Source: Pontiella agarivorans (GTDB lineage Bacteria > Verrucomicrobiota > Kiritimatiellia > Kiritimatiellales > Pontiellaceae). From it: a DNA stretch of 64,000 nt. The stretch is from the NCBI RefSeq assembly GCF_034531395.1, contig NZ_JARVCO010000007.1, positions 310,001 through 374,000 on the forward strand, in the 5' to 3' direction. The position numbers and the translations under genes are program-made. The notes beneath the pieces are model-generated. The model was not told the DNA's origin, made no database searches, and worked only from the letters and a program-made list of their open reading frames with translations. Shown one piece after another: positions 1 to 64,000 of the stretch. Numbering within the stretch: position 1 is the stretch's first letter; the number at the start of each line of letters is the position of its first letter.

Positions 1-1154
1 TGCGGCGCGGTGATGGTATCGCCCTCGGCCATCAGCACCAGGCGCTGTACCACATTTTCAAGTTCGCGGACGTTTCCCGGCCAGGCATAGGCCTCGAACT
101 GGTCGAGCACCCGGTCGTCGAACTTCGGAACAGGCCTGTTCTGCTCTTTGGCAAAGCGTGCGGCAAAATGGCGGATCAACAGCGGAATGTCGCCGCCGCG
201 TTCCCGCAGAGGCGGGATTTCAACCGGGATGACGTTGATGCGGTAAAAAAGGTCTTCGCGGAAATCGCCTTGTTCAACCAGGGTTTCCAGCGTCTTGTTG
301 GTGGCCGCAATCACCCGCACATCCACTTTGCGCGGTTCGCGGTCTCCGACCCGATAGACGACCTTATCCTGCAGCACGCGCAGCAGTGCTGCCTGCATGG
401 GCATCGTCAGCTCGGCGATTTCGTCGAGGAAAATACTGCCGCCTTCGGCGGCCTGAAAAAAACCGGTGCGCGATTCGACAGAGCCGGTGTAGGCCCCTTT
501 CCGTGCGCCGAAGAGTTCACTTTCAAGCAGTCCGTCGGGGATGCCGCCGCAGTTGACGGGAATGAAGGGGGCGGCTGCGCGGTTACTGCCGTAGTGCATG
601 GCGCGGGCCACCAGTTCTTTGCCGGTGCCGCTTTCGCCGAGGATGAGTACGGTGGCGGAGCTGTCGGCCGCTTTTTCGATGGAGCGGTAGACTGCTTTCA
701 TTTTTTTTGATTCACCCAGAATTCCCCATTGGGCGGGGGAGGGGGCGGTTTCGCTTTCAACGGTCCGGCGCAGGCGCAGACGCGCGATGGCCTGTTCAAC
801 GGACTCCAGCAATTCGGCATCGGTGAAGGGCTTGGCCAGATAGCTGTGGGCACCGGTCTGCATCGCTTCGACCGCGCCGGGCACGGAAGCATAGCCGGTG
901 ACCATGACGACTTCGGCATCAGCATAGTTTTCGCGCACGTGCCGGATCAGGTCGAGTCCGCTGGCTTTGGGCATACGCAGGTCGGTGATTACCAGATCTG
1001 CGGGTACGGCATTCAGCGCCCGTACTGCCTCGGCAACACCGGGCACGGTTTGGACGTTATAGCCCGCGGCGGAAAGGTTGCGATGTATGACTTCGAGCGT
1101 GTCGGGTGAATCGTCGACGACCAGAATGTGTTCGGATTTGTTAGTTTTGGCCAT
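1..1154 (-). CDS. Sigma-54-dependent response regulator, NtrC type (3' end outside window)
   Basis: This is the output half of a two-component system that activates sigma-54 promoters. It starts at the ATG at 1154 and runs off the left edge, so about 384 residues are visible and the C-terminal helix-turn-helix is missing. The receiver domain (about residues 8-120) has the acidic pair in VVDDS and the phospho-acceptor Asp58 in VITDLRMP. The AAA+ domain follows, with Walker A GESGTGKE and Walker B SIFLDEIAE. The sigma-54 contact loop reads GAYTGS instead of the usual GAFTGA. The start lies inside the end of the upstream kinase gene (14-bp overlap), so the pair is translationally coupled. The target genes cannot be told from the sequence. 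Confidence 0.93.
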   Translation of the reverse strand, partial: MAKTNKSEHILVVDDSPDTLEVIHRNLSAAGYNVQTVPGVAEAVRALNAVPADLVITDLRMPKASGLDLIRHVRENYADAEVVMVTGYASVPGAVEAMQTGAHSYLAKPFTDAELLESVEQAIARLRLRRTVESETAPSPAQWGILGESKKMKAVYRSIEKAADSSATVLILGESGTGKELVARAMHYGSNRAAAPFIPVNCGGIPDGLLESELFGARKGAYTGSVESRTGFFQAAEGGSIFLDEIAELTMPMQAALLRVLQDKVVYRVGDREPRKVDVRVIAATNKTLETLVEQGDFREDLFYRINVIPVEIPPLRERGGDIPLLIRHFAARFAKEQNRPVPKFDDRVLDQFEAYAWPGNVRELENVVQRLVLMAEGDTITAP

Positions 1155-2271
1155 GGGGTTCTCCGGGGGGGGGCGGGCGGCGCAGCGGCAGCCGGACGAC
1201 GGCCTGCGTACCGCGGCCGGGCGTACTTTCCAGCGCAATTGTTCCATTGTGGCCTGTTATGATTCCATGCACCACCGAGAGGCCGAGCCCGGTGCCTTCA
1301 TCTACGTCCTTCGTGGTGAAGAATGGATCAAAGATACGTGGAAGGAGTTCGGGCTCGATACCGTCACCGGTGTCGGCCACGGTAAGCCGAAGCCAGTGTC
1401 GGCCATCACGCGAGGTGCTGATGCGCAGGGTGCCGCCGTCGGGCATCGCCTGAATGGCGTTAACGATTAGATTGGTCACGACCTGACGGAGCTGTCCGGC
1501 GTCGGCCACGATTTCCGGGATGGTTTCATCAAAGACATATTCGTGTTGAATGTTCGAAGCCGCGCAGCGCGGTTTCCAAATGGATTCGCTTTCTTTGATC
1601 AGCCGGTTCAGATTGATTTCAACATCGCGCGGAGGGGTTTGGCGGGCGAATGTCATCAGATTGCGGATGATTCCGCGTGCGTGCAGCGTGGCGGCTTCGA
1701 TCTTTGCAATATCGCTTTGCGCCTGCTTCGGCAGACCGGGGGTTTTGGCCAGCAGCTGCGAAAAGCCGAGAATGCCGCCCAGCGGTTCGTTGAGTTCGTG
1801 GGCGACACCTGCAGCCAGCCGGCCAATCGTTGCGAGTCGGTCGGCATGGCGCAGTTTTGTGTGGAGGCGCTCCTGTTCCGCCGCCGTCTCACGGCGGTCG
1901 ATGATCAGCCCCACCTGCCGCACCACTTCGTCCAGCAGTGTTTTTTCCTCTTTAAGGAAGGGGATGTCGGAGGAGGGGTAGCCGATCTCAATCGAACCGC
2001 GGATTTTGCCGCGGACAACGAGCGGGACCGATAAGACGTGCCGGTATTCCGATTGCCTGCCGGTGCTGAATTCACAGCCATCCAGAATGATACGTGCGGC
2101 GGCACGGCCGGGATACTGCCAGGCGTCGGGCAAGGTTTCGGCAACGCCCTGAAGGATTTCCTCCAGTCCGGTTGCGGGATTACCGGAAAGCTGCGCAATG
2201 GCATAGAGGCAGCCGAGTTCTTTCACCCGTTCCTCTAACCTTCTTTCAATGTCCTTATGTTCCATGTTCAT
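1141..2271 (-). CDS. GAF-domain sensor histidine kinase
   Basis: This soluble-looking histidine kinase probably phosphorylates the NtrC-type regulator that overlaps its 3' end. The 376 residues have no membrane segment. Residues about 15-125 look like a GAF sensor. A short coiled segment leads to the HisKA domain with the phospho-acceptor His158 in GVAHELNEP, then the HATPase_c domain with the N box NLIVNAIQAM, G1 DTGDGI, F box PFFTTK and G2 GTGLGL. The C-terminus is proline-rich, just before the overlap. A second in-frame ATG lies two codons downstream, so the start is uncertain by two residues. The signal sensed is unknown. NtrB-like kinases of this build are usually cytoplasmic. Confidence 0.93.
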   Translation of the reverse strand: MNMEHKDIERRLEERVKELGCLYAIAQLSGNPATGLEEILQGVAETLPDAWQYPGRAAARIILDGCEFSTGRQSEYRHVLSVPLVVRGKIRGSIEIGYPSSDIPFLKEEKTLLDEVVRQVGLIIDRRETAAEQERLHTKLRHADRLATIGRLAAGVAHELNEPLGGILGFSQLLAKTPGLPKQAQSDIAKIEAATLHARGIIRNLMTFARQTPPRDVEINLNRLIKESESIWKPRCAASNIQHEYVFDETIPEIVADAGQLRQVVTNLIVNAIQAMPDGGTLRISTSRDGRHWLRLTVADTGDGIEPELLPRIFDPFFTTKDVDEGTGLGLSVVHGIITGHNGTIALESTPGRGTQAVVRLPLRRPPPPGEPHGQN

Positions 2272-2337
2272 TCATCCACCCTGTGGTCAGCGAAAATTAA
2301 CACACCCGAATCGTTTGTCCATTGAACGTTGTGTTCT

Positions 2338-2901
2338 CTATTTGCCTGGCCGCACCGGCCCTTGCCGGCGCACGGCCGGAACAGGGTGAATACCTTCACT
2401 GGTTTGGCGAACGTCTTCAATGGTGTAGAAAACCTTGCGGTGATAATTTTTTATCACCCGCAGCACGGCGGCCAGTTTTTTGCGCCGCACGACGGAGAAC
2501 AGGATGGACACCCGGCCATTCGCGCCCTCTGCATCGACGGTTGTAATTCCGAAGCCATCAGCGCGCAGCTGTTTAGCCAGTTGAGCCGGCTCGCCGTTGG
2601 GAATAATGCGCACCACTACATAGCCCAGTGCAAGGCGGCGTTCGATGAACATGCCGAAATAGGCCCCGGCCGCATAGCCGGAAGGATAGGCCATAAAACA
2701 GATCCAGTTATCGAGGTTCGACATAATCTGTGATACCGCCAGCAGCCAGACCAGAATTTCGAAAAAGCCGGTTAACGGTCCCAGCCATTGGTGTCCGCGC
2801 GAAATGAAGATGACCCGCAGCGTGCCCAGTCCCACGTCCACCGTTCGTGCTGTAAAAATAAAAAGAGGCAGCAGCCACCATGCTTCCTTAAAAGCATCCA
2901 T
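2338..2901 (-). CDS. UPF0316 / DUF2179 family membrane protein
   Basis: This 187-residue inner-membrane protein matches the UPF0316 family. The N-terminal half has three hydrophobic segments (about residues 10-30, 38-60 and 66-85) and the typical TARTVDVGLGTLRVI stretch. The C-terminal half (about 95-170) is the soluble DUF2179 domain, with VSILFSVVRRKKL and KVFYTIEDV. The biochemical function of the family is not established. It is a single-gene unit lying between the kinase pair and a ribosome-hibernation gene, on the same strand as both. The proline- and arginine-rich tail after residue 170 is probably disordered. Confidence 0.85.
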   Translation of the reverse strand: MDAFKEAWWLLPLFIFTARTVDVGLGTLRVIFISRGHQWLGPLTGFFEILVWLLAVSQIMSNLDNWICFMAYPSGYAAGAYFGMFIERRLALGYVVVRIIPNGEPAQLAKQLRADGFGITTVDAEGANGRVSILFSVVRRKKLAAVLRVIKNYHRKVFYTIEDVRQTSEGIHPVPAVRRQGPVRPGK

Positions 2902-2953
2902 TTGATTTATCCATAAAAAATGGATCCTTTTGATTCATGCTTCAACGTTAAGT

Positions 2954-3022
2954 TTCCTCCCCGTCGGGACGGGGAGGAACGTTTGCCGGAGAAACTTCAT
3001 GCTTTGCCTGATGAAGTTTTAA
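2954..3022 (-). terminator. Two hairpins downstream of the hibernation-factor gene
   Basis: Positions 2954-2979 form a near-perfect stem (TTCCTCCCCGTC paired with GACGGGGAGGAA). Positions about 2990-3018 form a second stem (AAACTTCAT paired with ATGAAGTTT). Both lie just after the stop of the minus-strand gene at 3046 and before UPF0316. Neither has a long U tract on the minus strand, so this is a probable but atypical terminator. Confidence 0.4.
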
Positions 3023-3045
3023 TTCCGCGTGTTTCAGGTTTCGAT

Positions 3046-3447
3046 TTATCGGGCCTGGGCCGTGCGCCGGGCGAGACGGTGCCCATGGCGTTTGACGAGC
3101 TGACGTTCGATTCGCTCGAAACAATCGGCCAGCGCATGATAGACCCCGTCGTGCGCCCCCAGTGTTTCCCGGCTTCGCGCCACATAGAGCGGCTCGCCCG
3201 GAACCGATAACCGGATTTTCACTTCGAAGGCACCCTTGCCTTCATGGTGACGGGTTTTGGTGACCACCACGGTGACGTGCGCATTCGACAGGGCGTATTT
3301 ATCAAGTTTTTCCATCAATTGGTCCACGACAGTGAGCATGTGTTGTGATCCGTGCATATGCCGGAACCGAACCGTCACGGGAATACCTGTACAGGACGGA
3401 TGATTGAAGTAAGAAGCGGTGGACTGGACTGGCTTGATTGTGTGCAT
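3046..3447 (-). CDS. Ribosome hibernation promoting factor / RaiA family protein
   Basis: This 133-residue protein resembles the HPF/RaiA (sigma-54 modulation) family, whose members bind the 30S decoding region in resting or stressed cells. The visible fold pattern is an N-terminal beta strand (VTVRFRHMHGSQHM), a helix (QLMEKLDKYALS), strands around VTVVVTKTRHHEGKG and VKIRLSVPGEPLYV, and a second amphipathic helix (VYHALADCFERIERQL) with a basic tail. The start at 3447 has a good ribosome binding site (AAGGAG, 8 nt upstream). The family call rests on this pattern and is not certain. Confidence 0.7.
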   Translation of the reverse strand: MHTIKPVQSTASYFNHPSCTGIPVTVRFRHMHGSQHMLTVVDQLMEKLDKYALSNAHVTVVVTKTRHHEGKGAFEVKIRLSVPGEPLYVARSRETLGAHDGVYHALADCFERIERQLVKRHGHRLARRTAQAR

Positions 3448-3556
3448 GACATCAACTCCTTTTCTAAGGGTTACTCTGAGATTTCAACGGCGGGGAAGAT
3501 CCCCGCCTTTAGAGCCCGTTCAGCACGTGATGTGCTGTCTTAGCTTGAAACGGCTC

Positions 3557-3592
3557 TGTCCCTCCCTCCGCATGGTTGCGGAAGGAGGGACA
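3557..3592 (-). terminator. Strong hairpin after the small basic-protein gene
   Basis: A 16-bp stem with one mismatch (TGTCCCTCC... paired with ...GGAGGGACA) and a 4-nt loop lies 10 bp after the stop of the gene at 3602-3712 on the minus strand. There is no clear U tract. A smaller GGCGGGG/CCCCGCC hairpin follows at 3489-3507. Confidence 0.5.
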
Positions 3593-3601
3593 TCGCGCCC
3601 G

Positions 3602-3712
3602 TTAACGGGCGACCGCCTTCCCGGCGACAATTCCGTTTTTCTCCCGTTCGAGCCGTTTCTTTTCCTTGAGCGTCAGCTTCGGCGTTTTACGCCCCTGCTT
3701 CTTTTTGGACAT
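3602..3712 (-). CDS. Small basic protein (36 aa)
   Basis: The reading frame is open further upstream, but the ribosome binding site decides the start: GGAG lies 6 nt before the ATG at 3712. This gives a 36-residue peptide beginning MSKKKQGRKTPKLTLKEKKR. It is rich in Lys and Arg and has no hydrophobic segment, so a nucleic-acid-binding or ribosome-associated role is plausible but only inferred. It lies directly upstream of the hibernation-factor gene on the same strand and is followed by a strong hairpin. Similar tiny Lys-rich proteins are common and usually uncharacterised. Confidence 0.6.
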   Translation of the reverse strand: MSKKKQGRKTPKLTLKEKKRLEREKNGIVAGKAVAR

Positions 3713-3826
3713 AGTCATCTCCTTTCGTGTTATTGATGCTATCCAAATGATGACCGCCCCTAATGCAACAAGTGTGCCGGTGGATGCGGGTCGCAACAGA
3801 GAGGATATCCGTGTGAACGTATGCAT

Positions 3827-4485
3827 GCCGCAAAGCCCGATGAACAGGCCGGTAATGAATCCGGCCGCTCAAAAAAGTGGGTAAGTCTCCGCGCCGTGGA
3901 AGCGACTGGATGCGGTGAGATGCGGGAACAATTTCCACGGCGGGGAAATTTTACCCGCCTCGAATAGCCGGCTTCGTCCCTTAAAAACGAAACTTACCGC
4001 GTCGGAAGCATCCCGCTAAAAATCTTGCTGAGCAAACGAACCGTGACGAAAATGTATGTATCTTCAAGATGTGTTGTACGCCATAGAAGGCTCGGATTTG
4101 GAGGCCGTCATTGCCGCCTGGACAGTGACAGTCTGCCCCTGCAACAGCAATTCACGGCGGGCAGCTATGTTTGGACGACGTCATCGAAGCCGTGAACCTC
4201 AGTGTGAAATAATATCCCCATTCCATCGATGTCAAAGCGGAGGTTTTATATCCCTTGCGCGCTGGGCTGTGCCTGCAGTGGTGTACCCTTCTGCCTCCGC
4301 ATGGCCTGATCGGGCCTCTAAACGGGGGAGATGCGTTCCATTGGTTGGAAGCGCACCCCCCGGAGAAGCTCTCCGTCTGCTCACATGTCTCGGAGATTTC
4401 TCCGAAGCGCGAGGATCTGCTCGCCATCCGCCGCAGTCGAGGTACAATGCAGGAAGTGGCAAGTTGATGAGAAAGGATTGTTCGC
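3827..4485. other. Intergenic region without a convincing gene
   Basis: Reading frames here are short or are shadows of the YdbH-like gene. One copy of the TTCCA-N5-TGGAA palindrome lies at 4336-4350. I see no RNA gene. A GGCGGGG-type inverted sequence near 3938-3960 repeats the motif seen at 3489. Confidence 0.5.
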
Positions 4486-7086
4486 TTGGCGATGAAACGA
4501 CGGATGAAAATACTGCGGGGCGTGCTGGTGGTGGCGGTCTTGGCGGGAATCATACTGTTTCTGCAGGTGGTGGCGCTGCCCGAACTGCTACATCGTTTAA
4601 TAGAGTCTGGACTGAGCGATGCCGGGTTGCCGGAAGCGACGCTGGAGGTGCGAAGTTGCTCCTGGCGTGGCGCCGATCTCATGAATGTGTGTCTTGATGG
4701 AGAACGCTGTAATTTTATCGGTGCTGTGGCTGTTGAATATTCGCCGCGTTCGCTGATGCAAAGGCGTCTGAAGCGAGTGCAGATTATCGGCGGCCAGATC
4801 TTGATGCGTGCGCGGAACGGCCGTCTTGAACCGGTGAATCTGCCGAAACCGAACCCCGGAGGCGGTGGCGGGAAGGCTGCCCCCTTCGATTGCATCGAAT
4901 GGACTTCCTGCATGGCGGTGATGGAATGGAAGGACCAGCGCATCGGCATTCCTTTCAGCGGTTCGATCCGCACTGGCCGCGACCGGTTGAGGGGACACCT
5001 TGACCTGGCTCTTCAGGGGGTTCCGTTGCGGGTGGAGCTGACGAAGAGGGGGGCCGGGGAGGCTTTCTCCTGTGCCGTTTCCGGGCAGACTGCTGATCGG
5101 AGTGGCGCGCCGGCCGCGCATGATTTTCAGTGCGACATCGCAGGAACGGCCGAAGGATATATCTTCGAGGGACGTGCGAAGGGACCGCGTTGGAAGCTGA
5201 ATCGGTTTGCCGGCTGCTATTCGACCGAATCGGCGGACGCTCCCACGACCATGGTGGAGTGGGAGCTGGAAGGTCACGCCCCGGATTGGCTGTTAAAACA
5301 GCTGGCGGACCGCGGCTATGATCTCTCGAAACTCGGCGCAACGCGGATCAGCGGGCAACTTCGGACGGTGCCGGCGAAGCCGTCCGGCCGTCGACTGCCT
5401 GATTTTGAAATTCCAGATCTGCAGGTGGTGGTGGAGCCTGGGCGGTTGGCGATCCGGAAGCCAAACGTCTCGCTGCGCGGGCTCTCTGGTGACGTGAGGC
5501 TGCGCGGGCGTTGTGAGAATGGGCTGATCCGCCTTTCCGCGTTGCCGGACAGCCGGATGGAATTTGATGCTGCCGACTTCGGAGCGGTTACCATCGAAAA
5601 AAGTGTCCTGGACCCGATGGCCGATGACCCGTGCGTATTCGAATGCCAGATTGATGAAGGCGGGGCTCCGGTCCGGCTGCATCTGGCGGCCACGAGCGAG
5701 GACATGACTGTTGTTTCGGAAAAGGCCCGCCTTTCGGCTGCGTTGAAAAACGCCCGGATTTCACTTGAAGCGAGGTCGGGTGTGAACCCGGTTGCGAGCG
5801 GTATGATATCCGCTGGTGGGGTGACGTGTCATTTGGGGTCATCCCGGCTAATGTGGGCGCTGAAAGACGCGGTATGGAAGATGGATCGGAGTACGGGCGG
5901 CCTGATTGATTCGACGCTGGCCTTGAATCACGTCGCGCTGTTGCTGGATGAGTCGAAAGAACTTTTCGTGCTGGCGGGGGACATGCTGAAACCCGTATCC
6001 GCCCTCTATAATCCCGCTCGGCACGAGGGCCGGATCCGATTGGAATGGCCTCTGCAACCGGACGCGATACTGTACGCCAATGGACAGATCAATTTCCGGG
6101 AAAAACGGCCGAACGGTTTTCTTTCGGTTTCGTGCGACGGGTTTCTGGTGGATGAGGAACAGACCGCGATCCGACAGCTGACCGATGCCACCGGACTGGT
6201 CGTGAAGGGCGGCTTTTCCGTGGCGGGGAATGTGCGCCTGCGGGAAGGCCGCATTGTCCCGTGGATCACCTTGGCCGCCACCGATGCAATGCTTGCGAGC
6301 GCGCGCTATCGGGCCATCGCGGAAGGCATCGATGGTGCTATGACCTTTACGGGGTTCGGTCCGATGTCCACCCCGGGCAATCAGCAGTTCCGTATCCGGC
6401 GGTTGACGCTGGGAAATCTGCCGCTGCGTGACGGTTTGCTGGCGGTGCGCCTTGAACGCGACCCGAGGGCGATTCTTGTGGAGCGTGCGGAATGGGGCTG
6501 TATGGGCGGTCGCATATATAGCCGGGCCATGCGAATCGATCCCGACCATCCCCGGATCGACGCCCGGTTTTTTGCAAACGGGGTGGAAATGAGAGAACTC
6601 TTCAACTTGGCCTTTGGCGAGGGCGGCTCGGGCAGTGGTGCGCTCTACGGCATGATTCCCGTCAGCCTTTCCCGGTCCAATCCGACCGATTTCTCTATCG
6701 GGGAGGGATTTCTTCATTCGACCACCGGAACTGGCACTTGGACGCTGGCGGAGGGAGACCACGCCAATCTGATCCAGAAAGCCCTTGAACAGCAGCTGGG
6801 AAGCCTGCTTCAGCAGACGGTCGAAGTGGATGTTCGGGATCGGATTTTCAAAGGCTTCCGAAATTTCGAATACAGCATGTTCAAAATTGATTTCGTGCGG
6901 CGAAGCGATGGACTGCTCGGCCGGGTCACCACGCGGGGGCACAGTCGGAATCAAAAGATTCCGGTCGAGTTCGAAGAGATCGTTTTAGACTTTCCCGGGC
7001 TCGATGACAACCTACGCAAAACCATGCTCATCAAGACCGCATTGGGTCAGGGCATCCGTCAGGTGGGAGCATCGGCCGAACCCTGA
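4486..7086 (+). CDS. YdbH-like intermembrane (AsmA-superfamily-type) protein
   Basis: This 866-residue protein has one N-terminal membrane anchor (about residues 10-30) followed by a very long beta-rich periplasmic region. The C-terminal part (about 700-860) looks like the YdbH family 'dicarboxylate transport' domain, with IGEGFLHSTTGTGTWTLAEG and the RDRIFKGFRNFEYS region. In E. coli YdbH works with the lipoprotein YnbE and with YdbL in a bridge between inner and outer membrane that is linked to phospholipid transport. Support comes from the next gene, whose N-terminus resembles YnbE. The start is TTG at 4486 (AAAGGA about 10 nt upstream) or ATG at 4492. I see no YdbL gene nearby. Confidence 0.82.
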   Translation: MAMKRRMKILRGVLVVAVLAGIILFLQVVALPELLHRLIESGLSDAGLPEATLEVRSCSWRGADLMNVCLDGERCNFIGAVAVEYSPRSLMQRRLKRVQIIGGQILMRARNGRLEPVNLPKPNPGGGGGKAAPFDCIEWTSCMAVMEWKDQRIGIPFSGSIRTGRDRLRGHLDLALQGVPLRVELTKRGAGEAFSCAVSGQTADRSGAPAAHDFQCDIAGTAEGYIFEGRAKGPRWKLNRFAGCYSTESADAPTTMVEWELEGHAPDWLLKQLADRGYDLSKLGATRISGQLRTVPAKPSGRRLPDFEIPDLQVVVEPGRLAIRKPNVSLRGLSGDVRLRGRCENGLIRLSALPDSRMEFDAADFGAVTIEKSVLDPMADDPCVFECQIDEGGAPVRLHLAATSEDMTVVSEKARLSAALKNARISLEARSGVNPVASGMISAGGVTCHLGSSRLMWALKDAVWKMDRSTGGLIDSTLALNHVALLLDESKELFVLAGDMLKPVSALYNPARHEGRIRLEWPLQPDAILYANGQINFREKRPNGFLSVSCDGFLVDEEQTAIRQLTDATGLVVKGGFSVAGNVRLREGRIVPWITLAATDAMLASARYRAIAEGIDGAMTFTGFGPMSTPGNQQFRIRRLTLGNLPLRDGLLAVRLERDPRAILVERAEWGCMGGRIYSRAMRIDPDHPRIDARFFANGVEMRELFNLAFGEGGSGSGALYGMIPVSLSRSNPTDFSIGEGFLHSTTGTGTWTLAEGDHANLIQKALEQQLGSLLQQTVEVDVRDRIFKGFRNFEYSMFKIDFVRRSDGLLGRVTTRGHSRNQKIPVEFEEIVLDFPGLDDNLRKTMLIKTALGQGIRQVGASAEP

Positions 7087-7179
7087 TACACGAGGATGAT
7101 ATCGAGTGCGGTAATTCGTTATATCGCGATTGAATCGTCAGCGAGGCGGTGCTAGCTTGGGAATGAAATGAGGTGCGTC

Positions 7180-7815
7180 ATGAAATTTGGATTGTTTATC
7201 GTTCTGACCGTCGCTCTATTGTCACTCACGGGCTGTTTCAACATGAAGATGCAGCCGATCAAGGTGGAGCCCGTTCACATGACGCTGGATATCAACGTCA
7301 AACTCGAACAGCAGGAGATCGAGGACGCGGCGGCGGAAATCTCGCCAGTGATCGGAAAAACAGCCCCCGACTTCACGCTGCCGGACCAAAACCAGCGTCC
7401 AGTGACTCTCCGCCAGTTTCGGGGAAAATGGGTGGTGCTCTATTTCTACCCGAAGGACGGAACTACTGGGTGTACCCTGGAAGCCAAGGATTTTACGGCC
7501 CTGCTGCCCCGCTTTCATGAAATGAATGCTGAGGTGCTGGGAGTCAGCGAGGATTCATCTCAGTCGCATTGCGACTTTATCGCCCAGCACGAACTCAAAC
7601 TGTTGCTGTTGAGCGATCCGGACCACACAGTGATGGAACAGTACGGCGCGTGGGTGGTCAGTTCATTCGGAAGCTTGAGCTACGGCCGGATCATCCGTAC
7701 CACGATGATCATCGACCCGGCGGGCGTCATTCGCCACTACATGCCGGAAGTCATGCCGCAGGGGCATGCCGATCGTGTCCTCGGAAAGCTGGCGGCCTTA
7801 CAGACCTTCCAGTAG
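7180..7815 (+). CDS. Lipoprotein: YnbE-like segment fused to a Bcp-type peroxiredoxin
   Basis: The start at 7180 (second ATG, GAGGTG 4 nt upstream) gives a lipoprotein signal with lipobox LTGC. The Cys is residue 19 from this start. The next 40 residues, including EPVHMTLDINVKLEQQE, resemble the small lipoprotein YnbE, the partner of YdbH in E. coli. From about residue 56 on, the protein is a Bcp/AhpC-TSA peroxiredoxin: GKTAPDFTLPD, VVLYFYPKDG, and the peroxidatic Cys in GTTGCTLEA (residue 98). The usual resolving Cys five residues later is Lys. The next Cys is in SHCDF, 33 residues on. The gene follows the YdbH-like gene by 93 bp on the same strand. The fusion is one uninterrupted frame, and its role is inferred. 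Confidence 0.85.
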   Translation: MKFGLFIVLTVALLSLTGCFNMKMQPIKVEPVHMTLDINVKLEQQEIEDAAAEISPVIGKTAPDFTLPDQNQRPVTLRQFRGKWVVLYFYPKDGTTGCTLEAKDFTALLPRFHEMNAEVLGVSEDSSQSHCDFIAQHELKLLLLSDPDHTVMEQYGAWVVSSFGSLSYGRIIRTTMIIDPAGVIRHYMPEVMPQGHADRVLGKLAALQTFQ

Positions 7816-8000
7816 GCGGTTGCGGACCATCGCCGAGGGGAGCGCCATGCGGGGGAAACTCTCCTCATTCGCGAAGCGCGTTCCGCGCAACATCACGTCG
7901 AGCGCAAGACTGATAATCGTAAAAAAGAGGGATGCCCCTTCCCATCAACCTTTTAGCGCGGTATTGTATCCGCGGTTCAACAGCGGGACGAGGAGGGGTC

Positions 8001-9668
8001 ATGGTCCAATTTGAGGGCGTAGAGAGTCTGACGCGGATGTTTGTTTTAGTGAGCGGCGAGCTTGTCGGTATCATCGTTGGGGGGCTGCTGCTGGGTTTAA
8101 TGACACGCCTGATCCTGGGCCGCATCGGTTTGATTCCGGCCATGCGAGATCATCCGGAACGCCTTGCAGGCCTCCGTCGGCGGATCCGGTACGTGTTGAT
8201 TTCCGCCTGTCTGGGACTCTGCCTGGGTGCGCTGGGACTGAACGGGTATCTGGTCTTCCAGCGAACCGATCCCTACGTTCAGACCACGGAGTGGATTAAC
8301 GCGATCCCCCCCGACTTTTGGCTGAAGCTGGCCTTGAGTCTGGCCAAAGTCATCGGACTCGTGATTGCGGGTCGGATGGTGATCAATATGCTGGTACGCC
8401 TGTTAAACAGCCTTATGGGCAAAGCAAAGGCCTTTGAGGGAATCCGCGCCAACGATGAAAGCATCGAAGTGTTCTTCTCATCGCTGACCGCCATCCTTTC
8501 GAACTGCATAAAATTTCTCGTGGTCATCGCCGCGGCTGCACTGCTTTCGTTACCGGGACCAGTGGCGGCCTATTTGCTCGCCGCGCTGTATATCTATCTT
8601 TTTTTCACCATCGGCCTGCTGGTTGTCAAGGCCGTCGCGGCCATTGTCGACAGCCTCGATGCGTTGAGCAAGAAATACTCCAGCCCCGACAATTGGCTGC
8701 GCCACTACGAAAAGCTCAGTATCCTGATTCCTCTCTTCCGGCGCTGCCTTGAATATGTCATCTACGTCACGGTAGCAACGCTGGTTATCCTCCAGCTGAG
8801 TTTCATCGAGCGCTTCGCCGTCATAGGTCCACGGCTGACGAAAGTCATTGGCATTTTCTTCATCAGCCGGGTCATCATCGAGATCGGAAACATTTTGATC
8901 GATCGTTTCCAGCAGGAGCAGAAAAACCTGACCGAGAAAGAGCGAAAGCAACGCCTGACTCTCATCCCGCTGATGAAGAGCGCCATGAAGTATGTGGTTT
9001 ATTTTACCGCCATCCTGCTGGCCCTTAATGCGATGAACTTCAATCCAGCCCCGCTGCTGGCCGGGGCCGGAATCATCGGTATCGTTATTGGACTGGGCGC
9101 CCAGCCGCTGATCAACGATTTAGTTTCGGGCCTCTTCATCCTTTTCGAAAGCCTCTATCTGGTCGGTGACTATATCGAGACTGGGCAGGGCCGCGGGGTG
9201 GTTGAATCGATCGATATCCGCACCACCCGGCTGCGCGATCCCGGGGGGCAGCAGCATATCCTGCGCAACGGACAGATCGGCGACATCATCAACTTCTCCA
9301 AACGCTACACCTTTGCCGAGGTGGAGGTGGGCGTGGCCTACGATACCGATCTCGACCTCGCCTACACGGTGCTCGCGGAAGTCGGGCGGAAGATCCGTGA
9401 AGTGAATCAGGATGTGCTCGAGGATATGAAAGTGCTTGGCCTGCAAAACTTCGGGGAATCGGAGCTGCTGCTGCGGACGATCACTCGCGTCAAACCGGGT
9501 TGCCATCAGCAGGTCGCCCGTGATTTACGCAAACTGATCAAAGAAGCCTTCGACGGCCAAGGTATCGAAATCCCATACGCACGGCGCGTCCTCATTTTCA
9601 AAACGGAAACAGAAGAAAATCCGCTGAAGGACAACACGTCATCGACTTTGTCCGACAGAATGCGCTGA
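8001..9668 (+). CDS. Mechanosensitive ion channel, MscS family (large)
   Basis: This 555-residue channel protein belongs to the large MscS subfamily. Several hydrophobic segments lie in residues 10-340. The MscS pore helix and start of the beta domain are clear at about 345-395 (AGAGIIGIVIGLGAQPLIND, LVGDYIETG), followed by the beta and alpha-beta domains to about 530. Such channels open under membrane tension during hypo-osmotic shock. The frame is open upstream to 7932, but the ATG at 8001 has a strong AGGAGGGG site just before it. The C-terminal 25 residues are polar and probably disordered. The gene follows the lipoprotein gene on the same strand. Confidence 0.92.
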   Translation: MVQFEGVESLTRMFVLVSGELVGIIVGGLLLGLMTRLILGRIGLIPAMRDHPERLAGLRRRIRYVLISACLGLCLGALGLNGYLVFQRTDPYVQTTEWINAIPPDFWLKLALSLAKVIGLVIAGRMVINMLVRLLNSLMGKAKAFEGIRANDESIEVFFSSLTAILSNCIKFLVVIAAAALLSLPGPVAAYLLAALYIYLFFTIGLLVVKAVAAIVDSLDALSKKYSSPDNWLRHYEKLSILIPLFRRCLEYVIYVTVATLVILQLSFIERFAVIGPRLTKVIGIFFISRVIIEIGNILIDRFQQEQKNLTEKERKQRLTLIPLMKSAMKYVVYFTAILLALNAMNFNPAPLLAGAGIIGIVIGLGAQPLINDLVSGLFILFESLYLVGDYIETGQGRGVVESIDIRTTRLRDPGGQQHILRNGQIGDIINFSKRYTFAEVEVGVAYDTDLDLAYTVLAEVGRKIREVNQDVLEDMKVLGLQNFGESELLLRTITRVKPGCHQQVARDLRKLIKEAFDGQGIEIPYARRVLIFKTETEENPLKDNTSSTLSDRMR

Positions 9669-9753
9669 ACGGAAATCCGCGCGAATAAAGCAATCCGGTA
9701 TCCGGTCCGCAACAAACCATGCTCACTCCTATTTCAATCAACCCTGATGGAGG

Positions 9754-10101
9754 TTACAGTTCCGTTTTGTCGCCATCCACCTTTTTCAATTCCCAGATCA
9801 GCAGAAAGTTAATGACGGAGCGGATGGTGACGATGGCCGCTAGCAGGCCGAGGTTCTGCCACGACGGCGAGACTGCGCTTTTGAGGATATCGGCGCCGAT
9901 CAGAAATTCCAATCCCAGCGACAGCGAATGGCCGAGTCGAAGCCGTGTCGCCGAAAATTCCCGGAGACACTCTTTGGAAAAAAGGCAACGGCCGATATAG
10001 GGCACGAGCGCCCGCAGGCTGCCGATCAGAATAATAACGATGGAAACGATTTCCAGAAAGTACGCCGCATATTGGGCCAGAATGTTAACAAAATTATGCA
10101 T
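9754..10101 (-). CDS. DUF1622 family membrane protein
   Basis: This 115-residue inner-membrane protein has three hydrophobic segments (about residues 10-32, 58-75 and 85-102). It shows the family's features: LEIVSIVIILIGSLRALVP at the N-terminus and RLRLGHSLSLGLEFLIGADI in the middle. DUF1622 has no established function. The start has an AAGGAG site 7 nt upstream. It is convergent with the MscS gene and divergent from the antiporter gene. Confidence 0.85.
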   Translation of the reverse strand: MHNFVNILAQYAAYFLEIVSIVIILIGSLRALVPYIGRCLFSKECLREFSATRLRLGHSLSLGLEFLIGADILKSAVSPSWQNLGLLAAIVTIRSVINFLLIWELKKVDGDKTEL

Positions 10102-10358
10102 CGCTATACTCCTTATGTTTTTTCAACTTCCAAAGCAGTCTGAGCGTATCACTTCCCGGCACCGGACTGCAACGAGGCGTGCTATGTGAGGAATCATGCC
10201 GATGTTGCAGATCCATTACAGGGAGAATCCGGTTTTCAGCGTAAAACAAACAGAATAAGATAGATTCCCTTTTCGGGAATTCATACAACGCTTACACGCC
10301 GTTGGCGCTGTCCGAGGGGCATCGTCCAATAAAAATATCAGGAAATGAAAAGGAAACC

Positions 10359-12413
10359 ATGGATTCGGTGTATTTAATAGGATCGTTGATTCTGATCGGA
10401 GTGGTTCTGGCCGCCGTGTGGCTGGACCGCTGGAGTGTTCCGGTCATCCTGATTGCGCTTTGCGCCGGAATTCTCTGCGGCAGCGATGTGCTCAATCTCT
10501 GGTACTTCGACGACATCAGCCTGACGAAGCAGATTGCAAACCTGGCGTTGGTATTCATCCTCTTTCATGGCGGCTTTTCGACCCGTAAATCGGACTTCCA
10601 GGCGGTGGCACTTCCGGCGGGAGGGCTGGCTACATGGGGCGTTATTCTGACGGCGGCCACCACCTTCGGCGTCTTACGCTACCTGCTCGAATGGCCGTTT
10701 GAGCAGTCGATTCTGCTTTCCGTCATTATCTCCTCCACCGATGCGGCGGCTATTTTTTCGATTCTCCGCCGGCAATCACTTCCGAAAAAGCTCTCTTCAA
10801 TCACGGAAATTGAAAGCGGGGCCAACGACCCGATGGCCGTGCTGCTCACGGCCGCCGTTTTGGGCATGCTGACTTCGTCCGACACGGCTCTGCCGATGAC
10901 CGTGGTTCAATTCATCTGGAAATTTTCGGCGGCACCGCTGGTGGGGTGGGCGATCGGGCGCGCAGGTCTGTGGCTGTTTAATCGTCTGAGCCCTCAGGAC
11001 CGCGGGCATTATTATGTCCTTTCGCTGGGTATGATCCTGCTGACCTACGGGATTGCGGATGCGCTGCAGGCGAGCGGCATGCTCGCGGTTTTTGTTGCCG
11101 GCTATGTGATGGGGAACCGGCCCTTTGTTCATAAACAGGGGGTGACCAATTTTTCAGCGGCGCTCTCCACTGTGGCCAACATCGCCATGTTCGTTATGCT
11201 GGGGCTGCAGGTGTTTCCGCACCAATGGGCGAACATCTGGATGCAGGGCATTATTGTTTTTGCGGTGCTGACGTTTATCTCCCGTCCGCTGGCGGTTTTG
11301 ATCGGAACAATCGGCATGCGCCTGGGATGGAAGGATAAGACGTTTATCGCCTGGGCCGGGCTGCGCGGATCGGTTCCGATCGTGCTCGCCACCTATCCCG
11401 CCGCTGCGGGGCTCGCCGTCGGTCAGGATATTTTCAACATGGTTTTCTTTGCGGTCCTCCTGTCTATTGCGGTGCAGGGAAGCACACTGGGGGTGCTGGC
11501 AAAATGGTTGAAGCTGACCTGTCCGATGCGGCCCAAGCCTTTGTTCAATCTGGAACTCGTCACCATGAGCAAAAGCGATTTCGATTTGATTGTCGTGGAT
11601 CTTCCCGATCCGCAGGATGTGATCGGTAAAACCATTGCCGAACTTCAGCTTCCCGCCGGAGCGGTGATCACTTTGATTACGCGGGGAAAACTGCTGATCG
11701 CTCCCAAGGGATCGACTCATCTGCACGGTGGAGATCAGGTGACCGTACTGGCCCATGCCAGCGAAGAGGAGGCGATACGCTCGGTTCTGCTGGATGCGGT
11801 TGCGGAGGAAGCTTCAGTTGAAAAGGAAGAGCTCCCGGATCAGCATGCCGGTGATGACGGGGCATCCGCCGCAGAGGAGATGCTTAAGGCGGTATCCGGA
11901 GAATGTCTCATGGACATCAGGATTGAACGGGTCACAAACCGTCAGCAGGTTGATGTGCTGGCCTCGTTGGCTGCGGAAATCTGGAATGAGCATTTTCCGG
12001 AAATAATCGGTCAGGAACAGGTGGATTACATGCTGGAGCAGTTTCAAAGTATTGAGGCGCTCGAGTCCCAGATAGACTCCGGCTATGAATACTATCTGGC
12101 TCTGCACGGTGATGATCCGGTGGGATATCTGAGTCTGATCCCGAACTATGTCGATGGAAAACTGATGATCAGCAAGATATACGTTAAAGGTCCATGCCGC
12201 GGATCGGGTCTTGGCGGAATCTTTCTCGAATACAGTAAAGCTCGTGCGAAGGAATCCGGTGCAGATGCAATCTGTTTGACGGTCAACCGAAACAACACCC
12301 CGGCCGTTGAGTGGTACCGGCGGAAGGGTTTTGAGGTTACCGATGAGGTAAAGAAAGATATCGGCTCCGGATTCCTGATGGACGATTTCGTCATGGAATG
12401 CACGCTCGACTGA
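10359..12413 (+). CDS. CPA1-type cation/proton antiporter with RCK_C domain and C-terminal GNAT domain
   Basis: The start at 10359 has AAAAGGA 5 nt upstream and gives 684 residues. Residues about 1-385 are a multi-pass Na+/H+ or K+/H+ exchanger with the motifs ISSTDAAAIFSIL and ESGANDPMAV. Residues about 400-480 resemble an RCK_C (TrkA_C) regulatory domain (DVIGKTIAELQLPAGAVITL). After an acidic linker (about 485-517), residues 518-684 form a complete GNAT acetyltransferase domain with the acetyl-CoA loop GPCRGSGLGG and the C-terminal NRNNTPAVEWYRRKGFEV. An internal in-frame ATG at 11910 has GGAG upstream, so a separate GNAT protein could also be made. I know of no standard family with this exact build. 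Confidence 0.9.
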   Translation: MDSVYLIGSLILIGVVLAAVWLDRWSVPVILIALCAGILCGSDVLNLWYFDDISLTKQIANLALVFILFHGGFSTRKSDFQAVALPAGGLATWGVILTAATTFGVLRYLLEWPFEQSILLSVIISSTDAAAIFSILRRQSLPKKLSSITEIESGANDPMAVLLTAAVLGMLTSSDTALPMTVVQFIWKFSAAPLVGWAIGRAGLWLFNRLSPQDRGHYYVLSLGMILLTYGIADALQASGMLAVFVAGYVMGNRPFVHKQGVTNFSAALSTVANIAMFVMLGLQVFPHQWANIWMQGIIVFAVLTFISRPLAVLIGTIGMRLGWKDKTFIAWAGLRGSVPIVLATYPAAAGLAVGQDIFNMVFFAVLLSIAVQGSTLGVLAKWLKLTCPMRPKPLFNLELVTMSKSDFDLIVVDLPDPQDVIGKTIAELQLPAGAVITLITRGKLLIAPKGSTHLHGGDQVTVLAHASEEEAIRSVLLDAVAEEASVEKEELPDQHAGDDGASAAEEMLKAVSGECLMDIRIERVTNRQQVDVLASLAAEIWNEHFPEIIGQEQVDYMLEQFQSIEALESQIDSGYEYYLALHGDDPVGYLSLIPNYVDGKLMISKIYVKGPCRGSGLGGIFLEYSKARAKESGADAICLTVNRNNTPAVEWYRRKGFEVTDEVKKDIGSGFLMDDFVMECTLD

Positions 12414-12445
12414 TGCCTTCGGATGACGGTTCTTTTTACCGGCTT

Positions 12446-13435
12446 TTACTGACGCCGGAAAATGCCCTCAAGAATGGCGGGTTTTCCGCCGGGGGTTGCG
12501 CCGTATTCGGTGACGGGCGTTTCCTGAACAAAGCCGGCCTCAGCCAGTTCCCTGATCAGTTGTTCTTCCGTCAGGAAGCAGGCCGGTTTTCCGGAGAGTC
12601 CGGTGAAGATAAACGGTTCGCCTTTGATCGGTTCGGCTTCCGGCGGAAGCGTACTTCGTGAAAAGGTGTAGATAAAAAGGGGCGCGCCGGATTTGGCGGA
12701 ACGGGCGGCTTCGCGGACGGCCGTGCGGAATTCTGCTGCTGATCGGGCCAGGTTCCAGACGCCGTGCGCGACGATAAAATCGAAGCCTTCATCTTCGACC
12801 GGCAACCGGTCCATCGGGGCGGGTTCAAGCTGCAGCTGTTCCGTCAGGCCGCCGTCGTCGGCCCGCCGCCGCGCCGCTGCGAGCATGGATTCTGAAAAGT
12901 CGAGCCCGAGCACGGTCCAGCCCGCCTTCGCCAGAGGAACGGCGTTGCAGCCCGCGCCGCAGCCGATGTCGAGGAGCCGGTTTCCGGTTTTGCATTGAAG
13001 TTCCTTTTCGGCAAAGCGCATCAATACGGAATTCGGCGGTGTGGAAGAAAGCCGGGCCACCATCTCCGGATCACTCCAGGGTGAATCAGCCCAGAATTCC
13101 AGGCGGTTGCCTTCGGGGTCTCGCAGAAAAAAGGCTTCCCCGCCCATGGTGCAGTTGCGGATCGGATCAACGGCAATATTCCGGTCTTTGAGTTGTTGCC
13201 AAACCGCATGCAGGTCGAAAACCTTGAAAGTGAGGGTGATTCCTTTTCCAAGGTTTGGAAGAATGCTGGTTCGGCTTGCGTCGGCCACGCTTAGACAGGC
13301 GGTCGGTGTCAGGAAAAATTCCACCATCCAGTCGGTGGAACCCTTTTCTTGCAGGCCGATTTGATGGCGATAGAACGCAACGGTTTCGGGCCAGTGTTTG
13401 CAGTAGAGAATGGTGTTGGCGGCTTCGAGCTTCAT
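12446..13435 (-). CDS. VOC-domain / SAM-dependent methyltransferase fusion protein
   Basis: This 329-residue protein has two parts. Residues 1-120 are a glyoxalase/VOC-like fold (ILYCKHWPETVAFYRHQIGL at the start, FFLRDPEGNRLEFWAD at the end). Residues about 135-329 are a class I methyltransferase with motif I LLDIGCGAGCNAVPLA and GFDFIVAHGVW. The substrate is unknown. The upstream part of the open frame overlaps the racemase-family gene, so I place the start at 13435, in the 19-bp gap after that gene's stop. It is the last gene of the minus-strand cluster that begins with the NO reductase. The tract near 13246-13260, encoding LPNLGKG, is a TTCCA palindrome. Confidence 0.85.
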   Translation of the reverse strand: MKLEAANTILYCKHWPETVAFYRHQIGLQEKGSTDWMVEFFLTPTACLSVADASRTSILPNLGKGITLTFKVFDLHAVWQQLKDRNIAVDPIRNCTMGGEAFFLRDPEGNRLEFWADSPWSDPEMVARLSSTPPNSVLMRFAEKELQCKTGNRLLDIGCGAGCNAVPLAKAGWTVLGLDFSESMLAAARRRADDGGLTEQLQLEPAPMDRLPVEDEGFDFIVAHGVWNLARSAAEFRTAVREAARSAKSGAPLFIYTFSRSTLPPEAEPIKGEPFIFTGLSGKPACFLTEEQLIRELAEAGFVQETPVTEYGATPGGKPAILEGIFRRQ

Positions 13436-13454
13436 GTTGTTCTGTCCGGCTGTT

Positions 13455-14207
13455 TTATTCGTTAGAAAATTCTTCCATGTAGCACACCGGACTGAAGGAT
13501 TCGTTGCGCGTTTCATTTTCCTGCAGCGCAAACTTCAGGATGGCTTCGGCATGAATCCGGGTGGTGTCATAGAGCGGCAGCGGGGAGTCGGATTCTCCGA
13601 TCAGCAGGCTCAGTTCGGTGCAGCCGAGAATAACCGCTTCGACGCCCTGTTTCTGTAAATCGGTAATCATGGTTTTCATGGCTTTTCGGGAAGTTTCTTC
13701 AGTGATCCCGTGCGACAGCTCTTCCCAGACGATGCGGTCGAGCTCGGTGCGTTGGCTGTTTTCGGGAATCAGCGTTTCAATGCCGGCTTCAGCGAACGTT
13801 TTCTGAAAGAAGCCGAATTCCATCGTGGGTTTGGTCCCGAGCAGGGCCACTTTGGTGCGTTGATCCTTTTTCAGTGCGGCGGCCGTTGCATCCATAATGG
13901 TCAGAATGGGCAGCGGGGATTTGTCGCGAATCCGGTCATAGGCATTATGCGGGGTATTGGCCAGAATGGAGGCAAATCCGGCACCGGCTTTTTCCAGCCG
14001 TTGGAGGGCGGTGAGCAGAATGGTTGCCACGCCGTCCCAGTCATTTTTTTCAAACCGGGTAACGAGTTCCTGCAGGTTCAGACTTTCGAGGGTGATTTCC
14101 GGAAAGTTCAGTCCGCCGGTCCGGCGGTTATATTCCCGGCAGAGAATCTGATAATAGTGAACCGTTGATTCCGGGCTCAGTCCGCCGATTAAGCCGATCC
14201 GTTTCAT
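13455..14207 (-). CDS. Aspartate/glutamate racemase family protein
   Basis: This 250-residue protein belongs to the Asp/Glu racemase superfamily, which interconverts amino-acid enantiomers without a cofactor, using two active-site thiols. It begins KRIGLIGGLSPESTVHYY, as family members do. The second catalytic Cys is present in ILGCTELSLL. The first, usually in a CNT motif, is replaced by Ala (ILANTPHNAYD), so it is either a one-Cys variant or has a different activity. It ends with about 20 residues beyond the usual fold. It lies between DUF488 and the VOC-methyltransferase on the same strand with short gaps, so it is probably co-transcribed with the nitrosative-stress genes. Confidence 0.87.
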   Translation of the reverse strand: MKRIGLIGGLSPESTVHYYQILCREYNRRTGGLNFPEITLESLNLQELVTRFEKNDWDGVATILLTALQRLEKAGAGFASILANTPHNAYDRIRDKSPLPILTIMDATAAALKKDQRTKVALLGTKPTMEFGFFQKTFAEAGIETLIPENSQRTELDRIVWEELSHGITEETSRKAMKTMITDLQKQGVEAVILGCTELSLLIGESDSPLPLYDTTRIHAEAILKFALQENETRNESFSPVCYMEEFSNE

Positions 14208-14230
14208 GAGGTCTCCTTTTCCGTTCAGGG

Positions 14231-14602
14231 TTAGGTGTGACAGATGTTCTTCAGCTCGTTCTGCAACACCTGGGCATGACCGTGTGCGGTATCTTTTGCC
14301 GCGTACAGCAGGGTGAGTGTTCGTTTCGGGCAGCGTTCAATCAGGTGCGTCAGCTGTTCGCTTTTTGTTTTCAGTTCATTTCGATAAAGCCGGCTGAATA
14401 CCGGCCATTTTTCCGGGTCATGGCTATACCATTTTCGCAGTTCCGGACTGGGGGAGAGCTCTTTGGCCCATTCATCGATTTCGGCATTTTCTTTTGCGAC
14501 TCCCCGCGGCCAGAGCCGGTCCACCAGCACCCGCCATCCGTCTGACGCGGCGGGCGGGTCATAGATCCGCTTAATCAGAATCCGTTCGGGCCGGGAGTTC
14601 AT
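14231..14602 (-). CDS. DUF488 (YeaO-type) protein
   Basis: This 123-residue soluble protein is typical of the short DUF488 family: IKRIYDPP near the start, then RVLVDRLWPRGVAKENAEID, WYSHDPEKWPVFSRLYRNEL and LLYAAKDTAHGHAQVL. The biochemical function is not known. DUF488 genes often lie beside iron- or NO-related genes, as here. The ATG overlaps the stop of the upstream RIC gene by 4 bp, so the two are probably translated together. Confidence 0.88.
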   Translation of the reverse strand: MNSRPERILIKRIYDPPAASDGWRVLVDRLWPRGVAKENAEIDEWAKELSPSPELRKWYSHDPEKWPVFSRLYRNELKTKSEQLTHLIERCPKRTLTLLYAAKDTAHGHAQVLQNELKNICHT

Positions 14603-15342
14603 GCGTTGGCCTGGGCCTCCTGTTTTACCGCCTTTGGAAAAAGGATATTGTTTTCCAGGTGAATGTGCTGATGGAGATCATCCTCCAGCGCGGCGAGCCC
14701 GTCGTACAATGCCGCAAAGGTCGGGCAGGCTCCATCCGGGAGGGTGTAGTCTCCGGTCAGTTTCCGCATGACTGCCAGTTCATTCCCTGCATCGTCGTGC
14801 TCGATTTCCATCTGGCGGATGGGGTTGGCCACACTGCCGCAATGGGACATGGGTTGTGCGGCATTGCCGTTGATAAAGGCTTCGGTGGCTTTAATCAGTG
14901 GAAACAGAATCTGTTCCTCTTTCATCAGGTGGGCCTCGAGCTCGGCGCGGACGGCGGTAAAGGCCCGGCTGAGTTTTCCGAGCATTTCACCATGGTGTTC
15001 TCCGTGGGCAATCTGTACTTTTTCCAGCAGTCCATCGAGGCGGGGCAGCTGTTCTTTTGTGAAGGCGTGATGGGTATCGACGATGTGATCGATCAGCCGG
15101 GAGAGCGCCACGTTGTTCCAGTCGGTACTGTCTGTTGTCGGCTGCTGCAGCAGCGTTTCATGCAGTGTTTTTTCCACGTCTGCCCAGGAACGCCCGGCGG
15201 ATTCCGCGGCTTCGAGCAGCGTTTTCTTTCCGCCGCAGCAATAGTCCAGCCCCAGTTGTTCCAGAGTCTGGCGAAGCTGCGGGTATTGGACGACCAGGTC
15301 GCCCACGGTGAGGTTCGGTTCAACGGATATTCGGTTCATCAT
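14599..15342 (-). CDS. Iron-sulfur cluster repair di-iron protein, RIC/ScdA/YtfE family
   Basis: This 247-residue protein repairs iron-sulfur centres damaged by NO or oxidants. The N-terminal ScdA domain (about residues 1-65) has the DYCCGG motif. The rest is a hemerythrin-like four-helix bundle with the His and Glu ligands expected for a di-iron centre (HIVDTHHAF, HGEHHGEM, HLMKEEQILFP, IEHDDAG, HIHLENNILFP). GGAG lies a few bases before the first two ATGs, and the family usually starts at either. It sits directly after the NsrR-type regulator and before DUF488, in the same transcriptional direction as the NO reductase, which fits a nitrosative-stress operon. Confidence 0.95.
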   Translation of the reverse strand: MMNRISVEPNLTVGDLVVQYPQLRQTLEQLGLDYCCGGKKTLLEAAESAGRSWADVEKTLHETLLQQPTTDSTDWNNVALSRLIDHIVDTHHAFTKEQLPRLDGLLEKVQIAHGEHHGEMLGKLSRAFTAVRAELEAHLMKEEQILFPLIKATEAFINGNAAQPMSHCGSVANPIRQMEIEHDDAGNELAVMRKLTGDYTLPDGACPTFAALYDGLAALEDDLHQHIHLENNILFPKAVKQEAQANA

Positions 15343-15368
15343 TATTCTCCGGGTTAACGGTATTCTGA

Positions 15369-15776
15369 TTATTTCCGCCCGATCAGATCGGCCAGCGTGG
15401 TTTCTTTCAGTGAATCCAGAAAGGCCTCGGTGGCTACCTGCAGGGCTTTCTTCAGTTTACAGCGGCCATCGAGTACGCAGGTGTTGGTATCCGCGTTGAA
15501 ACATTCAACCATGTCGAAGTTGGTTTCGAACTGCCGGACCACTGTGGCAAGATTAATGGAAGCCGGTTCGGCCCCCATCGAGATGCCGCCGCCGTACCGG
15601 CCGCGCCTGAGCGTGAGGTATCCCAGTTTGCCCAGCTTATTCACAATCTTGACCGTATGGCTGTAGGATATGTCATAGGCTTCGCTGATCTCCCGCGAGG
15701 AAACCTGCGGTTCTTTGCTGCGCGCGACATACATCAGGATTCTCAAAGCATAATCGGTATTCTGTTTCAGTTGCAT
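15369..15776 (-). CDS. nsrR: Rrf2-family regulator, NsrR type
   Basis: This 135-residue Rrf2-family repressor has a winged helix at residues 1-60 (TDYALRILMYVARS, SREISEAYDISYSHTVKIVN) and three conserved cysteines, Cys92, Cys100 and Cys106 (ECFNADTNTCVLDGRCKL), with the spacing used by NsrR and IscR to bind an Fe-S cluster. NsrR loses DNA binding when NO destroys the cluster. Its neighbours, the NO reductase and the RIC repair protein, are classic NsrR targets, so NsrR fits better than IscR. GGAG lies 8 nt before the start. The likely operators are upstream of the NO reductase at 18115-18190. Confidence 0.88.
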   Translation of the reverse strand: MQLKQNTDYALRILMYVARSKEPQVSSREISEAYDISYSHTVKIVNKLGKLGYLTLRRGRYGGGISMGAEPASINLATVVRQFETNFDMVECFNADTNTCVLDGRCKLKKALQVATEAFLDSLKETTLADLIGRK

Positions 15777-15791
15777 CGTTCATTCTCCGTT

Positions 15792-15813
15792 GGCGGCGGG
15801 AATGCCCGCCGCC
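15792..15813 (-). terminator. Hairpin between NO reductase and nsrR
   Basis: A perfect 9-bp GGCGGCGGG/CCCGCCGCC stem with a 4-nt loop lies in the 67-bp gap between the two minus-strand genes. It has no U tract, so it may reduce rather than stop read-through, or stabilise the upstream mRNA. Confidence 0.35.
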
Positions 15814-15843
15814 CGGTGAATATATCAGCCGGCCTTCGGCAGA

Positions 15844-18099
15844 TTAATTCTTTTCCCCGGCGGTTTGGGGCTTTCGCAGCAGCCCGGCTCCGAAGAACAG
15901 CAGGAAGCCGACGCCGCCGAGGAAGACCACATCGCCGATCATCCGCAGCCAGCGCAGGTTCTGCACCCAGCCCTGCTGGAGAAAGTCGGCACTGCGCGCA
16001 TACCAGAGGCCGACATCGACGCTGGCGACGGTCTGAGCAATGCCGATAGGCAGCAGGCTCAGCGCAATCATCAGTGCAAGTCCGCCGTTCATGCCCCAGT
16101 AGGCCAGTTTCAGCACGCGGTCATTCCAGACCCGGTCGGGCTGAATGCAGCGGATGACGAGCAGGACCAGCCCGAGACTCAGCAGGCCGTAGACCCCGAA
16201 CAGGGCGGCGTGCGCATGAACCGGCGTGGTGTTGAGCCCCTGCATGTAATAGAGCGCAATCGGGGGATTGATGAGGAATCCGAATACGCCGGCCCCCACA
16301 AAGTTCCAGAAGGCGACGCCCATGAAGAAGGTCAGCGGCCATTTGTAACGCTGCATCCATTCGGCACTTTCAATATGTTTGCTGGTTTCCCGCGCTTCCA
16401 GGCCGATCAACAGCAGCGGAACCACCTCCAGCGCCGAGAACATGGCGCCGATGGCCACTACGGAGAAGGGCGTGCCGGAAAAATAGAGATGGTGGAACGT
16501 GCCCGGAATTCCGCCGATCAGAAAGATGCAGCTGGAATAGAGGACCGCACGGCTGGCGCTGCCGGCTTTCACCAGCCCGAGTTTGCAGAAGATGGTGGCA
16601 ATGGCAATCGTGGCGAAGACTTCGAAGAAGCCTTCCACCCACAGATGAACCACCCACCAGCGCCAGTATTCCATGACGGAGATATGGGTTTTGGCGCCGT
16701 AGAAAAAACCGGAGGCATAGAAGAGGCCGATGGCTGTGGCGGCGAAAATAAAGATGGCGACCATATGACGGTTGTCATCCTTTTTCTTCAGCGCCGGCCA
16801 CAGCCCGCGCAGCACCAGAATCAGCCAGAGCAGAAGACCGGAAAACAGCAGAATCTGCCAGAAACGGCCGAGGTCTACATATTCATAGCCCTGGTGGCCG
16901 AACCAGAAATTATATTTCAGCTCCATGGTCTGCATCACGCCCAGCCATTCGCCGGCCAGCGATCCCGCCACCACCAGCAGCAATGCAAAGAACAGCACAT
17001 TCACGCCCAGACGCTGGAATTTCGGTTCACGGCCGCCGATGATCGGGGCGAGAAAAAGGCCGGCCGTCAGAAAAGCCGTGGCAATCCAGAACATCGCAGT
17101 CTGAATGTGCCAGGTGCGGGATACGGCATAGGGGAGAAATTCAGCAATCGGAAACCCGAAAAATTCCTGACCCTCGACGGTGTAGTGTGCAGTCAGCGCA
17201 CCGAGCATCACCTGCACGCCGAACAGGACAAAGATCACCAGCGCATATTTCCACAGCGCTTTCATGGAAGGCGTGATGACCAGTTTTTTCAACGGGTCGA
17301 TGGCGGGGACGGCCGGAAGTTCGTCGTATTCCGCATTGCGGCGGAATGCTTCATACCAGACCAGGCCGCCGACCGCCGCCAGCAGGGAAATAATGCTGAT
17401 CATGGACCACATAAAATTTGCGCCGGTGGGGGTATTGCCGACCAGCGGTTCATGGGGCCAGTTGTTGGTATAGCTGATCGGGAGTCCCGGCCGTTCCGCA
17501 GCGCAGGCCCAGCTGGTCCAGAAGAAAAATCCGGCGAGCTGTTTGCGGTGAATCTTCTCCTTCACCGCATGCTCATGCATGGCATAGGCTTCCCGGAGAT
17601 CCCGCAGTTCCGGTTCGCCGCTGAAAAGCGATTCATAATGGGCGGCCACCACACGCATGGCGGCGGTCCGGTCGTCGGAAATCGTGAGCAAGCCCGTTTC
17701 CGCATTGTATCCGTTATGCCGCATCTCCTGTTCCAGACGTGCCTGCAGGCCGGCCTGTTCGCCGACTCCCGCCTGTTCGAAATCCACGCCGAATTCACGC
17801 TGACTCCAGATGTTGAGCAGCGCGATACTTTCCCGATGCAGCCAGTCGGCTGACCAGTCCGGTGCCTGATAGGCGCCGTGACCCCAGACCGAGCCCATCT
17901 GCTGGCCGCCGGTGGACTGCCAGACCAGCTGGCCCTGCTGAAGGTCGTCGAGCGTAAACAGCTCTTCGCCCGACGCACTCACAATCCGCTGCGGCAGCGG
18001 CGGGGCCTCTTTGTAAATATCAATTCCGAAATAGCCCAGTATCGAAAAGGCTACGGTCAGGCATAAGGTCAGTGCAATCCAATGTTTCTTCGTACTCAC
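15844..18099 (-). CDS. norZ: Quinol-dependent nitric oxide reductase (qNOR, NorZ)
   Basis: This 751-residue integral membrane enzyme reduces NO to N2O using quinol. It is the single-subunit qNOR type. The N-terminal part (about residues 35-235) is the cytochrome-c-like periplasmic extension without haem-binding CxxCH motifs. It is followed by about 12 membrane segments of the haem-copper oxidase fold with the metal-ligand histidines in SRTWHIQTAMFW, VHLWVEGFFEVF, GTFHHLYF and TTPVHAHAALFG. The start is a GTG at 18099 with GGAG 7 nt upstream. It heads the nitrosative-stress cluster, and two palindromic operator candidates lie 16-91 bp upstream. The role is detoxification rather than respiration, judging from the NsrR and RIC neighbours. 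Confidence 0.96.
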   Translation of the reverse strand: MSTKKHWIALTLCLTVAFSILGYFGIDIYKEAPPLPQRIVSASGEELFTLDDLQQGQLVWQSTGGQQMGSVWGHGAYQAPDWSADWLHRESIALLNIWSQREFGVDFEQAGVGEQAGLQARLEQEMRHNGYNAETGLLTISDDRTAAMRVVAAHYESLFSGEPELRDLREAYAMHEHAVKEKIHRKQLAGFFFWTSWACAAERPGLPISYTNNWPHEPLVGNTPTGANFMWSMISIISLLAAVGGLVWYEAFRRNAEYDELPAVPAIDPLKKLVITPSMKALWKYALVIFVLFGVQVMLGALTAHYTVEGQEFFGFPIAEFLPYAVSRTWHIQTAMFWIATAFLTAGLFLAPIIGGREPKFQRLGVNVLFFALLLVVAGSLAGEWLGVMQTMELKYNFWFGHQGYEYVDLGRFWQILLFSGLLLWLILVLRGLWPALKKKDDNRHMVAIFIFAATAIGLFYASGFFYGAKTHISVMEYWRWWVVHLWVEGFFEVFATIAIATIFCKLGLVKAGSASRAVLYSSCIFLIGGIPGTFHHLYFSGTPFSVVAIGAMFSALEVVPLLLIGLEARETSKHIESAEWMQRYKWPLTFFMGVAFWNFVGAGVFGFLINPPIALYYMQGLNTTPVHAHAALFGVYGLLSLGLVLLVIRCIQPDRVWNDRVLKLAYWGMNGGLALMIALSLLPIGIAQTVASVDVGLWYARSADFLQQGWVQNLRWLRMIGDVVFLGGVGFLLFFGAGLLRKPQTAGEKN

Positions 18100-18114
18100 G
18101 AATCGTCTCCTGTA

Positions 18115-18190
18115 TTTAAAGATTCATACGTGTAGAATATTTAAAATGCAGAGGTCGTCAATATAAACATTCATACAGTTTGAATGTTTA
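18115..18190 (-). promoter_or_regulatory. Two palindromic operator candidates upstream of norZ (NsrR-like)
   Basis: Site 1, 18115-18145, is TTTAAAGATTC and GAATATTTAAA separated by 9 bp (10 of 11 arm positions match). Site 2, 18164-18190, is TAAACATTCA and TGAATGTTTA separated by 7 bp, a perfect 10-bp inverted repeat. The centres are 47 bp apart. The A+T-rich ATTC/GAAT arms resemble NsrR boxes of other bacteria. The nearby nsrR gene supports this assignment, which remains an inference. Confidence 0.65.
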
Positions 18191-18229
18191 GGATAAGGCG
18201 CAACCCGGGAGAACGAGCCGGTGAATATA

Positions 18230-18427
18230 TTATGGATTAGTCTGCAGTGATTTGCGTAGATTTTTCCGTACTGAATGTTCGTAATCCCGCTGCGTCATAC
18301 CGCGTTGTTTTTCATCGGATTGCTTATAAGCCGCCGCGATGGCTGCGCTTTATCCGGTTTCTGTGTAGAAAGAACTGCAGCATCCGGTGAGCGTCAGGAG
18401 AGCGAAAACCGGGATTGCGGGTTTCAT
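18230..18427 (-). pseudogene. Small lipoprotein frame interrupted by an in-frame TAA
   Basis: An ATG at 18427 overlaps the stop of the DUF423 gene (ATGA). It opens a frame with a lipoprotein signal (FALLTLTGCC) that meets TAA after 25 codons. The same frame then runs on without a stop for 39 more codons (AAIAAAYKQSDEKQRG, then a basic amphipathic stretch) to a TAA at 18230. The whole reads like one 65-residue lipoprotein split by a nonsense codon, so I call it a probable pseudogene. A sequencing error or a very short real peptide are alternatives. No homologue is recognised. Confidence 0.45.
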
Positions 18428-18807
18428 CCGTCGGCCTTCAGTACAGCAGCGGTCAGCAGTACCCAGCCGGCAATAAAGAAGAGTCCGCCGATGGGGGTGA
18501 TGGCGCCGAGTTTTGTGATGCCGCTCAGCGAGAGCGCGTAGAGGCTGCCGGAAAAAATAAGCATTCCGACCAAAAAACTCCAGCCACTGGAACTGAGCAG
18601 CCCGGACTGAAATTTAAGCGCCAGCAGGCCGACGATGAGCAGGGCAAAGGTGTGGTAAAACTGATACTCCACCCCCGTCTGCCAGACCTTCATCATTTTT
18701 TCGGAAAGTCTATCCTGCAGACCGTGCGCGCCGAAGGCTCCGAGGATGACACTGATTGCGCCGCTGAGGGCACCGAGAGAGAGAAAGAGTTTTGCGATCG
18801 TATTCAT
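18424..18807 (-). CDS. DUF423 (YgdD-type) membrane protein
   Basis: This 127-residue inner-membrane protein has four hydrophobic segments and the family signature near the N-terminus (GALSGAISVILGAFGAHGL), followed by WQTGVEYQFYHTFALL. DUF423 proteins are widespread and of unknown function. Its start overlaps the stop of the LolA-like gene by 4 bp, and its stop overlaps the ATG of the interrupted lipoprotein frame, so the three were probably one transcript. Confidence 0.9.
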   Translation of the reverse strand: MNTIAKLFLSLGALSGAISVILGAFGAHGLQDRLSEKMMKVWQTGVEYQFYHTFALLIVGLLALKFQSGLLSSSGWSFLVGMLIFSGSLYALSLSGITKLGAITPIGGLFFIAGWVLLTAAVLKADG

Positions 18808-19469
18808 TCTTCATCCATCCATTTGAGGTCGGAAATCTGGAGGGTTGTTTTTCTGCCGGACTGTTTGTCCGAAAGTTCAAGATCTTTCGCAATCCACATG
18901 CCGTCCATCTTCTTGATGCTTTTGATCTTCAGGCGGGTCAGCTGTTTCTCTGCTTTATCCAGGGTCTGCGCTTCCATCACCATGCCCATGTACTGATCCA
19001 CCCAGAGCCGCATGATGTTTTCGCTTCCAGGGATTGGAACATCGATAATGTAGGTGTCGCGGTTGAGCTTTTTGTCTTCGCCGATGAGTCTGGAATTCGG
19101 CCACCAGAGAACGGAAAAGCTGAGGTCGGCCCAGGTGAAACCGGTGCCCATGATTTCGGAGGTCGGCTGCTGCCCGGCTTCGGAAAAGGTGTAGTTCGGG
19201 CGGTCGTTCTGCCAGGTGATGGTCAGCTCTTCCTTATCGATTTTATAGTGCGCCGTTGCGGGGGCTGCATGCCAATCGAGTTCCATCGTTACAGGATAGG
19301 ATTTGGTGAAGCCGTTTTTGGCTTTGGCCTTCAGTTTTCCCGTCAGTTTCAACGGCCGCGACGGCAGCTTTTTCTGCACCATGCTCAGAATGTGATCGGC
19401 CGACGGCTGCTCCGCAGCAAAACTAAAGGTCGAGACGAGCAATGTGCCTGCTAATAGTATGTTTTTCAT
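18804..19469 (-). CDS. Outer-membrane lipoprotein-sorting (LolA-like) periplasmic protein
   Basis: This 221-residue protein has a signal peptide (cleavage likely after SFA at about residue 18). The mature part resembles the LolA-like family annotated as outer membrane lipoprotein-sorting proteins: ADHILSMVQKKLP, GTGFTWADLSFSVLWWPNS, and alternating strands ending in DLELSDKQSGRKTTLQISDL. The relatives often occur with RND or lipid export systems; none is adjacent here. Residues near VPIPGS are encoded by a TTCCA-N5-TGGAA palindrome (19025-19039). The start at 19469 is conventional but has no strong ribosome binding site. Confidence 0.75.
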   Translation of the reverse strand: MKNILLAGTLLVSTFSFAAEQPSADHILSMVQKKLPSRPLKLTGKLKAKAKNGFTKSYPVTMELDWHAAPATAHYKIDKEELTITWQNDRPNYTFSEAGQQPTSEIMGTGFTWADLSFSVLWWPNSRLIGEDKKLNRDTYIIDVPIPGSENIMRLWVDQYMGMVMEAQTLDKAEKQLTRLKIKSIKKMDGMWIAKDLELSDKQSGRKTTLQISDLKWMDEE

Positions 19470-19545
19470 GTACCACCCACTTCGTTAGAGGGCACGGAGT
19501 ACACGGAGGAAAGTCTCTGCAATCTCAGTGTTCTCCGTGGTTAAT

Positions 19546-21924
19546 TTATTCTGTTGCGGAAATCTTCAGCGCATAGCGCAGGGCCTGGTCGATATTCTTG
19601 ACCGTTTTGAATGTCAGCTTCTTTTTTACATCGTCCGGAATTTCGGCGAGGTCGATCTTATTCTTTTCCGGCAGCATAATGTGTTTAATTCCGGCGCGCG
19701 ATGCGGCGAGCACCTTTTCCTTCAGTCCGCCGATCGGAAGGACACGTCCGCGCAGCGAAATCTCGCCGGTCATCGCCAGATCCGGGCGGATCGGGCAGTC
19801 GGTCAGAATGGACAGAATCGCCAGCGAGATGGCGACGCCGGCCGAGGGACCGTCTTTCGGTGTTGCTCCGGCCGGTACATGGATATGCAGGTCGGACTTG
19901 GCAAAAACAGCCGGATCAATTTTAAAGGTCCGGGCGTTGGCCTTGAGATAACTCAGCGAAGCGCGTGCCGATTCTTTCATCACATCACCGAGCGAGCCGG
20001 TGAGAATCAGGCCGCCTTTGCCGGGCATCTGCGTGGCTTCGATGAAAAGAATGTCGCCGCCGTACGGGGTCCAGGCCAGGCCGGTTACCACGCCGGGCAT
20101 GGCGGCGTTTTCCGCCACGTCCTTTTCAATTTTAATCGGGCCGAGAAAGCCTTTGAGCTTGCGGGGCGTGACTTCAACCGGGCGGGTTTTCCCTTCGGCA
20201 AAACCGCGCGCCACTTTACGGCAGACGTTGGCGATCTGGCGCTCCAGATTCCGCACCCCGGCCTCGGCGGTATAGCCGCTGATAATGGTTTCGAGGGCTT
20301 CAGGTTTAAATTTAACCTGTCCGCGTTTGAGGCCGTGTTCTTTGATCGCCTTGGGCACGAGGTAGCGCCGGGCAATCGCGGTTTTTTCCTGCAGGGTATA
20401 GCCGGAAATGCGAATGACTTCCATGCGGTCGCGCAAGGGACCGGGAATGGTTTCGAGCATATTTGCGGTGGTGATGAACAGCACCTTCGAAAGGTCGAAC
20501 TGTACATCGAGATAGTGATCCTGAAAGGTCGAGTTCTGTTCCGGATCCAGCACTTCGAGCAGGGCCGAGGCGGGATCGCCGCGGAAATCGCTGCCGACTT
20601 TATCGATTTCGTCGAGCATGATAACCGGATTGTTGGTGCCGCAACGGCGCAGGCTTTCAATAATGCGGCCGGGCATGGCGCCGATGTAGGTGCGGCGGTG
20701 TCCGCGGATTTCGGCTTCGTCGTGCATGCCGCCGAGCGACATGCGGACAAATTCACGGCCGAGTGCACGGGCAACGGATTTTCCGAGTGAGGTTTTTCCA
20801 ACGCCCGGGGGCCCGGCGAGGCAGAGGATCGGGCCCTTCATATCGCTTTTGAGTTTGAGGACCGAGAGATATTCCAGAATGCGGTCTTTCACCTTTGCGA
20901 GTCCGTAGTGGTCTTTATCCAGAATTTTCTGCGCTTCCAGAATGTCGAGATGATCTTCTGTGGATTTGCTCCAGGGCAGTTCGGCCATGACGTCGAGATA
21001 GGTGCGGATGACGCCGTGTTCCGGCGATGCGGGGGGTACCGCTTTCAAACGCTGCAGCTCTTTCTCGGCGGCTTCGCGGGCATCGTGCGGCAGTTTGGCT
21101 TCGTCGAGTTTTTTTTCCAGTTCGAAGATTTCGCTGGCGTGCGGGTCATCCTCGCCGAGCTCATTCTGAATGGTTTTCAGTTGTTCGCGCAGAAAGATTT
21201 CGCGCTGTGTTTTGGTAAAGGTTTCGTGGACCTTGTTTTCAATTTTATTGCCGAGCTTCAGGATCTGAAATTCGCGATTCAGAAATTCCATCAGCTTTTT
21301 CAGCCGTCTGTTCGGACTGGCTTCGGCCAGGAGGTTTTGGCGCACGCTGAGCGGGATCGGCAGATTGGTGGCAATCAGATCGGAAAGCTGGGAGGGCGAT
21401 TCCATATTGAAAATGGCCACGCTCAGTTCATCCGGCAGGTTGGGCGACATGGCGACGATCTGCTGGAACTGTTCAGACGCGCTGCGGGCGAGGGCCTGGG
21501 CCTCGAGCGTATCTTCCAGCTGATCGTGGAGCATGGTGTAGTGCGCGGTCGGGTATTCCTCTTCGGTCAGCAAATCCGTCATCTCGCAGCGTGACAGACC
21601 TTCTACCAGCACGTGGGTGGAACCGTCCGGAAATTTGAGGGTTTTTATCAGGCGCGCCACACAACCGACTTTATAAATGTCGTCCTGTGTCAGGTTGGCT
21701 TCGTCGATCTCATCTTTTCGCTGCAGCGCGGTGATAAAATGCGGCGTTTTTGTGGAGAGTTCCGTGACCAGTTTTTTTGACTCTTCCGTTGTGATCACCA
21801 GCGGGGCGACCATCTGCGGAAAAAGGACGAAATTTTTCAGGGGCATCACCGGCAGGAGGTCGGGGACCTCGGCATCCGGTATAATTTCAATTTCAACTTC
21901 GTTGTGATCTTCCTGTGCACTCAT
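19546..21924 (-). CDS. lon: ATP-dependent protease Lon
   Basis: This 792-residue protein is a full-length Lon, the AAA+ serine protease that degrades misfolded and regulatory proteins in the cytoplasm. The N-terminal substrate-binding domain covers residues about 20-215. The ATPase domain has Walker A GPPGVGKTSLG and Walker B VIMLDEIDKV. The C-terminal protease domain has the catalytic Ser in TPKDGPSAGVAI and the downstream Lys region GGLKEKVLAASRAG. It is transcribed alone, with 76 bp to the LolA-like gene. No CIRCE element or recognisable heat-shock promoter is visible upstream. Confidence 0.97.
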   Translation of the reverse strand: MSAQEDHNEVEIEIIPDAEVPDLLPVMPLKNFVLFPQMVAPLVITTEESKKLVTELSTKTPHFITALQRKDEIDEANLTQDDIYKVGCVARLIKTLKFPDGSTHVLVEGLSRCEMTDLLTEEEYPTAHYTMLHDQLEDTLEAQALARSASEQFQQIVAMSPNLPDELSVAIFNMESPSQLSDLIATNLPIPLSVRQNLLAEASPNRRLKKLMEFLNREFQILKLGNKIENKVHETFTKTQREIFLREQLKTIQNELGEDDPHASEIFELEKKLDEAKLPHDAREAAEKELQRLKAVPPASPEHGVIRTYLDVMAELPWSKSTEDHLDILEAQKILDKDHYGLAKVKDRILEYLSVLKLKSDMKGPILCLAGPPGVGKTSLGKSVARALGREFVRMSLGGMHDEAEIRGHRRTYIGAMPGRIIESLRRCGTNNPVIMLDEIDKVGSDFRGDPASALLEVLDPEQNSTFQDHYLDVQFDLSKVLFITTANMLETIPGPLRDRMEVIRISGYTLQEKTAIARRYLVPKAIKEHGLKRGQVKFKPEALETIISGYTAEAGVRNLERQIANVCRKVARGFAEGKTRPVEVTPRKLKGFLGPIKIEKDVAENAAMPGVVTGLAWTPYGGDILFIEATQMPGKGGLILTGSLGDVMKESARASLSYLKANARTFKIDPAVFAKSDLHIHVPAGATPKDGPSAGVAISLAILSILTDCPIRPDLAMTGEISLRGRVLPIGGLKEKVLAASRAGIKHIMLPEKNKIDLAEIPDDVKKKLTFKTVKNIDQALRYALKISATE

Positions 21925-22106
21925 AAAAGGGTTCTTCTTTCAATATTAACAAGGGTTGGAACCCTAAACCACCTGTCTCCCAATGTCTGGAAAAAAGGCG
22001 GTCAAAATCCGGCGCTGCTCTGCATGGGATCGGGGCCCGGAAGCGGACGCGGCGGTATGCCGCGCCGCAGGCAGAGGTTTGCTTCCGCAGCAAAATCCAG
22101 GGGGTG

Positions 22107-23822
22107 TCAGAGGCCGAGGTTCAGTTTGAAGGAGAGGTTGTAATATTCCTCGTCGTTAACGTCGTCGATATATTCGATTTCGAAGTGATTGCTGACGGCA
22201 TACACCATGAGGTTGGACATCAGGCCCATCGAGGCGTCGTAGGATGCGACTTCGCTCCATGTTTCGGACGACAGGTTATCCGCGCGGTTCACCCGATAGC
22301 TGACGTTGCTGATGGCATCGGGATTGAGGGTAAGCCGGACAATCGTGTTGGTGGAAACGGCCAGCCGGAAGTTGCCGGTGTCAGCGGGGTAATCGGGGCT
22401 GGTGGACCAGACCTGGCCGAAGGGTTTGCCGCTGCCGTCGACGTCTTTGGACCAGATGCCGGCGAGCAGGTTGGTGCCGTAATCCACGGCGCCGATGGTG
22501 GCAGGCATGGCGCGCTGGGTGCCGAGCTGATCCGTCGTTAGCGAAGAGGACCCGGCGCTGCCGATCAGCGGGGAGCCGGGCAGGGGAACGTGAACGCGGT
22601 GGTCGGGGTTATAGCGGATCAGCAGGGAGAGCCCATGGTCCGTGCCGATGTGGTTGTTCCCCAGGGAAAAGGTGCCGGCGAGGACGCCGATCTTGTCGAT
22701 CACGCTGTTGCTGATCGAGGCGGTGCCCGTCAGGTGCTCGATTTCCGGCCCCGATGAAACGGTGTTGCTCGCCACGGTGACGTGGTTCATATGGAAGTCG
22801 CCCGATTCAGCGCGGATAATTTTCTGGTCAGCGAGGTTTCCGGAGAAGGTGCTGTTGCATATCCGGCTGTCTCCATTGTAGAATCCGACCGCACCGATGC
22901 TGTTGGTCGCCACATTGCTCGAAAAGGTGGTGTTCGAGATGGTGCTGGTGGTGGACTCGGCCAGAAGGGCGCCGCTGGAGAGGGCGGCATTCCGTCTGAA
23001 GGCGCTCCGGTTGATGCTGAGGATTCCATAGCCGGAATACAGTCCACCGCCGAATGAGGCGGTGTTCCTGGAAAACCGGCTCCCGCTGAACTCCGTTTGA
23101 CCGTAATTTATGACGGCACCCCCATAAACCGCGGTGTTGCTGCTGAACCGGGTATCCCGGACCCGTACGCTGCCGCTCGAGTTGACGGCCAGTCCGCCGC
23201 CTCCGTAGGCTTCGTTATACTTCAGCCGGCAGCCATTGAGTTCCAGCGTCCCGTCGACATGCGCGCTGCCGTAGCCGTCGGTCAGGTTGTAAATGAGCCA
23301 GACTTTGTCCAGCACGACGCTGGAGAGGTAGGTGACATTCAACGCGGCTCCGTGGCCGGGGTCATAGCCTTTGCTGAGGATCATGTTGCGCAGTTGCACG
23401 GTGAGCGCGCTGGGGGCATCGATATTGAGGAGCCGGAACTGATGCCCGGCATCCAGCAGAATGCGGCGGGGTTCGTCATCGTACGCATACCCGTCTCCAT
23501 ACCCGGTCGTCATAGCATCCGCGACGGCCGGAGCATGGGTGGGCAGCGTGCCGTCAATGGTCAGGCTTTTGCCGATGGTCAGCGTGTTGGTGAGCTGGAT
23601 CGTGTCGTTGGTTCCGCCGATGTCAAAGACGATGGTGTCGCCGGAGGCGGAATGGTTGATGGCTTCGCGGAGCGAAGTGCCCGACCCGTTGGCCGGATTG
23701 AGGTTGCCGTTGTCTTCATCGGTCAGGGTGGTCACCGTGTTGGTGGCGGCGAGGGAGCTCAGCGGCAGGAGAATTGCAGCGGTCATGCAGACGATGACCG
23801 GGTGGCATGAAAATGCTTTCAT
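22107..23822 (-). CDS. Secreted right-handed beta-helix protein with CSLREA domain
   Basis: This 571-residue secreted protein starts at 23822, where AAGGAG lies 8 nt upstream of the ATG; an in-frame ATG seven codons earlier lacks a site. A signal peptide (cleavage near LAA, residue 25) is followed by the CSLREA motif region (TSLREAINHSASGDTIVFDI) and a long parallel beta-helix (about 100-400) with repeats of the form F.RNTA..GGG. A choice-of-anchor Q-type segment (LIGSAGS, TDQLGTQR, IGAVDYG) precedes a C-terminal domain of about 110 residues. Such proteins are surface or secreted adhesins or polysaccharide-active proteins in PVC bacteria. No catalytic residues can be assigned. Confidence 0.85.
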   Translation of the reverse strand: MKAFSCHPVIVCMTAAILLPLSSLAATNTVTTLTDEDNGNLNPANGSGTSLREAINHSASGDTIVFDIGGTNDTIQLTNTLTIGKSLTIDGTLPTHAPAVADAMTTGYGDGYAYDDEPRRILLDAGHQFRLLNIDAPSALTVQLRNMILSKGYDPGHGAALNVTYLSSVVLDKVWLIYNLTDGYGSAHVDGTLELNGCRLKYNEAYGGGGLAVNSSGSVRVRDTRFSSNTAVYGGAVINYGQTEFSGSRFSRNTASFGGGLYSGYGILSINRSAFRRNAALSSGALLAESTTSTISNTTFSSNVATNSIGAVGFYNGDSRICNSTFSGNLADQKIIRAESGDFHMNHVTVASNTVSSGPEIEHLTGTASISNSVIDKIGVLAGTFSLGNNHIGTDHGLSLLIRYNPDHRVHVPLPGSPLIGSAGSSSLTTDQLGTQRAMPATIGAVDYGTNLLAGIWSKDVDGSGKPFGQVWSTSPDYPADTGNFRLAVSTNTIVRLTLNPDAISNVSYRVNRADNLSSETWSEVASYDASMGLMSNLMVYAVSNHFEIEYIDDVNDEEYYNLSFKLNLGL

Positions 23823-23987
23823 CGGTACGCTCCTTGTTTTCAACTAACGGAATTTTAGGAGCGGGGCGCGGGCTTGTATAGATCTTATCTCAATAAAACA
23901 CCTTAAAATAAGTATATGAAACTCATCTATTTCTTTGCGCAGAAGCGGGATGCGGCAGGAGTTCGACGGGTCGGGGAGCTGCGGGGT

Positions 23988-24011
23988 GCGCCCCGGCGGA
24001 AGCCGGGGCGC
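23988..24011. terminator. GC-rich hairpin between two secreted-protein genes
   Basis: GCGCCCCGGC and GCCGGGGCGC form a perfect 10-bp stem with a 4-nt loop, 20 bp after the stop of the minus-strand gene at 24031. No U tract follows on the minus strand, so termination is uncertain. Confidence 0.4.
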
Positions 24012-24030
24012 TTTGAATTCGGGGCTTTGT

Positions 24031-26109
24031 TTATTGTGTGTTGACGCGGAAGAAGGCGGCAGCGTTGGTGGTTGGAAGGTTCACGAGATTGGTCATGCCG
24101 TCGCCGGGGAAATTGGTGGCGAAATGCCACGTGGTATTGGTCAGGCTGGGGGTCCATTCCACGATGTGGGTTGCGCCGGACTGCGATACAAACGACAGCC
24201 CGAAGTTTCCGTTGGAGAGGACCGGGGAGAGGATGGTGACCGGATCGGGGATGATCCCTCCGCCGACGACAAACCCGGAGAGGCCGCGTGAGCCGAGGCG
24301 GGAGGAGGCGAGCCAGCTTGTGAGGGTCTGAGAGCCGCTGGAGGGATGGCTGAATGACAGCCCGGAAAAGCTGTTTTTATAATAGCTGATCACTACGCTG
24401 TTTGTGGCTTCGGGAAGAACTGCGGGAGGCACCCAGTTTGTGGTGGCCGGGGACAAGGAACTGCTGGTTACCGTTGACCCGGTTTCAACATTGCGGATGT
24501 AGGCAAAGGTGGAGTCCCATCCCGCTGGCCCGGTCCATTCCATGGCGGTTGAGGCGGTAATTCCGGTTGACCCATCCAGCGGTTGTGTAATCAGCACCGG
24601 GGCGAGGTCGTTGGTGGTGAGTGAATCGACCGTGATGGTGAATTCATATTCGTAGGTGGCCCCGTTGCGGTCGAAGTAGATGGTCCAGGGCCCGGCTTGC
24701 AATTCGTCGATCACCGCCTGCAGCGTGGAAAAATTAATGGAAGACGATGAGTTTTCCGTGCCGGAGCAGCGGTTGTTGGGCGATACCACTTCGTCGAGGC
24801 TGGATGCGGGATTAACGTTGTCCAGACGCGGTAAAATCAGGTAGTGCGTGTTGGTGCCGGAAGTGACCCGCTGAATTTCAATCTCGAATTCCGCTTCGTG
24901 GCTGACACTGTTGCTGTTGTCTCCGGTATACGTATAGCGGATGTTGTCGAGAAACGCGGAATCCGGATAGAAGGCGTTGGTATCATCGTTGGAGAAGGAC
25001 CAGGTGAGATAATAGATGTCATTGGAGGAGAGGGTGACGGTGTGGGTATCCCAGCCGTAGGTGTCATAGCCCTCGTAATAGAAGAAATCCTCATCATAAG
25101 AGGTTCCGTCGTCGTACGAGTAAAATTCGAAGGAATCGCCATCGCTCCCGAACAGGGCCCAATCGAAGGTGATAACTGCGGGACCCTGGACGATGGCTTC
25201 CAGATAAGAATATCCCCATTCACCGGCCGAGCTCTGCAACGAAGAGGAGCCCGCAGTATAGTCCGCAGAGGAAACGGCCCAGGGTTCATATTCGTCGGTA
25301 TACCAAGTGAAGCCGGGGCATTCAACGGCGAGGTTAAATGGATCGGAGCAGGTGTTGCTACCGGGGGCTACAAACGCTGTAGAGTCATAACTGCTGACAT
25401 CCGCCGATGCAGTCCAGCCGGTGAGTGGAGATCCGCCGCCGGTCATCGGCGTGGTGAAGGTGATGCCTGCAAAGCTGTTGGTCTGGTAGGCGAGATAAAT
25501 ATAGTTTGTGCCGGGCAGCACCGGAGACGGCGGGGTCCAGCTGTTGAAGGGGGCCGGAGCGGTGTAATAGTTTCCGGGTTCCGGCGGTTGTACCCCGTTA
25601 TGCACCTGAATGTGGATTTCGGGAAACAGCGACGTGCCGGTCCATTCAATGAGCGGCTGATTGGTGGACACCGAGGTATAATCGGCCGGGTTGGTGACGG
25701 AGGTTTCGCCGAACATTCCTTCACTCAATCCGGAAATACTGACGGTGAACGTATATTCTTCCTCGGAGGGATCACCGACGTTGGTGGTGAGGGTCCATGG
25801 TCCGTCGGTAGATTCATCAATCACATCCGAATAGGTTTGGCTGCCGTAGCTGTAGTCATTCAGGCTTCCGGTGTTGCGATAGAACAGACCGTTCGGGGAT
25901 TCGACCCGGTGATACGTCAGCGGTTCTTCACCGCCGTCCGCGTAAAAATTGATGTATGGATAAAGCGACCCTCCCGTGCGGTCGAGGTTGAACGTCATGC
26001 TGATTTCAGCAAAAGCGCTGCCGACTGAGAACATGGCAATGAGATAGGCCGCCGTTTGGCGGAGGCTGCAGAACAGCCGGAATGGATTGCGGTGGACGTA
26101 CGCAGTCAT
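24031..26109 (-). CDS. Large secreted multi-domain protein of unknown function
   Basis: This 692-residue protein has a signal peptide (cleavage likely after AFA, about residue 35) and a start supported by GGGAG 7 nt upstream. Two copies of one domain (about residues 36-240 and 405-600) are recognisable from shared patterns: PWTL/PWTI, EYTFTVSI/EYEFTITV, LIEWTG/AMEWTG and SFAGITF/SFSGLSF. Between them lies a Cys-containing jelly-roll-like domain rich in Tyr and Asp (GDSFEFYSYDDG, DNIRYTY). The C-terminal 60 residues (THIVEWTPSLTNTTWHFATN, FFRVNT) match the repeat that ends many secreted proteins of Kiritimatiellota and Verrucomicrobia. No enzyme motif is seen. Confidence 0.75.
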   Translation of the reverse strand: MTAYVHRNPFRLFCSLRQTAAYLIAMFSVGSAFAEISMTFNLDRTGGSLYPYINFYADGGEEPLTYHRVESPNGLFYRNTGSLNDYSYGSQTYSDVIDESTDGPWTLTTNVGDPSEEEYTFTVSISGLSEGMFGETSVTNPADYTSVSTNQPLIEWTGTSLFPEIHIQVHNGVQPPEPGNYYTAPAPFNSWTPPSPVLPGTNYIYLAYQTNSFAGITFTTPMTGGGSPLTGWTASADVSSYDSTAFVAPGSNTCSDPFNLAVECPGFTWYTDEYEPWAVSSADYTAGSSSLQSSAGEWGYSYLEAIVQGPAVITFDWALFGSDGDSFEFYSYDDGTSYDEDFFYYEGYDTYGWDTHTVTLSSNDIYYLTWSFSNDDTNAFYPDSAFLDNIRYTYTGDNSNSVSHEAEFEIEIQRVTSGTNTHYLILPRLDNVNPASSLDEVVSPNNRCSGTENSSSSINFSTLQAVIDELQAGPWTIYFDRNGATYEYEFTITVDSLTTNDLAPVLITQPLDGSTGITASTAMEWTGPAGWDSTFAYIRNVETGSTVTSSSLSPATTNWVPPAVLPEATNSVVISYYKNSFSGLSFSHPSSGSQTLTSWLASSRLGSRGLSGFVVGGGIIPDPVTILSPVLSNGNFGLSFVSQSGATHIVEWTPSLTNTTWHFATNFPGDGMTNLVNLPTTNAAAFFRVNTQ

Positions 26110-26184
26110 AATTTTTTCTCCCTTTTGAATTGCTGCGGTTACTGCAGGGATACTTCTGCCAGAGAATTTGTGAAGTCAAGAAAT

Positions 26185-26274
26185 ATGAAAAATATGATTA
26201 TTATATACGTGTTAATCGCGGGGCTTTCGTTTTTTCTGGGATCGGCAGTGTTGAAACGCTTTACTCTTTGTTGA
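26185..26274 (+). CDS. Possible 29-aa membrane peptide upstream of comM
   Basis: An ATG at 26185 encodes a hydrophobic peptide (MIIIYVLIAGLSFFLGSAVL plus a short polar tail) ending 22 bp before comM. The ribosome binding site is weak (GAAGTCAAG). It could be a small membrane protein or chance. No homologue is recognised. Confidence 0.25.
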   Translation: MKNMIIIYVLIAGLSFFLGSAVLKRFTLC

Positions 26275-26295
26275 GATATAAAAGAAGAGGTTGGA

Positions 26296-27831
26296 ATGCT
26301 TTCACAGATCAATTCAGGTGCAGTGGTGGGAATCGAGGCTTTTCCGGTTGAGATCGAGGTGAATGCCGGGCACGGCGAACCGAAAGTGGTCATTGTCGGG
26401 CTTCCCGACGCCGCCGTGAAGGAGAGTTCGGACCGCGTCTGGACGGCATTGATCAACTCCGGGTTCCGCCCGCCGATGGGCCGCACCACCATCAACCTGG
26501 CCCCGGCCGATATGAAAAAGGAAGGCCCGAGTTTTGACCTTCCGATTGCGCTGGGCATTATTGCCGCCCTCGACGATCTGTCCCTCGATCTGCTTCCAAG
26601 GGTTGGAATCGTCGGCGAGCTGGCGCTCAGCGGCGCGGTGCGGAAAGTGCGCGGCGTGCTTCCGCTTACTCTGATGGCTAAAAAAGCCGGGCTCAAAGCC
26701 ATTATGGTTCCGGCGGAAAATGCGGAGGAAGCGGCCGTCGTCGACGGCATCAAAGTGTTTCCGGTCAAAAACCTGCGCGAGGCCGCCGACTTTCTGAACC
26801 AGGACATCAAGCTGGACGCCTATCGTCTGGATATTCACTCCGTCTTTGAATCCAACAGCCGCTACGACGACGACTTCTCCGATGTGAAAGGGCAGGAGTC
26901 GGCCAAGCGCGCCCTCGAAGTAGCCGTGGCCGGTTCGCACAATATTCTGCTCATCGGTCCGCCGGGCACCGGAAAGAGTATGCTCGCCAAACGCATTCCC
27001 TCCATTCTGCCGAACATGACGCTGGAAGAGGCGCTGGAAACCACCAAGATTCATTCCATTTCCGGAACGATGAAATCGCACCAGGCGCTGGTGGCGACGC
27101 GCCCGTTCCATTCGCCGCACCATACCATTTCCGATGCCGGCCTGCTCGGCGGCGGAACCAACCCCATGCCCGGGGCCGTGAGCCTTGGTCATAACGGCGT
27201 GCTCTTTCTCGATGAGCTGCCGGAATTTCAGCGCAGTGTCCTCGAGGTGATGCGCCAGCCGCTCGAAGACGGCGAAGTCACCATTGCGCGCGCCGCCGCG
27301 AGCGTGACCTATCCCTGCCGCTTCATGCTCGTCGCCGCTATGAACCCGTGCCCGTGCGGTTATCAGACCGATCCGAAACGCGAGTGCCGCTGTTCGCCGA
27401 CCCAGATCGCGCGCTACCGATCCAAAATCTCCGGGCCGCTGCTCGACCGCATCGATATCCACGTTGAAGTGCCGGCCATCTCCTACGACGAACTTTCAAA
27501 GCTTGGAAAAGGCGAGCCCTCTTCCAAGGTTCGGAAACGCGTCGTGGCCGCCCGCGAAATTCAGCAGGAGCGATATAAGGACCAGCCCGGCACGCACTGC
27601 AACGCCAACATGCGCAGCAAAACCCTGCATCAGGTCTGTCGAATGGAGGAAGACGCCGAGCAGATTCTCAAAACCGCCATGAGCGATCTCAACTTCAGTG
27701 CCCGCGCCTATGACCGGATTTTAAAAGTTGCCCGCACCATCGCCGACCTCGCCGCCGCCGAAACCATCCAGCCCAACCACATTTCGGAGGCCATTCAGTA
27801 CCGCACCCTCGATCGGCAACTTTGGGTTTGA
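26296..27831 (+). CDS. comM: ComM/YifB AAA+ ATPase (Mg-chelatase-like branch-migration helicase)
   Basis: This 511-residue protein is a full-length ComM. In naturally competent bacteria it is a hexameric helicase that extends heteroduplex during integration of transformed DNA; it is also common in other bacteria. The N-terminal domain (1-170) has the family's [17 protein letters not shown] and [10 protein letters not shown]. The AAA+ core has Walker [14 protein letters not shown] and Walker [13 protein letters not shown] Cys cluster ([13 protein letters not shown]) follows. The C-terminal domain ends [18 protein letters not shown]. The 3' 84 bp are repeated four more times downstream. A TTCCA palindrome lies at 26594-26608. 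It is convergent with a PEP-CTERM gene, with one base between the stops. Confidence 0.96.
27748..27831 (+). repeat. comM-tail repeat, copy 1 (inside intact comM)
   Basis: The last 28 codons of comM, including the stop, are the reference copy of an 84-bp sequence found again at 28737, 30415 and 36220 and, truncated, at about 41780, always on the plus strand. Confidence 0.9.
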
Positions 27832-27832
27832 T

Positions 27833-28570
27833 TTAAATCAGGAAAAATCGGCGGATCAGGAAAACTGCGCTGCCGAAGCAACCGACGAGTCCAAGTGTAG
27901 AGGGTTCCGGGATGGAAAATGTCGGTCCGGCCTCATAGGTCACCTGATCAATAATCATCGAGCCGGTGCCGGTGGGAGTCGGGCCGGAGCCGTCACCAAT
28001 TACCATAAAGGATCCCTCGGAGGAGGCATAGGCCGCTCCGTGATAGAGTACGATACTTTCATCGAGCCGATAGGTCACGTTTCCATCCTTCAGCAAAAAC
28101 TCAAACGTATGGAAGTCGCTGGTCATATCCAGTGCGTTGGTAACGTCGTTATAGGATCCGGCCAGGTCGGTGGCATAAGAAACCGTCGAGTGATTAAAGG
28201 TGAAACCGGCATACGATGAACCGTCTGCCAGATAGGCGGACCACGAGGTGGCTCCCGGTGCCAGTTTTGTTCTGACTTTCAGGTAATTGCCGGAGGCACT
28301 GTCCGCCAGAGACCAGTTTGTCGGGTGGCCGATTGAGTTTCCATTGCCGAACCAGATGCCGGCCGAAGGAGCGGTCGTCAATGTCAACTCGCCCCCATTC
28401 AGTGAATATCCTGTCCCGGCGAAAACAATGGAGGAAAACGGGTTTGCTAACGTATTGCTGTCGGGAAGGTCCGAGGCGTCATAATCGATCAAGAGTCCGC
28501 CCATGCTCTGACCGGCCGCTAAAACGGTAACCAACAGCCCCGTTAAAATTGCATTTCTTTGTTTCTTCAT
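27833..28570 (-). CDS. PEP-CTERM sorting domain protein
   Basis: This 245-residue exported protein starts at 28570 (AAGGAG 9 nt upstream), although the frame is open for 37 more codons. A signal peptide (cleavage near GQSMG, residue 22) leads to a single beta-sandwich-like domain of about 190 residues. The C-terminal signal has the invariant PEP (SIPEPSTLGL), a hydrophobic helix and a terminal RR (LIRRFF), which is recognised by an exosortase and leads to surface attachment linked to exopolysaccharide. No exosortase is encoded in this window. The stop is one base from the comM stop, so the gene may have been placed here together with block 1 of the accessory region. Confidence 0.88.
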   Translation of the reverse strand: MKKQRNAILTGLLVTVLAAGQSMGGLLIDYDASDLPDSNTLANPFSSIVFAGTGYSLNGGELTLTTAPSAGIWFGNGNSIGHPTNWSLADSASGNYLKVRTKLAPGATSWSAYLADGSSYAGFTFNHSTVSYATDLAGSYNDVTNALDMTSDFHTFEFLLKDGNVTYRLDESIVLYHGAAYASSEGSFMVIGDGSGPTPTGTGSMIIDQVTYEAGPTFSIPEPSTLGLVGCFGSAVFLIRRFFLI

Positions 28571-28689
28571 TATCCGCAACTCCTTGATTGATCGGGAGAC
28601 GCTAGCAAATCGGCCTTCGTCCACAAGAAAAGAAGTTAAACTATTATCATAATATTCATGTATGAAGTTGGAGAGGAGCAATAGTGGGG

Positions 28690-28820
28690 GCAGGTGTCAG
28701 TCCTGTTATTTCAGTATTTCTGTAGTCATGCCAGTGCTCGTCACCGCCGAAATCATCCGGTCGCACCACATCTCTGAAGCCATTCAATACCGCACCCACG
28801 ATGGGCAGTTGCGGGTTTGA
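28690..28820 (+). repeat. comM-tail repeat, copy 2, with REP-like leader
   Basis: Positions 28737-28820 are an 84-bp diverged copy of the comM 3' end, still reading in frame to TGA. The preceding 47 bp (beginning GCAGGTGTCAGTCCTG) match the leader of copy 4 at 36173-36219. No start codon or upstream part of comM is present. Confidence 0.85.
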
Positions 28821-28845
28821 AATGCAGGCGCGGTCCGAATGGATG

Positions 28846-29625
28846 TCATTCCAGAATGCCGATATGCCCCCGCGTTGTTCCCCGTTCGCCAAGCCGGATC
28901 ATGAGGAGCACCATCGATAGTTTTACACCCGGATGCAGGATGACCTCGGAAAATTCCGCAACATTCGCGTCCTTGTGTGCGATGGATTCGCTGCGGGCCT
29001 CCACGGTTAGTGGAGCCAGCTCTTCGGCAAAGGCCCAGGCCGCATCGCGTGCTTTTCCCATGCTGAAATTCACGATGGCATTGTCCACACTGCCGAGAAA
29101 GCGGCTCAGTATGGCGAGAGGCGGCCAGATCTCGGCCAGCTCATTCTGCACCTGGTCGACGAGGCGGGCCAGTACGTCGTTGATTCTGCCGAAATCCGAT
29201 TTGAGGCTGGGCAGCTGTTCGGGCGGAACCGTCTCTGCTGCGGCAATGCCGAGGTCGAGATTGATGTGTGCATTCATGCCCATCAGCAGATGCTGCAATA
29301 CGATCGGCCGCCACCGAGAGGATAAAGCAAATGCGTGTTCCCACGATTGCGTGGGCGTTTGCCCGGTTAGCGAAGCATGGCAGGCCTGTATGTATCGATT
29401 TGCGAAGATGATATCGAGCCGCTCCATGCGCGGGCCGTCATCGAAAAATCCATCGATGATGCCCTGTTTAACATGAATGGTAACTTTACGGTACAGTGCG
29501 GCGAAGTAGCCGATACGTAAGTTTTGTTCCTTGGACCAGTCGATGATGAAGGTCAGTTGATCAATGACGCCTTCGATCGTTTTTGCGGGCGTTGCGATTG
29601 AATCGAGAAAACGTTGATCCGTCAT
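28846..29625 (-). CDS. DUF5995 family protein
   Basis: This 259-residue all-alpha soluble protein matches DUF5995. Visible features are IDQLTFIIDWSKEQNLRIGY near the start, FANRYIQACH, and the well-conserved LQHLLMGMNAHINLDLGIAA. The His and Asn residues in the latter suggest a metal or polar site, but no function is known for the family. The start has GAGG 9 nt upstream. It lies in the second block of the accessory region, divergent from the DUF2939 gene. Confidence 0.8.
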   Translation of the reverse strand: MTDQRFLDSIATPAKTIEGVIDQLTFIIDWSKEQNLRIGYFAALYRKVTIHVKQGIIDGFFDDGPRMERLDIIFANRYIQACHASLTGQTPTQSWEHAFALSSRWRPIVLQHLLMGMNAHINLDLGIAAAETVPPEQLPSLKSDFGRINDVLARLVDQVQNELAEIWPPLAILSRFLGSVDNAIVNFSMGKARDAAWAFAEELAPLTVEARSESIAHKDANVAEFSEVILHPGVKLSMVLLMIRLGERGTTRGHIGILE

Positions 29626-29639
29626 TATGTCTTCCTCTC

Positions 29640-29881
29640 CTCATGAAACGTTGCGTGATGTTGCGGTCGCGATTCAGCAGGCGCCATATTAAGGAGGGAA
29701 CTGTGCAGGACAAGGCGCAAATGGGGCGTGAAGTACGGAGCAGTCCGGTTTATCTGGATCTATAACGCCGCCGAAAACTTGGCGCAACGGCGATGCGCGG
29801 GCTGTTCCCGAACGGAAAGATGCGATTGGATTGGAACATATACACGCTCTGCCGTAAGATGCTCTCACAGGAGAGGGCGTT
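29640..29881. other. Divergent promoter region
   Basis: This is the gap between the divergent DUF5995 and DUF2939 genes. It holds no gene and no clear operator that I can support. Confidence 0.4.
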
Positions 29882-30409
29882 ATGAAAAAAATATTCAATG
29901 CGGTCGTGGTGGTTGCTCTGGGCTGGTTCATCGGATCGCCCTATGTCACGGTTCATCAAATCAAAACCGCCATCGAAGAGGACAATGACGAGGCGCTTAT
30001 GAGGCAGATTGATTTTCCTGCACTGCGGGAAAATTTCAAAGAGCAGCTGCAGGGCGCCTGGCAGAAAAAGATGGGCATTCCGCAAGAGAACAGATCGCTC
30101 GGGGGTTTGGTGGGGGCCGGTTTCGGCAACATCCTGATCGATACGATGGTGGATGAGTATGTCACGCCCTCCGCCCTGACTGAAATGATGCGCTGGAAGG
30201 CGGATGCCGGGTATCAGGTTCCGGGACGATCGCCGGACGCTGAGCACGAAACGGTTTTTGCCGATGCCCGGCTGAGGTATCAGGCCTGGGATACGTTCGC
30301 GATCATTTTACCCGGCGACGAAGGAGATGTGCTTAAACTGATCCTTCAACGCCGCGGGATCGGCTGGAAGCTGACCGGCATGGTCGTCCCCTCCGGCGTT
30401 TGGGATTAG
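29882..30409 (+). CDS. DUF2939 domain protein
   Basis: This 175-residue protein has an uncleaved signal or N-terminal anchor (residues 5-20) followed by the DUF2939 pattern: GSPYVTVHQIKTAIEEDNDEALMRQIDFPALRENFKEQL is typical in order and spacing (quoted in parts: YVTVHQIKTAIEE, DFPALRENF). The rest is a mixed fold ending in a strand pair (LILQRRGIGWKLTGM). The function is unknown; relatives are envelope-associated. AGGAG lies 8 nt before the start. The gene ends 5 bp before a comM-tail repeat. Confidence 0.75.
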   Translation: MKKIFNAVVVVALGWFIGSPYVTVHQIKTAIEEDNDEALMRQIDFPALRENFKEQLQGAWQKKMGIPQENRSLGGLVGAGFGNILIDTMVDEYVTPSALTEMMRWKADAGYQVPGRSPDAEHETVFADARLRYQAWDTFAIILPGDEGDVLKLILQRRGIGWKLTGMVVPSGVWD

Positions 30410-30414
30410 CCGGC

Positions 30415-30498
30415 CTCGCCGTCGCCGAAATCATCCGGTTGCACCACATTCCCGAAGCCATCCAGTACCGCACGCTCGACCACCAGCTTTGGGTTTGA
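30415..30498 (+). repeat. comM-tail repeat, copy 3
   Basis: An 84-bp copy of the comM 3' end, open from CTC to TGA, beginning 6 bp after the stop of the DUF2939 gene. The following 110 bp (30499-30608) are nearly identical to those after copy 4 (36304-36413). Confidence 0.88.
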
Positions 30499-31429
30499 TA
30501 ACGAAATAACAGGACTGAGATCTGTTCCTTTGTGAACCACGAAATACACGGAAGGGAAAGACGGGCGGTTCATGGGGTAGGGCTGGTTCGCCGAACCCGC
30601 CGCACGGTGGATAAGTTTTCACCGCAGAGGTTTTTAGACAGGATTTACAGGATGGACGGGATCGTTATGTAGCTGCGATCCGTGATCGCGGAGCGGTGAA
30701 AAAGACGGTGCGGATCGGCGGGATCGCGGCTCCCTCCCTACAAAACTTGACCACCACGGAGAGCGCAGAGAAACGAAGTGAGGCAGGTGCGCGCGAGCAA
30801 TGCGATGCATAATTTCCAGAGGAAATAATGAGTGAAGCGAATGTTTCACCGATTGCAGCGAAGCGGCAAACCCAAAATTTCCAATCATTGGAAAAATGCA
30901 GGCCACGTCCCCGACGTGGCGGGCGGTTAAAGTGTAGGAACGCTTCACTCCGCGGAGCGGGGAAAGCGTTGGTCTGCGGCAGGGGGATCGTTTTCCTCGT
31001 TTCACGAGGTGAAACGATACTACGCCTTCCAATGATTGGAACGGGTAGGGCGGGACAAGCCAGAGCGCTATGCGCAAAACCTCCAAACTCCTCTAACCCC
31101 TTTCCTTTACTTAAACCTAAACCCATATAGACTGTATGTCTATTTTTACTGTGCGTATGGGGCGTGCAACTGAGTGGGCGGATGATTAGAAAAATGCGTT
31201 CTGATCTTTTGGATAATATCTGAGGATATGACTATATATTACGGGACTGACCTCTTTTATTAAAACTTCCATAATACCCCTTAAATAATAAGAATCGGCA
31301 GTCTACGTTTCCTGCAAAGATGCTCGTAAAGGTGTAATGAAATTGCTTGAGGTTGCGTCGGTTTCCCGTTGAAAAAAAGATGGATTAAGTTAACTAATCA
31401 TTATTTTGCGGAAAGAAAGGGCGGGACGA
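30499..31429. repeat. Gene-free block of dispersed repeats before the metalloprotease gene
   Basis: The first 110 bp repeat the sequence after comM-tail copy 4 and include GGTTCGCCGAACCCGCCGC. A module beginning GACAGGATTTACAGGATG (30637) and another around the palindrome at 30879-30893 recur inverted at 33527-33730, on the far side of the metalloprotease gene. A second palindrome lies at 31027-31041. The last 300 bp are A+T-rich and may hold the promoter. No gene is seen. Confidence 0.6.
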
Positions 31430-33310
31430 ATGAATCGATCAAATTGGAGGGCGTTAGTGCGCGCAGGGGTTCTATTGGGGCTGTGGTTTGGTGTAAGCGT
31501 GCAAGGAGCATTGAACGCGCCGGAATTTGGTCTGGAGGAGCGGCTGAAACCGGTGGAGGTGGCGGTCAGGGTGTTGCATAAAAATCGCCCCGTAGCCGGA
31601 GTGATGGTTTCCGCATTTTCGACGCATGATCTGCTGTTTGCGGGGGGAAATGAACGATTGCGAACCAATGCCCGCGGTGAGGTTGCTCTGAAGCTGTATG
31701 GGGGAGAGTGGCTGATTCAGGCGGGTTCGAAGGGAGACGTGCGCGAGCCTTTGTTGCTCAGTAAACGTATTGTTGTGAAGGATGCCGGATTGAAGGTTGT
31801 TCTGAAGAGTGCGCGAGTTTTGTCGTGGAAGGTGATTTTGCCGGAAGGGGGATTTGTCCAGCGGAAGGGCGCTCAGTTGTCAATGCGGGATGGAACCTGT
31901 CCGTATCATTGGTGGTCTGTGAGCAGGCAGCGTCGGTCAGGTAAGATTTATGTAAGTCAGAATGTTGATTTGCAAGTAGACTATTTTGAAGAAGAGTTGG
32001 GGCGTTTCGTTGTTGCGCAGGCCGATTTTGATCAGCATTCCAGCGTTGTGATGCGTCCAGAGGTTCGCGTTTCAATGGCCGGGCTACCGGCCGGAACCCA
32101 ACAAGCGACGGTTGCTTTTCGTGGGCGTACCTGTTCGGCGATCGAGCATCGGATACCAATGGAGCAGGGCAATGAACTCTATGCGACTGCGGGGTATTAT
32201 GACATTGCTTTGGCCTACGATGTGGAGGGCGTCGGCCGTTATCATTTTTATCCGGAGCCGATGCCGGCGGGAGAAGCGTTGGCGATTGAGGCGACGGCGG
32301 CGCTGAGGCCTGAGGTGTATCAGCGGGCGGATCAAAAAAAGCGCCCTTACAACAAATATTTTTTTACAGCACAGGCCTTTTTGCGGAATCGGAATGGTTT
32401 TTTGTTACAGGATCTGGTGAACGGTAGGCGTAAACAGGCGCTGATTTCTAGCATGACGATTTTGGATGGCAAGCAGCCGTTTGCAGCGGCGACCGCGTTG
32501 AAGGCTGGCAAGTATCGCCAAGAAGCAAAGGTTGATTCCGCCATGGCAGAAAGGCTGCGTTATCGCTTGGAAAGCCCGGTCCCATTGGTGGATTGCGGTT
32601 TGATTAAGCCGTATGGCGACGTGCTCTATCAATCCGGTTTGTTTGATCTCTGGGCCCCGGATCGTTTTCCCAAACGAGCGGCAGCGCTGTTGAATTATGC
32701 GAATTATACGCAACCCTTCTATGAACCCTTTCGGTTGACCGGAGATGAAATTAGCAAAAAGAATCGCGGTAAACTACGGATTCATCCTTCATTTGAGGTT
32801 TTGGCCTATGGTTCGTATCACGGCGGAACGGCCTATTGGATGAGTTCTTTTTTGAAAGTGGTGAATGAGCATAACGTTGCGGAGGCTTTGGCCGTGGTGC
32901 ATGAAATCCTGCATACCTATGGGTATGGGCACAATTATATGAGTCTGGGGCAAAATGAGCAGCGGCGGCGCTATTTTGAGGCGGCTGATCATGGCGCTTA
33001 TTATACGGTTGTGAAAAAGGCCAGTGAGACGGCCTCCATATATGAATTTATGACAGGAAACCTTTCTGCGAAGGGGGGTGGGCTTCGCGTGTTTCTCCAT
33101 CACATGTTTGGAGCGGAAACTTTTCTGAAGCATTCACACTGGACGAAGCGGTATGGCAAAACGCTGGCGGAGGCGGGTATCGAAGGGGAATTGGCGCGTT
33201 GTGTCATTTATAGCGCTTTAACCGACATCGATTTGACGCCTTGGTATAAAGCCGCCGGGTTTGAAATCGATTCAGATCGATTTTTGGCCGGGGTGAAGCT
33301 ATTGGAATAA
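31430..33310 (+). CDS. Secreted putative zinc metalloprotease with HExxHxxGxxH motif
   Basis: This 626-residue protein has a signal peptide (cleavage near VQG, residue 27). Residues about 35-130 look like a transthyretin-type carboxypeptidase-regulatory fold (RPVAGVMVSAFS, ERLRTNARGEVAL). The middle is beta-rich and unassigned. The C-terminal part carries HEILHTYGYGH (His491, Glu492, His495, His501), the metzincin-type zinc-binding motif, which argues for a peptidase although I cannot name a family. Codon use differs from core genes (many TTG, GTG and GGG codons) and suggests transfer. The start at 31430 is chosen over 31406 because it fits the signal peptide better. Related inverted modules lie on both sides. 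Confidence 0.75.
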   Translation: MNRSNWRALVRAGVLLGLWFGVSVQGALNAPEFGLEERLKPVEVAVRVLHKNRPVAGVMVSAFSTHDLLFAGGNERLRTNARGEVALKLYGGEWLIQAGSKGDVREPLLLSKRIVVKDAGLKVVLKSARVLSWKVILPEGGFVQRKGAQLSMRDGTCPYHWWSVSRQRRSGKIYVSQNVDLQVDYFEEELGRFVVAQADFDQHSSVVMRPEVRVSMAGLPAGTQQATVAFRGRTCSAIEHRIPMEQGNELYATAGYYDIALAYDVEGVGRYHFYPEPMPAGEALAIEATAALRPEVYQRADQKKRPYNKYFFTAQAFLRNRNGFLLQDLVNGRRKQALISSMTILDGKQPFAAATALKAGKYRQEAKVDSAMAERLRYRLESPVPLVDCGLIKPYGDVLYQSGLFDLWAPDRFPKRAAALLNYANYTQPFYEPFRLTGDEISKKNRGKLRIHPSFEVLAYGSYHGGTAYWMSSFLKVVNEHNVAEALAVVHEILHTYGYGHNYMSLGQNEQRRRYFEAADHGAYYTVVKKASETASIYEFMTGNLSAKGGGLRVFLHHMFGAETFLKHSHWTKRYGKTLAEAGIEGELARCVIYSALTDIDLTPWYKAAGFEIDSDRFLAGVKLLE

Positions 33311-34016
33311 TGATGTGCCATCCGCGCGTAGGAACCGGGGACGGATTGAGACAGCGTAATGATGACTTTCATGTTTTTTTATGCTGTTCGACTTCGAAAT
33401 TCCAGGGGTCAGAGTACCAGCGTGAGTCGAAGGGGTCGGTCCGATATTATAATATTCTGGGTTTGAGCGCCCTGTAAATGATTCCAAGGGTTGGAACATT
33501 TGTGCCTCTTTTTCCCTAGGTGGTTTGGCCGTTCCACCGTCCGCCCCATCAGGGACGTGGCCTACATTTTTCCAATGATTGGAAATTTCCATCCGCCTTC
33601 GCAAAGCTATGGCGTGACAGGAAGGTTGGAACTCCATGTCCTCTGTGGTGAAAAAAAACCATCCACCGTGCGGCGCGCTGGGACAGCGAGCCCTACCCAA
33701 TTGATATCCCGTTCATCCTGTAATCCTGTCTAAAAAATAACTTTGCGTCCTTTTGTGGCTAATCTCCTGTGCACGTGCGGCAGGTTCGGCGGTTCCCTGG
33801 TGCCACTCAGCTTATTCAACTGAGGAGCTTTTTGCTTTCCCCTTTTTCCAACGAGAAATGGCCTCAATTCTCGAAAGGGGAAAATCTCAAATTTTGTGGG
33901 GCCAAACCTACAAGCGCGTGGGGCCATGAAGCCCTTTTATAGATTTTTATTCATGCGTTAGGTTAGGTGGCATCTTTTAGATGAAGGTTTTGTGTACAGG
34001 TGTTGGAGGATGTTAG
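33311..34016. repeat. Gene-free repeat block between metalloprotease and sulfatase genes
   Basis: It contains a REP-like GGTCGGTCCGATATTATAAT tract (33436), palindromes at 33482-33496 and 33570-33584, and inverted counterparts of the modules at 30637-30930. No gene is supported. Confidence 0.6.
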
Positions 34017-35411
34017 ATGAAAATGCGTTGGGCGGGGTATTGGTTGTGTGTGGTGCTGGGATGGACCTGTGTGTTGGGGGTGCCAGCGAAAACGGATCGC
34101 CCGAATATGGTCATTGTTATGGGGGATGATGTCAGTTGGACGGCGTTTGGATGCACGGAGACGCCTTATGCGGCGCATACACCGCATATTGATACGTTGG
34201 CTTCTCAGGGCATGCGGTTTTCGAACTTTTTCTGTGCGGTGGCTACGTGTACGCCGGTGCGGACGGAACTCTATACGGGGCTTTTGCCGCCTCATAGTGG
34301 GGTTTATGCCAATGGCTGTCCGTTAAAGCCAGGAACGGAACACATGGTTCAGTATTTAAAGGCGCTGGGCTATCGAGTGGGGTTGACGGGAAAACATCAT
34401 TTTGACCGTATTGATGACTTTGAGCGTATTGAGGGGTTTGAGGTTGATTGCGTGAAGCCGGATCCAAATTGGAATATGGAGGGGGTTACCTCCTTTGTGA
34501 AGGATGCGCAGCGCAAGGGGCAAAACTTTTGCCTCGTCATTGCCTCCATTCATCCGCATGCGGTGTTAGTGGATGGGGATCCTTCGCGGTATCCGCCGGA
34601 AGAGATTGTGTTGCCGCCTCATTTTGTGGATACGCCCGCCACGCGGACGATGTTGTCGAAGCAGATGGCGGAAATTACGGAATTGGATCGGCAAGTGGGC
34701 GCAACGATGGCGCTGTTGGAAGAAGAAGGGCTTGCAGGCGATACGCTCATGCTGTTTTTAAGTGAACAAGGAAACGCGATGGCGCGTGGAAAGTGGTCGA
34801 TTCATGATTGGGGTAATCGGGCGGTGTGTATTGCGCGTTGGCCGGGGCATATTGAAGCGGGGTCTTGTACGGATGCCATTGCTCAATATTGCGATATTGT
34901 ACCGACCTTTATTGATGTGGCCGGGGGTGCGCCGCTGGACCATTTGGATGGGAAAAGTTTGTTGAAGGTGTTGGAAGGAAAGACGAAGACGCATCGGAAA
35001 CAAGCCTATCTCAGCTATGGGAAAGCGCAGCACTATCAGCGCGGGGTGGTTGATCAACGGTACAAATTGATTTGGACGATGGATCCGTCAATTCCGTATG
35101 CGTCCTCCGCAGTGGTGACGCCGAAGAATAATCAGAAATGGTATGCAAAAGCCTGGCGCGAATGGGAAGCGCAGGCAGCGGTAAATGAACAGGCGAAGGC
35201 GCAGGTGGAACGCTGTTTAACCTATGAAGAATTTATGCTGTTTGATGTGCAGGCAGATCCTTTTGAGCTGACGAATTTAGCTGATAATCCCGAAAATGCG
35301 GGGCTGGTGAAGCGCATGCATGAGCAGTTGTTGGCACAGATGAAGCAGTTGGGTGACGATGTGAGTCAACCGATTGTGAAAAAGAAGCGCCGTAAGGGGC
35401 GCGGCCATTGA
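34017..35411 (+). CDS. Secreted sulfatase (type I, formylglycine-dependent)
   Basis: This 464-residue arylsulfatase-superfamily enzyme has a signal peptide (cleavage near VPA, residue 24). It opens with the metal-binding RPNMVIVMGDD. The modification motif is CTPVR with the catalytic Cys78, which a maturase must convert to formylglycine; no maturase gene is in the window. Further family residues are KHHFDR and the C-terminal part with ELTNLADNPEN. It is on the short side for the family. The substrate is probably a sulfated glycan, as in marine Kiritimatiellota, but is not known. GGAGG lies 7 nt before the start. Codon use resembles the metalloprotease gene rather than the core genes. Confidence 0.92.
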   Translation: MKMRWAGYWLCVVLGWTCVLGVPAKTDRPNMVIVMGDDVSWTAFGCTETPYAAHTPHIDTLASQGMRFSNFFCAVATCTPVRTELYTGLLPPHSGVYANGCPLKPGTEHMVQYLKALGYRVGLTGKHHFDRIDDFERIEGFEVDCVKPDPNWNMEGVTSFVKDAQRKGQNFCLVIASIHPHAVLVDGDPSRYPPEEIVLPPHFVDTPATRTMLSKQMAEITELDRQVGATMALLEEEGLAGDTLMLFLSEQGNAMARGKWSIHDWGNRAVCIARWPGHIEAGSCTDAIAQYCDIVPTFIDVAGGAPLDHLDGKSLLKVLEGKTKTHRKQAYLSYGKAQHYQRGVVDQRYKLIWTMDPSIPYASSAVVTPKNNQKWYAKAWREWEAQAAVNEQAKAQVERCLTYEEFMLFDVQADPFELTNLADNPENAGLVKRMHEQLLAQMKQLGDDVSQPIVKKKRRKGRGH

Positions 35412-35720
35412 TCTGATGGTAGGAGATGACGCGGTTAGCGGAGTGTTGAATTTTGGGATTTATCTTTTTTCATCCGAATGGAATTGTTTGGGTGCGGGTT
35501 TGGCCCCGCAATCGCCTTGTACTTCAAGGTTCTGAAATCCGGATTTCGAGTGGAAGCGTGCCGACTCGGAGCCACTCGAAAGGGTTGGTCCTCGCGAAAG
35601 GGTCGGTCCTCGGATTTAAGTATCGCTGAAAGGTAAGCGGAAAACGTGTGTGCGGTCGGCACGCGAAGCGAGTCTTTCAAAAGGGATGGTCCGTGAATTC
35701 AGGAATTTGTGACACTCGGA
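35412..35720. repeat. REP-like tract after the sulfatase gene
   Basis: No gene is seen. Several short units of the form AAAGGG-N2-GGTCC occur (for example near 35590, 35610 and 35685), related to the GGTC-type units found at 33436, 35925 and 39421. Confidence 0.5.
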
Positions 35721-36171
35721 GAGCAGGTGTCAGTCCTGAATGGCACTTCCTTAAGCATAACTGCCACCCATTCATGGAGCAGGCGAGCCGCCTGCGGTAC
35801 GACTGCTGTATCGCCCGCATCTTACGAGCTCCGAAACCGCCGGAATGGCGGCGGCACAAGTTGTATCGCAGGCGGCTCGCCTGCTACGTGCCGTCGAAAG
35901 GGTAAGTCCCGTAATCTAGTAAAAAGGGGGCGGTCCGATATTATAATAATCCATCAAAAAAATGCCTGAGCAATTAGCATCAGCATTTTTCAGGTCTGAA
36001 TTTTTCCGATGCTTGGAACTGCCGTCGTCTTGTTTTCCAGGGATTGGAAAAGCCTCCTGTTCCTCCGCGCTCTCCAGCGCAGCGGGTGGTGAAATATCGT
36101 TCTGCAGTCCCTTCCCCCGCGCCCCCATCCCTACCGTTGGCAAAGTGATCCGCTTAGAAAGAGGGTCAGTC
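35721..36171 (+). repeat. 452-bp dispersed repeat, copy A
   Basis: This stretch is nearly identical to 39215-39666, in the same orientation. It starts GAGCAGGTGTCAGTCCTG, contains a large inverted repeat (arms 35779-35800 and 35863-35884, with an inner GCCGCC hairpin), a GGCGGTCC unit, a palindrome at 36035-36049, and ends AGAAAGAGGGTCAGTC. Each copy has a 75-codon minus-strand frame that I do not regard as a gene. Confidence 0.9.
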
Positions 36172-36172
36172 A

Positions 36173-36303
36173 GCAGGTGTCGGTCCTATTATTTCAGTGT
36201 TTCTGCAGTCATACCTGGGCTCGTCACCGCCGAAATCATCCGGTTGCACCACATTTCCGAAGCCATTCAATACCGCATCCTCGATCGTCAGCTTTGGGTT
36301 TGA
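36173..36303 (+). repeat. comM-tail repeat, copy 4, with REP-like leader
   Basis: Positions 36220-36303 are an 84-bp copy of the comM 3' end, and 36173-36219 match the leader of copy 2. It follows repeat copy A directly. The next 110 bp match those after copy 3. Confidence 0.88.
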
Positions 36304-36589
36304 TAACGAAATAACAGGACTGAGATCTGTTCCTTTGTAAACCACGGAATACACGAAATACACGGAAGGGAAAGACGGGCGTTCATGGGGTAGGGCTGGT
36401 TCGCCGAACCCGCCGCCCCGTTCGTCGGGGAGCCCTGGCCGCCTGAGCCCGCACGGTTGTTTGAGGGAATCCTTTCCACTCGTGCCTGAATTATAAAACG
36501 ACCTGCGTTCAGACTGGGTTGGTTTAGTTCGATCTATAACGAAAGTTGGAAAAATGCAAAGATTGGATTGGGGGATTTTTTGTCTTTAC
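36304..36589. repeat. Post-tail repeat and short gap
   Basis: Positions 36304-36413 repeat 30499-30608. The rest is unique, with no gene, and lies downstream of the HAF-repeat gene stop. Confidence 0.6.
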
Positions 36590-37768
36590 TCAAAGGGGCT
36601 TAATGGTGGTTCGCTTGTATCCTCTATATTTCCCATTCCTGCGGGAGCTTAATAATTTCTTGCTTCGCAAAAGCATTGTGCCCCCTAGGATAATAAGGAC
36701 GGTTGAGGATGGTTCGGGAATCACAGCCACAAAAGCTTCTGCATTCCCATTATGTGTACCATAACCAATAATAGTTTTTCCGTCATCAGAGACCCCGTGG
36801 GCTCCCAAATCAGTCCATCCACTCATATCGATCTCGTTCTCTTCGAGAATTGCAATAAGAGATTGCATACCATTTTCTTCATTCCACACAAAAGGAACAT
36901 AACCATCGGGTGTTAAGCATTGTCCAACCACAGTAGCCCCATCACCAGAGACTCCATAGGCATGAGAGATAAAAGAGCCGCCAGCCACATACCCTAAAGC
37001 CTCCATCCCGCCAGATTCAGTCCAGCGAAAAGGTTGCCATCCTCTGTCTGAGGCACTCATGCCCACAATGACTGAACCATCATCAGAAACTGCATAAGCA
37101 CGACTAATTCCATTACCCCCTAAACTCCCCAGACTTACCATGCCCTCGGATTCCGTCCATCTAAATGCCTCATGACCATGTTCTGCGGTACCATAGCCAA
37201 CCAGCGTCAGACCGTCGCCGGATACCCCTTCAGCATGGCTCTCGAAGCCTCCTCCATCTAAATCACCAAGAGTCAACATTCCTTCAGTTTCTGTCCATCT
37301 GAATGCTTCTATTCCATTACCAGACCGGCCATGTCCGGCAACAGTTTGAAGGTTGTCAGAAATTCCCTTGGCAGTGCTTCCATATTCGCCCCCGGTCACA
37401 TCGCCTAGACCCTGCATGCCTGTCGGTTCACTCCAACGAAATGCTTCGGCACCGAAATCATTTACTCCATATCCAACAACAGCAGTACCATCTGAAGATA
37501 TCCCGTAGGCAGAGCTATTAAAGCTTCCGCCAGACAAATCACCGAGGCCAATCATTCCTCCAGTGCGGGTCCAAATAAACGCCTCATTTCCCCCTGCTGA
37601 ACTGCTGGTTCCAATTACAGTAGATCCATCACCAGAGACTCCATAAGCACGGCTTTGAAATATGCCTCCATCTAGATCGCCCAATCCTGTAAAGCTTATT
37701 TCTGATTTACAAACGTGCGTCATAGCAACGAGGTTTAATGAGATTAGAATTGTGAGATGAGTTTTCAT
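36590..37768 (-). CDS. HAF-repeat protein with PEP-CTERM signal
   Basis: This exported protein of about 392 residues starts at 37768 (26 codons of open frame lie upstream; no strong binding site for any start). After the signal peptide it consists of about seven HAF-type repeats of 40-45 residues, each with the pattern GLGDL.GG.F.S.AYGVS.DG..VVG and EAFRWT..GGM. The C-terminus has IPEPSST, a hydrophobic helix and a basic stretch as in PEP-CTERM proteins, but continues for about 25 residues beyond it, which is unusual. The gene and its two upstream neighbours are clearly more A+T-rich than the flanking core. The function is unknown; a secreted surface protein is likely. Confidence 0.85.
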   Translation of the reverse strand: MKTHLTILISLNLVAMTHVCKSEISFTGLGDLDGGIFQSRAYGVSGDGSTVIGTSSSAGGNEAFIWTRTGGMIGLGDLSGGSFNSSAYGISSDGTAVVGYGVNDFGAEAFRWSEPTGMQGLGDVTGGEYGSTAKGISDNLQTVAGHGRSGNGIEAFRWTETEGMLTLGDLDGGGFESHAEGVSGDGLTLVGYGTAEHGHEAFRWTESEGMVSLGSLGGNGISRAYAVSDDGSVIVGMSASDRGWQPFRWTESGGMEALGYVAGGSFISHAYGVSGDGATVVGQCLTPDGYVPFVWNEENGMQSLIAILEENEIDMSGWTDLGAHGVSDDGKTIIGYGTHNGNAEAFVAVIPEPSSTVLIILGGTMLLRSKKLLSSRRNGKYRGYKRTTIKPL

Positions 37769-37774
37769 GATCAT

Positions 37775-37862
37775 ATTTTTTTCAGCGAACGTTATGGGTG
37801 AGCCGCGATTGCCTGACTCAACGGGCGTTTTCACCGTAGGCTCCACCTGTGGTTGAAATTAA
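37775..37862 (-). repeat. Intergenic element 1 between A+T-rich genes
   Basis: On the minus strand this gap contains GGAGCCTAC, the core AACGCCCGTTGA (37818-37829) and a terminal AACGTT just before the next start. It resembles the gap at 38496-38600 and has imperfect inverted ends (GGTGGAGCC and GGCTCACCC). Confidence 0.5.
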
Positions 37863-37865
37863 CTT

Positions 37866-38495
37866 TTATTCAGGTGTTGTTTCTTGATCTCCAAAACCGA
37901 AATTGTCACTCCAAAAAGAAGATGAAGCCATTTCCTGCATTACAGCAGAATTGTAATTTAATTCTTTGTCTCCGAACGACAAGTTGCCATCCGATATTGA
38001 AACTGGGCTGATGAGTTTCATTGTGTCCGTTTGTTCATCGTCGGTTGAGAAGTCTATTTGTAAAAATAATGAATGATCCGAATATGCAAACTCACCAAAC
38101 GATACGATATTCACATCGGAAACAATTTGATTGATAAATCTTCCGTCAGAAAAAAATGACCATCTTTCTGTTCCTGGGTTTGGAAAATCACCAAATTCGT
38201 AAACCCCAAACATACTTGAATTATCACTGTTGCTTCCTAAGGCAGTAACTCGGTAATAACGTTTGGATGAGTTTTTTGTGCTATTAAACGCTGAGATATT
38301 TGTTGTGTCGCAAATAATCGGATCTCCAAGATTAAACCAAAGATCTTCTGTTAAATTTGTGCAATACTGAACTTGGTAGACATATCCAGTGTTGGCTCCC
38401 CAAGAAAGCTCTACTGATTGATTTATTGACAGATTGTCTGACGAAAATGCCCAAAGAGGCAGCATAAGAAAAATCTGGTGTAGTTTCTGTTTCAT
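37866..38495 (-). CDS. Exported protein of unknown function
   Basis: This 209-residue protein has a weak signal peptide (residues 1-18). The next stretch (YVYQVQYCTNLTEDLWFNLG, KRYYRVTALGS) is the short secreted-protein repeat seen in many Kiritimatiellota and Verrucomicrobia proteins. A second domain (about 95-209) has several aromatic strands and no recognised motif. It is A+T-rich and lies between two similar intergenic elements, in the same direction as its neighbours. Confidence 0.65.
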   Translation of the reverse strand: MKQKLHQIFLMLPLWAFSSDNLSINQSVELSWGANTGYVYQVQYCTNLTEDLWFNLGDPIICDTTNISAFNSTKNSSKRYYRVTALGSNSDNSSMFGVYEFGDFPNPGTERWSFFSDGRFINQIVSDVNIVSFGEFAYSDHSLFLQIDFSTDDEQTDTMKLISPVSISDGNLSFGDKELNYNSAVMQEMASSSFWSDNFGFGDQETTPE

Positions 38496-38600
38496 CTTTT
38501 TATCTATTCCAACGTTAAGGTTGACCTGCCGTGCACATAAACTTTGATCGAATCAACGGGCGTTGTCCAAGTAGGATCCATGAGCTGGTTCGACCATTTT
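38496..38600 (-). repeat. Intergenic element 2 between A+T-rich genes
   Basis: On the minus strand it begins GGTCGAACCAGC soon after the upstream stop, carries GGATCCTAC and the core AACGCCCGTTGA (38553-38564), and ends with TTAACGTTGG about 15 nt before the next start. It is related to the element at 37775-37862. Confidence 0.5.
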
Positions 38601-39014
38601 TTATTCTATGGGTATTTCATTCCCAAATGAATCTTCCAATTTCTGTAACGACATCTCTTTATCGAAAATCATTGTGAATGTGCCATCAAAGGTTTGAGAG
38701 AATCGACCACCTGAATATCCAGTTGTTGAGAGGTGATAATCTCGCAATCTGGAAAGTGTGCTGAAATGAAAAATGATCTGCTCATCTGTTTCTTCAATTT
38801 CATAAATGTAGTAGTTCGTTGGGATATATTTAGCAATTTGGGGAGAAGCGTGTTTTATCAATGATTCTTGTGCTTCAGTGAATTGTGGAATTGGATAACT
38901 GAACTCAATTTTGGAGTTAACAACAAAGACATCCTTCATAATCAACCATTGAAAAATATTGGCTACCACCGATACCACAAGAAGTGCTGTTAATATTTTA
39001 TATTTGAGAGTCAT
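38601..39014 (-). CDS. Membrane-anchored hypothetical protein
   Basis: This 137-residue protein has an N-terminal membrane anchor (about residues 6-27) and a small extracytoplasmic domain with FSYPIPQFTEAQESLI and a set of aromatic strands ending SLQKLEDSFGNEIP. No family is recognised. Codon use is A+T-rich, like the two genes downstream. Confidence 0.6.
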   Translation of the reverse strand: MTLKYKILTALLVVSVVANIFQWLIMKDVFVVNSKIEFSYPIPQFTEAQESLIKHASPQIAKYIPTNYYIYEIEETDEQIIFHFSTLSRLRDYHLSTTGYSGGRFSQTFDGTFTMIFDKEMSLQKLEDSFGNEIPIE

Positions 39015-39214
39015 ATTTAATTAGTCGAACAGTGTATTATATCGACTCGTTAGTTTTAGTGCGTATCTCTACCCTTTATATCCCACTGTCGGCCCGCGCG
39101 TCTATGCAATCTTTTCTTTTGTATATAAGAATGACTGATTAGGAGATTATGCGTCGAATGGCTTGCGCGACGGTGGAAAAGGTAAAGGTGTCGGTCCTGA
39201 ATGGCACTAAGAGA
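39015..39214. other. A+T-rich gap before repeat copy B
   Basis: No gene is supported. It contains an AGTCGA/TCGACT hairpin just upstream of the gene at 38601 and a GTGTCGGTCCTGAATGGCAC unit at 39188, similar to the start of the 452-bp repeat. Confidence 0.4.
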
Positions 39215-39666
39215 GAGCAGGTGTCAGTCCTGAATGGCACTTCCTTAAGCATAACTGCCACCCATTCATGGAGCAGGCGAGCCGCCTGCGGTACGACTGC
39301 TGTATCGCCCGCATCTTACGATGCTCCGAAGCCGCCGGAATGGCGGCGGCACAAGTTGTATCGCAGGCGGCTCGCCTGCTACGTGCCGTCGAAAGGGTAA
39401 GTCCCGTAATCTAGTAAAAAGGGGGCGGTCCGCTGGTATAAAAATCCATCAAAAAAATGCCTGAGAAATTAGAATCGGCATTTTTCAGGTCTGAATTTTT
39501 CCGATGTTTGGAACTTCCGTCGTCTTGTTTTCCAGGGATTGGAAAAACCTCCTGTTCCTCCGCGCTCTCCAGCGCAGCGGGTGGTGAAATATCGTTCTGC
39601 AGTCCCTTCCCCCGCGCCCCCATCCCTACCGTTGGCAAAGTGATCCGCTTAGAAAGAGGGTCAGTC
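39215..39666 (+). repeat. 452-bp dispersed repeat, copy B
   Basis: A direct repeat of 35721-36171 with few differences. The inverted-repeat arms are at 39273-39294 and 39358-39379, and a palindrome lies at 39530-39544. Its right end stops 4 bp short of the radD stop codon. Confidence 0.9.
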
Positions 39667-39669
39667 GGA

Positions 39670-41406
39670 TCACAGTTCCTCGCTGAATATTTTCTCCGTA
39701 ATCTTCCAAAATTTTCCCTGCTTACGAGCGATCACAAAAGAAGGCATACGGAGTTGGGATTGGATTTGCAGGACATCGCTCACCGAGCTGATATTGAGCT
39801 TTAATTCTGGCCTTCTCAGGTGCGATCTCAAAAAGTTGATCGAAAATTTCTTAAGGCTCGTTGGATTGTTGAGGTAGTGCATTTCAGTGAGGGCATTTGC
39901 GTCGTAATCGTAATACTTTACCTGAAGGTAAGGATTCCCGTTTTTATCAACGCGCTCAAGCATCTCAAATGAATCCGGAGCGAGCACATGGGCGCCTTTC
40001 GAAAGTTTGGCCTGTTTGAGTTTGTCGTCCGGATCGATCAGCACACTGCCGCAGCGGCAGCAATCACGAGCGGTGATGTCATTTTGAGCGGAACATTGGG
40101 GGCAGATCTTAAAACGGAAAAGATAGCCGCACGGCGTAAACTCGAAGGTCTGTGGATGGGTCTTCCCCCCGCGGCACTTCCGGCCGAAGTGTTCCAGCAG
40201 CGTTCCGTCATCGTCGACGATCCCCCAGAAGTCATTCACAAAGCCGCATTCGGGGCAGGGCACTTTGACCGGGACCGATTCGGATGCCGGCTTTTTATCG
40301 CCAATCTCCGGGCTGAAAATGCTATGTCCCATCCCGGTGTAATCCAACACCAGACAATCCTTTTTATCGGGTTCCAAACGCAAACCGCGGCCGATGATCT
40401 GCTGATACAGGCTAATCGAATCCGTTGGGCGCAGGATCGCGATCACATCGACATGCGCTGCGTCGAACCCGGTCGTTAACACGGATACGTTCACTAAATA
40501 GGTAAACGCTTTCTGCTTAAAATCATGAACGATCTGATCGCGCTCGCTCAGCTCGGTGGTGCCCAGGACCAGCCGGGCCTGCCCCTCCGGAAGATGTTCC
40601 ATGATCTCCTTCGCATGTTTTACGGTGGAGCTGAAAATCATCACCCCCTGCCGCTGGTCGCTCTCCGTAATATCAATGATGTTTTTGATGATCAGGGGCG
40701 TGAGCCGCCGTTGCCGGTTCAGCACGTTCTCCAGTTGAGCCATCGTGTACGATTGGCCGTTTTCGGTCAGCTCGGAGAAGTCGTACGATGTGACCGGAAT
40801 ATCGACCTTTACAGGGGGCGTCAGGTATTTATTCCGGATCATATACTTCAGGGGCAGATCGAAGATGCAGTGCTTAAAGAAGCGACGCTGCTGCGTCTTA
40901 ACCTCCCCGCGCAGCGCGTAATTATAGATCCAGCCGAGTCCTAAGCGATACGGGGTCGCCGTCAGGCCCAGGATACAAATGTGCTTATTGTTCCGTTTGA
41001 GCTGTTGGATGACTTTTCCGTATTGACTGTCCGGTTCCAGGCCGACGCGGTGACATTCGTCGATCACGAGTAACGTGAAATTACTGAAAAAGGCATCATC
41101 GGCCTTCGCGACCGACTGAATGCTGCCGAAGATAACCTTCTGCGTGCTATCCTTCTGATTCAATCCCGCCGAATAGATCCCGGCCTGCAGGCCATAGCTT
41201 TCATATTTTAAATGGTTTTGCTCTACCAGCTCTTTGACATGCGCGAGCACCAAGACGCGGCCTTTGGCTATTTTAGCCAATTCCGCAATCACCAGACTTT
41301 TGCCGGCCCCCGTGGGCAAAACGATCACCGCAGGGCTTCGTCGCTTTCTGAAGTAAGCGAGGGTGCGATCAACGGATTCCTGTTGGTATGGTCTGAGTTT
41401 ATACAT
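39670..41406 (-). CDS. radD: RadD-type superfamily 2 helicase (YejH)
   Basis: This 578-residue protein closely resembles E. coli RadD/YejH over its full length. RadD is an ATPase involved in DNA repair that stimulates RecA-mediated strand exchange. The helicase motifs are PTGAGKS (I), DECHR (II), LTATP (III), [14 protein letters not shown] (V) and QQIIGRGLR (VI). The C-terminal half has the RadD zinc-site cysteines (CPECG and [19 protein letters not shown]) and VLIDPDD. The start MYKLRPYQQ at 41406 is preferred to one three codons upstream because it matches RadD proteins. Here it is the last gene of the accessory region, with a 452-bp repeat at its 3' end. Confidence 0.93.
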
Positions 41407-41829
41407 AGCGCGCACAAGCTATTTGAAGCGCGCCGCACATGGCTACTCAATTCGCACGCGAGTCTTGTTGGGCCTAAAAAGGGCGAAATCCGGATGGGAA
41501 ATTTTTGAACCACTGAATACACGAAATACGCGGAAGGGAAAGACGCGGTTCATGGGGTAGGGCGGGTTCGCCGAACCCGCCGCTCGGTGGATAAGGCTTT
41601 TTCACGGCGGGGGACCCAGAGGAACACGGAGGAGGGATTCTGTGTTCTCCGAGTCCTCCAGCGGAGCGGATGGTAAAAATATACCGGGAGGTTTTAGCAA
41701 GTGGTGTCAGTTCTGAATGGCGCTAAGTTAAGTGTAAGTTTTCCTCTTTACAGGGCAGGCCGGCGGCCTGCGATACAAACCAGTACCGCATCCTCGATCG
41801 GCAGCTTTGGGTTCGATATGGAATAAAGC
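41407..41829. repeat. Repeat-rich gap between radD and glpD, with truncated comM tail
   Basis: Positions 41508-41590 repeat the 'ACACGAAATAC...GGTTCGCCGAACCCGCCGC' module seen at 30530 and 36340. A GGTGTCAGTTCTGAATGGC unit lies at 41702 and a half of the large inverted repeat at about 41755. Positions 41780-41816 are the last 12 codons of the comM tail, but without its stop codon. This marks the right edge of the accessory region. No gene is seen. Confidence 0.65.
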
Positions 41830-43416
41830 TCACCCGGCGGTTGAGCTGAAATAGTGCTCGATTTCCTCCTCGGCCCGGTCGCCGAAGAGGATGTTTGCGG
41901 TTTCGGCGAGGGCGGGGTGGCAGCGGAGTGCGGCGCGGTGCTCGGTAAGAGCAAGGTGGGTACGGCGGCGCAGGAAGTCTTCAAGGTGAACCACCATTTC
42001 CTGTTCGGCCATGAGATGCAGTTCGGCCCGGGTGATGCCGGCCAGCAGTTTTTCGAGCATCTTCGGATCGCGTTTAATTTTTTCCAATACCTGGAACCCG
42101 GTTTTTCCATGGCGCCGCCAGATGCGGTCGAGCTGATTGCCGGTGAGCCCGAGTTTTTTTCCGTCGGTTTCAAATTTACGATGTTTTTCGGCGGAGGGCT
42201 CGCCGTACCATTTTTCCAGGGATTGGAATCCGGTGAGTCCGAAGGAGGTGATGAGTTCGGCGGCTTCGTTGCCGATGTTGATGCAGTCGGTCAGTTTTCC
42301 GCCGTAGATGCTGAACATATTTTTATCCGGCTGGACATCAATTTCATGTTTGCGGGAGAGAGACGTCCATTCGCCCTCGGTTACAGCATCCTCTTTATGC
42401 ACCACAAGCGGTCGGACACCGCAGCGTCTGGCGATGACGTTTTCCTGAGTGAGCGGCTGTTTGAGCTGCAGCAGGCGGTTGGCATTATCGAGCAGAAATT
42501 GAACATCGTCGTCGGTGGAATCAGCGTTCTCGGTATCGGTTCGGGTATCGGTGGTACCGATGCAGGTGCGGTTGCCCATGGGAATCATGAAAAAGAGCCG
42601 GCCGTCGGAGGCGAAGAAGGTGAGGACATGCCGGGTCCGGGCGATGCGGGGAACGATGATGTGAACGCCTTTTGAAAAGATGTGGCGGAAATCGCTGATT
42701 ATGTTCAGCATTGTATTGATGCGGTCGACGTAGGGGCCGGCCGCATTGATCAGGGTCCGGCTTTTAATGCGGAACGTGTCGCCGGAAACGCGGTCGCGCA
42801 CTTTGCATTCCCAGAGGCCGTTTTTCCACTGTCCGGAAATCAGCTCTGCATAGTTGATGGCATTTCCGCCTTTCCGCAGCACGCGGCGGATAAAACTGAA
42901 GGTGAAGCGGGCGTCGTTTTCCACGAAATAGGCATCGGAGTATTCAATGCCGCCGGCGAGTGATTCGGTGTTGACCATGGGGGCTTCTTTCCGAATGGCG
43001 GAGACGGAGAGCAGGCGTGGGGCTTTGGTGCGGCAGCCGCCCATGAACCAGTAGAGCAGGGTGCCGCAATAGATCAGAAAACGCGGTTTTCGGAAGCCTT
43101 TCTGCATGCTGGTGAAAAAGCGGATTTCGCGGACCTGGCCGGGATAGGAATCCATGAGGTGGTTGCGACTGGAGCAGAGTTTCTGAACAAGGCTGAATTC
43201 ATAATTTTCAAGATATTTGATACCGCCCCAGGCGAGGTTGGAACTTTCCTGCGAGGTGCAGGAGGCGAAGTCGCCTTTGTCGATGACTGTAACTTTCAGG
43301 CCCTTCGCGGCGAGGGCAGCGGCGGAGACGGCACCGTTGATGCCGCCGCCGATCACGAGGCTGTCCTGCGTGTCGTTGCGTGCGCGGTCGAGACAGGTTG
43401 TACGGAGAGGGTTCAT
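41830..43416 (-). CDS. glpD: Glycerol-3-phosphate dehydrogenase (FAD-dependent)
   Basis: This 528-residue flavoprotein oxidises glycerol-3-phosphate to dihydroxyacetone phosphate and passes electrons to quinone at the inner membrane. The FAD-binding dinucleotide fold is at the N-terminus (LVIGGGINGAVSAAALAAKG), followed by the GlpD signature SNLAWGGIKYLE, the substrate region FFMIPMGNRTCIGTTDT, and IYGGKLTDCINIGNEA before the C-terminal helical domain (about 385-528). A palindrome at 42214-42228 encodes FQSLE. No glycerol kinase or facilitator gene is adjacent. The start lacks a strong ribosome binding site. Confidence 0.92.
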   Translation of the reverse strand: MNPLRTTCLDRARNDTQDSLVIGGGINGAVSAAALAAKGLKVTVIDKGDFASCTSQESSNLAWGGIKYLENYEFSLVQKLCSSRNHLMDSYPGQVREIRFFTSMQKGFRKPRFLIYCGTLLYWFMGGCRTKAPRLLSVSAIRKEAPMVNTESLAGGIEYSDAYFVENDARFTFSFIRRVLRKGGNAINYAELISGQWKNGLWECKVRDRVSGDTFRIKSRTLINAAGPYVDRINTMLNIISDFRHIFSKGVHIIVPRIARTRHVLTFFASDGRLFFMIPMGNRTCIGTTDTRTDTENADSTDDDVQFLLDNANRLLQLKQPLTQENVIARRCGVRPLVVHKEDAVTEGEWTSLSRKHEIDVQPDKNMFSIYGGKLTDCINIGNEAAELITSFGLTGFQSLEKWYGEPSAEKHRKFETDGKKLGLTGNQLDRIWRRHGKTGFQVLEKIKRDPKMLEKLLAGITRAELHLMAEQEMVVHLEDFLRRRTHLALTEHRAALRCHPALAETANILFGDRAEEEIEHYFSSTAG

Positions 43417-43490
43417 GGTTTTGGAGATGGAAGGGTTGAAAGGTTTAAGGGACAGGGGGGAACTCTTTCTTTATTGAACGCTGAAACTGT

Positions 43491-44591
43491 TTAACGGTCA
43501 TCGAGATGCACGTTCACGTTGCGGAGTTTGAGAATATCGTAGGCATAGATTTCGCGGACAAAAACGATGAGGCAGGCGAGGATGGGTACGGCGAGGACGA
43601 GACCGAGGGCGCCGAGTGCCATGGTGATGAGGAGCTGGAAGATCATGAGGTAGCCGGCGGGAATATTGAGCTGCGCTTTGACGACCTGCGGCGTGATGAT
43701 GTTGCTTTCGGTAAACTGGATGGCGAGATAGACCGGAATGTAGAGCAGCAGTTTTGCGGGGTCGGAATAGGCCAGGGTGAAAATAGTGATCGGAAGGATC
43801 GGCAGTACGGCGCCGATGTTTGGGATAAAGGTGGCGAAGCCGGCGAAGAGGGCAACGACCATGGCGTTGGGCATGCGCAGGATCAGGCCGAGGATGATAT
43901 AGACCAGTAAGACGATCACGGTGACGGAGAAGAGCTGGGCGTTGAGCCATTTGGTGAGGGTGGTGCCCAGAATGCGGATAATGTCTTTGGCGCGGGGATG
44001 CTGTCGGGCGGGAATGAGGTAGAGCAGGGCTTTGATGTAACTCTGCGGTTCGAGCAGAAAGAATACGGCGATAAACAGCACAAGGCCGAGATTGACGAGA
44101 ATCCCGGCAACGATCCCGATGCCGCCGAGCAGATCCGGCGCAATCGCCATGCCTGATTTTACGAGCCAGTTGAACATTTCGTGAATGGAGTCGGCATCGA
44201 TCGGTGCATGGGTATCGGCTGCGGGAATTTCCGGAAGGAAGGTCTGTACGGCCGGGGTGTTGGTCCAGAAATTTTCATACGCTGTTTTGGCACTTTCGGC
44301 GGCGGCGGGAAGATCCTGCACAATGTCGGCGACGCCTTTTCCAAGGGTTGGAATAATCCAGAGCGACAGCAGGGTGATGGCGGTGAAGCTGAACGCGACC
44401 GAAAGCGTCAGCGCCAGGCCGCGTTTTATCCCTTTTTTCTGCAGGAGCTGCATCGGCTGGGCCATGGCGATGGCAATGACAACGGAGGCGAAGGCCAGAA
44501 CGAGAATATTGCGGGTGGACCACAGTGTAAAAAGCAGAACCGCCAGCAACAGCGTAACCGTAACCCGTTTGATATACTCTCCCGTTCCCAT
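43491..44591 (-). CDS. AI-2E transporter family (PerM/YdiK-type) membrane protein
   Basis: This protein of about 366 residues starts at 44591, where AGGGAG lies just upstream; the frame is open for another 105 codons but has no sensible start. It has seven to eight membrane segments with the family order: two N-terminal helices (LLLAVLLFTLWS, ILVLAFASVVIAIAM), a periplasmic stretch (about 90-165), then the conserved region FIPNIGAVLPILPI and the C-terminal ITPQVVKAQLNIP. Family members include a proposed AI-2 exporter (TqsA) and Na+/H+ antiporters, so the substrate is unknown. A palindrome at 44339-44353 encodes IPTLGK. Confidence 0.88.
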   Translation of the reverse strand: MGTGEYIKRVTVTLLLAVLLFTLWSTRNILVLAFASVVIAIAMAQPMQLLQKKGIKRGLALTLSVAFSFTAITLLSLWIIPTLGKGVADIVQDLPAAAESAKTAYENFWTNTPAVQTFLPEIPAADTHAPIDADSIHEMFNWLVKSGMAIAPDLLGGIGIVAGILVNLGLVLFIAVFFLLEPQSYIKALLYLIPARQHPRAKDIIRILGTTLTKWLNAQLFSVTVIVLLVYIILGLILRMPNAMVVALFAGFATFIPNIGAVLPILPITIFTLAYSDPAKLLLYIPVYLAIQFTESNIITPQVVKAQLNIPAGYLMIFQLLITMALGALGLVLAVPILACLIVFVREIYAYDILKLRNVNVHLDDR

Positions 44592-44759
44592 TCTTCTCCC
44601 TTTCGTCAACCGGTGTGAATGGTTGAACTTTAATGGATAACCGGCTTCCCGACAATTTCTCCGGGAACTTTTCTGAAACCTTTGCAACGATGAATCCGGC
44701 GAGCGGCGTATCCATGCTGTCTGTACTGTTGCGGAATTCGGGATGCTGCTGAGTCTTGA

Positions 44760-44791
44760 ATAGATTTCCGGCCGGGCGGCAGCCCGGCCGG
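44760..44791 (-). terminator. Putative terminator after metE
   Basis: CCGGCCGGGC and GCCCGGCCGG form a perfect 10-bp stem with a 4-nt loop (44768-44791), 10 bp after the metE stop. It is followed on the minus strand by AAATCTATTC, a weak U tract. Confidence 0.55.
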
Positions 44792-44800
44792 ATGCTGGGA

Positions 44801-47065
44801 TTACAGGGTGTTTCGGATGGCCTGTGCGGCATTCACCATATTTTTCAGCGCCTGCCGGGTTTCGGTCCATCCCCGGGTTTTCAGTCCGCAGTCGGGATTG
44901 ATCCAAAGCTGTTCTTTGGGAATAACCTTCAGGGCCTTTTGGATCAGCCCGCAGATTTCTGCCACGGTCGGCACCCGCGGGGAATGGATGTCCCAGACGC
45001 CGGGGCCGATGTCGTTCGGATAGTCAAACTGCTCAAAAGCCTGCAGCAGCTCCATATCGCTTCGACTGGCTTCAATGCTGATGACATCGGCGTCCATTTC
45101 CGCAATCGCATGCAGGATGGCGTTGAATTCGCTGTAGCACATGTGGGTGTGAATCTGCGTTTTGTCGCTTACGCCGGAGGTGGCCAGACGGAAACTTTCA
45201 ATGGCCCAGTTCAGATAGTCGGCCTGTTCGTCTTTCCGGATAGGAAGTCCTTCGCGGAGGGCGGCTTCATCAATCTGAATGATGCCGATGCCGGCTTTTT
45301 CCAGGTCCTGCACTTCGTCGCGGATGGCCAGCGCAATTTGACGGCAGACCGTTTTTCGGGGCAGATCATCGCGGACAAAGCTCCAGCACAGAATGGTCAC
45401 CGGTCCGGTGAGCATGCCTTTCATGGGTTTGTCGGTCTGGCTCTGAGCATAGGTGATCCAGTCTACGGTCATGGGACCGGACCGCGAAATGTCGCCGTAG
45501 ATGATGGGCGGTTTAACGCAACGGCTGCCGTAGCTTTGCACCCAGCCGTATTGTGAAAAGCAGAAGCCGTTGAGCTGCTGGCCGAAATATTCCACCATGT
45601 CGTTCCGCTCCGGTTCACCATGAACCAGCACATCGAGTCCAGCCTGTTCCTGCTCCTGTATAACGGAATGAATTTCCTGCTGCATGGCGCGGGTATAGGT
45701 TTTTTCATCGCACAGCCCCTCGCGGAAGGCTTTCCGGATTTTACGGATTTCCCGGGTCTGGGGGAAAGAACCGATCGTTGTGGTTGGAAGCGGCGGGAGG
45801 TTCAGCTGCTGTTGCTGGCATTTTTTGCGCTCGGCAAAGGGCCGGTTTCGCCGGCACATTCCGGCATCCGCCTGTTCCGTACGGTTCCGCACGGCCGGGT
45901 CCACAGCCAGCAGACTTGTTCTCCGGTTTTTAATGGAGGCGACATTTTCAGCCAGCCGCTGTTCCTCATGGAAGCCCTGTGCGATTTGGGCAATGGTTTT
46001 CACTTCGGTACATTTTTCCACGGCGAACGCCATCCAGTCTTTCAGTTCCGGGGGCAGGGCGTTTTCCGCTTCGAGCGATACCGGGGCGTGGAGCAACGAG
46101 CAGGAAGTGCCGATCCAGAGCTGGTCTGTTTCTCTTTTCTGTTTGGCTTTTTCGACGGTTTTCAGCAGCGTGGAAAAATCCGATTTCCAGATATTCCGGC
46201 CGTCAATCAGGCCGAGAGAAAGCATTTTATGACGCGGCCATTTTTCGAGTACTGCGTCCAGTTGTTCCGGTGCGCGTACCAGATCAATATGGAGGATATC
46301 CACCGGCAGCCGTGCGGTTAGTTCGAGGTTTTCTTTCAATCCGCCGAAATAGGTGCCGAGGAGCAGCCTGCTGTGTTTCGCCCGGTCTCGCAGTTGCGCA
46401 TAAACCTGTTCCGCCCGGTCCCGGATTTCGTCCGGAAGATCGGTGCAGAAAATCGGTTCATCCAGTTGAATACAATCGGCGTGCTCGGAGAGTTCTTCCA
46501 GCAGCTCGCCGTAAACTTCAACGATGGACTCCAGAACATCCCATTTGTTGACGCCCTTCTGCGCTTTAGCCAGCGCCAGATAGGTCAGTGGCCCAACCAT
46601 GGTCGGTTTGGGGTTGAAACCGGCCTGCAGTGCGTCCGTTGTTTCTTGCAGCAGGATGTCAGACGAATAATGAAACGTCATGTCCGGTTCAATTTCAGGG
46701 ACGATATAATGATAATTGGTATCAAACCATTTGGTCATCTCCATGGCCGCAATGCCGGCTTCGGCATTGCCGCGGGCCATATCGAAATAGGTGTTCAGCG
46801 TGAATTTTCCGGAGCTTCGAAACCGAGCGGGTACGGCACCGAGGACGACGCTCATGTCCAGCACGTGGTCATAAAGCGAAAAATCGCCGACGCTGACATA
46901 ATCCAGACCGGCCTTTTTCTGCAGGGTCCAGTTCCGGAGCCTGATGGCTGCGGCCTGCTGCTGCAGTTCGGTTTCTGTGCAGGTTTTCCGCCAGTAGGCT
47001 TCGAGGGCGAATTTGAGTTCTCTTTGGCTTCCAATTCGCGGAAAGCCGAGGATATGACTTTTCAT
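44801..47065 (-). CDS. metE: Cobalamin-independent methionine synthase
   Basis: This 754-residue enzyme transfers the methyl group of 5-methyltetrahydropteroyltri-L-glutamate to homocysteine, the last step of methionine synthesis when no B12 is available. The N-terminal domain starts [20 protein letters not shown]. The C-terminal catalytic domain has [16 protein letters not shown], the metal-ligand region [15 protein letters not shown], and [14 protein letters not shown] near the end. The length matches the family. AGGAG lies 5-6 nt before the ATG at 47065. The leader contains a cobalamin riboswitch, which should switch the gene off when B12 is plentiful, as in other bacteria that also have MetH. 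Confidence 0.97.
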
Positions 47066-47109
47066 GTTTTCTCCTGTTGATGTTCCGGAAGGGTTCATTC
47101 CCGTCCGGG

Positions 47110-47250
47110 TTGGTCGAACAATGGTCGTCTTCTGGCTTCCGGCTTCTCTCCGACTCCCTTCCGGGCGATGCCCGTGGATGTGTGTCGGTGATCCGGTTAC
47201 AGCGGCGCGTCCGCGACGGATTTTCACCGTCTTCCGTTACCAATATTCGT
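47110..47250 (-). promoter_or_regulatory. Cobalamin riboswitch in the metE leader
   Basis: On the minus strand the core reads GGTAACGG, then GACGGTGAAAATCCGTC (47215-47231), then CGCGGACGCGCCGCTGTAAC, and the B12 box AGCCAGAAGACGACC (47123-47137). These are the conserved segments of the adenosylcobalamin aptamer in the right order and spacing. It ends about 45-60 nt before the metE start, so it may control translation initiation or termination. A possible -35/-10 pair (TTGAAA, TATATC) lies at 47266-47292. Confidence 0.92.
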
Positions 47251-47292
47251 ATATCCGGATAAACAGATATAATGAATGGCTGTAAATTTCAA

Positions 47293-47535
47293 CCGTGAAC
47301 ATGCTGTTATTATTTGGACGGTGGCCCAGGTTTTTCACACCGGGAAGGTCGGAAAATACAAAAACCTAATTAAGTATTGATAGACGCATTTGCGTACAAT
47401 ATCTTGTGTTACTCAAGTAGATTTTGGGCATATGTGGTATTTATAAATACATAATTGTGATTTTAAAAAGTTCATTTTCCGGGAGTTGAACCGGATAAGT
47501 CAGTCATTATCAGGAAGTTTTAAAAGGCGGTCGGC
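47293..47535 (+). promoter_or_regulatory. nrd upstream region with two palindromes
   Basis: ACAATATCTTGTGT at 47396-47409 and the perfect palindrome GTATTTATAAATAC at 47438-47451 have centres 42 bp apart, close to four helical turns. Paired sites upstream of nrd genes are typical of the repressor NrdR, but the match to the published NrdR box is only partial. The second palindrome could also overlap a -10 element. No gene lies here. Confidence 0.4.
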
Positions 47536-49809
47536 ATGAGCGGAGATTTGTTGGTTATTAAGCGGAGCGGTGAAAAAGCGCCGCTTGATCTGGAGAAGAT
47601 ACACAAAGTAATTACGTGGGCGGCGGAAGGGCTGGACAACGTGTCGGTTTCGCAGGTGGAGCTTAAATCGCAGATCCACATGTTTGATGGAATCAAAACC
47701 GAGGACATCCACGAAACGATCATTAAAGCGGCGGCGGATCTGATCTCGGAAGAGACGCCGGATTATCAGTATCTGGCGGCGCGTCTGGCGGTGTTCCATC
47801 TGCGCAAAAAAGCGTATGGCCGTTTCACCCCGCCGGCGTTGTTTGAGCATGTTTCAAAAATGGTGAAGGCCGGGCGGTACGACCCGCACCTGCTGAAGGA
47901 TTATTCGAAGCAGGAGCTCGATGCCATGGATAAGTTTATCGACCATGACCGCGATCTGACCTTCAGCTATGCCGCTGTAAAACAGCTGGAAGGAAAATAT
48001 CTCGTGCAGGACCGGGTGACCGGCCGGATTTATGAAAGTGCGCAGTTTCTTTATGTGCTCGTGGCCGCCTGCCTGTTTGCGCATTATCCGAAAGAAACGC
48101 GTCTGGATTACATCAAGCGTTTTTACGATGCCGTTTCCACCTTTAAGATTTCGCTGCCGACCCCGATCATGGCGGGCATCCGCACACCGACGCGCCAGTT
48201 TTCGTCCTGCGTGCTGATTGAATGCGGCGACAGCCTGGATTCGGTGAATGCCACCTCCAGCGCCATCATTAAATATGTCAGCCAGCGTGCGGGCATCGGG
48301 ATCAACGCCGGTCGTATCCGTGCGCTGGGCAGCCCGATCCGGAACGGCGAAGCGTTTCATACCGGCTGTATTCCGTTTTTCAAACATTTCCAGACGGCGG
48401 TGAAAAGCTGTTCGCAGGGCGGGGTGCGCGGCGGGGCCGCGACGCTCTATTATCCGCTCTGGCATCTGGAAGTTGAAGATCTGCTGGTGCTTAAAAATAA
48501 TCGCGGGGTGGAGGAAAACCGGGTGCGTCACCTCGACTACGGCGTGCAGTTCAACAAGCTGATGTATCAGCGCATGCTGAAGGATGAGCACATCACCCTG
48601 TTCAGTCCCGGGGATGCGCCCGGTCTTTATGATGCCTTTTTCCAGGATCAGGAAGAGTTTGAGCGGCTCTATCTCAAATACGAAGCCGATGAATCCATTC
48701 GCAGGAAAACGGTACGGGCGCTCGAATTATTCACCGTTTTTGCGCAGGAACGTGCGAGCACCGGCCGCATCTACCTGCAGAATGTCGACCACTGCAATAC
48801 GCACAGCCCGTTCGATCCCGCCGTGGCGCCGGTGCGGCAGAGCAACCTGTGTCTGGAAATTGCGCTGCCGACCAAACCGCTGAACGATGTGAACGATGAA
48901 GAGGGCGAAATTGCGCTCTGCACGCTTTCGGCCATCAACCTCGGGGCGCTGGAATCGCTGGATGATCTGGAGGAGCTTTCGGATCTGGCGGTGCGGGCGC
49001 TCGACAACCTGCTCGATTATCAGGGCTATCCGCTGCCGGCCGCTCAAAAGGCCTCCCTGGGCCGCCGCACGCTGGGTGTCGGCGTGATCAACTATGCGTA
49101 CTATCTCGCGAAAAACGGGGTGCGTTATTCCGACGGCTCGGCGAAGGGGCTGACGCACCGGACGTTTGAGGCACTGCAGTATTATCTGCTTAAGGCATCG
49201 AACGGACTGGCGAAAGAGTTCGGGCCGTGTCCCCTGTTTGGAGAAACCACCTATGCAAAAGGGATTCTTCCGACGGATACGTATAAGAAAAATCTGGATG
49301 ATATCTGCGATGAACCGCTGCATTTGGATTGGGAGGCGCTGCGGAAGGATATGGTGGAGCACGGGCTGCGCAACTCCACCCTGACGGCGCTGATGCCGTC
49401 GGAAACCTCTTCGCAGATTTCGAATGCAACCAACGGAATTGAGCCGCCGCGCGGATTGATCAGCGTGAAGTCCAGCAAAGACGGAGTGCTCAAGCAGGTG
49501 GTGCCGGAATTCGAAAAACTGAAGGGTCAGTATGAACTGCTGTGGGATATCCCGGATAATAACGGCTATCTGGAGCTGGTGGCCATTATGCAGAAGTTTG
49601 TCGATCAGACGATTTCGGCGAACACCAATTATGATCCGTCCCGATACCCGGACGGAAAGGTGCCGGTGAAACAGATTCTCAAAGATATGCTCAAGGCTTA
49701 TTCGCTGGGGATCAAAACCCTGTACTACCACAACACGCGTGACGGCGCGGCCGACCGGCAGGGTGAAATTCAGGATAACGACTGCGTTGGCGGCGCCTGC
49801 AAAATTTAA
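47536..49809 (+). CDS. nrdA: Class Ia ribonucleotide reductase, alpha subunit
   Basis: NrdA reduces ribonucleoside diphosphates to deoxyribonucleotides. The 757 residues are almost collinear with E. coli NrdA. The N-terminal ATP-cone (about 1-90) has IHKVITWAAEGLDNVSVSQV. The active-site cysteines are in QFSSCVLIECGD, SNLCLEIALPT and ALCTLSAINLG. The C-terminal redox pair is in CVGGACKI. Similarity to the gammaproteobacterial protein is striking compared with neighbouring genes, which suggests acquisition by transfer. It forms an operon with nrdB (12-bp gap) and yfaE, the same order as in E. coli. Confidence 0.97.
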   Translation: MSGDLLVIKRSGEKAPLDLEKIHKVITWAAEGLDNVSVSQVELKSQIHMFDGIKTEDIHETIIKAAADLISEETPDYQYLAARLAVFHLRKKAYGRFTPPALFEHVSKMVKAGRYDPHLLKDYSKQELDAMDKFIDHDRDLTFSYAAVKQLEGKYLVQDRVTGRIYESAQFLYVLVAACLFAHYPKETRLDYIKRFYDAVSTFKISLPTPIMAGIRTPTRQFSSCVLIECGDSLDSVNATSSAIIKYVSQRAGIGINAGRIRALGSPIRNGEAFHTGCIPFFKHFQTAVKSCSQGGVRGGAATLYYPLWHLEVEDLLVLKNNRGVEENRVRHLDYGVQFNKLMYQRMLKDEHITLFSPGDAPGLYDAFFQDQEEFERLYLKYEADESIRRKTVRALELFTVFAQERASTGRIYLQNVDHCNTHSPFDPAVAPVRQSNLCLEIALPTKPLNDVNDEEGEIALCTLSAINLGALESLDDLEELSDLAVRALDNLLDYQGYPLPAAQKASLGRRTLGVGVINYAYYLAKNGVRYSDGSAKGLTHRTFEALQYYLLKASNGLAKEFGPCPLFGETTYAKGILPTDTYKKNLDDICDEPLHLDWEALRKDMVEHGLRNSTLTALMPSETSSQISNATNGIEPPRGLISVKSSKDGVLKQVVPEFEKLKGQYELLWDIPDNNGYLELVAIMQKFVDQTISANTNYDPSRYPDGKVPVKQILKDMLKAYSLGIKTLYYHNTRDGAADRQGEIQDNDCVGGACKI

Positions 49810-49821
49810 GAGGAGAATACG

Positions 49822-50952
49822 ATGGCTTTTTCAACCTTCAGACAGGATCAGAATAACGCACTCGAAGAACCGATGTTTCTCGGCAACAGCGTGAATGTTT
49901 CGCGCTTCGACCAGCAGCGGCATCCCATCTTTGAAAGCATCATCGAAAAACAGCTCTCCTTTTTCTGGCGCCCGGAAGAGGTGGATATTTCCAAAGACCG
50001 CGCCGATTGGCAGTCGCTGACCGCTTCGGAGCGGCACATTTTTATCTCCAACCTGAAATACCAGACGCTGCTCGATTCCGTGGCGGCGCGTTCGGTCAAT
50101 GTCTGCCTGCTTCCGCTGGTTTCGCTGCCGGAGCTCGAGACGTGGGTGGAAACCTGGGCGTTTGCCGAGACGATTCATTCGCGTTCCTACACCCATATTC
50201 TGCGCAATCTTTTTTCCGACCCGAGCGAGGTGTTTGATGACATTGTCGTGAATGAAAATATTGTGAACCGCGCGAAAGATATTACGCGCCATTTTGATGA
50301 CATCATTCTGATGTCGCACATCTATCATTCGCAGGGCGAGGGATCGGTGGAGATTGACGGACACACGGTACAGGTTACCAAACATGAGCTGAAGAAACGC
50401 CTCTACATGGCGATCTGCGCGATCAATTCGCTGGAGGCGATCCGCTTCTATGTATCTTTTGCCTGCTCGTTTGCTTTTTCCGAACGCGAGCTGCTGGAAG
50501 GCAACGCCAAAATCATCAAACTGATTGCCCGCGATGAAGCGCTGCACCTGACCGGCACACAGCATATTCTGAATCTCTGGGCCGACGGCCGTGATGATCC
50601 GGAAATGGCGGACATTGCCGCTGAGCTGCATGACGAGGGGCGCGGACTGTTTCTTGATGTGGTGGAGCAGGAAAAAGCGTGGGCGGATTATCTGTTCAAA
50701 GACGGGTCGATGATCGGCATGAATGCCGATATCCTGAAACAGTATGTCGAATACATCAGCAACCAGCGCATGCTGGCCATCGGCTATGACGCCCCGTTTG
50801 ATATTAAAACCAATCCACTGCCGTGGATGAATGCCTATCTGGTCAGTGATAATGTGCAGGTTGCGCCGCAGGAAGCGGAAATCTCCTCCTATCTGGTCGG
50901 GCAGGTTGATTCGTCGGTTGACAGTTCAGATTTCGACGGTTTTGAACTCTAA
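49822..50952 (+). CDS. nrdB: Class Ia ribonucleotide reductase, beta subunit
   Basis: NrdB carries the di-iron centre and tyrosyl radical used by NrdA. The 376 residues match the E. coli protein nearly end to end: [32 protein letters not shown], the radical Tyr in [14 protein letters not shown], and the iron-ligand residues in [16 protein letters not shown]. The C-terminal tail, which docks to NrdA, is acidic and ends [13 protein letters not shown] lies 7 nt before the start. It stops 2 bp before yfaE. Confidence 0.97.
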
Positions 50953-50954
50953 TC

Positions 50955-51221
50955 ATGCCGCACCGGATTCATGTTGATGAGCAGCTGAAGCCTTTTCCCT
51001 ATGAAGAGGCGGATGAGTTGAATGTGCTCGACTGCCTGGAGAAAAAAGGGATCGAAATGCACAGCCACTGCCGTGCGGGCATCTGCGGAACCTGCCGCGT
51101 GAAGCTGCTGCGCGGCGTGGTGAAATATCCGGCCGGCCCGCCGCTGGCCTATGTCCGCGAAGGCGAGATCCTGCCGTGCTGCTGCGAGCCGGTTACCGAT
51201 ATTGAAATCAGGACCTACTGA
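50955..51221 (+). CDS. yfaE: YfaE-type [2Fe-2S] ferredoxin for NrdB cofactor maintenance
   Basis: This 88-residue plant-type ferredoxin has the four cluster cysteines in HCRAGICGTCR and LPCCCEP. In E. coli YfaE supplies electrons to rebuild the di-iron/tyrosyl cofactor of NrdB. The start is 2 bp after the nrdB stop, with no room for its own promoter. The nrdA-nrdB-yfaE order and sequences are those of enterobacteria. Confidence 0.95.
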   Translation: MPHRIHVDEQLKPFPYEEADELNVLDCLEKKGIEMHSHCRAGICGTCRVKLLRGVVKYPAGPPLAYVREGEILPCCCEPVTDIEIRTY

Positions 51222-51322
51222 CGGCGAATGCGTATGGAACGGGACCATGTTTCCGTGGTTTCCTGGACGACGAGGACATCGTCCCTCCAGCTTGATCCGG
51301 TTTGGGTTTTCTGTAGACTGCG

Positions 51323-51337
51323 TTCCAATTACTGGAA
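51323..51337. repeat. TTCCA-N5-TGGAA palindrome 11 bp before ymdB
   Basis: An exact intergenic copy of the dispersed palindrome, next to the ymdB ribosome binding site. It could influence that gene's expression or be neutral. Confidence 0.8.
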
Positions 51338-51348
51338 ATGAGGAAAAG

Positions 51349-52128
51349 ATGAACGTTTTACTGGTTGGAGATATTGTCGGGAAACCCGGGCGGAATGCCT
51401 TTACGCAGGTCGCCGCGCAGCTCCGAAACGAAGGCCGCGTGGATTTTATTATCGCGAACGGTGAAAATGCCGCGTCGGGCCGCGGGCCGACCCCCGAGAT
51501 TGCCCATGCGATTCTGAACGCCGGGGCCGATGTGATGATTCTGGGCGACCATGCATGGGACAGCCGGGAAATGGTGGCGGGCATTGATTTGGAGGAGCGG
51601 ATTATCCGTCCCGCCAATTTCCCGAAAGGGGCGCCGGGCAAAGGATGGGTCCGCGTGGATACCCCGGAAGGGCCGCTGGTTGTGATGCAGCTGGTCTGCC
51701 GCGTCTTCATGCAGCCGAGCTACGACTGCCCGTTTCAGATGGCGGACCGTATGCTGAACGGTCCGCTCAGCTCGGATAAAGTGATTTTTGTCGATTTCCA
51801 CGGGGAGGCGTCGTCGGAGCGTATGGCGATGGGCCGTTTTCTGGACGGGCGCGTTTCGTCCGTTACCGGAACCCACACGCATTGCCAGACCTCGGATAAC
51901 CGGATTTTTCCGAACGGTACGGCCTATATGACCGATCTCGGCATGACCGGTCCGCAGGATTCCGTGCTCGGCCGCGAGGTGGAACCCGTCATTAAAAAGT
52001 TCCTTACCGGTGTGCCGCAGAAATTCGATGTGGCCAAAGGCGACCCGACGCTCGAAGGCGCAATCGTCGATGTTGATATGAAAACCGGCAAAGCGAAGAG
52101 CATCGAACGGATTCGCATTACCATTTAA
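51349..52128 (+). CDS. ymdB: YmdB-family metallophosphoesterase (TIGR00282)
   Basis: This 259-residue cytoplasmic di-metal phosphoesterase matches YmdB, which hydrolyses 2',3'-cyclic nucleotides in Bacillus and affects RNA turnover. The metal sites are in LLVGDIVGKPGR, IIANGENAASGRG, ILGDHAWDSRE, VDFHGEASSERMAMG and GTHTHCQTSDNRI. GAGGAAAAG lies directly before the ATG at 51349; the frame is open further upstream through the yfaE end but without a proper start. It lies 2 bp upstream of xseA and is often found beside DNA-repair genes. Confidence 0.93.
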   Translation: MNVLLVGDIVGKPGRNAFTQVAAQLRNEGRVDFIIANGENAASGRGPTPEIAHAILNAGADVMILGDHAWDSREMVAGIDLEERIIRPANFPKGAPGKGWVRVDTPEGPLVVMQLVCRVFMQPSYDCPFQMADRMLNGPLSSDKVIFVDFHGEASSERMAMGRFLDGRVSSVTGTHTHCQTSDNRIFPNGTAYMTDLGMTGPQDSVLGREVEPVIKKFLTGVPQKFDVAKGDPTLEGAIVDVDMKTGKAKSIERIRITI

Positions 52129-52130
52129 CG

Positions 52131-53471
52131 ATGGCTGAAAAGCGCCAAATCTATTCCGTGTCCGACATCAACCGCAAAGCGCGGATGGTGCTGGAGTCGG
52201 CCATGGGCGAGCTGTGGGTCGAGGGCGAGCTTTCGCGCGTGACAATCCATTCCAGCGGGCACTGGTATTTTACGCTGAAGGATGCGGGCGCGGCGGTTTC
52301 GTGCGCCATGTTTGCGCGGGATAATGCGGGCGTTGCATTCCGTCCGAAAGACGGCATGCAGGTGCAGATGCTGGCGCGGCCGAGTCTGTACGAAGCGAGC
52401 GGGCGGTATCAGCTGATTGCTTCGGAAATGGAGGAGGCCGGAAAGGGCAACCTTCAGGAGCAGTTTGAAAAGCTGAAAGCCAAACTCGATGCCGAGGGGC
52501 TGTTTTCCAGAGATCGGAAAAAACCGCTGCCGCTGCTGCCGAAAAAAATCGGCGTCGTTACGTCGCCCACCGGGGCGGCGATCCGCGACATCATCAATGT
52601 GCTGACGCGCCGGTTTCCGAATATTGAAATATTGCTGGCTCCGGTGACGGTTCAGGGGCCGGCGGCTGCGAAGAGCATTGCCAATGCGATCAACTATTTG
52701 AATAAGCGGAATGTAAAGCAGCCGATTGATGTGCTGATTGTCGGGCGCGGGGGCGGGTCGATTGAGGATCTCTGGGCGTTCAACGAGGAAGTGGTGGCGC
52801 GGGCGATTGCGGAGTCGGAAATTCCGGTGATTTCGGCGGTGGGGCACGAGATTGATTTTACGATTGCGGATTTTACGGCGGATGTGCGGGCGCCGACCCC
52901 TTCGGCGGCGGCGGAGCTGGCCGTGCGGGAAAAGGGGGATCTGGAGGATGAGGTTTCACTCTATCAGCGTCGGTTGAATGAGAGCCTGGTGCGGATGCAG
53001 AGGGATTTCCAGCTGCGGCTGAACCGGGCGGCGCATTCGTATGTGTTCCGGGAGCCGGCGGTGCTGGTGAAGCAGTATCGACAGAAAATTTTATCGCTGG
53101 AAATGCGGATGGGGGATCTGCTGAAGCTGGAATCGCAAACAATTTTCCAGCGGCTGGAACGTTCGTCTACGCGTATGGAGTATCTGCTGGAGTCGGGCGT
53201 GCTGCAGGCGCATCAGCGGGTGGACGAGCTGAGCCTGCTGATGCGGCATGAAATGGAGCGCAAGGCGGAGCGGAGCAGACAGCGGTTCCAATCGCTGGAA
53301 AGCCAGTTGCGCATGCTGAATCCGATGGCGGTGCTGGGGCGGGGATACAGCTTGACGCGCCGACCGGACGGGTCGGTGGTGCGCTCGGCGGAAGATGTGA
53401 AAAAAGGGGATGCCCTGATTACGGCGCTGGCGGATGGAAAAGTGGTTTCCAAGGTGACGGAAAAAGAGTAA
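52131..53471 (+). CDS. xseA: Exodeoxyribonuclease VII large subunit
   Basis: XseA is the catalytic subunit of the single-strand-specific exonuclease VII. The 446 residues have the N-terminal OB-fold (YSVSDINRKARMVLESAMGE, WVEGELSRVTIHSSGHWYFT), the nuclease domain (IGVVTSPTGAAIRDIINVL, VLIVGRGGGSIEDLWAFNEE, SAVGHEIDFTIADF) and a long helical C-terminal part (about 270-400). Two palindromes (53145-53159 and 53286-53300) encode FQRLE and FQSLE in the helical part. It is 2 bp after ymdB and precedes xseB by 22 bp. Confidence 0.97.
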   Translation: MAEKRQIYSVSDINRKARMVLESAMGELWVEGELSRVTIHSSGHWYFTLKDAGAAVSCAMFARDNAGVAFRPKDGMQVQMLARPSLYEASGRYQLIASEMEEAGKGNLQEQFEKLKAKLDAEGLFSRDRKKPLPLLPKKIGVVTSPTGAAIRDIINVLTRRFPNIEILLAPVTVQGPAAAKSIANAINYLNKRNVKQPIDVLIVGRGGGSIEDLWAFNEEVVARAIAESEIPVISAVGHEIDFTIADFTADVRAPTPSAAAELAVREKGDLEDEVSLYQRRLNESLVRMQRDFQLRLNRAAHSYVFREPAVLVKQYRQKILSLEMRMGDLLKLESQTIFQRLERSSTRMEYLLESGVLQAHQRVDELSLLMRHEMERKAERSRQRFQSLESQLRMLNPMAVLGRGYSLTRRPDGSVVRSAEDVKKGDALITALADGKVVSKVTEKE

Positions 53472-53493
53472 GGAACGCGTTCGGAGATAAATT

Positions 53494-53727
53494 ATGGCGG
53501 AAAAGAAAAGCGTAGATTTTGAGCAATCGCTGGAGCGGCTGGAGGAACTGGTTGACCAGATGGAAAGCGGCGAGCTGAGTCTGGAGGCGATGATTAAACA
53601 TTTTGAAGAGGGCTCGAAGCTGGTTGAGGTCTGTACTCAAAAGCTGAATGAGGTTGAACAGAAGATTGAAAAACTTGTGAAAAAGGATGGCGAACTGCAA
53701 GAGGTGCCGTTTGAGGTGGAAGGGTAG
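53494..53727 (+). CDS. xseB: Exodeoxyribonuclease VII small subunit
   Basis: This 77-residue protein matches XseB, which forms a helical hairpin bound to the XseA C-terminal helices. The family pattern is plain: DFEQSLERLEELVDQMESGE followed by LSLEAMIKHFEEGSKLVEVC and a terminal acidic helix. GGAG lies 7 nt before the start. Its stop TAG is followed at once by the ATG of the HtrA-like gene. Confidence 0.95.
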   Translation: MAEKKSVDFEQSLERLEELVDQMESGELSLEAMIKHFEEGSKLVEVCTQKLNEVEQKIEKLVKKDGELQEVPFEVEG

Positions 53728-54888
53728 ATGGATCGTCGACGAATTATTCTGATCGTTTTTTGTATCCTGATGGTGACAGGGGCCCTGATTTCGGCGCTGA
53801 ATCGCCAGCGGGCTTCCGAGGAGCCGGCACATCGCCGGACGGATATTCCGACTTCGCATTTTACTCCTCGTCAGCGTCCGGTTTCGGCGCATAATCCGGC
53901 GAGGGCGTACAGCGACGCTATTGCTAATGCCATTGATAAGGTGATGCCTTCGGTGGTGGTGATTCGTACGCAGAATCTGACCCTGAAACGGGAGCGGGTT
54001 GCTCTGGATCCTTTTGGAATTTACCAGGGGTATAGAAATATTGAAGAGCACAACAAAGGAGAGGGCTCGGGCGTTATTATCGACGAGGTGGGTCATGTGC
54101 TGACCAGCTGGCATGTCATTGAAAATGCCGTGGGCGGTGAGGTGGTTCTGAACGATGGAACCCGCATGAGTGCTGTGGTGGTCGGACATGATGTGGCTAC
54201 TGATCTGGCGGTGCTGAAAATCAAAGATGCCGGAAGCGACTGTCCGGCGGTGGAATTCGGCGATTCGGATCGCGTGCGTGTAGGTGAAGTGGCTATTGCC
54301 ATCGGCTCGCCGTTCAGCCTGCAACGGACGGCAACGGTCGGCTATGTGAGTTCCAAGGGCCGGAAAGTGGATATTCTGCCTTATGAGGATTTTATTCAGA
54401 CGGATGCCGCGATTAATGAAGGGAACAGTGGCGGTCCGCTGGTGGATGTGGACGGCCGCATGATCGGCATCAATACGGCGAAGAAAACCGACGATCAGCA
54501 AAAGGGCGTTGGCATTGCTTTTGCGGTTCCTTCGAATCTGGCAATGGTGGTGGCGAAATCGATTATTGAAACCGGGAAACATGAATGGCCGTGGATCGGA
54601 GTGACCTTTAAAAATAAAGATCAGGTTTACCGTGATGAAATGTATGGCGGAACCGGGGCCTATATTGATCAGGTCTGGAATGATACGCCGGCTTCACGGG
54701 CAGAACTGGTGCCCGGAACGTCGGTATTGGCGGTGGATGGCCGGAAAGTGGAAAGCGTTGAGGATATTGAACGGATCATTTTCAGCAAATCGGTAGGGGA
54801 TACGGTGCGTTTTACGCTGGAATATGAAGAAGGGCAGTTCGATGTTGAACTGCCCCTCGAGAAGTTTCCAGGTTCACTGTTTAACTAA
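53728..54888 (+). CDS. HtrA/DegP-like serine protease with one PDZ domain
   Basis: This 386-residue protein has an N-terminal membrane anchor (about residues 6-24), a linker, a trypsin-fold protease domain (about 70-275) and one PDZ domain (about 285-380). The catalytic triad is visible: His in LTSWHVIE, Asp in VATDLAVLK and Ser in EGNSGGPLV. HtrA proteases of this type (one PDZ, anchored) act in envelope protein quality control, like DegS. Its ATG touches the xseB stop, so it is co-translated with exonuclease VII. Its 3' end overlaps the convergent gene at 54885 by 4 bp. Confidence 0.93.
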   Translation: MDRRRIILIVFCILMVTGALISALNRQRASEEPAHRRTDIPTSHFTPRQRPVSAHNPARAYSDAIANAIDKVMPSVVVIRTQNLTLKRERVALDPFGIYQGYRNIEEHNKGEGSGVIIDEVGHVLTSWHVIENAVGGEVVLNDGTRMSAVVVGHDVATDLAVLKIKDAGSDCPAVEFGDSDRVRVGEVAIAIGSPFSLQRTATVGYVSSKGRKVDILPYEDFIQTDAAINEGNSGGPLVDVDGRMIGINTAKKTDDQQKGVGIAFAVPSNLAMVVAKSIIETGKHEWPWIGVTFKNKDQVYRDEMYGGTGAYIDQVWNDTPASRAELVPGTSVLAVDGRKVESVEDIERIIFSKSVGDTVRFTLEYEEGQFDVELPLEKFPGSLFN

Positions 54889-56102
54889 TCTTCGCGCAGT
54901 CCGCGTACTACGGCCTGATCAAACCCCAGCGGTTCCAGGAATTCGGTCATCAGCCATTCCGGCGGTGTATTGCCGAGTTCGGCTTTCATGCAGAATTCGG
55001 TATAGGCATTCCACGCGTCCCGATGGGCGAGCAGCGGGGGCAGTGCGCTGCGAGCACTGGTGCCCTCCGTGATGGCCGCCGATATCCATTGCTGGGCCTC
55101 GGCATTGCGGACATATTTTTCGAGTTGCTTCATGCTCATTTGATCAGGACGGATGCCGGCCAGTTTCCGCACCATGGCCTGTTGGGGAGCGGTCAGTTCC
55201 GCCGGATAGCTGAAGTGGCGATACGCCTGCGCGGCCTGCCCGAACCCGTTTTCTTCAAAGAACGAGATTCGTTTATTTGTCCGTTCCGCAGGATCGCTCC
55301 AGGCTTTGCCGAGATAGATCACCTCGGTGAGCCCGGAGGAGAATCCGGCCATCCAGCCCAGCTTCCCGTTTTCAACATCCTGTGGAAGCGTGAACACACT
55401 GTGCCCAATCATAATGCGGTGCCGGTCATCGTCGGACTCAAGCACTTCAATGAAGATTTTGGTGCGGGCATCCAGATAATCTTTCGCTGCCCGTCGCGGA
55501 TAGAGCTGGTTGCCGAAAACCGGCCACGCGAGCGCCAGCGTTCGGAGCGCAAGATCGTTGTCCGGTTCGGCAATATAGTCGTTTTCCGCACCACTCTCGA
55601 TCAGGATCTCTTTGTGGGAAAACTTCGGCAGCAGCAGCGAGGTGGGCTGTCCGTTCACGAGAAACGAACCCGGCTCAATTCCGGCTGCCAGCTGAAGAAA
55701 GTTATAGGCCCCTAGATCGGCCTGTCCAAGGAATGACTGCCCCTCCTTCGCGGAAACGGTCTGACCGTCTTTGACGACGGTTGTCGCGAGAGCGGAAGAA
55801 GGACTGAAGAGGTGCACCATGACGAACGGCTTATTGCCATACAGCGCACGCTCCATGGAAAGGCGGGGCGATTCGGTTTGGGAATAATCGGCCTGCTCTG
55901 CCTGAAGGTAGAGCCATGGACGGGTTGCGCCGCCGCTGAAGTGATTCGGCTCGATGTAGACATTGAGCTGTTCCACGACGTTGAGCGCAAGCACTACCAC
56001 GAGGGTGATCAGCACGATGACCGTGCAGAGCACCATGTCCGAGAAGGACTCGTAGATGCCCTCGCTGTCGGAGGGCGTTTCGTGACGGACGGACGCACGC
56101 AT
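54885..56102 (-). CDS. Membrane partner of the MotA/ExbB-type channel, with unknown periplasmic domain
   Basis: This 405-residue protein has a short cytoplasmic N-terminus, one membrane helix (about residues 22-44, SDMVLCTVIVLITLVVVLAL) with an Asp (Asp22) at its start, the place of the proton-carrying Asp in MotB, ExbD and ZorB. The remaining 360 residues are outside the cytoplasm. They do not resemble the OmpA-like peptidoglycan-binding domain of MotB or ZorB, and I cannot assign a family. The ATG overlaps the stop of the upstream channel gene (TAATG), so the two are coupled. Function is inferred from this arrangement only. Confidence 0.72.
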   Translation of the reverse strand: MRASVRHETPSDSEGIYESFSDMVLCTVIVLITLVVVLALNVVEQLNVYIEPNHFSGGATRPWLYLQAEQADYSQTESPRLSMERALYGNKPFVMVHLFSPSSALATTVVKDGQTVSAKEGQSFLGQADLGAYNFLQLAAGIEPGSFLVNGQPTSLLLPKFSHKEILIESGAENDYIAEPDNDLALRTLALAWPVFGNQLYPRRAAKDYLDARTKIFIEVLESDDDRHRIMIGHSVFTLPQDVENGKLGWMAGFSSGLTEVIYLGKAWSDPAERTNKRISFFEENGFGQAAQAYRHFSYPAELTAPQQAMVRKLAGIRPDQMSMKQLEKYVRNAEAQQWISAAITEGTSARSALPPLLAHRDAWNAYTEFCMKAELGNTPPEWLMTEFLEPLGFDQAVVRGLRED

Positions 56103-57472
56103 TATGCCACCTTCTGGTTTTCGTCTTCAGCGGTGTTGTTGGCTGCTGAAACTTTGGTGCTCAGGAACTGCTGGATGGAATCCGCCGCTATGGAAAGATG
56201 GCCGGCAATCTGTGTGGCTTCCGCATCCAGCTTGGCTTTATTCATCGTCACCAGTTCTCCGGTGACCTCACAAACGGCGGCGTGCAGTTTGCCGACCGCA
56301 TCATTTAATTCCAGTGCTGTTCCGTCTACCGAAAGTTTAAAGTCTGCGAGAGAGCCGGAAACGGTATCGCCGGCCTGCTGAACGGATGCACTGAGCCCAT
56401 TGAAAGAGGTATCCACGTTAACGCCGGAATCCGCCAGAGTGGTATTCAGGGTACCGAAGGATTCTTCCAGCGCTTCGCCGGAACGTACAATGGCGTCGTT
56501 TACGGTTCCGATGGATTCGCGCACACCGTTTCCGGCTTCGGAAATCATCGTGTTGTATCCGGCGAGTGACTCTTCGATTGTCGTGCCGAAAGTGCCCATT
56601 TGTTCTGTCATGCCGGTGACCGCTTCTCTGGTGGCGGTCATCGCGTGATCTCCGACTTCAACAATAGAACTGCGGAAGGCCGCCATGGTGTCTTGAATGG
56701 ATTCTGAGATGCGGCCGGTCAGGGCATTGATTTCGAACTGCATGCTTTCGAAGCTGGCAATCAGCTTGGTGACCTGCTGATTCATGGCTTCTTCATTGCT
56801 TTCCAGTTTAACCACGAGGTTTGCATCGGCATATTCAGCGGCTTCGGAACAGAGTTCAGATAGTGAATTCAGTTGGGAAACGGCTACAGCCCGCAGAATC
56901 AGGCCGGCGAGCGCCCCGAAGAATGTTGTGTAGAACGCGGTGCCCATACCGGCAAAAGTCAGGCGCATGGCATCCATCATGCCGTTCTTGGACAGGCCGA
57001 TGTTTTCGACCATCGAACCCAGACCTGAGATCGACATAATCAGACCAACCACGGTGCCGAGCAGCCCCATCGAAATGACCAGCGCAGCCATAATGGATAC
57101 GGAGCGCACGCGCGAATTGTGTTTGGAATGATAGGTGTCTATTACCGTGTGAATGTTAACGGTTTCCTTTTTTTCCTTGTAGTCAGCCAGGCGCTGGAAA
57201 ACCGATGTGATATCGTTCCGGTCTGCTGACTGCGGCAATGTATTGGTTTTGCAGATGTGGGCCAGAACGCCCCATTCGTCATGCAGTTTCTTTGCGGAAA
57301 GGAACGAAACAACCAGGCCTGCAAGAAACAGGGCGGTAATCACATAACTCATTCCGGTTTTATCCGCGGCGAATCCGGCCAGCAGGTGGCTACGGGTCAC
57401 GGTGCCCATCACGAGCGACAGGCCGACGGCCCATACGCTCCATGATACCAATGGTGTCATCTTTGTTTTCAT
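56102..57472 (-). CDS. MotA/TolQ/ExbB-family proton-channel protein with long helical tail
   Basis: The start at 57472 gives 456 residues. Four membrane segments are visible (about 8-25, 41-60, 124-150 and 171-199). The last two carry the family motifs SMGLLGTVVGLIMSISG and GMGTAFYTTFFGALAGL. The rest (about 200-456) is a long, mostly helical, Thr/Ser/Glu-rich cytoplasmic tail with repeated T.I.ES.. patterns. This layout, a MotA/ExbB core plus a long tail and an Asp-bearing partner, is like ZorA of the Zorya defence system and other rotary-motor-like pairs, but ZorC/ZorD/ZorE are absent. It is encoded divergently from rsmB. Confidence 0.8.
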   Translation of the reverse strand: MKTKMTPLVSWSVWAVGLSLVMGTVTRSHLLAGFAADKTGMSYVITALFLAGLVVSFLSAKKLHDEWGVLAHICKTNTLPQSADRNDITSVFQRLADYKEKKETVNIHTVIDTYHSKHNSRVRSVSIMAALVISMGLLGTVVGLIMSISGLGSMVENIGLSKNGMMDAMRLTFAGMGTAFYTTFFGALAGLILRAVAVSQLNSLSELCSEAAEYADANLVVKLESNEEAMNQQVTKLIASFESMQFEINALTGRISESIQDTMAAFRSSIVEVGDHAMTATREAVTGMTEQMGTFGTTIEESLAGYNTMISEAGNGVRESIGTVNDAIVRSGEALEESFGTLNTTLADSGVNVDTSFNGLSASVQQAGDTVSGSLADFKLSVDGTALELNDAVGKLHAAVCEVTGELVTMNKAKLDAEATQIAGHLSIAADSIQQFLSTKVSAANNTAEDENQKVA

Positions 57473-57647
57473 GTCAACAAGTGCTCCCTTTACGGTTTTT
57501 ATTTGAGTTTTTGGGTATTGCAATGCAACAAATTGAAGCATTTCATGTGCCATTGATTGTCAGAACTTTGTTTATATTTCAAAGAGTATAGGCTTTACGG
57601 GGGGGCCTGTTGCCACGGAAAAGGTCTGATCCGCATATTGCGGGGCT

Positions 57648-57662
57648 TTCCAACGATTGGAA
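57648..57662. repeat. TTCCA-N5-TGGAA palindrome in the rsmB upstream region
   Basis: An exact copy of the dispersed palindrome, 36 bp before the rsmB start, in the region shared with the divergent channel gene. Two more copies or near-copies lie inside the first 170 bp of rsmB. Confidence 0.8.
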
Positions 57663-57698
57663 ATTCGGTAGAGTGCGTACGCTTTTCAGGAAAAATTT

Positions 57699-58970
57699 AT
57701 GAAAAAACAAAAAAACAGCCGTCTCATCGCCGCAGAAATCGTCTTCCAATGGTTGGAACATCAGGATTTCCCAGACCGCAGTCTCGCAAAACTGAAGCAG
57801 GATCATGCCTTTATTCTCGAAGTGGTCAACGGGGTCGTACGCAACCGTCTCAAGCTCCAATGGCTGGAAACGAAGTGGGTTAAAAATGAACCGAAACTCA
57901 TATTCAAAGCCATTCTATGGGTTGGGCTCTACCAAATTCTTTTTATGAAAGTGGAAGACTATGCCGCCATCAACGAAACCGTACAGGCCGCCAAAGAGCG
58001 CCCCGGCGGGCTTGGTCCGGCGAAGCTGATCAATGCCATACTCCGCCGGGCCCAGCGTGAAAAAGACGACCTTTTCAAATCTCTGGAAAGTCAGCCCGAC
58101 TACATTCGCCTTTCACATCCTGAATTTCTAATGGAGCGCTGGAAAAAGACCTATGGCGAGGCCGATGCGGTTGCGCTGGCCGAATGGAACAATGAACCGC
58201 CTTCCACCATACTGCGGATTGAGCAGAGTGCGGTCGATGCCGCCGAGTTTATTGATAAATTGCGTGAGGCGGACATTGAACCGCTCTTGCACCCTTATTC
58301 CGACAAAGAGATTTTTCTGGTGCTGCCTCGCGGTATTCCCGTGAAAAAAGTGCCCGGTTACGATGAGGGCTGGTTTACTGTGCAGGATCCGGCCACGTCG
58401 GTTTCTGTGGATCTGCTTGCCCCGCGCCCCGGAGAAACGGTGCTCGATGCCTGTGCTGCGCCGGGTGGAAAAACCGCGATGATCGCCGGGCGGATGGACC
58501 GCCGCGGAGAACTGGTTGCAATGGATCTGCATGATGACCGCATTCGCGTTTTGGAAGAAAATAAAAAACGGCTTAAGCTCGATTGGATTGCAACGGTGAA
58601 GGGGGATGCCCGGAAACCGCAGGCTGTATTTTCCAATGACCGGAAATTCGATGCCATTCTGCTCGACGTGCCGTGTCTTAATACCGGCGTATTCAAACGC
58701 CGGGCTGATGCGCGCTGGCGTGTGACCGAAGAGCGTATTGAAACGATCACGAAACTGCAGTACGAAATTCTGACGGCCTGTTCTGAACTGCTGGCCGAAA
58801 AAGGGCGGCTGGTCTATAGCACCTGCAGCCTTGAACCCGAAGAGAATGAAGAGCTCGTCACCCGCTGGATCGCGAACCATTCCGGTTTCCGTCTTGTGAA
58901 AACCGGCAAGGCCTTCCCGCCTGACTCCGGAACCGATGGCGCCTTTGCGGCGCTTATTCGGAAAAAATAA
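57699..58970 (+). CDS. rsmB: 16S rRNA (cytosine-C5) methyltransferase RsmB
   Basis: This 423-residue enzyme has the RsmB layout: an N-terminal NusB-like RNA-binding domain (about 1-140, with KAILWVGLYQILFMKVEDYAA... in order) and a C-terminal Rossmann methyltransferase with motif I LDACAAPGGKTAMIAG, the catalytic motif ILLDVPCLNTGVFKRR, and the second Cys in STCSLEPEENEELV. E. coli RsmB methylates C967 of 16S rRNA. Palindromes at 57744-57758 (coding FQWLE) and a near copy at 57855 lie in the N-terminal part. The 3' end overlaps the convergent CinA-type gene by 17 bp. Confidence 0.92.
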   Translation: MKKQKNSRLIAAEIVFQWLEHQDFPDRSLAKLKQDHAFILEVVNGVVRNRLKLQWLETKWVKNEPKLIFKAILWVGLYQILFMKVEDYAAINETVQAAKERPGGLGPAKLINAILRRAQREKDDLFKSLESQPDYIRLSHPEFLMERWKKTYGEADAVALAEWNNEPPSTILRIEQSAVDAAEFIDKLREADIEPLLHPYSDKEIFLVLPRGIPVKKVPGYDEGWFTVQDPATSVSVDLLAPRPGETVLDACAAPGGKTAMIAGRMDRRGELVAMDLHDDRIRVLEENKKRLKLDWIATVKGDARKPQAVFSNDRKFDAILLDVPCLNTGVFKRRADARWRVTEERIETITKLQYEILTACSELLAEKGRLVYSTCSLEPEENEELVTRWIANHSGFRLVKTGKAFPPDSGTDGAFAALIRKK

Positions 58971-59715
58971 AATCAGCAAGAAGGGTACGCAGTTCCGCGA
59001 CGGCGGCGAGTACACGGTCTTCGTGATCGGCGGTGGAGGAGAGGCGGATTTTTACGCGGCCGTTGCCGGGGTAGAACCCTAGATCGACTTCCGGGGGCTG
59101 GAAATGTGCTTTTTCAAGAATCGTGACGATATCGGATTCTCCGATTCCCTGCGTACGGATAAAACGGATTACGAGCGGTTTAATGTCGGAATAACGCAAT
59201 TTGAGCCCGGGGAGAATTTCCTCGTTTAAAATCGCATTAAATTCGTTCGGAGGACCGGGCAGCACAAACAGGGTTTTTTCTTCGTCGGTTTCAATACGCT
59301 GGCCGGGAGCGTGGCCAACAGAATTATTAAGCACATCGGCCCCTTCGAGCACCTGCGCCTGGCGGGTGGCGGCGAGGGACATTTTACGGCCTTTGGTTTC
59401 GAAGGAGGTTTCAATTTTTTTGACGGTGGCGGAGTCGAGGATGATTTTACGCTGGAGCAGCTCGGCAAGGGCATCGCGCGTGATGTCGTCAATGGTGGGG
59501 CCGAGACCGCCGCTCACAAAGACCAGGTCAACCCGGGCGAGAGCCTCTTTTATTGCGCTTCCAATGGTTGGTATGTCGTCACCGATGGTGGTATCGCGCG
59601 AAAGGTGCAGCCCGATGGTTGAAAGTGCTGTTCCCAGGTCGCGTCCATGTGTGTTCAGGGTCTGGCCACTGAGCAGTTCGTTTCCGATCGATATAAGTTC
59701 CGCTTGAATGTGCAT
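58954..59715 (-). CDS. CinA-type (MoaB/MogA-fold) protein, COG1058
   Basis: This 253-residue protein is the N-terminal, competence/damage-inducible CinA domain without the PncC amidase domain. It shows AELISIGNELLSGQTLNTHG, the nucleotide-site motif VFVSGGLGPTIDDITRDALA, and VLPGPPNEFNAIL. Related stand-alone domains hydrolyse ADP-ribose or NMN-type compounds, so a nucleotide-recycling role is possible. The start at 59715 has GGAG 6 nt upstream. It is divergent from the pseudouridine synthase gene. A near-copy of the palindrome lies at 59559. Confidence 0.9.
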   Translation of the reverse strand: MHIQAELISIGNELLSGQTLNTHGRDLGTALSTIGLHLSRDTTIGDDIPTIGSAIKEALARVDLVFVSGGLGPTIDDITRDALAELLQRKIILDSATVKKIETSFETKGRKMSLAATRQAQVLEGADVLNNSVGHAPGQRIETDEEKTLFVLPGPPNEFNAILNEEILPGLKLRYSDIKPLVIRFIRTQGIGESDIVTILEKAHFQPPEVDLGFYPGNGRVKIRLSSTADHEDRVLAAVAELRTLLADFIFSE

Positions 59716-59751
59716 GAGGGTCTCCGCAAAATGAATGGATATCTTGAAGCT

Positions 59752-60672
59752 ATGGAAAACACGAATCAACACTCTTTAACAGTCGAAAGCACAGACGCAA
59801 AAAAGCGGCTGGATGCTTTTTTGTCGGCCAATGTGACGGCGCTGTCGCGTTCGCAGTGGAAAATGCTGATTGATCAGCAGCGGGTGCTGGTCAATGGGCA
59901 GCCTTGCAAACCGAATACCCGGTTGAAGCCGGGGGATGGGGTGACGTGGTCGGTTCCGGATCGGGCCCCGCTGGAGGCTGTGCCGGAGGATATTCCGCTG
60001 CATATTCTGTTTGAGGACGATGCGGTGCTGGTGTTGAACAAGCCGCCGGGCATGGTGGTGCATCCGGCGGTGGGCAATCCATCGGGCACCCTGTTGCACG
60101 GTTTGCTTTTTCACGATCCGGTTTTTCAGGCGCTGGAACGCGCCGGCATTGTGCATCGGCTGGATAAGGATACGAGCGGAGTGATGGTGGTGGCAAAGTC
60201 GGATAAGGCCATGCAGGAGATGCAGCGGCAGTTCAAGGCCCGGGAAACGGAAAAAGAGTATGTGGCGCTGGTTTGGGGCGAACCGCCGGGGAGCGGACGG
60301 GTTGAAACGCTGCTGGGCCGGCATCCGGTGCACCGTAAAAAGCAGGCGGTGCTGAAGGACCACGGACGCGAAGCGATTACGAATTTCCAATGTTTGGAAC
60401 AGTTTTCAGAGTGTGCCTGGCTGAAGATCGGAATTGAGACGGGCCGCACGCACCAGATTCGGGTGCATATGGCGCATCTGAAGCATCCGATTGTCGGCGA
60501 TACGGTTTATGGGCGGGCACACAGAGGGCGGCTGCCGGCTGAGCCGGAGCGGCAGATGCTGCATGCCGCGAAACTTTCTTTTAGTCATCCGGAATCCGGG
60601 AAAAGGCTTTCCTTCGAAGCGCCGTTGTTTGAAGATATGGAATCGTTGCTGGAAAAACTGCGGAATGGCTGA
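59752..60672 (+). CDS. RluA/RluD-family pseudouridine synthase
   Basis: This 306-residue enzyme isomerises specific uridines in rRNA. It has an N-terminal S4 RNA-binding domain (about 10-75: RLDAFLSANVTALSRSQWKM, VLVNGQPCKPN) and the catalytic domain with LNKPPGMVVHPA, the catalytic Asp in IVHRLDKDTSGVM, and IETGRTHQIRVHMAHL. The build is that of RluD. The start is at 59752 (weak site) or 59731. A palindrome at 60385-60399 encodes FQCLE. It overlaps the uracil-DNA glycosylase gene by 8 bp. Confidence 0.93.
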   Translation: MENTNQHSLTVESTDAKKRLDAFLSANVTALSRSQWKMLIDQQRVLVNGQPCKPNTRLKPGDGVTWSVPDRAPLEAVPEDIPLHILFEDDAVLVLNKPPGMVVHPAVGNPSGTLLHGLLFHDPVFQALERAGIVHRLDKDTSGVMVVAKSDKAMQEMQRQFKARETEKEYVALVWGEPPGSGRVETLLGRHPVHRKKQAVLKDHGREAITNFQCLEQFSECAWLKIGIETGRTHQIRVHMAHLKHPIVGDTVYGRAHRGRLPAEPERQMLHAAKLSFSHPESGKRLSFEAPLFEDMESLLEKLRNG

Positions 60673-61417
60673 AGAAACAACATATTACGGATTGCTGGAA
60701 GATATTGAGAAATATCTGGAATATCAGCGTGATGAGGGGGTTCAACGCCTGGAGGTCGATCGCGCGGTGCTGTTGGCGCTGGCGAAAGAGCCGGAGGTGG
60801 AGACGGTAAAACCGCTGAAAGTCGAGACGGTGCCGATTCCAGAGGATTTCCAGACGTTGGAAGCGATCAGCGATCATATTTCGGCCTGTACCAATTGCAC
60901 GCTCTGTGAAACCCGGAATGCCACGGTGCCGGGCGAAGGCCGGGGAGATTCGCCGGATATTATGTTTATCGGTGAGGGGCCGGGTGCGGAGGAAGATGCG
61001 CAGGGTCGACCTTTTGTCGGGAAAGCCGGGCAGCTGCTGGAAAAAATGATCGAGGCGATGGGTTATACGAGGGAGCAGGTTTTTATCGGAAATGTGGTAA
61101 AATGCCGCCCGCCGAAAAATCGTAAACCGCTTCCGGAAGAGATGGAGATGTGCCTGCCTTATCTGCGTAGGCAGATTAAATTAATTCAGCCGAAAGTGAT
61201 TGTCGGCCTCGGCGGAACGGCTATGGAGGGATTGCTGGGCCGTCCGGTGGGGATTACGCGAATACGCGGGGTGTGGCATGAATATGCCGGAATCCGGCTG
61301 ATGCCGACGTTTCATCCGTCGTACCTGCTGCGGGATCCTTCGAAGAAAAAGGATGCCTGGGCAGACCTCAAGCTGGTGCTCGCTGCGTTGAGCAAAGAGC
61401 CGCCTCCGCGTAAATAG
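60665..61417 (+). CDS. Family 4 uracil-DNA glycosylase (4Fe-4S)
   Basis: This 250-residue enzyme removes uracil from DNA. It belongs to family 4, with the iron-sulfur cysteines in CTNCTLCE, VVKCRPP and CLPYL, the active-site GEGPGAEEDAQGRPFVGKAG (motif A) and HPSYLLRDPSKK (motif B). An acidic helical extension of about 75 residues precedes the core and is specific to some lineages. The ATG at 60665 lies within the last codons of the pseudouridine synthase gene. A palindrome at 60848-60862 encodes FQTLE in the linker. Confidence 0.93.
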   Translation: MAEETTYYGLLEDIEKYLEYQRDEGVQRLEVDRAVLLALAKEPEVETVKPLKVETVPIPEDFQTLEAISDHISACTNCTLCETRNATVPGEGRGDSPDIMFIGEGPGAEEDAQGRPFVGKAGQLLEKMIEAMGYTREQVFIGNVVKCRPPKNRKPLPEEMEMCLPYLRRQIKLIQPKVIVGLGGTAMEGLLGRPVGITRIRGVWHEYAGIRLMPTFHPSYLLRDPSKKKDAWADLKLVLAALSKEPPPRK

Positions 61418-61513
61418 GTTATCCAAAATCCGGTCCGGGAAACGTTTCTCTGGAAACGATTGAACGGAATTTATCCTTTGAATGTCTTGAATATTTTTAC
61501 TCGCAAGGGGGAG

Positions 61514-61531
61514 GCTATGCATTAACATAGC
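61514..61531 (+). promoter_or_regulatory. Hairpin and minimal reading frame before the sigma-factor gene
   Basis: GCTATG and CATAGC pair around CATTAA just upstream of the sigma-factor start. The left arm contains an ATG (61517) with the strong site AAGGGGGAGG; the frame is only ATG-CAT-TAA. It could hold ribosomes or allow re-initiation at 61539, which has no ribosome binding site of its own. Confidence 0.4.
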
Positions 61532-61538
61532 GCGACTT

Positions 61539-62213
61539 ATGGTTGATGATGTAAATCCGAAACCGGAAAATATTCCGGATGATAAAGAGGCGTTTGCTGA
61601 AGCGAAGGATATTTCTGCAGAAGAAATTCCGGCCGCTGAAGAGGGGCCTTCGGATGTGGAGCTGGTATTGAAAGCGCAGCACGGGGATGTGCATGCATTT
61701 GATCAGCTGGTGGAGCGGTATCATGCAAAAATCTACGGCTTAACCTACAATATGACCTCCAACCGGGAGGATGCCGAGGATCTGACTCAGGAAGTTTTCG
61801 TGAAGGCCTATGAGGCGCTGCCGCGGTTCAAAGGGAAATCCTCTTTCTATACCTGGGTTTACCGCATCGCGGTGAATAAGACCATAAACTATCGGAAAAA
61901 GCGCAACCGCAAGCGCGCCCTGAGCCTCGATTCGTTCGAACAGGAGATCAAGCTTGATGATGCATATCACGAGATGACGGCCAAGGGTTCACCGCTTCGG
62001 AACATCAGTTTGTCGGAATTACAGAAAAAATTGAACGAGGCCCTGCAAAACCTGTCTGAAAAGCACAGAACCGTTGTGGTGATGCATGATATGCAGGGCA
62101 TTCCACACGAGGAAATCGCGAAAGTGGTGGGGGCTTCGGTAGGAACAGTTAGGTCGCGTCTGTTTTATGCCCGGAGACAAATGCAAACTGAACTAGCGGA
62201 ATTTATGAAATGA
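61539..62213 (+). CDS. ECF (RpoE-type) RNA polymerase sigma factor
   Basis: This 224-residue protein has an acidic N-terminal extension (about 1-40), sigma region 2 (FDQLVERYHAKIYGLTYNMT, DAEDLTQEVFVKAYEALPRF, SSFYTWVYRIAVNKTINY) and region 4 (LQNLSEKHRTVVVMHDMQGI, EEIAKVVGASVGTVRSRLFY). This is the RpoE-like ECF pattern. The next gene overlaps it by 4 bp and encodes a one-pass membrane protein, probably its regulator. The start lies directly after the hairpin with the minimal frame. The stimulus and target promoters are unknown. Confidence 0.93.
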   Translation: MVDDVNPKPENIPDDKEAFAEAKDISAEEIPAAEEGPSDVELVLKAQHGDVHAFDQLVERYHAKIYGLTYNMTSNREDAEDLTQEVFVKAYEALPRFKGKSSFYTWVYRIAVNKTINYRKKRNRKRALSLDSFEQEIKLDDAYHEMTAKGSPLRNISLSELQKKLNEALQNLSEKHRTVVVMHDMQGIPHEEIAKVVGASVGTVRSRLFYARRQMQTELAEFMK

Positions 62214-62680
62214 TGGACGAAAAGATGTCTACAGATCCGACGGCTGATAAACAGGCCGACCTCGTGTTACAGCAACTGCTGCACCTGAAATCGTATGAAC
62301 GGCCCGATCCTTCGCGGATGACGCGAAACAAACAGAATATCATGCGCTCAGTCCGTCAGGTGCAGTCCCGAAAACGTAAACCGCTTCTGGATCTGCTCGA
62401 ACTCAATATCCCGTGGTTTTTCGCGGAGCCGAAATATGGGATTGCCGCATTGTTTGTGGCCTTTCTCGGTCTGCAGTATGTGGGCATGTCAACGAGGCAG
62501 AACGCAATGGAAACGGGAATTTATACTTCCAGCGACCTTGTGGCGACCTATCATCATCCAGGCGAATCTTCCGCGGTGGTTTCCAACCGCTATCCAAGCC
62601 TGCCGAGCAACTACCAGCTGTTTTCCAATCCGCAGGGCGATCAGACCGTGGTCCCCGCGGCATTCAAACTTGACGAATAA
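62210..62680 (+). CDS. One-pass membrane protein, probable anti-sigma factor
   Basis: This 156-residue protein has a charged cytoplasmic N-terminal part (about 1-75, VLQQLLHLKSYERPDPSRMT), one membrane helix (about 82-98, YGIAALFVAFLGLQYVGM) and a short extracytoplasmic tail. No zinc-finger anti-sigma motif (HxxxCxxC) is present, so it is not a ZAS-type factor. Position, overlap with the sigma gene (ATGA) and topology argue for a sigma-factor partner, but the sequence alone does not prove it. A terminator follows. Confidence 0.6.
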   Translation: MMDEKMSTDPTADKQADLVLQQLLHLKSYERPDPSRMTRNKQNIMRSVRQVQSRKRKPLLDLLELNIPWFFAEPKYGIAALFVAFLGLQYVGMSTRQNAMETGIYTSSDLVATYHHPGESSAVVSNRYPSLPSNYQLFSNPQGDQTVVPAAFKLDE

Positions 62681-62702
62681 CCCATCTTCTCCTCCTGACA
62701 CC

Positions 62703-62740
62703 AAAGCATTCTCTGCGTATTGCAGAGAGTGCTTTTTTTA
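62703..62740 (+). terminator. Intrinsic terminator of the sigma-factor operon
   Basis: A 14-bp stem (AAAGCATTCTCTGC with GCAGAGAGTGCTTT, one G-T pair), a 5-nt loop and a run of T residues follow the last stop by 22 bp. This is the best-formed terminator in the window. Confidence 0.9.
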
Positions 62741-63020
62741 TAAAATGCAGGATCTCTTTGTCTGTGCAGATATTTTAACAAAGCCTGTAACGGGTATGCT
62801 TTCGGGGATCGGTATAGAAGCAAACGAAAGTAAGATGAAGACCGTACTTGCAACATCAGCATCATTCATTAGCGCAAGCCCGCTGTTTTCGTTCTGTCGA
62901 TATCTATGGCATTGAGGCGAAGAGCGGTTTTTGGGAAAGGATTTTTACGAGCTCATTCGCTGAGGAAGACAAGGGGGATTAATACCTGCGAGAGCGAAGG
63001 GGCCCCGGGATGGAGATGCA
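62741..63020. other. Intergenic region before the glyA terminator
   Basis: About 280 bp without a convincing gene or RNA. Short frames here lack binding sites and recognisable content. Confidence 0.5.
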
Positions 63021-63054
63021 AAAAAGCGCCCTCGCTGATGCGGGAGCGCTTTTT
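63021..63054 (-). terminator. Terminator of glyA (bidirectional hairpin)
   Basis: AAAAAGCGC and GCGCTTTTT frame a GC-rich stem. On the minus strand it is followed by a U tract, 24 bp after the glyA stop. It can act in both directions. Confidence 0.8.
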
Positions 63055-63077
63055 CGTTTTCCAATTTGACAGGAAAG

Positions 63078-64000
63078 TCAGGGAATCGGGAATGCGGCAG
63101 TCAGCGCAATGACCTCTTCCTTGATCTGGGCCAATACTGCGTCGTCGTCCGCATTGCGAATGGCACGCTTGATGAAGTTTGCAATTTTGACCATTTCCTC
63201 TTCCTTCATGCCGCGGGTGGTCACCGCCGGGGTTCCGATACGGATGCCGGAAGTTACAAACGGACTTTTAGTATCGAACGGGATGGCATTTTTATTCACG
63301 GTGATGGCGGCCTTATCCAGCGCAATCGCCGCATCTTTGCCGGTTACACCGGTTTTAGTCAGGTCAACGAGCATCAGATGGTTGTCCGTTCCTCCGGAAA
63401 CCAAGCGGATATCGTCGTCTTCCAGTGCCGCCGCCAGGGCCTGAGCATTTTTAACCACCTGCTGCTGATAGGTTTTGAACGACGGTTGCAGATCTTCGTG
63501 GAAACAGACTGCTTTGGCCGCGATCGTATGCATCAGCGGTCCGCCCTGGATTCCCGGGAAAACCTGCTTGTCGATGTCGGCCGCAAATTTTTCCCGGCAC
63601 AGAATCATGCCGCCGCGCGGGCCGCGCAGGGTTTTATGTGTGGTTGTGGTTACAAATTCCGCGTAGGGAACAGGATTCGGATGGCAGCCTGCTGCCACCA
63701 AGCCGGCAATGTGTGCCATATCCACCATCAGATAGGCGCCGCAACTGTCGGCGATTTTACGCAGACGTTTGAAGTCGATGATGCGGGAATAGGCCGATGC
63801 TCCGGCTACAATCATTTTCGGTTTATGTTCGTCGGCCAGAGCCTGCACCTTGTCATAGTCGATCTGCTCGGTTTCTTTATCGACGCCGTAGGGCACAATT
63901 TCAAAGAAACGGCCGGAAAAGTTCATCGGATGCCCGTGGGTCAGATGACCGCCTTCGGCAAGACTCATGGCGAGAATTGTGTCGCCCGGATTCAGCATTG
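63078..64000 (-). CDS. glyA: Serine hydroxymethyltransferase (5' end outside window)
   Basis: GlyA interconverts serine and glycine with transfer of a one-carbon unit to tetrahydrofolate. About 307 residues, the C-terminal three quarters, are visible; the frame runs off the right edge and the Met near 63998 is internal ([26 protein letters not shown] region). The PLP-binding Lys is in [14 protein letters not shown]. Other conserved parts are [14 protein letters not shown] and [16 protein letters not shown]. The C-terminus is complete and a terminator follows. Confidence 0.97.

What the first reader, a model, noticed from the sequence alone, without database searches (positions are those of the whole stretch)
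7180..7815. Fusion of a YnbE-like lipoprotein to a Bcp-type peroxiredoxin beside a YdbH-like gene
The lipid-anchored N-terminal 50 residues look like YnbE, the outer-membrane partner of YdbH, and the YdbH-like gene is directly upstream. The rest is a complete peroxiredoxin with the peroxidatic Cys but without the usual nearby resolving Cys. This would tether a peroxidase to a lipid-transport bridge, perhaps to reduce lipid peroxides or sense oxidation of the bridge. YdbH-YnbE cooperation is known in E. coli; the fusion is an observation here and the role is inference.
Basis: partly seen in the sequence, partly recalled or inferred. Interest (0 to 1): 0.78.

Follow-up and report, generated by a model that had tools for sequence, protein, structure and literature searches.

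The report
Lipid-bridge lipoprotein fused to peroxiredoxin
In two closely related marine anaerobes, the small lipoprotein that should hold the outer-membrane end of a lipid-carrying protein bridge is joined to an antioxidant enzyme (a peroxiredoxin), which sits where nearly all relatives carry the helper protein YdbL.

Summary
The fusion is real. Window 7180-7815 (+) encodes 211 aa: a lipoprotein signal peptide (Cys19), a YnbE-like strand segment (about 19-56) and a complete PrxQ/BCP peroxiredoxin (58-205), 93 bp after a YdbH-like gene (PF11739, E=6.5e-23). The genome matches Pontiella agarivorans NLcol2. P. sulfatireligans has the same gene pair (fusion 71% identical) in different flanks, so it is no sequencing error. 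Pfam's YnbE model does not match, but it also scores free YnbE-like lipoproteins of other PVC ydbH operons below threshold. A profile of those scores the window at 37-40 bits (best of 2000 shuffles 11.4). Of 106 PVC YnbE-like loci, 64 are YnbE-YdbL fusions (plus three probable), 37 are free YnbE with YdbL alongside or elsewhere in the genome, and two are YnbE-Prx. Both Prx-fusion genomes lack detectable YdbL. The peroxiredoxin keeps its catalytic residues and an alpha-3 Cys131 that may be the resolving Cys. Best reading: an outer-membrane YdbH partner whose YdbL position holds an apparently active PrxQ. Whether the Prx replaces YdbL functionally, or only adds peroxidase activity, is inference. 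The strain's major fatty acids are saturated, which argues against lipid hydroperoxides as main substrate.

The parts
4486..7086 (+). YdbH-like AsmA-family protein (866 aa), putative inner-membrane-anchored lipid bridge
   Evidence: PF11739 E=6.5e-23; orthologue in P. sulfatireligans directly 5' of the same fusion, 47-50% identity
7170..7175 (+). Shine-Dalgarno GAGGTG for the fusion gene
   Evidence: conserved in P. sulfatireligans (TTGAGGTGCATCATGAAA)
7180..7815 (+). YnbE-PrxQ fusion lipoprotein, 211 aa
7180..7233 (+). lipoprotein signal peptide (residues 1-18), lipobox LTG|C
   Evidence: sequence; only 33% identical between the two species, versus 77% for the YnbE part
7234..7347 (+). YnbE-like segment, residues 19-56: lipidated Cys19 plus strand motif PIKVEPVHMTLDINVK
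   Evidence: PVC YnbE profile 37-40 bits; invariant C, P, N and K columns in alignment A1
7351..7794 (+). PrxQ/BCP peroxiredoxin domain, residues 58-205
   Evidence: PF00578 E=3e-39; AlphaFold2 pLDDT mostly 93-99; Xanthomonas PrxQ 5iiz Z=25.6, rmsd 1.5 over 152 residues
7471..7473 (+). peroxidatic Cys98 in PxxxTxxC (PKDGTTGC)
   Evidence: invariant P91, T95, G97, C98 in 30 PrxQ
7570..7572 (+). Cys131, candidate alpha-3 resolving Cys, 33 residues after Cys98
   Evidence: conserved in P. sulfatireligans; in predicted helix 127-137; Xanthomonas PrxQ has its alpha-3 Cys three residues further on (Cys48/Cys84; alignment)

Best explanation
The gene encodes an outer-membrane-anchored YnbE-type lipoprotein. 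Its short strand docks on the C-terminal edge of the YdbH-like bridge encoded just upstream, extending the lipid groove to the outer membrane. Its C-terminus, the position held by YdbL in most PVC relatives, is instead a catalytically competent PrxQ. The fusion therefore does two jobs: it completes the lipid bridge, and it fixes a thiol peroxidase (Cys98, probably with Cys131 as resolving Cys) at the outer-membrane end of the bridge. Because YdbL is missing where the Prx is present, the bulky soluble Prx may also do in cis what YdbL does for YnbE, namely limit strand stacking. Shown: fusion, synteny, family of both halves, no detectable YdbL, purifying selection on both halves. Inferred: docking, catalysis, outer-membrane location, replacement of YdbL.
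For: N-terminus scores 37-40 bits with a PVC YnbE profile built without it. It lies directly 3' of ydbH in both genomes, and only this gene pair, not its flanks, is shared. Both halves are conserved (YnbE 77%, Prx 75% identity; dN 0.14 and 0.17, dS saturated) while the signal peptide is at 33%. All PrxQ signature residues are present: PxxxTxxC, Gly before Cp, Arg173. The Prx is predicted confidently and matches PrxQ structures. Of 106 PVC YnbE loci: 64 YdbL fusions plus 3 probable, 37 free YnbE (36 with YdbL on the locus, the other with YdbL elsewhere), 2 Prx fusions. YdbL is undetected in both fusion genomes by Pfam and by a PVC YdbL profile that finds it at E<=6e-16 in five others.
Against: Docking could not be modelled: the YdbH C-terminus plus fusion read-through gave pLDDT 33 with only 3 sequences. 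The YnbE segment alone is low-confidence and partly helical in the model. Both fusion genomes are one lineage, so fusion and YdbL loss count as one event and may coincide by accident. A periplasmic reductant for the Prx was not looked for. Outer-membrane sorting rules are not established for this phylum.
Confidence: 0.68

Rival explanations
1. The Prx domain is a functional substitute for YdbL: mainly a steric or holdase-type cap that stops YnbE strands stacking on each other, with peroxidase chemistry secondary.
For: Same C-terminal position as fused YdbL in at least 64 of 106 loci; YdbL missing only in the two Prx-fusion genomes among YnbE-bearing genomes tested. YdbL is reported to prevent runaway YnbE multimerisation (Kumar, Davis and Ruiz 2024, from memory; paper not held). 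Some peroxiredoxins are chaperones (AnPrx6, PMC5719442, title).
Against: Full conservation of catalytic residues in both species argues that enzyme activity is selected. Only one lineage. No structural likeness of Prx to YdbL was tested.
Confidence: 0.35
2. YnbE is used only as an outer-membrane anchor for a periplasmic peroxidase; the bridge function is carried by something else or lost.
For: The Prx is complete. The YnbE part could serve as signal plus linker.
Against: The strand motif is as conserved as the Prx (77% against 75%) while the signal peptide is not (33%). ydbH is retained next door. No other YnbE-like gene was found in the genome by the A1 profile.
Confidence: 0.15
3. One reading: the tethered peroxidase reduces phospholipid hydroperoxides carried by the bridge.
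For: Xanthomonas PrxQ was crystallised after hyperoxidation by cumene hydroperoxide (5iow), so bulky organic peroxides fit the fold.
Against: Reported major fatty acids are saturated (C18:0, i-C12:0, i-C18:0) and the strain is an obligate anaerobe (PMC10880615), so lipid hydroperoxides should be rare. H2O2 from brief oxygen exposure is likelier.
Confidence: 0.12
4. Assembly or frameshift artefact joining two genes.
For: None found.
Against: Independent genome of a second species has the same fusion, same joint, 71% identical.
Confidence: 0.01

Closest known systems
YnbE (E. coli, PF13617) in the ydbH-ynbE-ydbL operon
   Same: Short lipoprotein with an ITxxxNVK-type strand motif, encoded directly 3' of ydbH
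   Different: Carries a peroxiredoxin instead of ending after about 60 aa; sequence below PF13617 detection; no ydbL beside it or found in the genome
YnbE-YdbL fusion lipoproteins of PVC bacteria (seen here)
   Same: Same N-terminal YnbE segment, same association with YdbH, a C-terminal domain expected in the periplasm
   Different: C-terminal domain is PrxQ, not DUF1318/YdbL
PrxQ/BCP peroxiredoxins (e.g. Xanthomonas campestris PrxQ, 5iiz; E. coli Bcp)
   Same: Fold, PxxxTxxC, Gly before Cp, Arg; a Cys in alpha-3 as in Xanthomonas PrxQ
   Different: Lipid-anchored with a YnbE strand; alpha-3 Cys at +33, one helical turn from the +36 position; the genome's own stand-alone PrxQ has the alpha-2 Cys
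Other BCP fusion enzymes (e.g. Prx-nitroreductase fusion, 4eo3)
   Same: BCP domain fused to another module
   Different: Partner there is an enzyme domain, here a membrane-bridge docking segment

Membership tests
YnbE (PF13617) | Match to the Pfam model above its cut-off (25.8 bits) | tested here: not met
   No hit at E<=10. The model is too narrow for this phylum: PVC YnbE-like proteins tested from ydbH operons get 9.5-14.6 bits or no hit; E. coli YnbE 59.3. So it is filed as PVC YnbE-like, not as PF13617.
PVC YnbE-like lipoprotein family | Match to a profile of free and YdbL-fused YnbE-like proteins next to ydbH | tested here: met
   37-40 bits, E 2e-9 to 2e-10, best of 2000 shuffles 11.4 bits
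PVC YnbE-like lipoprotein family | Lipobox, and gene directly 3' of ydbH | tested here: met
   LTGC at residues 16-19; 93 bp after ydbH
PVC YnbE-like lipoprotein family | Usual companion: YdbL fused, or encoded in the genome | tested here: not met
   No YdbL in G000 or G022; this is the departure from the family pattern, not a criterion for the YnbE segment itself
YnbE | Beta-strand augmentation with the YdbH C-terminus at the outer membrane | tested here: inconclusive
   Read-through model failed, pLDDT 33
YdbH-like AsmA family | PF11739 above cut-off | tested here: met
   81.9 bits, cut-off 26.3
PrxQ/BCP peroxiredoxin | AhpC/TSA fold with PxxxTxxC, Gly before Cp, and active-site Arg | tested here: met
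   PF00578 134 bits; invariant P91, T95, G97, C98, R173; Gly before Cp as PrxQ hallmark (PMC5302317); fold match Z=25.6
PrxQ/BCP peroxiredoxin | Resolving Cys | tested here: inconclusive
   No alpha-2 Cys; Cys131 in alpha-3 conserved in both species; disulfide formation not testable
PrxQ/BCP peroxiredoxin | Peroxidase activity | not testable with these tools
   needs an assay

The most novel reading that the evidence does not exclude
A peroxiredoxin has replaced the YdbL chaperone of an intermembrane lipid bridge, acting in cis as a cap on YnbE polymerisation whose strength depends on the redox state of the Prx, so that lipid traffic to the outer membrane is tuned by oxidation.
Probability: 0.2. 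Interest if true: 0.82.

Novelty: new variant of a known kind. Interest (0 to 1): 0.62.

Why it matters
How bulk phospholipid reaches the outer membrane, and what YdbL does for YnbE, are open questions. The survey shows that in PVC bacteria YnbE is often covalently tied to YdbL, good genomic evidence that the two work as a unit. The Pontiella fusion is a natural exception in which YdbL is gone and an unrelated soluble enzyme stands in its place. That makes the YdbL role testable (is any bulky cis domain enough, or is chemistry needed?) and gives a rare case of an antioxidant enzyme built into a putative lipid-transport bridge.

Tried and rejected
PF13617 as the test of YnbE identity: no hit, but the model also scores the tested PVC YnbE-like proteins below its cut-off, so it was replaced by a leave-out profile. 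E. coli YnbE itself scores only 9.6 bits with the PVC profile, no better than shuffles; the link to E. coli YnbE rests on the motif plus the ydbH-ynbE-ydbL context. Read-through model of YdbH C-terminus plus fusion failed. Origin of the Prx domain: the quick tree set it apart from the clade's own PrxQ, but the AU test did not reject placing them together and found a better tree, so origin is unresolved. An alignment mixing YdbH and PrxQ rows misaligned YdbH and was not used. Weak YdbL-like hits in G000 (E=0.046, in a sigma-factor-like frame) and G022 (E=0.18, in a non-YdbL frame) were rejected. Promoter and terminator scan: no forward promoter-like or terminator-like site between ydbH and the fusion, and one promoter-like site at 4421-4448 before ydbH; consistent with one operon, but such matches are weak evidence.

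Full report
What is there. ORF 7180-7815 (+) encodes 211 residues. The start at 7180 is supported by a Shine-Dalgarno sequence conserved in a second species. Residues 1-18 are a lipoprotein signal peptide ending in LTG before Cys19. Residues 19-56 hold the motif PIKVEPVHMTLDINVK. Residues 58-205 are an AhpC/TSA domain (PF00578, E=3e-39). The gene begins 93 bp after the stop of a YdbH-like gene, 4486-7086 (PF11739, E=6.5e-23). The assembly (12 contigs, 4,436,865 bases) matches the published one of Pontiella agarivorans NLcol2, an obligate, catalase-negative anaerobe (PMC10880615).

Is the N-terminus YnbE-like? Pfam PF13617 finds nothing at E<=10. Genomes of the same order and phylum carry free lipoproteins of roughly 60-90 aa directly 3' of YdbH-like genes, with the same motif, for example GCLNVKTEPIEVKPIHITVDVNVKVEKALDDFFGD. 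PF13617 scores those tested at 9.5-14.6 bits or not at all, under its 25.8 cut-off, although relatives sit beside, or are fused to, YdbL (PF07027, down to E=1e-22). A profile built from 20 of them, leaving out the window and Pontiella, gives the window fusion 37 bits and its first 62 residues 40 bits (E 2e-9 and 2e-10 in a set of about 17,500 sequences), P. sulfatireligans 41-44 bits, and the best of 2000 shuffles 11.4 bits. So the segment belongs to a PVC YnbE-like family. E. coli YnbE is too far away to be tied to that family by sequence alone (9.6 bits); operon context makes the link.

Is the fusion real and functional? P. sulfatireligans F21 has the same gene, 71% identical over its length, after its own ydbH. 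A comparison of the two neighbourhoods shows that only this gene pair is shared. The YnbE part is 77% and the Prx part 75% identical, with dN 0.14 and 0.17 and saturated dS, while the signal peptide is 33% identical and YdbH 50%. Both halves are therefore under purifying selection. No other genome in the genus set has YdbH or a YnbE-like protein detectable by these searches.

The peroxiredoxin. It has PxxxTxxC (Cys98), Gly before Cp, Arg173 and a confident predicted fold (pLDDT 93-99 for most of the domain) matching Xanthomonas PrxQ at Z 25.6, rmsd 1.5 over 152 residues. Cys131, 33 residues after Cp, lies in the predicted alpha-3 helix, is conserved in P. sulfatireligans, and recurs in about a tenth of the related PrxQ examined. 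The resolving Cys position is known to vary in PrxQ (PMC5302317). The genome's own stand-alone PrxQ has the alpha-2 Cys instead. The ancestry of the fused domain is unresolved.

The informative context: YdbL. In 346 class genomes, 85 have a YnbE-like protein. Together with phylum loci, 106 non-redundant loci were classified: 64 YnbE-YdbL fusions plus three with a divergent YdbL-like tail (judged by eye); 36 free YnbE with YdbL on the same locus; one free YnbE whose genome has YdbL elsewhere; and the two YnbE-Prx fusions. YdbL was sought in both Prx-fusion genomes with Pfam and with a PVC YdbL profile. The profile finds YdbL at E<=6e-16 in all five comparison genomes, and in the two fusion genomes gives only chance-level hits (E 0.046 in a sigma-factor-like frame, 0.18 in a non-YdbL frame). 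The Prx thus stands where YdbL stands in relatives, and only where YdbL is gone. Both fusion genomes are one lineage, so this is one evolutionary case.

How it may work. In E. coli, YdbH interacts with the outer-membrane lipoprotein YnbE (PMC12977461 and PMC11784454). From memory of Kumar, Davis and Ruiz 2024, which is not held here, YnbE adds a strand to the YdbH groove and YdbL prevents runaway YnbE multimers. By analogy the Pontiella protein would dock its strand on YdbH and hold a PrxQ at the outer-membrane end. Two roles for the Prx are open and not exclusive: peroxidase at that site, favoured by full conservation of the catalytic residues; and a cis cap replacing YdbL, favoured by the swap pattern. 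Lipid hydroperoxides as main substrate are less likely because the reported major fatty acids are saturated. The attempt to model docking failed and leaves that step inferred.

Verdict. A genuine variant of the YdbH-YnbE-YdbL system, not described in the papers that could be searched, seen in two species of one genus, with a clear domain swap and testable consequences. The survey also shows that YnbE-YdbL fusion is the commonest architecture among the PVC loci examined.

Noticed in passing
L121 823-1332, L133, L141 2940-3698, L142, L164 and about 60 further loci: YnbE-like lipoproteins fused to a C-terminal YdbL (DUF1318) domain are the commonest form among the PVC loci examined; this supports YdbL acting on YnbE in cis.
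   Followed up: yes
PF13617 versus PVC YnbE-like proteins: Pfam PF13617 misses a large PVC branch of YnbE-like lipoproteins; a new or widened model is warranted.
   Followed up: partly
L122 1093-1326, L124 4123-4365, L121 823-1332, L151 2313-2528: In several PVC genomes the ynbE-like open frame directly follows the ydbH stop codon in the same reading frame.
   Followed up: no
genus set of the window (28 genomes): Only 2 of 28 genus-level genomes have YdbH and a YnbE-like protein; the gene pair sits in different flanks in the two, suggesting loss elsewhere or movement as a cassette.
   Followed up: partly
window 7932-9668: MscS-family channel gene downstream of the fusion (PF00924), not found in the P. 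sulfatireligans neighbourhood examined.
   Followed up: no

Follow-up and report, generated by a model that had tools for sequence, protein, structure and literature searches.

What is an acetyltransferase doing at the end of a cation/proton antiporter, and are the two really one protein? The locus that raises these questions lies in a window of 64,000 nucleotides from Pontiella agarivorans NLcol2, a marine anaerobe according to the available part of its description (PMC10880615). The source assembly (G000) comprises 12 contigs and 4,436,865 bp.

One open reading frame from antiporter to acetyltransferase

Positions 10359-12413 of the forward strand form a single open frame of 684 amino acids without an internal stop. 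A sequence-only reading had placed a CPA1 exchanger, an RCK_C domain and a complete GNAT domain in this one frame, and Pfam recognised all three above cut-off, the last of them as Acetyltransf_1 at residues 541-658 (48.6 bits, cut-off 20.7). The features are as follows.

10350..10354, + strand: AAGGA, Shine-Dalgarno-like, 4 nt 5' of the ATG at 10359
10359..12413, + strand: fusion gene, K+/H+ antiporter, RCK_C, linker and GNAT (open reading frame and Pfam; same frame in the genome G025)
10407..11507, + strand: Na_H_Exchanger (PF00999), residues 17-383 (Pfam 194.4 bits, cut-off 26.2)
11595..11786, + strand: TrkA_C / RCK_C (PF02080), residues 413-476 (Pfam 46.4 bits, cut-off 27)
11814..11909, + strand: polar linker of 32 aa, residues 486-517 (dN/dS 0.72; predicted with low confidence when the whole chain was modelled)
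11898..11901, + strand: GGAG, 8 nt 5' of the internal ATG at 11910 (identical in G025)
11910..12410, + strand: GNAT domain, PaiA-like, residues 518-684 (Pfam, alignment and model)
12198..12215, + strand: acetyl-CoA loop RGSGLG, residues 614-619 (sequence and family alignment)
12315..12317, + strand: Tyr653, conserved in all 28 aligned GNAT family members

A model of the full-length protein reached a mean pLDDT of 65.3 and a pTM of 0.58, values that give no basis for domain contacts; its low confidence in the GNAT part reflects the fact that only two alignment rows cover that domain.

The junction in a sister species

Among 27 further genomes searched in the genus, one (G025, 4.1 Mb in a single contig) had the same 684-aa fusion at 96% identity. 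The two genes differ at 156 nucleotides over 684 codons, with zero indels and zero stops, and the whole-gene dS is 0.30. A frameshift or stop between the domains, the possibility against which the sequence-only reading had proposed checking the reads, does not occur at the junction, because the same frame runs through it in G025 despite these differences and without an indel. That assembly or sequencing removed a stop between two genes is, therefore, extremely improbable; such an artefact was rejected on the strength of the same open junction in an independent genome, and the mean coverage of 593x given for the NLcol2 assembly in the available part of PMC10880615 also speaks against it. On the evidence of the two sequences, the antiporter-GNAT join is real.

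Selection has acted unevenly along the gene. Between G000 and G025, dN/dS was 0.011 in the transmembrane part, 0.125 in RCK_C, 0.72 in the linker and 0.083 in the GNAT, indicating that the antiporter and GNAT halves are both under purifying selection and that the linker, with 14 nucleotide differences in 32 codons, is near-neutral and nearly free to vary. Such a linker fits a flexible tether; near-neutral and free of indels, it could also resemble a short spacer between two cistrons. A third genome of the genus (G015) carries the antiporter alone (67% identity) and a stand-alone GNAT elsewhere. The proposal of a recent gene merger thus stood as regards the merger, since the antiporter stands alone in G015 and in every other genome read, the GNAT does so in many genomes, and the native GNAT start is kept inside the fusion. 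It can be called recent only in a relative sense, because the fusion is older than the split of two species now separated by a dS of 0.30.

The antiporter half

Residues 2-482 matched the NCBIfam potassium/proton antiporter model NF003716 (465.6 bits, cut-off 355) and also exceeded the cut-off of NF003715 (382.2 bits, cut-off 309), while the score against NF003714 (332.4 bits) fell short of the cut-off of 471. Residues T127, D128, E152, S153, N156, D157 and R336 are the same in all 17 aligned proteins. As the pairs T127-D128, E152-S153 and N156-D157 and the single R336, they align with the T-D, E-S, N-D and Arg positions of PaNhaP (4czb), which form its ion-binding site. The RCK_C (TrkA_C) domain behind the transmembrane part is the arrangement of the YcgO/CvrA/NhaP2 type (PRK05326). 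Pfam returned no CorC_HlyC match in the fusion protein at E<=1; the GNAT stands in its place. A CorC_HlyC domain, as in E. coli, is absent from many members and does not define the type, because most antiporter genes with complete tails that we read (107 of 158) stop no more than 40 aa from residue 485. Judging by these matches, the antiporter half is of the YcgO/CvrA kind and a predicted K+/H+ exchanger.

The CpaA protein of Staphylococcus aureus also joins a CPA1 exchanger to an RCK domain, whose RCK_C binds c-di-AMP; it has the exchanger and RCK_C of the fusion but no GNAT. Two matches to DAC (diadenylate cyclase) exceeded the cut-off in G000, so that c-di-AMP could, by analogy with CpaA, act on the RCK_C of the fusion.

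The GNAT half

At E<=1e-15, the GNAT family was found in 122 of the 387 genomes of the phylum, only two of which carry it joined to an antiporter. Stand-alone members occur in G015, G004 and many other genomes of the phylum. In G000, no member of the family was found besides the fused one; a second copy, standing alone (59% identity), is present in G025. Stand-alone GNATs of the genus (L063, L064 and L065) are 52-59% identical to the fused GNAT over the whole domain and share its start but, unlike it, lack a transporter part. A tree of 28 proteins placed the fused pair with the three stand-alone GNATs of the genus (support 82/80, below the starred level). The fused branch (0.53) was no longer than those of the stand-alone members of the genus (0.43-0.58) and thus gives no sign of decay or of a new function.

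All the positions that are invariant in the 28 GNATs (including W25, G72, N126, N129 and Y136, domain numbering) are kept in the fusion. The acetyl-CoA loop of GNATs has the motif R/Q-x-x-G-x-G/A; the fused domain retains the RGSGLG loop and has both the fold and the loop of the GNAT superfamily. Tyr653 lies where PaiA/RimI-type GNATs usually have their catalytic Tyr. The model of the domain (pLDDT 96.3) had 885 PDB matches at E<=0.001, the nearest solved structures including 8osp (TMq 0.91) and PaiA of Bacillus subtilis (1tiq, TMq 0.88), a spermidine/spermine acetyltransferase that is a free protein. The fold is like that of PaiA, but identity in the structural alignment is 23%. The GNAT family profile ranked 1tiq first in the PDB (E 1e-19). 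Membership of PaiA by score was rejected (NCBIfam SpmdActasePaiA, 37.6 bits vs. a cut-off of 250). From these sequence features, the fused GNAT is probably a membrane-tethered acetyltransferase, with activity predicted.

The slot behind RCK_C in other genomes

We surveyed antiporters in the phylum of P. agarivorans (387 genomes, of which 79 matched the antiporter at E<=1e-60) and in the phyla of a Nevskiales genome (G416; 388 genomes, 93 with the antiporter at E<=1e-50), a Planctomycetota genome (G419; 382 genomes, 47 with the antiporter) and a Pontibacter (G417; 365 genomes, 49 with the antiporter), together with the best 80 of 591 confirmed antiporter loci on GTDB contigs. Matches from the three other phyla with an open frame of at least 620 aa were retrieved, as were the four longest non-fused ones from the own phylum; matches with frames below 620 aa outside the resulting 158 distinct genes were judged by frame length alone. 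Beyond the genes that stop near residue 485, 23 of the 158 carry 41-125 aa more and 28 carry more than 125 aa more, two of these 28 being the fusions (G000 and G025). No GNAT was detected by tblastn in the other 26 long tails, 11 of which had no Pfam scan and could therefore hide distant GNAT families; overall, none of the 156 non-fused antiporter genes with tails that we read had a recognised GNAT after RCK_C.

Among representatives scanned with Pfam, tails consisted of TrkA_N-TrkA_C (L073, L222, L223), TrkA_N (L135, L143) or CorC_HlyC (L100, L120, L197, L201, L204, L209; below cut-off in L199, L200, L203), and nothing was recognised in those of L214, L218, L224, L225, L226 and L231. The other antiporters either leave the slot after RCK_C empty or fill it differently, with CorC_HlyC or TrkA_N in the tails that Pfam could identify. 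The survey of homologues that had been proposed thus found the fusion in G025 alone besides G000, within the genomes sampled. Widespread fusion was rejected within this sample of four phyla and the best 80 of 591 GTDB loci. Plasmid records matched in 61 of 72,556 cases, none covering 80% of the query, and we found no description of an antiporter-GNAT fusion in the literature searched.

Known relatives show what this slot can hold. Planctomycetota and Nevskiales antiporters (L073, L221-L223) have an exchanger and RCK_C about 60% identical to those of the fusion and extra domains in the same slot, but these add a second complete RCK unit (TrkA_N-TrkA_C) rather than an enzyme. Escherichia coli YcgO (CvrA; PRK05326) likewise combines a CPA1 exchanger, RCK_C and a further cytoplasmic module; its cytoplasmic region comprises RCK and CorC domains, deletion of CorC leaves the antiporter constitutively active, and inhibition by unphosphorylated PtsN passes through CorC, according to the available part of PMC11808508. 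CorC acts there as a PtsN-binding brake, whereas the module of the Pontiella protein is a GNAT. From the role of CorC in YcgO, as far as that source describes it, the GNAT occupies a place from which a module can control transport. The slot already bears different modules by lineage, the one in E. coli deciding whether the antiporter is on or off (PMC11808508, available part), and a GNAT there would add a possible input of a new kind and provide a clean natural experiment to distinguish plug-in sensors from passengers. Were it only a passenger, the fusion would still be a dated merger with both halves and an inner start codon kept.

We also compared the 79 antiporter genomes of the phylum with 102 of the 122 GNAT genomes. 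Both families were present in 51 genomes; apart from the two fusions, only G112 and G070 had the two genes within 20 kb of each other, the distance in G070 being about 7 kb. The G112 gene (L044, 3-1430) joins a GNAT from the same wider family to a PfkB (ribokinase-like) kinase, and its end overlaps or abuts the start of a same-family antiporter gene. As evidence of linkage, this adjacency was rejected, being one case among 51 genomes.

The internal start codon

The in-frame ATG at 11910, with GGAG 8 nt upstream, is present in the window as the sequence-only reading had reported, and the stand-alone GNATs of the genus start at the position aligned with it. No strong internal start signal emerged, and the GGAG by itself is weak evidence: a Shine-Dalgarno match as good as this one precedes 55 of 364 internal ATGs in the long open reading frames of the window and 3 of 19 within the fusion frame, and the 28-nt run identical between G000 and G025 that spans the inner start is matched in length by 18 of 157 runs. 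The native family start is a better argument for an inner product than GGAG. Because the fusion gene has kept the native start along with a GGAG, the GNAT may also be produced separately, and a short product from ATG 11910 is possible on sequence grounds; it would be additional to the fusion, since nothing terminates the long frame.

A proposed lineage-specific merger and its alternatives

The explanation we favour, with reasonable though far from full confidence, is a merger specific to the Pontiella lineage that tethered a probably active PaiA-like GNAT to a K+/H+ antiporter. In the genus, a PaiA-like GNAT gene that stood alone would have landed in frame behind a gene for a YcgO/CvrA-type antiporter, and translation would have continued across the junction from then on in both species. 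The transmembrane part of the resulting 684-aa membrane protein would exchange K+ (or Na+) for H+, RCK_C would gate the exchanger from the cytoplasm, and the intact acetyltransferase would sit on the cytoplasmic side on its flexible 32-aa linker. The GNAT would most likely retain its old job, the acetylation of a small amine, perhaps a polyamine, now at the membrane. We infer that the full-length chain is made, that both halves are active, that the substrate is of this kind and that coupling between the halves is weak or absent. Functional coupling is possible by analogy, because removing CorC from the slot unlocks the antiporter in E. coli (PMC11808508, available part). The sequence-only reading had suggested that acetylation or the acetyl-CoA level may be coupled to ion exchange; what supports this is the position of the GNAT, relatives having CorC_HlyC or TrkA_N in that slot.

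That the GNAT serves as a regulatory module in the brake or sensor slot, as CorC does in YcgO by docking unphosphorylated PtsN, appears unlikely. K+/H+ antiport would then be gated either when acetyl-CoA or an amine binds or when RCK_C or the transmembrane part is acetylated. The idea draws on the CorC_HlyC and TrkA_N(-TrkA_C) modules that hold this slot elsewhere, the latter also in the relatives of about 60% identity, on the constitutive activity of YcgO without CorC (PMC11808508, available part), on retention of the fusion across a dS of 0.30 and on the GNAT-PfkB gene just upstream of a same-family antiporter in G112. Yet the linker is near-neutral, the GNAT branch is not accelerated and the catalytic motifs are intact, like those of an ordinary enzyme, and the G112 arrangement is a single case. 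We consider it quite unlikely, in particular, that the GNAT was recruited so that the level of acetyl-CoA or the acetylated amine directly gates cation/proton exchange. If true, a single protein would connect ion and pH homeostasis with central carbon metabolism, and the exchanger family would gain an input beside PtsN/CorC and TrkA_N. Rather improbable as well is that the GNAT is made mainly as a separate protein of about 19 kDa from ATG 11910, with the read-through fusion incidental: the family natively starts at this codon, which GGAG precedes in both species, but the equally good matches at other internal ATGs and the unremarkable identical run over the site weaken the case.

Gene neighbourhood

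Upstream of the fusion gene lie genes for an MscS-type mechanosensitive channel (7932-9668, + strand) and a DUF1622 membrane protein (9754-10101, - strand). Downstream, a glyoxalase (VOC) and a SAM methyltransferase share one chain (12446-13531, - strand), as they do in G025 (L061, 7336-8388). The genes that follow (13455-15776, - strand) encode an Asp/Glu racemase, an inactive-type DUF488 protein, ScdA/RIC and Rrf2, in the same order in G025. The Rrf2 (15369-15776) and ScdA/RIC (14599-15342) genes are separate in the window, whereas in G025 an Rrf2-type regulator and ScdA/RIC (hemerythrin) occupy one 387-aa frame (L061, 5144-6307), whose junction resembles a frameshift close to where Rrf2 ends. 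In G025, a nitric-oxide-reductase-like gene, named by eye, adjoins Rrf2.
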